Origin: an uncultured Bacteroidota bacterium | Lineage (GTDB): Bacteria > Bacteroidota > Bacteroidia > Chitinophagales > Chitinophagaceae | NCBI GenBank assembly: GCA_946479055.1 | Contig: CAMLEX010000164.1 | Span: 1-8,677, forward strand | Length of the DNA stretch: 8,677 bases | Reading direction: 5' to 3' | Part shown: one piece after another, positions 1 to 8,677 of the stretch | How positions within the stretch are numbered: the stretch's first letter is position 1 | How the letters are laid out: every line of letters begins with the position of its first letter | The notes under the pieces: generated by a model | What the model was told of the DNA's origin: nothing | Databases searched by the model: none | Seen by the model: only the letters and a program-made list of their open reading frames with translations | Translations under genes and position numbers: made by a program

Positions 1-718
1 TGAGAGGATACACAATTTCACTTTGATAAGGCAGCACTCCGCTCTCATATACATCCCTGCTGGTACTATCATAATCCGTGGTGGAGCTTACATGATTATT
101 GAGGTAATAAAGTTTGTTTTTACTTCCCCTCAACAAGCTATTTACCGTTTTATTATAGGCAGTATTTCCAATGATTGTATGATTGATTTCGTTATACTGT
201 TTTGTATCCCGTACTTTGGTGGCCACAGAATCACGGCAGAGGTTAATCACCTGGGTTGACTCCTGTACCGGCCCTCTTACCGGCACTTTGATAGATACAG
301 AGCAATTATTTCCGGTGATTTTATCAAAGATCATCTTGAGATTGTTGCAAAATAGCGTCATTATTTCCATGAAGTCTTTGTCCTCAATCTTTTTGAGCTT
401 GCGTGCCTGGTGCACCTTTGAAAACGAATCTCTCAAAAGAATAATGGCATTGCCGTATACAGACTCTCTATACTTGTGATGTAGGATTTTGGCCGTGTTG
501 ATGAAAAGAAAGCAACAAAATCTGAGAATAAATAGTATGCCGAATATCGCCAAACCAATGTACAGGGATTTTTCAATGGAAGTTTCGAAAAAGTTTTTGC
601 CAACCTGTAAAACACCGAATAGCGTACTTGCACTACCCAACAGCCATTTCCACAAGGCACCTGCCAGTGTGCGCTTTAGAGTATTCCCCAATAACTGTCC
701 TATTATTTTAATCGTCAT
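1..718 (-). CDS. Membrane-anchored protein with GAF-like domain (3' part missing)
   Basis: An open frame of 239 codons runs from ATG at 718 off the left edge without a stop, so the C-terminus is missing. The first in-frame codon block upstream ends in a stop at 743-745 with no earlier ATG, which fixes the start. Residues 1-45 are amphipathic and basic (GNTLKRTLAGALWKWLLG). Residues 51-74 form one clear membrane segment (SLYIGLAIFGILFILRF and on). A charged helix follows at about 80-130. From about 138 the pattern looks like a GAF-type sensory fold: SVSIKVPVRG, then NLCRDSVATKVRD, HTIIGNTAYNKTV, and VLPYQSEIVYPL at the cut. The GAF reading rests on remembered pattern only, without a search. 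The gene is probably a membrane-tethered sensor or regulator, ligand unknown. Only 718 bases are visible, so any effector domain further on cannot be seen. No convincing promoter is visible upstream. Confidence 0.75.
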   Translation of the reverse strand, partial: MTIKIIGQLLGNTLKRTLAGALWKWLLGSASTLFGVLQVGKNFFETSIEKSLYIGLAIFGILFILRFCCFLFINTAKILHHKYRESVYGNAIILLRDSFSKVHQARKLKKIEDKDFMEIMTLFCNNLKMIFDKITGNNCSVSIKVPVRGPVQESTQVINLCRDSVATKVRDTKQYNEINHTIIGNTAYNKTVNSLLRGSKNKLYYLNNHVSSTTDYDSTSRDVYESGVLPYQSEIVYPL

Positions 719-858
719 GAAATAATGCCCTGTTCTAAGTTTCTATAGCCATTTACTATTGCATCTCGCAAGATATTTTATTGTTACATGCCGGAAAGTG
801 GTTTTATGCAAACAAGCCTGGAGATTGGACGAATGAGGCATTTCAGATGATTATTGTG

Positions 859-892
859 ACGCCCATTTGTTTTTTAACAAGTGGCCAGGCGT
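859..892 (+). terminator. Imperfect hairpin followed by T-run
   Basis: acgcccatttgtt (859-871) pairs with aacaagtggccaggcgt (876-892) if four bases (ggcc/ccag region) are bulged out and one wobble is allowed. On the plus strand it is followed by TTTT, like a weak intrinsic terminator. No plus-strand gene precedes it, and on the minus strand no T-run follows, so its role is unclear. It could be the relic of an element. Confidence 0.25.
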
Positions 893-990
893 TTTTGTTA
901 TTTGTCTGAATTCGGATAAATTGATTAAATGATGGACTATGAATGAGAGGTTGATGATTTGAATTTGTTCATTACAATTTAATTTGCGTT

Positions 991-1276
991 GAAGGATTGC
1001 CTTTGGCAATGACGTGAAGATCCTGAAAAGAATTCAGGATGACGGACTACCGGAATGCCATTCACTCCATAACTGAATTGCGTAAGTATGAAACGCTTGG
1101 ACGCACTCAATGGCGTGGAATATTCCTCTGAACTTCGTTCGCAAGCTTCTAATTAGGCTGCGCTTATTTCTCGCTTGAGTCAGGAATGACAGTCTGCGGA
1201 TAGAGTTATTCATTATGTATCCGAGGAGATTACTTCGTCGCTTGTCCCTTATATTCCGAGCTCCTTACAATGACGG
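991..1276. repeat. Cluster of intergenic palindromes with TGACG boxes
   Basis: Several small inverted repeats follow one another. attgcc-ttt-ggcaat lies at 996-1010 and runs into gacg. atcctgaa-aagaa-ttcaggat (1020-1040) runs into gacgg. gaatg-c-cattc lies at 1053-1063 and ggaatattcc at 1117-1126. Near the right end, tcaggaatgac, a stretch like gaggagattacttcgtcgct, and ccttacaatgacggg resemble the degenerate intergenic repeats scattered through many Bacteroidota and other genomes. The recurring unit is a stem arm followed by atgac(g). I read it as a mosaic of decayed interspersed repeats; copies elsewhere in the genome cannot be seen from here. Confidence 0.55.
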
Positions 1277-1284
1277 GAAATCGT

Positions 1285-2193
1285 TTATAGTGGGATTAGT
1301 TCTACGTTGAGGGTGGTGGTTTGGCCGAGGATGACGGCGACGGCGGTGACTTGGAGGGTTTGGAAGCCGGGTTTGGTGAATGTGACGGTGTAGATGCCGG
1401 GTACGGGAATTTTTAAACTGTATGTTCCGTTTATTAATGTAAGCGTGAAATAGAATTTAATTCCATCTTTTGTTGCTTTTACTTCCACATCGGCGATACC
1501 CGCATGTGTGATTGAGTGTGTGACTGTACCTGCTATTTGTGTTGCTATGCTGCCGATGTCTACAATTTCTCTTACTGCCTGATAACCGTTGAATAGGATT
1601 TGATTTGTTTTTTTAAATGCAAGCATTAACTTATCCAATTTCTTTAAAATCTTATCTGCATCTTTAAAAAGAACAGGGACTGAATCTGTAACACCTTTGC
1701 GCTGACTTATAGCTGTACGTGGTGCAGGTGCTTTTGTTTGAAAACTTGTAATGAGTGCCAGAAAATTTGTAAGGTCTAAGGCTACAACACCATAAGGTGC
1801 CAATGATGCAATGTTTGCATTTGCTTTACCATGCACAAAGGTTGAAAACTCGGCAAGCTCATCATCTTTTTTACTGCGCAGCAATGTGATATTAATATCC
1901 ATTTGCTCTTTTAATATGGTATTGTTTGTATCGACTGCGAAACTGAATACTTTACCTGCGATGGCCAATGTATCCTGTGTAAGATTTTCTTTTACTTCGT
2001 CTTTGTCGGTTGTGATACCAGTAGTAAGTGTTTTTTGTTTGAGATTTGCATCCTGTAACTCATCCCGCTTAACTATTAATTCATCTTTTGTTGTATCGAT
2101 TGCTGGAATGGATGCTGTTTCTGCTGCTGTTGCTTCGATGAAGGAGATGGTATCTGATACCATGCTTAGTTTGGCGATTTCTCTGTCGCGCAT
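1285..2193 (-). CDS. Helical-region protein with C-terminal beta-sandwich module
   Basis: 302 residues, function unknown. Residues 1-220 are predicted by eye to be almost wholly helical and rich in Asp, Lys, Thr and Ala (for example TTDKDEVKENLTQDTL and DADKILKKLDKLMLAFKKT), with a more hydrophobic stretch at about 129-150 (ASLAPYGVVALDLTNFLALI). Residues 221-302 resemble a carboxypeptidase-regulatory-like or CnaB-type beta-sandwich: IAGTVTHS, IADVEVKATKDG, then GTYSLKIPVPGIYTVTFTKPGF and TTTLNVELIPL. No signal peptide or lipobox is visible at the N-terminus, although such modules usually occur in exported proteins. Architecture and length match the 314-residue protein at 7690-8634, and the C-terminal modules align (SLKIPVPGIYTVTF against SLPIPAGIYPSILF), so the two are probably distant paralogues. 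The last ~40 codons use mostly C-ending codons, unlike the rest. It lies downstream of the 21-bp array. A structural, adhesive or effector role are all possible; none is shown. Confidence 0.85.
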   Translation of the reverse strand: MRDREIAKLSMVSDTISFIEATAAETASIPAIDTTKDELIVKRDELQDANLKQKTLTTGITTDKDEVKENLTQDTLAIAGKVFSFAVDTNNTILKEQMDINITLLRSKKDDELAEFSTFVHGKANANIASLAPYGVVALDLTNFLALITSFQTKAPAPRTAISQRKGVTDSVPVLFKDADKILKKLDKLMLAFKKTNQILFNGYQAVREIVDIGSIATQIAGTVTHSITHAGIADVEVKATKDGIKFYFTLTLINGTYSLKIPVPGIYTVTFTKPGFQTLQVTAVAVILGQTTTLNVELIPL

Positions 2194-2235
2194 AGTTGAT
2201 AAGATTTAATGTTTAAAAAATGGTTTGTGAATTTT

Positions 2236-2276
2236 CGTGGCGCTAAAGTAAAAACTGATCCTTATTTTTTAAGAAA
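2236..2276 (-). promoter_or_regulatory. Possible promoter of the 302-residue gene
   Basis: On the minus strand, tactttag (plus-strand ctaaagta, 2243-2250) is close to the Bacteroidota -7 consensus TAnnTTTG. A tttc at 2273-2276, about the right distance upstream, is one base off the -33 TTTG box. Transcription would start near 2236, leaving a leader of about 40 bases before ATG at 2193. The match is imperfect in both boxes, so this is a weak call. The first units of the 21-bp array overlap the upstream box. Confidence 0.3.
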
Positions 2277-2544
2277 CCGCATTTACTTTTTTATTTACCG
2301 TGTTTATCTTTTTTATTACCGGATTATTTATTTTATTAACCGTATTTATTTTTTTGCTGCCGGAATGTTTTTGCAGGCAACCGCATTATTTATGACAGAT
2401 ACCATAAGTATTTTCTCTTATGCTGTGTTTGTTTGTTAGCCGCCCAAGTTTATTTTTTTTGTAGCCGGGCTATGTTTGGCACGCAACATATCCTGTTTGT
2501 AGGTTACCGGGTTTGTTTTTAGGGATACCGTGGGGTGTAGGCGC
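2273..2544. repeat. Degenerate 21-bp tandem array with phased T-tracts
   Basis: About 13 units, best described as a 4-base lead, CCG (or CC/CTG/ACA variants), then a T-rich half: roughly accgNatttattttttt on the plus strand. The CCG or its equivalent falls at 2277, 2298, 2319, 2340, 2360, 2381, 2402, 2423, 2444, 2465, 2486, 2507 and 2528. That is steps of 21 bases with a single step of 20. T-runs lie in the same phase, ending near 2292, 2314, 2334, 2355, 2372, 2414, 2433, 2460, 2477, 2498 and 2520. Units diverge strongly, so the spacing is better kept than the sequence. Twenty-one bases equal two helical turns, so the A/T-tracts should add up to a bend and every CCG core would face the same side of the helix. 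The array lies just upstream of the 302-residue gene and runs into the first arm of the REP repeats. A role in regulation or DNA architecture is an inference. Confidence 0.7.
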
Positions 2545-2653
2545 AAGTCTGGGTCGTTTATAGTTGAAAATTCATTAAGTTAGAAGACTTGCGCCAGCGT
2601 TTCCGTTTATAGATGAAAAATCATTTAGTTAGAAGACTTGCGCCAGCGCTTCC
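2540..2653. repeat. REP-like repeats 3' of the RAYT gene
   Basis: Two direct units of 49 bases (2556-2604 and 2605-2653) differ at only a few positions. Each carries agacttgcgccagcg (2585-2599 and 2634-2648), preceded by an AT-rich half beginning gtttatag. An inverted copy of the core, ggcgcaagtct (2540-2550), forms an 11-base perfect stem with 2585-2595. A partial third unit (gtttt) touches the stop codon of the transposase gene at 2657. The same core flanks the gene on its other side, as expected for the cognate substrates of a REP-associated transposase. Confidence 0.8.
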
Positions 2654-2656
2654 GTT

Positions 2657-3208
2657 TTAAATATGTTCTATTTCTATCATTCCTTTTTGTTCTGTATAAT
2701 AATCTATTGCACTGCTGTATTTCCAATCTGTTGGTTCGTTTACAAATCCTGACCGTACCGGATTATTATGCAGGTAGGCTAGTTTTTGCTGTACTACGTT
2801 TTCGCTTTCTACATAAATTGGGTGATTGTCTTGTTTCCAAAATTGATGATGTTTGTTGTTGCTGTTTGCCTGACCAGCTTCGCTAAAAATATTCAGCATC
2901 CATTCTCTTCTGCTTTCTTTTTCATTACACATAATAGCCGTTATTATTTTTGATGCTGTGTATTTTTTCATATCCCGCATGATAGCTTCCAATTTGTTTT
3001 CTCCTTTTTTACTTATTATCATGTGTACATGGTTTGTCATTATTACCCAAGCATGTATTACTAATCCTTTTTCTTTTTGACAATGCCCCCAGCTATCAAG
3101 CAATATGTTTCTGTACTCATCTCTTGTAAAAACATCTACCCACCCTACTACTGCATAACTGATAAAATATTTTAGATCGGGATCTATGAATTTGTACTTG
3201 TTGCCCAT
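2657..3208 (-). CDS. REP-associated tyrosine transposase (RAYT, Y1/IS200-like fold)
   Basis: 183 residues, full length for the family. RAYTs are single-domain HUH nucleases of the Y1 transposase superfamily that cut and rejoin single-stranded REP hairpins, and are usually single-copy domesticated genes. The HUH motif is H60-V61-H62 in WVIMTNHVHMII. The catalytic tyrosine is probably Y145 in KLAYLHNNPVRSGF, matching the position of Y115 in the E. coli enzyme (DYIYINPV). Other family marks are FWKQDNHPIYV (about 123-133) and the closing DWKYSSAIDYY (161-171). The frame is intact with no stop or shift. It starts at ATG 3208 after an A-rich leader without Shine-Dalgarno. REP-like palindromes lie on both sides (2540-2653 and 3277-3352), so gene and substrates form one unit. 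No accessory tnpB-like gene is present. Confidence 0.92.
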   Translation of the reverse strand: MGNKYKFIDPDLKYFISYAVVGWVDVFTRDEYRNILLDSWGHCQKEKGLVIHAWVIMTNHVHMIISKKGENKLEAIMRDMKKYTASKIITAIMCNEKESRREWMLNIFSEAGQANSNNKHHQFWKQDNHPIYVESENVVQQKLAYLHNNPVRSGFVNEPTDWKYSSAIDYYTEQKGMIEIEHI

Positions 3209-3215
3209 TTATTTT

Positions 3216-3240
3216 TTTGAGCAAATTTATTTTATCAAAG
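3216..3240 (-). promoter_or_regulatory. Possible promoter of the RAYT gene
   Basis: The minus strand reads taaatttg at 3229-3222, a full match to the Bacteroidota -7 box TAnnTTTG. A TTTG at 3239-3236 is too close (6 bases) to be the usual -33 box, and no other TTTG stands at about 20 bases, so only half of the promoter is convincing. The leader to ATG at 3208 would be very short. Confidence 0.35.
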
Positions 3241-3276
3241 AACTTAAGACTTACGTAGTACTACTGAATTTTTAAT

Positions 3277-3352
3277 GCTGGCGCAAGTCTGTGACTTGTG
3301 CCTATCTCTATTTTATCTTTTTACTGGCACAAGTGGAACACTTGCGCCAGCG
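3277..3352. repeat. REP-like double hairpin 5' of the RAYT gene
   Basis: gctggcgcaagt (3277-3288) pairs perfectly with acttgcgccagc (3340-3351). Inside it, acttgtgcc (3294-3302) pairs with ggcacaagt (3326-3334). The two stems are separated by a five-base mismatch on each side and closed by a 23-base T-rich loop. The outer arms carry the same core as the repeats at 2540-2653, once inverted (3277-3290) and once direct (3340-3352). The imperfect long stem is typical of REP elements recognised by a RAYT. Confidence 0.82.
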
Positions 3353-3402
3353 GGTTAACTAGGACTTCTGATAATAGTGTTTCTGTATCTTTTTCTTAAT
3401 TG

Positions 3403-3442
3403 AAAAAAAGCCAGCTATTTTTTTGAAGTAGCTGGCTTTTTT
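3403..3442 (-). terminator. Intrinsic terminator of the peptidase operon, bidirectional
   Basis: gccagcta (3410-3417) pairs with tagctggc (3429-3436) around an 11-base T-rich loop. Seven A precede and six T follow, so the stem extends through A:T pairs and ends in a U-tract in either direction. It lies 18 bases past the stop of the S9 peptidase gene at 3460 and should end that operon. It also insulates the RAYT gene from read-through. Confidence 0.88.
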
Positions 3443-3459
3443 GTTTGGGAATGTTAGTG

Positions 3460-6309
3460 CTATTGCCAGTGGTTGGTGAGGGTGCGGGTTTGGATTTCTT
3501 GGAGGGTGGAGAGGGAATCTTTTTTCATTTTGGTGTTCCAGGAGAGGCAGATGGGGCAGGTGGGTGAGCAGGTGCCGGAGGGATCGAGGGGGTAGCCGGT
3601 GGTGATGGATTTGAGTTTTGCGGGGATGCCTTGTGATAGCCAGATGGGGGGTGGTGCGGATTTTAGGTAGTGGTTGAAGAATTGTTGCATTCTTATATTA
3701 AAATCATCTGCCGATTTACCACTTACATTATGATTACCTTCTTCATACTCCAGCATCCAAACTTTCTTTTCAAGACGACGAAGTGCTGTAAAGAATTCAA
3801 TTGCATTTGGGAATGGACAAATTTCATCATGTGTTGTATGAAACATCAAGAGCGGTGATGTTACCTTATCTGCCAATAATACTGACGAATTCTTTATATA
3901 TAAATCGGGTCTTTGCCACAACGTAGCCCCTACTCGGGTTTGTCCTTCTTCATATATTGATTGAAGGCTACTTCCGTTTCCTTTTAAACTTCCATATCCA
4001 CTTATGAAGTTAGAAATACCAGATGCGGAACAAATTGCAGAAAACATTTTTGTATGAGTCGCGATATAATTAGCTTGAATACCTCCAAAACTTATACCCT
4101 GGAAACCCATTTTCTTTACATCAACAAAAGGAATTTTAGATAAATAGTTGACAGAAGATTTGACGACTTTTAGAACAGATTCACCAACATCTCCATTTTT
4201 AAAATGAACGTCAGGAGCAAAAACTAAATATCCATTGCTCACATACCAAGGAATATTAAGCCAGCCGCCAGATGGCGCTGGTTTTAAATATGCGTTTAAG
4301 CCGTTTGATTGTATTTCATAAACATAAAATATAATTGGATACTTTTTAGTTGGATCAAAATTTTCAGGCTTGTACAGAAGACCCTGAATAGTAGTTCCAT
4401 CAGATGATTTCCAAGAGTGTAATTCAGTTTTGAACCAATTATATTCTCTTTCAGGATAAATGTTACTTAAAGGAATAAATGTTTTAAAATCCGTTGTTGA
4501 AAAAAAGTTTGGTGATTCGGAAGAACTCATACGCCTTACTATATATACTTCTGCATCTCTGGCTTTAATTGGATTGAAGTTTACTCCATCTGGAGCTCTC
4601 TTAGCAGCAATAGATGCGTAATAAAAATACTTACCCATCGACAATATTGTGGGATCACCTGAGACGCTTAAATTCTTACTACTAAAACCATTGTCTTTTG
4701 TTTTTAGGTTGTATACACTCAAAATGATTTTCTCATTCACGGAAAAGGGGTATTTAAAACCATCCCGAATCACTTCAAAAAAAAGATTATGTTTTAGACC
4801 ATAGCCATTTGTTACATTAACTGGAGCAGTTTGACAAGTGGGATCGACCTGCCAGATGTCATGCTGGTCATAAAGCAATAGAGCCTTATCCCCTTTTATC
4901 CAACCTGCGGGACGATAATAACTTCTTGATGCGTCCACATGGTCATCTTCATAGACTGACCAATTAGTTTTTATATCTTTTGTAATATTTTTAGTTATCC
5001 CAGATAATATTTCATAACTAAAATAATTCCTGGCGTCTGCATTATAGTATATTATAAACCTTCCTTCAGCAGACAAATAGGGTTGAGAACTTTTTATTTG
5101 ATCTAAGTTTTTCCTTTGACCATCTTTGGTAGAAATTAAATAGACCGGTTTTTGAAGAGCCGGGTTCCAGTTCGATTCACTTATATCTATACCGCCGCCC
5201 ATTTTACGAGAAAGAGTAATCAAACCATTATTAGTGGTATCTAAATACGCCTGGCTTAATGCCTCATTCTGTTCTTCAATCCTAATAATTCTATGATCAG
5301 CAATATTTAAAATGGCTGTATATCGTTGTGGTGATTGATTTTTCAATTGATAAGATTGTAAACTTACATCTGCATGACTCCAGACATTTACTTTAACAGC
5401 ATCGGCTTTAGATTTAGGATAACTCATTTCTCTTAAACTAATAAATAGTCGTTCCCCATCATTACTGAATTTTTGGATACTTCCTAAAACCAAGCCACTA
5501 TCGATATTTACAGTTTGATTATCCACAAGTAAAACTGCTTTATCCATTCCTGTTTTATAATGCCATATTGAACTCCCTTTTCGGTTGCCTGTTTTCTGAT
5601 CAATTATAAATGCAACTTGTGAATTATTTTTATCAAAGATTACGTTACTCAGATTTATCTCTTTCTCATTGATTACTTCCGACCAAATCGTATTTACATT
5701 ATTATCCCCCATAGTTATCAAATTCAGAAACAAGGCTGACGTTCCATCTTTATTTGATTCTGTAAGCAATACACATACTTTCCCGTCATCACTGACATAA
5801 TAACCTTTCACCGATTTGAAATACTTCTGTTCCCCGCTTTTTAGATTACGTATTACTAACTCCTTCTCTACATTGTTAGTTTGATAAATTATAAACTGCC
5901 CATCTCCTTCCTTCGGAACTATATATGAACCGACTTGCGTAATATACTGCACAGAAGAACTATCCAAATTGACAATTCCTAAGCTATCGGTAGATTTAGT
6001 AAAAACCGCGAATCTACTATCCTGAGTAATTTGTGCATTTGCAACACCGGGGATTTCTAACTTCCATCCGGCGTTTGAAGATTGAAGAATCAATTTAGTA
6101 TTGAACTCAAACAATGTTCCTTCCCGTATAGAATAGACAAGATATTTGCCATCATTACTTATTGCAGCAGCTTCAACACTTGGCCATTTTCTGAAAACAC
6201 TTGTATCAAGGGCGGGCTTTTGGGCATAACAAACTGCTGAATAATATAAAGCAACTAATATTAAAAGTAACCTTGGCATTCTTCTATTGTTTATGAAATT
6301 AAATCGCAT
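3460..6309 (-). CDS. Exported S9 family serine peptidase (prolyl oligopeptidase type)
   Basis: 949 residues. S9 peptidases cleave short peptides; a beta-propeller gates the active site of a C-terminal alpha/beta hydrolase. A signal peptide is visible (MPRLLLILVALYYSAVCYA, likely cut before Q30), so it acts in the periplasm or envelope. Residues 40-600 show repeated propeller-like strands (AAISNDGKYLVYS, FSNDGERLFISL, YLSAEGRFIIYY). The hydrolase spans about 630-885 with a complete triad: S740 in GISFGG, D828 in HTTHDE, H860 in GNHNV. KKYPIIFYVY and YLVFAPDVHF precede the nucleophile. A tail after 905 contains C914-x3-C918-x2-C921 (TCSPTCPIC). The start at 6309 overlaps the upstream stop by one base (TGATG), indicating translational coupling with the thioredoxin gene; M11 is an alternative start that keeps a good signal peptide. 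The last ~65 codons switch to C-ending codons. Substrate is unknown. The family call is sure, the cellular role is not. Confidence 0.93.
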   Translation of the reverse strand: MRFNFINNRRMPRLLLILVALYYSAVCYAQKPALDTSVFRKWPSVEAAAISNDGKYLVYSIREGTLFEFNTKLILQSSNAGWKLEIPGVANAQITQDSRFAVFTKSTDSLGIVNLDSSSVQYITQVGSYIVPKEGDGQFIIYQTNNVEKELVIRNLKSGEQKYFKSVKGYYVSDDGKVCVLLTESNKDGTSALFLNLITMGDNNVNTIWSEVINEKEINLSNVIFDKNNSQVAFIIDQKTGNRKGSSIWHYKTGMDKAVLLVDNQTVNIDSGLVLGSIQKFSNDGERLFISLREMSYPKSKADAVKVNVWSHADVSLQSYQLKNQSPQRYTAILNIADHRIIRIEEQNEALSQAYLDTTNNGLITLSRKMGGGIDISESNWNPALQKPVYLISTKDGQRKNLDQIKSSQPYLSAEGRFIIYYNADARNYFSYEILSGITKNITKDIKTNWSVYEDDHVDASRSYYRPAGWIKGDKALLLYDQHDIWQVDPTCQTAPVNVTNGYGLKHNLFFEVIRDGFKYPFSVNEKIILSVYNLKTKDNGFSSKNLSVSGDPTILSMGKYFYYASIAAKRAPDGVNFNPIKARDAEVYIVRRMSSSESPNFFSTTDFKTFIPLSNIYPEREYNWFKTELHSWKSSDGTTIQGLLYKPENFDPTKKYPIIFYVYEIQSNGLNAYLKPAPSGGWLNIPWYVSNGYLVFAPDVHFKNGDVGESVLKVVKSSVNYLSKIPFVDVKKMGFQGISFGGIQANYIATHTKMFSAICSASGISNFISGYGSLKGNGSSLQSIYEEGQTRVGATLWQRPDLYIKNSSVLLADKVTSPLLMFHTTHDEICPFPNAIEFFTALRRLEKKVWMLEYEEGNHNVSGKSADDFNIRMQQFFNHYLKSAPPPIWLSQGIPAKLKSITTGYPLDPSGTCSPTCPICLSWNTKMKKDSLSTLQEIQTRTLTNHWQ

Positions 6310-7619
6310 CAGTCCTTAGGCCAGGTCGGCTCGCCCTTTCGCATCTTTTCCAGTGCTTCTTTGAATACTTTATCTGGGGTTGTATTATTCTTAATCGAGT
6401 TCTCCTCCTCTTGCTTAACTGCTTTCTCTTCCCAAGCTATTGCTTCAGCAATACGACCGACTTTATATAAAAGGTTTGCATAAGTATCTAGAATGGCTGG
6501 GTCTGTTGTATTTGTCTTAAGGATCTCCATCCATTCTATTCCCTTCTTAAGAATCAAAGGATCATTAGAATGCTCAAATATTACCTGCCATATCATATCG
6601 TTAGTAAAATTTCTTCCTATACCAACGGTATCAAGTCCATACTTTTCAATTTTGATAACCTGATAATTTGCAAGCTGTACCCAATCCTTTTTATAAGAGT
6701 ACCATCTAATTTGGGCATCCAACACAATTCGTTCTGCATAGCCTGCACTGTATTTTCTTTTAATAACAGATTTTAATCTTGCCCATTTTGGCTTTTGCAC
6801 GGCTGGTATATCATCCTTCCATATTTTGGAATTTATTTCTTCTTTTGAAATAATATAGTCTACCAAGCCTTGAGAAATTCCCTTTCTGTTCATTATTTTA
6901 TCAACCGAGTCTGAATGTTTATAAAACAGATTAAAACCTTTTTCTTTTGAACTTTGAATATAAGACCCAATAAATGTGATATTTTCTTTAGTGTAAAGAC
7001 TATCATCTGCCATTTTGTATAAATAATTTTGCAGATAATCCTGTCCTATTGTAATAGCCAATTCTTTTTGCTTTAATTCCCGTAAAGATTTTGCCATGTA
7101 AGGCATATAGGAATAGTTTTTCTTTCCTATTTGATAGTTTCGCACCAGTGTATATATCTGTTTTTCTGGATCGTGAGCAACAGTACCCACGGCAATGAAT
7201 GGATTTACTCCTTTTAAACCTATACCCTGGTGAACAATTATACCATCCGGTGAAAAAAATAAATAGGTTGGGAAAACCGTCACATTATATTCCTTCATTA
7301 TAGAGTGGGCATTTTGATACCAACTTTTCACTTGCTCATTATCCCGTTTCGTAGTATCCATTTGGATTTTCACCGAAATAAATTTGTCATTAAACAATTT
7401 GCCGACCTTTTCATTTGTATACACTTCTTTATCCATATACTTACAAGGCCCACACCAAGTGGCGTAACAATCAACAAACAAATACTTGTTCTCCGCTTTT
7501 GCTTTACCTTTTACTTGCTCCCATGTTAAGCCTTGTTCGAAATGAATTCCTTTGCTTGTATCTGTTTGTGCAGATAGAAATATAGGAAGGAAAAGAAGTA
7601 ATGATAACAATGTCTTCAT
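6309..7619 (-). CDS. Exported thioredoxin-fold protein with long helical C-terminal region
   Basis: 436 residues. A short signal peptide (MKTLLSLLLFLPIFLSA, cut before Q18) sends it across the inner membrane. The thioredoxin domain covers about 28-145: NKYLFVDCYATWCGPCKYM with the redox pair C56/C59, then a helical insertion, and the cis-proline P117 in TVFPTYLFF. C51 is the only other cysteine I see. Such proteins reduce or isomerise disulfides in the periplasm. The remaining ~290 residues are mostly helical and end in a TPR-like pair (ILDTYANLLYKVGRIAEAIAWEEKAV, about 380-405), probably a partner- or substrate-binding part. The stop shares one base with the start of the S9 peptidase gene (TGATG), so both are made from one transcript. 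The gene lies 70 bases after the 314-residue gene, with a hairpin but no clear promoter between them. Confidence 0.9.
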   Translation of the reverse strand: MKTLLSLLLFLPIFLSAQTDTSKGIHFEQGLTWEQVKGKAKAENKYLFVDCYATWCGPCKYMDKEVYTNEKVGKLFNDKFISVKIQMDTTKRDNEQVKSWYQNAHSIMKEYNVTVFPTYLFFSPDGIIVHQGIGLKGVNPFIAVGTVAHDPEKQIYTLVRNYQIGKKNYSYMPYMAKSLRELKQKELAITIGQDYLQNYLYKMADDSLYTKENITFIGSYIQSSKEKGFNLFYKHSDSVDKIMNRKGISQGLVDYIISKEEINSKIWKDDIPAVQKPKWARLKSVIKRKYSAGYAERIVLDAQIRWYSYKKDWVQLANYQVIKIEKYGLDTVGIGRNFTNDMIWQVIFEHSNDPLILKKGIEWMEILKTNTTDPAILDTYANLLYKVGRIAEAIAWEEKAVKQEEENSIKNNTTPDKVFKEALEKMRKGEPTWPKD

Positions 7620-7643
7620 AACGAAATTTTATTGAGTAAGCCC

Positions 7644-7676
7644 CGCTGTTGTTGGTGATAACACCGAACAACGGCG
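7644..7676 (-). other. Long hairpin in the leader of the thioredoxin-peptidase operon
   Basis: cgctgttgttggtg (7644-7657) pairs with caccgaacaacggcg (7662-7676) around a four-base loop, with one bulged base and one wobble. It sits between the stop at 7690 and the start at 7619. On the minus strand no U-tract follows directly, so it is not a standard intrinsic terminator. It could protect an mRNA 3' end, attenuate read-through or be a repeat relic. Confidence 0.5.
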
Positions 7677-7689
7677 CCGCTTGGTTTCC

Positions 7690-8634
7690 TTAAGGTGCTG
7701 GTGTTAATGTTATATTCAACGTTTTCATTACTCCGGGTTGTACTTCTGTATTTAGTTCCTGGTGAGTGTTGAAGTCAGGACATTCGAATAAGATGGATGG
7801 ATAGATGCCCGCTGGTATTGGTAAACTGAATCTTCCATCTTCGTCGCTTACTGTGAAGTAAGTTGTTCCGAATACTGTTACGCTTACTGGTACTTGCATT
7901 GGTAAATTGGTTGCACCATTTTTTATCAACCCTTTTATTCCTGATGTGCCGGGACCGGCTACGGTTAACAACACTTGATCAAAGGTGAATAGTTTTTTTA
8001 CGGCTTCATTTGTTTTAAATATTTCCTGACCATCGAGAAACATACTCATCAGCTTTGTATGCAGATCATTGTTGGCAGTGATTTTTGCTTGAGTTTCTAT
8101 TTCGTCATTCTGCCCAGCATTTAAAAAGTCATTATACAATGTATCATACTCAGTTTTTGCTGTTGTGAATGTTGCAGCGAATGCAACTGGCATATTTCCA
8201 CCGGCTGTGAGATCAGCAGTGTTTGCCAATATAAAAGTATTTCCATCTAACATCAACCTTTGCGCAGCTGACCAATCATCCTGCGCAGCTTTTCTATAAT
8301 GTTGTTGCCCTGCTGCATCGAGTTTTATTTCCAACTGATCTGCAGGATACGCTTCGGTGATGTATCTTTTTGCACGTTGCCAAAGAGCCATTCCTTCTGT
8401 TGCTTTGTTTTTTAAATTAACTCTCAGCGTTCTTGAATCTTCGACACGTTGTTCTTCATCAGGCAATGCTTCGGCTGCATCAACTTCTGCTAACCGTGCA
8501 GTAACATAACCTGCGATATATTTTGATTTGAATGCGGTGAAGTCGGCGAGGAAATCTGTAACGCTGTTCCAACCAAGACGACAGATTGCATAAAGTTCTT
8601 GTTGAGTGCTGTTGTACTTTTTGATGATTGCCAT
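7690..8634 (-). CDS. Helical-region protein with C-terminal beta-sandwich module
   Basis: 314 residues, function unknown. Residues 1-222 look almost wholly helical and rich in Ala, Asp, Glu and Thr: QQELYAICRLGWNSVTDFLADF (10-31), an Ala-rich charged helix at 46-66, AKRYITEAYPADQLEIKLD (88-106), and FLDGQEIFKTNEAVKKLFTFD (199-219). Residues 225-314 resemble a carboxypeptidase-regulatory-like or CnaB-type beta-sandwich: GIKGLIKNGATNLPMQVPVS, YFTVSDEDGRFSLPIPAGIY, MKTLNITLTPAP. No signal peptide is visible. The arrangement repeats that of the gene at 1285-2193, but the helical parts share little obvious sequence. It starts at ATG 8634 after atatatat with no Shine-Dalgarno; only 43 bases upstream are in the window. 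It may share a transcript with the thioredoxin gene 70 bases downstream. Unlike its relative, its 3' end shows no run of C-ending codons. Confidence 0.87.
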   Translation of the reverse strand: MAIIKKYNSTQQELYAICRLGWNSVTDFLADFTAFKSKYIAGYVTARLAEVDAAEALPDEEQRVEDSRTLRVNLKNKATEGMALWQRAKRYITEAYPADQLEIKLDAAGQQHYRKAAQDDWSAAQRLMLDGNTFILANTADLTAGGNMPVAFAATFTTAKTEYDTLYNDFLNAGQNDEIETQAKITANNDLHTKLMSMFLDGQEIFKTNEAVKKLFTFDQVLLTVAGPGTSGIKGLIKNGATNLPMQVPVSVTVFGTTYFTVSDEDGRFSLPIPAGIYPSILFECPDFNTHQELNTEVQPGVMKTLNITLTPAP

Positions 8635-8677
8635 GATATATATAGTTTAAGGTTTAACGAGATTGAAAATTAATTTT

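What the first reader, a model, noticed from the sequence alone, without database searches (positions are those of the whole stretch)
2273..2544. A 21-bp-period DNA array whose spacing is better kept than its sequence
Seen: CCG or close variants recur at 13 positions in steps of 21 (one step of 20), with T-tracts in the same phase, over 270 bases. Known: A/T-tracts phased with the helical repeat bend DNA, and 21 bases is two turns of 10.5. Inference: the array is a curved or multi-site DNA structure, with every ACCG core on the same helix face, directly upstream of a gene of unknown function. The period continues across the 20-base step and past any stop codon, so the selected unit is DNA and not a heptad protein. 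I do not recognise it as a named repeat family.
Basis: partly seen in the sequence, partly recalled or inferred. Interest (0 to 1): 0.7.

Follow-up and report, generated by a model that had tools for sequence, protein, structure and literature searches.

The report
Fixed-pitch DNA arrays beside helical-protein genes
Bacteria of one large group carry, usually just in front of several families of uncharacterised genes, strings of DNA repeats whose letters differ from place to place but whose spacing is nearly always exactly 21 (sometimes 22) bases, two turns of the double helix, which points to a DNA element that is kept for its geometry rather than its sequence.

Summary
The array is real: 13 units at 2277-2528, steps of 21 with one of 20; lag-21 identity 0.474 against 0.295 ± 0.028 in 2000 shuffles, maximum 0.410. 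It is one of many. It lies upstream of the minus-strand gene 1285-2193 (helical domain plus transthyretin-like domain). In related Bacteroidota, 43 of 59 loci of this family and 29 of 42 of a second (window 7690-8634) have a 21/22-bp array upstream, against 13 of 250 gap-matched control genes. A third family shows it in 6 of 7 loci; a fourth is suggestive. Units of different loci are no more alike than shuffled ones, yet 654 of 672 fitted steps are exactly 21. Six second-family arrays are 22 bp and cluster in the protein tree, not by genome. The arrays are not coding, not unusually curved and show no RNA fold. In one orthologous pair a ~5-bp block differs in most units at constant length. Best reading: a non-coding, same-face, multi-site cis-platform selected for two-turn spacing. 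Its reader and any regulatory effect are inferred. Nine literature searches found no description.

The parts
2273..2544 (.). non-coding array, 13 units of 21 bp (one step of 20), private unit AAtAAAtaCGGTaactaAAAA on the minus strand
1285..2193 (-). family-1 gene, 302 aa: all-helical N-terminal domain (about residues 1-213) plus C-terminal transthyretin-like / CarboxypepD_reg domain (219-299); array lies about 80 bp upstream
   Evidence: Pfam PF13620 3.5e-12; AlphaFold2 pLDDT 93.6; relatives with arrays
2194..2272 (-). spacer between array and start codon, presumed to hold the promoter (no exact TAnnTTTG seen in it)
   Evidence: by position; in relatives, 12 of the 13 arrayed loci (of 66) that have a TAnnTTTG within 300 bp have one between array and ATG
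7690..8634 (-). family-2 gene, 314 aa, with a weak CarboxypepD_reg match at its C-terminus (below Pfam's cut-off) and an N-terminal part read as helical by eye; its upstream region is cut off by the window's end
   Evidence: 29 of 42 relatives have a 21- or 22-bp array upstream

Best explanation
The feature belongs to a class of non-coding cis-elements in Bacteroidota: arrays of about 6-18 units at a pitch of 21 bp (22 in one part of family 2), two turns of B-DNA, placed mostly upstream of genes for small proteins of unknown function with an N-terminal domain modelled as helical in family 1 and read as helical by eye in the others, often followed by a beta-sandwich. SHOWN: the class, its linkage to at least three gene families, its non-coding nature, the fixed pitch, and locus-private sequences. 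INFERRED: the two-turn pitch puts equivalent contacts of every unit on one face of the helix, so that a protein can assemble side by side along the array by many weak contacts, as BvgA does with 22-bp spacing at a promoter, and thereby sets transcription of the adjacent gene. Selection then holds pitch and self-similarity, while the unit sequence drifts in concert. The adjacent protein as its own reader is possible but unproven: median pI is 7.0 (family 1) and 5.1 (family 2), and in the one orthologous pair inspected the unit changed while the protein stayed 91% identical over 179 residues.
For: Linkage: z>7 array of 20-22 bp upstream in 43 of 59 family-1 loci (window included) and 29 of 42 family-2 loci, against 13 of 250 gap-matched control genes, 8 of those in G141, and 14 of 961 control genes without gap matching; third family 6 of 7, the seventh having only about 70 bp upstream; phylum-wide family-1 sample 7 of 11 new loci. 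Pitch: 654 of 672 steps exactly 21, 11 of 20, 6 of 22, 1 of 19, at mean unit identity 0.75. In 1.84 Mb of sampled background, 13 of 18 non-coding arrays have period 21; 0.4 Mb from G001, G002 and G004, where only C-terminal family-1 matches were found, hold none. No blastn similarity upstream but same pitch beside related proteins: L016/L017 (67% protein identity), L022/L039 (68%), L031/L122 (58%), and L144/L146 (79%, both 22 bp). Pitch 22 is clustered on the protein tree (3 changes, shuffled mean 5.7, as low in 2 of 500) while G087, G100 and G112 hold both 21 and 22. Concerted change at constant length: L171/L174. Position: proximal end to ATG median 157 bp in 66 loci; TTG-N17-21-TAnnTTTG in the last 150 bp in 6 of 95 loci against 0.68 in shuffles. 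Precedent for a 22-bp same-face array of weak sites: PMC7250471 (passages).
Against: No binding protein, transcript or regulatory effect is shown. Array-to-gene distance varies from 1 to 732 bp, and 6 family-1 loci and 1 family-2 locus have the array downstream instead, which is loose for an operator. Arrays also occur beside genes of other kinds, in G141 above all. 8 of 59 and 9 of 42 loci have no array by the test used. Unit profiles show no general dyad symmetry (7 of 61 at p<0.05), so a symmetric dimer site as in BvgA is not indicated. Small gaps that are not multiples of 21 do occur inside arrays between relatives: L154/L175 2 and 6 bp, L137/L143 three of 2 bp, L021/L035 four of 2 bp, L015/L016 eight of 1-8 bp (gap opening -3). 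Loci are related by descent, so Fisher values overstate independence, and step counts lean towards 21 because arrays were found by constant lag.
Confidence: 0.5

Rival explanations
1. Passive minisatellites: arrays arise by slippage or unequal exchange, the pitch is inherited from a founding duplication, and there is no function.
For: Higher-order periods of 42 and 63 in many arrays, decay towards array ends seen by eye, concerted change and small gaps inside some arrays are typical of turnover by duplication and conversion.
Against: One period dominates among arrays with unrelated units and different base composition; linkage to three or four gene families against 13 of 250 controls; pitch retained where upstream similarity is no longer detectable.
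Confidence: 0.2
2. Hypervariable contingency locus: changes of copy number upstream of the promoter switch the adjacent gene on and off, in steps that keep helical phase.
For: Tandem repeats near a promoter are a known basis of phase variation (recalled); block duplications are visible as 42- and 63-bp periods.
Against: No gap of a whole unit within arrays in the close pairs aligned: L142/L145 no substitution in 246 aligned array bases and no array gap; L156/L159 69 mismatches and no gap over 357 bp with gap opening -4, two gaps of 2 bp in the array and one of 26 outside with -3; L171/L174 no net length change. No strain-level data were available.
Confidence: 0.12
3. A dedicated machinery writes the arrays with a fixed step of 21 or 22 bp whatever the sequence, as an integrase with a fixed stagger would; the pitch is a stamp of the writer and not of a reader.
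For: Would explain constant pitch with arbitrary sequence, the clustering of 22 on the protein tree, and replacement of unit sequence at constant length.
Against: No candidate enzyme is at hand; shared neighbours of arrays and genes shared by arrayed genomes were not searched for systematically.
Confidence: 0.12
4. Coding array: heptad-repeat peptides.
For: 39 of 61 arrays have at least one open frame of six.
Against: 36.6 of 61 are expected with permuted unit columns; codon-phased variability in 1 of 61; 22-bp arrays; stops in all six frames in 25 of 65, the window among them.
Confidence: 0.02
5. Curved DNA made by helically phased A/T-tracts.
For: The window unit is A/T-rich; in-phase repetition doubles the model bend over full shuffles (0.49 against 0.24 degrees per bp on average).
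Against: No excess over column-permuted arrays (mean 0.45, median p 0.42); array GC up to 0.63.
Confidence: 0.04

Closest known systems
BvgA~P multi-site promoter arrays (Pptx, Pfha of Bordetella; PMC7250471, passages found)
   Same: several weak, poorly conserved sites spaced at 22 bp, two helical turns, on one face of DNA upstream of a promoter
   Different: six head-to-head dimer sites of one regulator; here about 6-18 direct units, no general dyad symmetry, and a different sequence at each locus
Plasmid iterons (recalled)
   Same: direct repeats with a pitch near two helical turns
   Different: iterons share one sequence read by the plasmid's initiator; these arrays are private in sequence, sit beside several gene families, and some lie in contigs above 1 Mb (L013, L014, L028)
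TAACTGA heptamer repeats in Beggiatoaceae, Cyanobacteria and some Bacteroidetes (PMC4679880, passages found)
   Same: intergenic direct repeats enriched upstream of genes
   Different: one fixed 7-bp sequence, in the type genome mostly within several nucleotides of the start codon; here the sequence is free and the pitch fixed
BrickBuilt minisatellite/MITE of Porphyromonas gingivalis (PMC4596501, start of abstract and passages)
   Same: minisatellite in a Bacteroidetes genome
   Different: carried within a MITE; here every locus has its own unit (terminal inverted repeats were not looked for)
Helically phased A-tracts (PMC3940949, listing and start of abstract)
   Same: periodicity tied to the helix
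   Different: no general A/T phasing and no excess predicted bend

Membership tests
Phased A-tract curved DNA | A/T-tracts in helical phase giving bend beyond that expected for the repeat | tested here: not met
   6 of 61 arrays p<0.05 against column-permuted units; window p 0.92 (AA/TT) and 0.85 (bend)
Heptad-coding minisatellite | one frame open with codon-phased variation | tested here: not met
   codon-phased in 1 of 61 arrays; window array has stops in all six frames
Two-turn multi-site operator array (BvgA type) | sites spaced 21-22 bp, so on one helix face | tested here: met
   654 of 672 fitted steps of 21 bp; 22 bp in six family-2 loci; the helix face itself is inferred from the spacing
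Two-turn multi-site operator array (BvgA type) | dyad-symmetric site per unit | tested here: not met
   7 of 61 at p<0.05, median p 0.52; window p 0.81
Two-turn multi-site operator array (BvgA type) | bound by a regulator that controls the downstream promoter | not testable with these tools
   needs footprinting or a reporter
Plasmid iterons | shared repeat sequence beside a replication initiator gene | tested here: not met
   units unrelated between loci; the family-1 protein matches only CarboxypepD_reg in Pfam and no plasmid record by tblastn
CRISPR array | conserved repeats separated by unique spacers, with cas genes | tested here: inconclusive
   uninterrupted 21-bp units with drift, no Rfam match in the window; cas genes not searched for
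Known RNA family | Rfam match or conserved fold | tested here: not met
   0 Rfam matches in the window (relatives not scanned); no fold excess in 26 arrays tested of 65, either strand

The most novel reading that the evidence does not exclude
Bacteroidota possess an element class that is inherited as geometry: something reads, or writes, DNA self-similarity at a two-turn pitch independently of sequence, and marks with it a set of alike but separately named small helical-protein gene families. Pitch (21 or 22) goes with the protein lineage, while unit sequence is rewritten in concert.
Probability: 0.25. Interest if true: 0.95.

Novelty: categorically new. Interest (0 to 1): 0.82.

Why it matters
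Genomic elements are normally recognised by sequence; here spacing is conserved and sequence is not, so homology search does not see the class and, for the window, a standard repeat finder caught only part of it. It links at least three families of uncharacterised proteins in Bacteroidota to one cis-feature, which gives a first handle on what those genes have in common. It also poses a clean question: what reads or writes DNA at two-turn pitch without a shared sequence? Concerted changes between close relatives offer natural experiments.

Tried and rejected
Rejected with data: heptad coding, intrinsic curvature, RNA structure (Rfam, window only), dyad-symmetric unit, half-unit (10/11 bp) repetition of conservation (2 of 61), shared motif between loci.

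Limits: genomes behind the arrays are unnamed. Family-1 loci are those fetched by rank and place; lower-ranking matches were not fetched. Before counting I dropped repeat fetches and identical proteins (L114 and L116 among them), one N-terminal fragment (L019) and four family-2 loci that also hit the family-1 model (L134, L141, L153, L163). In the phylum-wide sample L189 and L193 repeat earlier loci; L194 and L195 (partial matches) showed no array and are counted as misses. Of the 65 fitted arrays, 61 were used (L114, L116 and fits at or below 0.6 identity dropped); these are family-1 and background arrays, not the 22-bp ones. L044 and L045 have fitted 21-bp arrays overlapping the called gene start but count as having none upstream. 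Background was chosen by position and is not free of family genes: L087 (G141) holds a family-2 gene and L230 a fourth-family gene, and much of it comes from contigs that carry family genes. Family 2 was not searched for in G001, G002 and G004. Curvature wedge parameters and the Bacteroidetes promoter motif were taken from memory. One search, with a laxer gap cost, places several small gaps inside arrays that one search did not.

Full report
OBSERVATION. The 13 units start at 2277, 2298, 2319, 2340 and, after one 20-bp step, 2360 to 2528 in steps of 21. Lag-21 identity over 2273-2544 is 0.474, against a mean of 0.295 (SD 0.028) and a maximum of 0.410 in 2000 dinucleotide-preserving shuffles. 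Tandem Repeats Finder reports only 2276-2355 of it. The gene that starts next to it is on the minus strand, 1285-2193, so the array is about 80 bp upstream of its start codon. The other neighbour is a REP-associated tyrosine transposase (2657-3208; NF047646).

THE GENE. The 302-aa product has a CarboxypepD_reg domain at 219-299 (PF13620, 3.5e-12). AlphaFold2 on 36 rows gives pLDDT 93.6 (pTM 0.55), an all-helical N-terminal part and a beta-sandwich. The top Foldseek matches of the whole model are transthyretin-like domains. The helical part alone (pLDDT 95.7) has no Foldseek match with E<=0.001. Protein search found 10 relatives. Only family 1 was modelled; that families 2 to 4 are helical is read from sequence by eye.

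THE CLASS. No genome is held for the window. A transposase search gave four named Bacteroidetes loci and so genome handles. Family 1 was then searched in 298 genomes of one order: 50 had a match at E<=1e-12, some by the C-terminal domain only. Of the first 20 loci (L013-L032), 15 have upstream a tandem array of period 21 or its multiples 42 and 63, each with its own unit sequence. The loci had been chosen by the protein, not by the array.

COUNTS. With one scan (best period 8-40 from lags P, 2P, 3P; z>7), 43 of 59 distinct family-1 loci, the window included, have a period of 20-22 within 1.2 kb upstream, and all 43 are 21. The second gene of this kind in the window (7690-8634) has relatives in 19 of 298 genomes; 29 of 42 such loci have an upstream array, 23 of 21 bp and 6 of 22 bp. 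Of 250 control genes of at least 200 aa with a gap of at least 250 bp upstream, 13 have one: 8 in G141, 2 in the sample of genomes without a family-1 match (whose only z>7 array is at L230, beside a fourth-family gene), and one each in G203, G149 and G226. Fisher values are 1e-27 and 4e-20, but the loci are related by descent, so these overstate independence. Without gap matching 14 of 961 control genes have one. At the slightly laxer cut: family 1, 43 upstream, 6 downstream, 2 upstream of another period, 8 none, of 59; family 2, 31 upstream, 1 downstream, 1 other, 9 none, of 42. A third family, met beside a background array of G141, has 21-bp arrays in 6 of 7 relatives (z 10.9-27.0); the seventh has only about 70 bp upstream held. 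A fourth shows it weakly (z 9.5 at the seed locus, 6.2, 5.5; one none). In a phylum-wide sample 7 of 11 new family-1 loci have 21 bp, one a weak 20, three none. One of these (L184) also carries a separate 16-bp array, and L163 (family 2), scored 14 by the scan, has a 7-bp repeat beside 21-bp material.

BACKGROUND. In about 1.84 Mb sampled by position, 18 non-coding arrays passed z>7 and 13 have period 21 (the others 8 and 17). They are densest in G141 (8 in 440 kb); G001, G002 and G004 (400 kb, only C-terminal family-1 matches found, family 2 not searched) have none. Neighbours of background arrays are mixed: some look like small helical proteins, others are ordinary enzymes. So the arrays are linked to these families but not confined to them.

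SPACING VERSUS SEQUENCE. A cyclic 21-position profile with indels was fitted to 65 arrays. In the 61 kept (50 family-1, 11 background), 654 of 672 steps are exactly 21, 11 are 20, 6 are 22 and 1 is 19, at a mean identity to the unit consensus of 0.75. Consensus units of different loci match no better than shuffled ones except for five pairs. Proteins 58-79% identical can have upstream regions without blastn similarity but arrays of the same pitch: L016/L017, L022/L039, L031/L122 (21) and L144/L146 (22). The 22-bp arrays fall in one part of the family-2 tree, mixed there with 21-bp ones (3 label changes against 5.7 in shuffles, as low in 2 of 500), while genomes G087, G100 and G112 hold both pitches. 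In L171/L174 (proteins 91% identical over 179 aa) the flanks on both sides are nearly identical and the array has the same total length. In nine consecutive unit rows, TATGA stands in 7 of L171 and none of L174, and TTCCT in 6 of L174 and none of L171; the row just outside holds TATGAG in both. Against this, other pairs show small gaps inside arrays: L154/L175 2 and 6 bp, L137/L143 three of 2, L021/L035 four of 2, L015/L016 eight of 1-8. In L142/L145 the 246 aligned array bases are identical.

WHAT IT IS NOT. Codon-phased variability: 1 of 61; open frames 39 of 61 against 36.6 expected; 25 of 65 arrays closed in all six frames. Curvature: no excess over column-permuted arrays. RNA fold: none of 26 arrays beyond z -2 on either strand. 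Dyad symmetry: 7 of 61. Conserved positions within the unit are mildly clustered (13 of 61 at p<0.05, mean neighbour correlation 0.11).

HOW IT MAY WORK. Proximal array ends lie a median of 157 bp from the ATG (66 loci, range 1-732). A Bacteroidetes-type promoter (motif recalled) is enriched in the last 150 bp (TTG-N17-21-TAnnTTTG in 6 of 95 loci against 0.68 in shuffles; TAnnTTTG alone 13 against 7.5). That suggests the array is mostly upstream of the promoter, though most loci show no such motif. A two-turn pitch puts all units on one helix face. The nearest worked-out case is BvgA~P at the Pptx promoter, with six weak sites at 22-bp spacing on one face (PMC7250471, passages). I therefore favour a cooperative multi-site platform in cis (confidence 0.5). 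Steps shown: existence, linkage, pitch, non-coding nature, private sequences. Steps inferred: a bound protein, cooperation, control of the gene. That the adjacent protein reads its own array is not favoured: median pI is 7.0 (family 1) and 5.1 (family 2), and the L171/L174 proteins differ little while the unit differs much.

NOVELTY. Nine literature searches showed no such class. I rate it categorically new as an element class defined by pitch and gene linkage, with the reservation that its mode of action may prove to be an extreme form of a known multi-site operator.

Noticed in passing
window 2541-3351: REP-associated tyrosine transposase (2657-3208, minus) flanked by copies of a GGCGCAAGTCT / AGACTTGCGCC repeat in both orientations, two of them in a 49-bp tandem repeat at 2555-2657.
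   Followed up: partly
window 3460-7619: Adjacent genes for an S9-type peptidase (949 aa) and a thioredoxin-like protein (436 aa) that meet at base 6309.
   Followed up: no
L040 3901 and L081 14321 (both G141): Two arrays at different places of one genome share 19 of 21 consensus positions; no family-1 gene was found beside the one in L081.
   Followed up: no
L142 / L145 (G087, G065): Upstream regions with no substitution over 786 aligned bases and one 3-bp gap in two genomes held as different species, which suggests recent transfer or very close genomes.
   Followed up: no
L184 about 380-600: A 16-bp tandem array (TCCATAACTCCTCTAC) lies about 0.9-1.1 kb upstream of a family-1 gene in addition to its 21-bp array.
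   Followed up: partly
L045 4581-4900: A 37-bp tandem array lies upstream of a family-1 gene whose 21-bp array overlaps the called gene start.
   Followed up: no
L251 (G092): Three separate 8-bp tandem arrays within 10 kb.
   Followed up: no
L019: A family-1 gene split over two reading frames (1492-2286 and 2178-2441), downstream of a 21-bp array; described only.
   Followed up: no
family 1: 21 of 62 family-1 rows match the model only over the helical domain (ending at position 211-236 of 300), so other or no C-terminal domains follow: the family is modular.
   Followed up: partly
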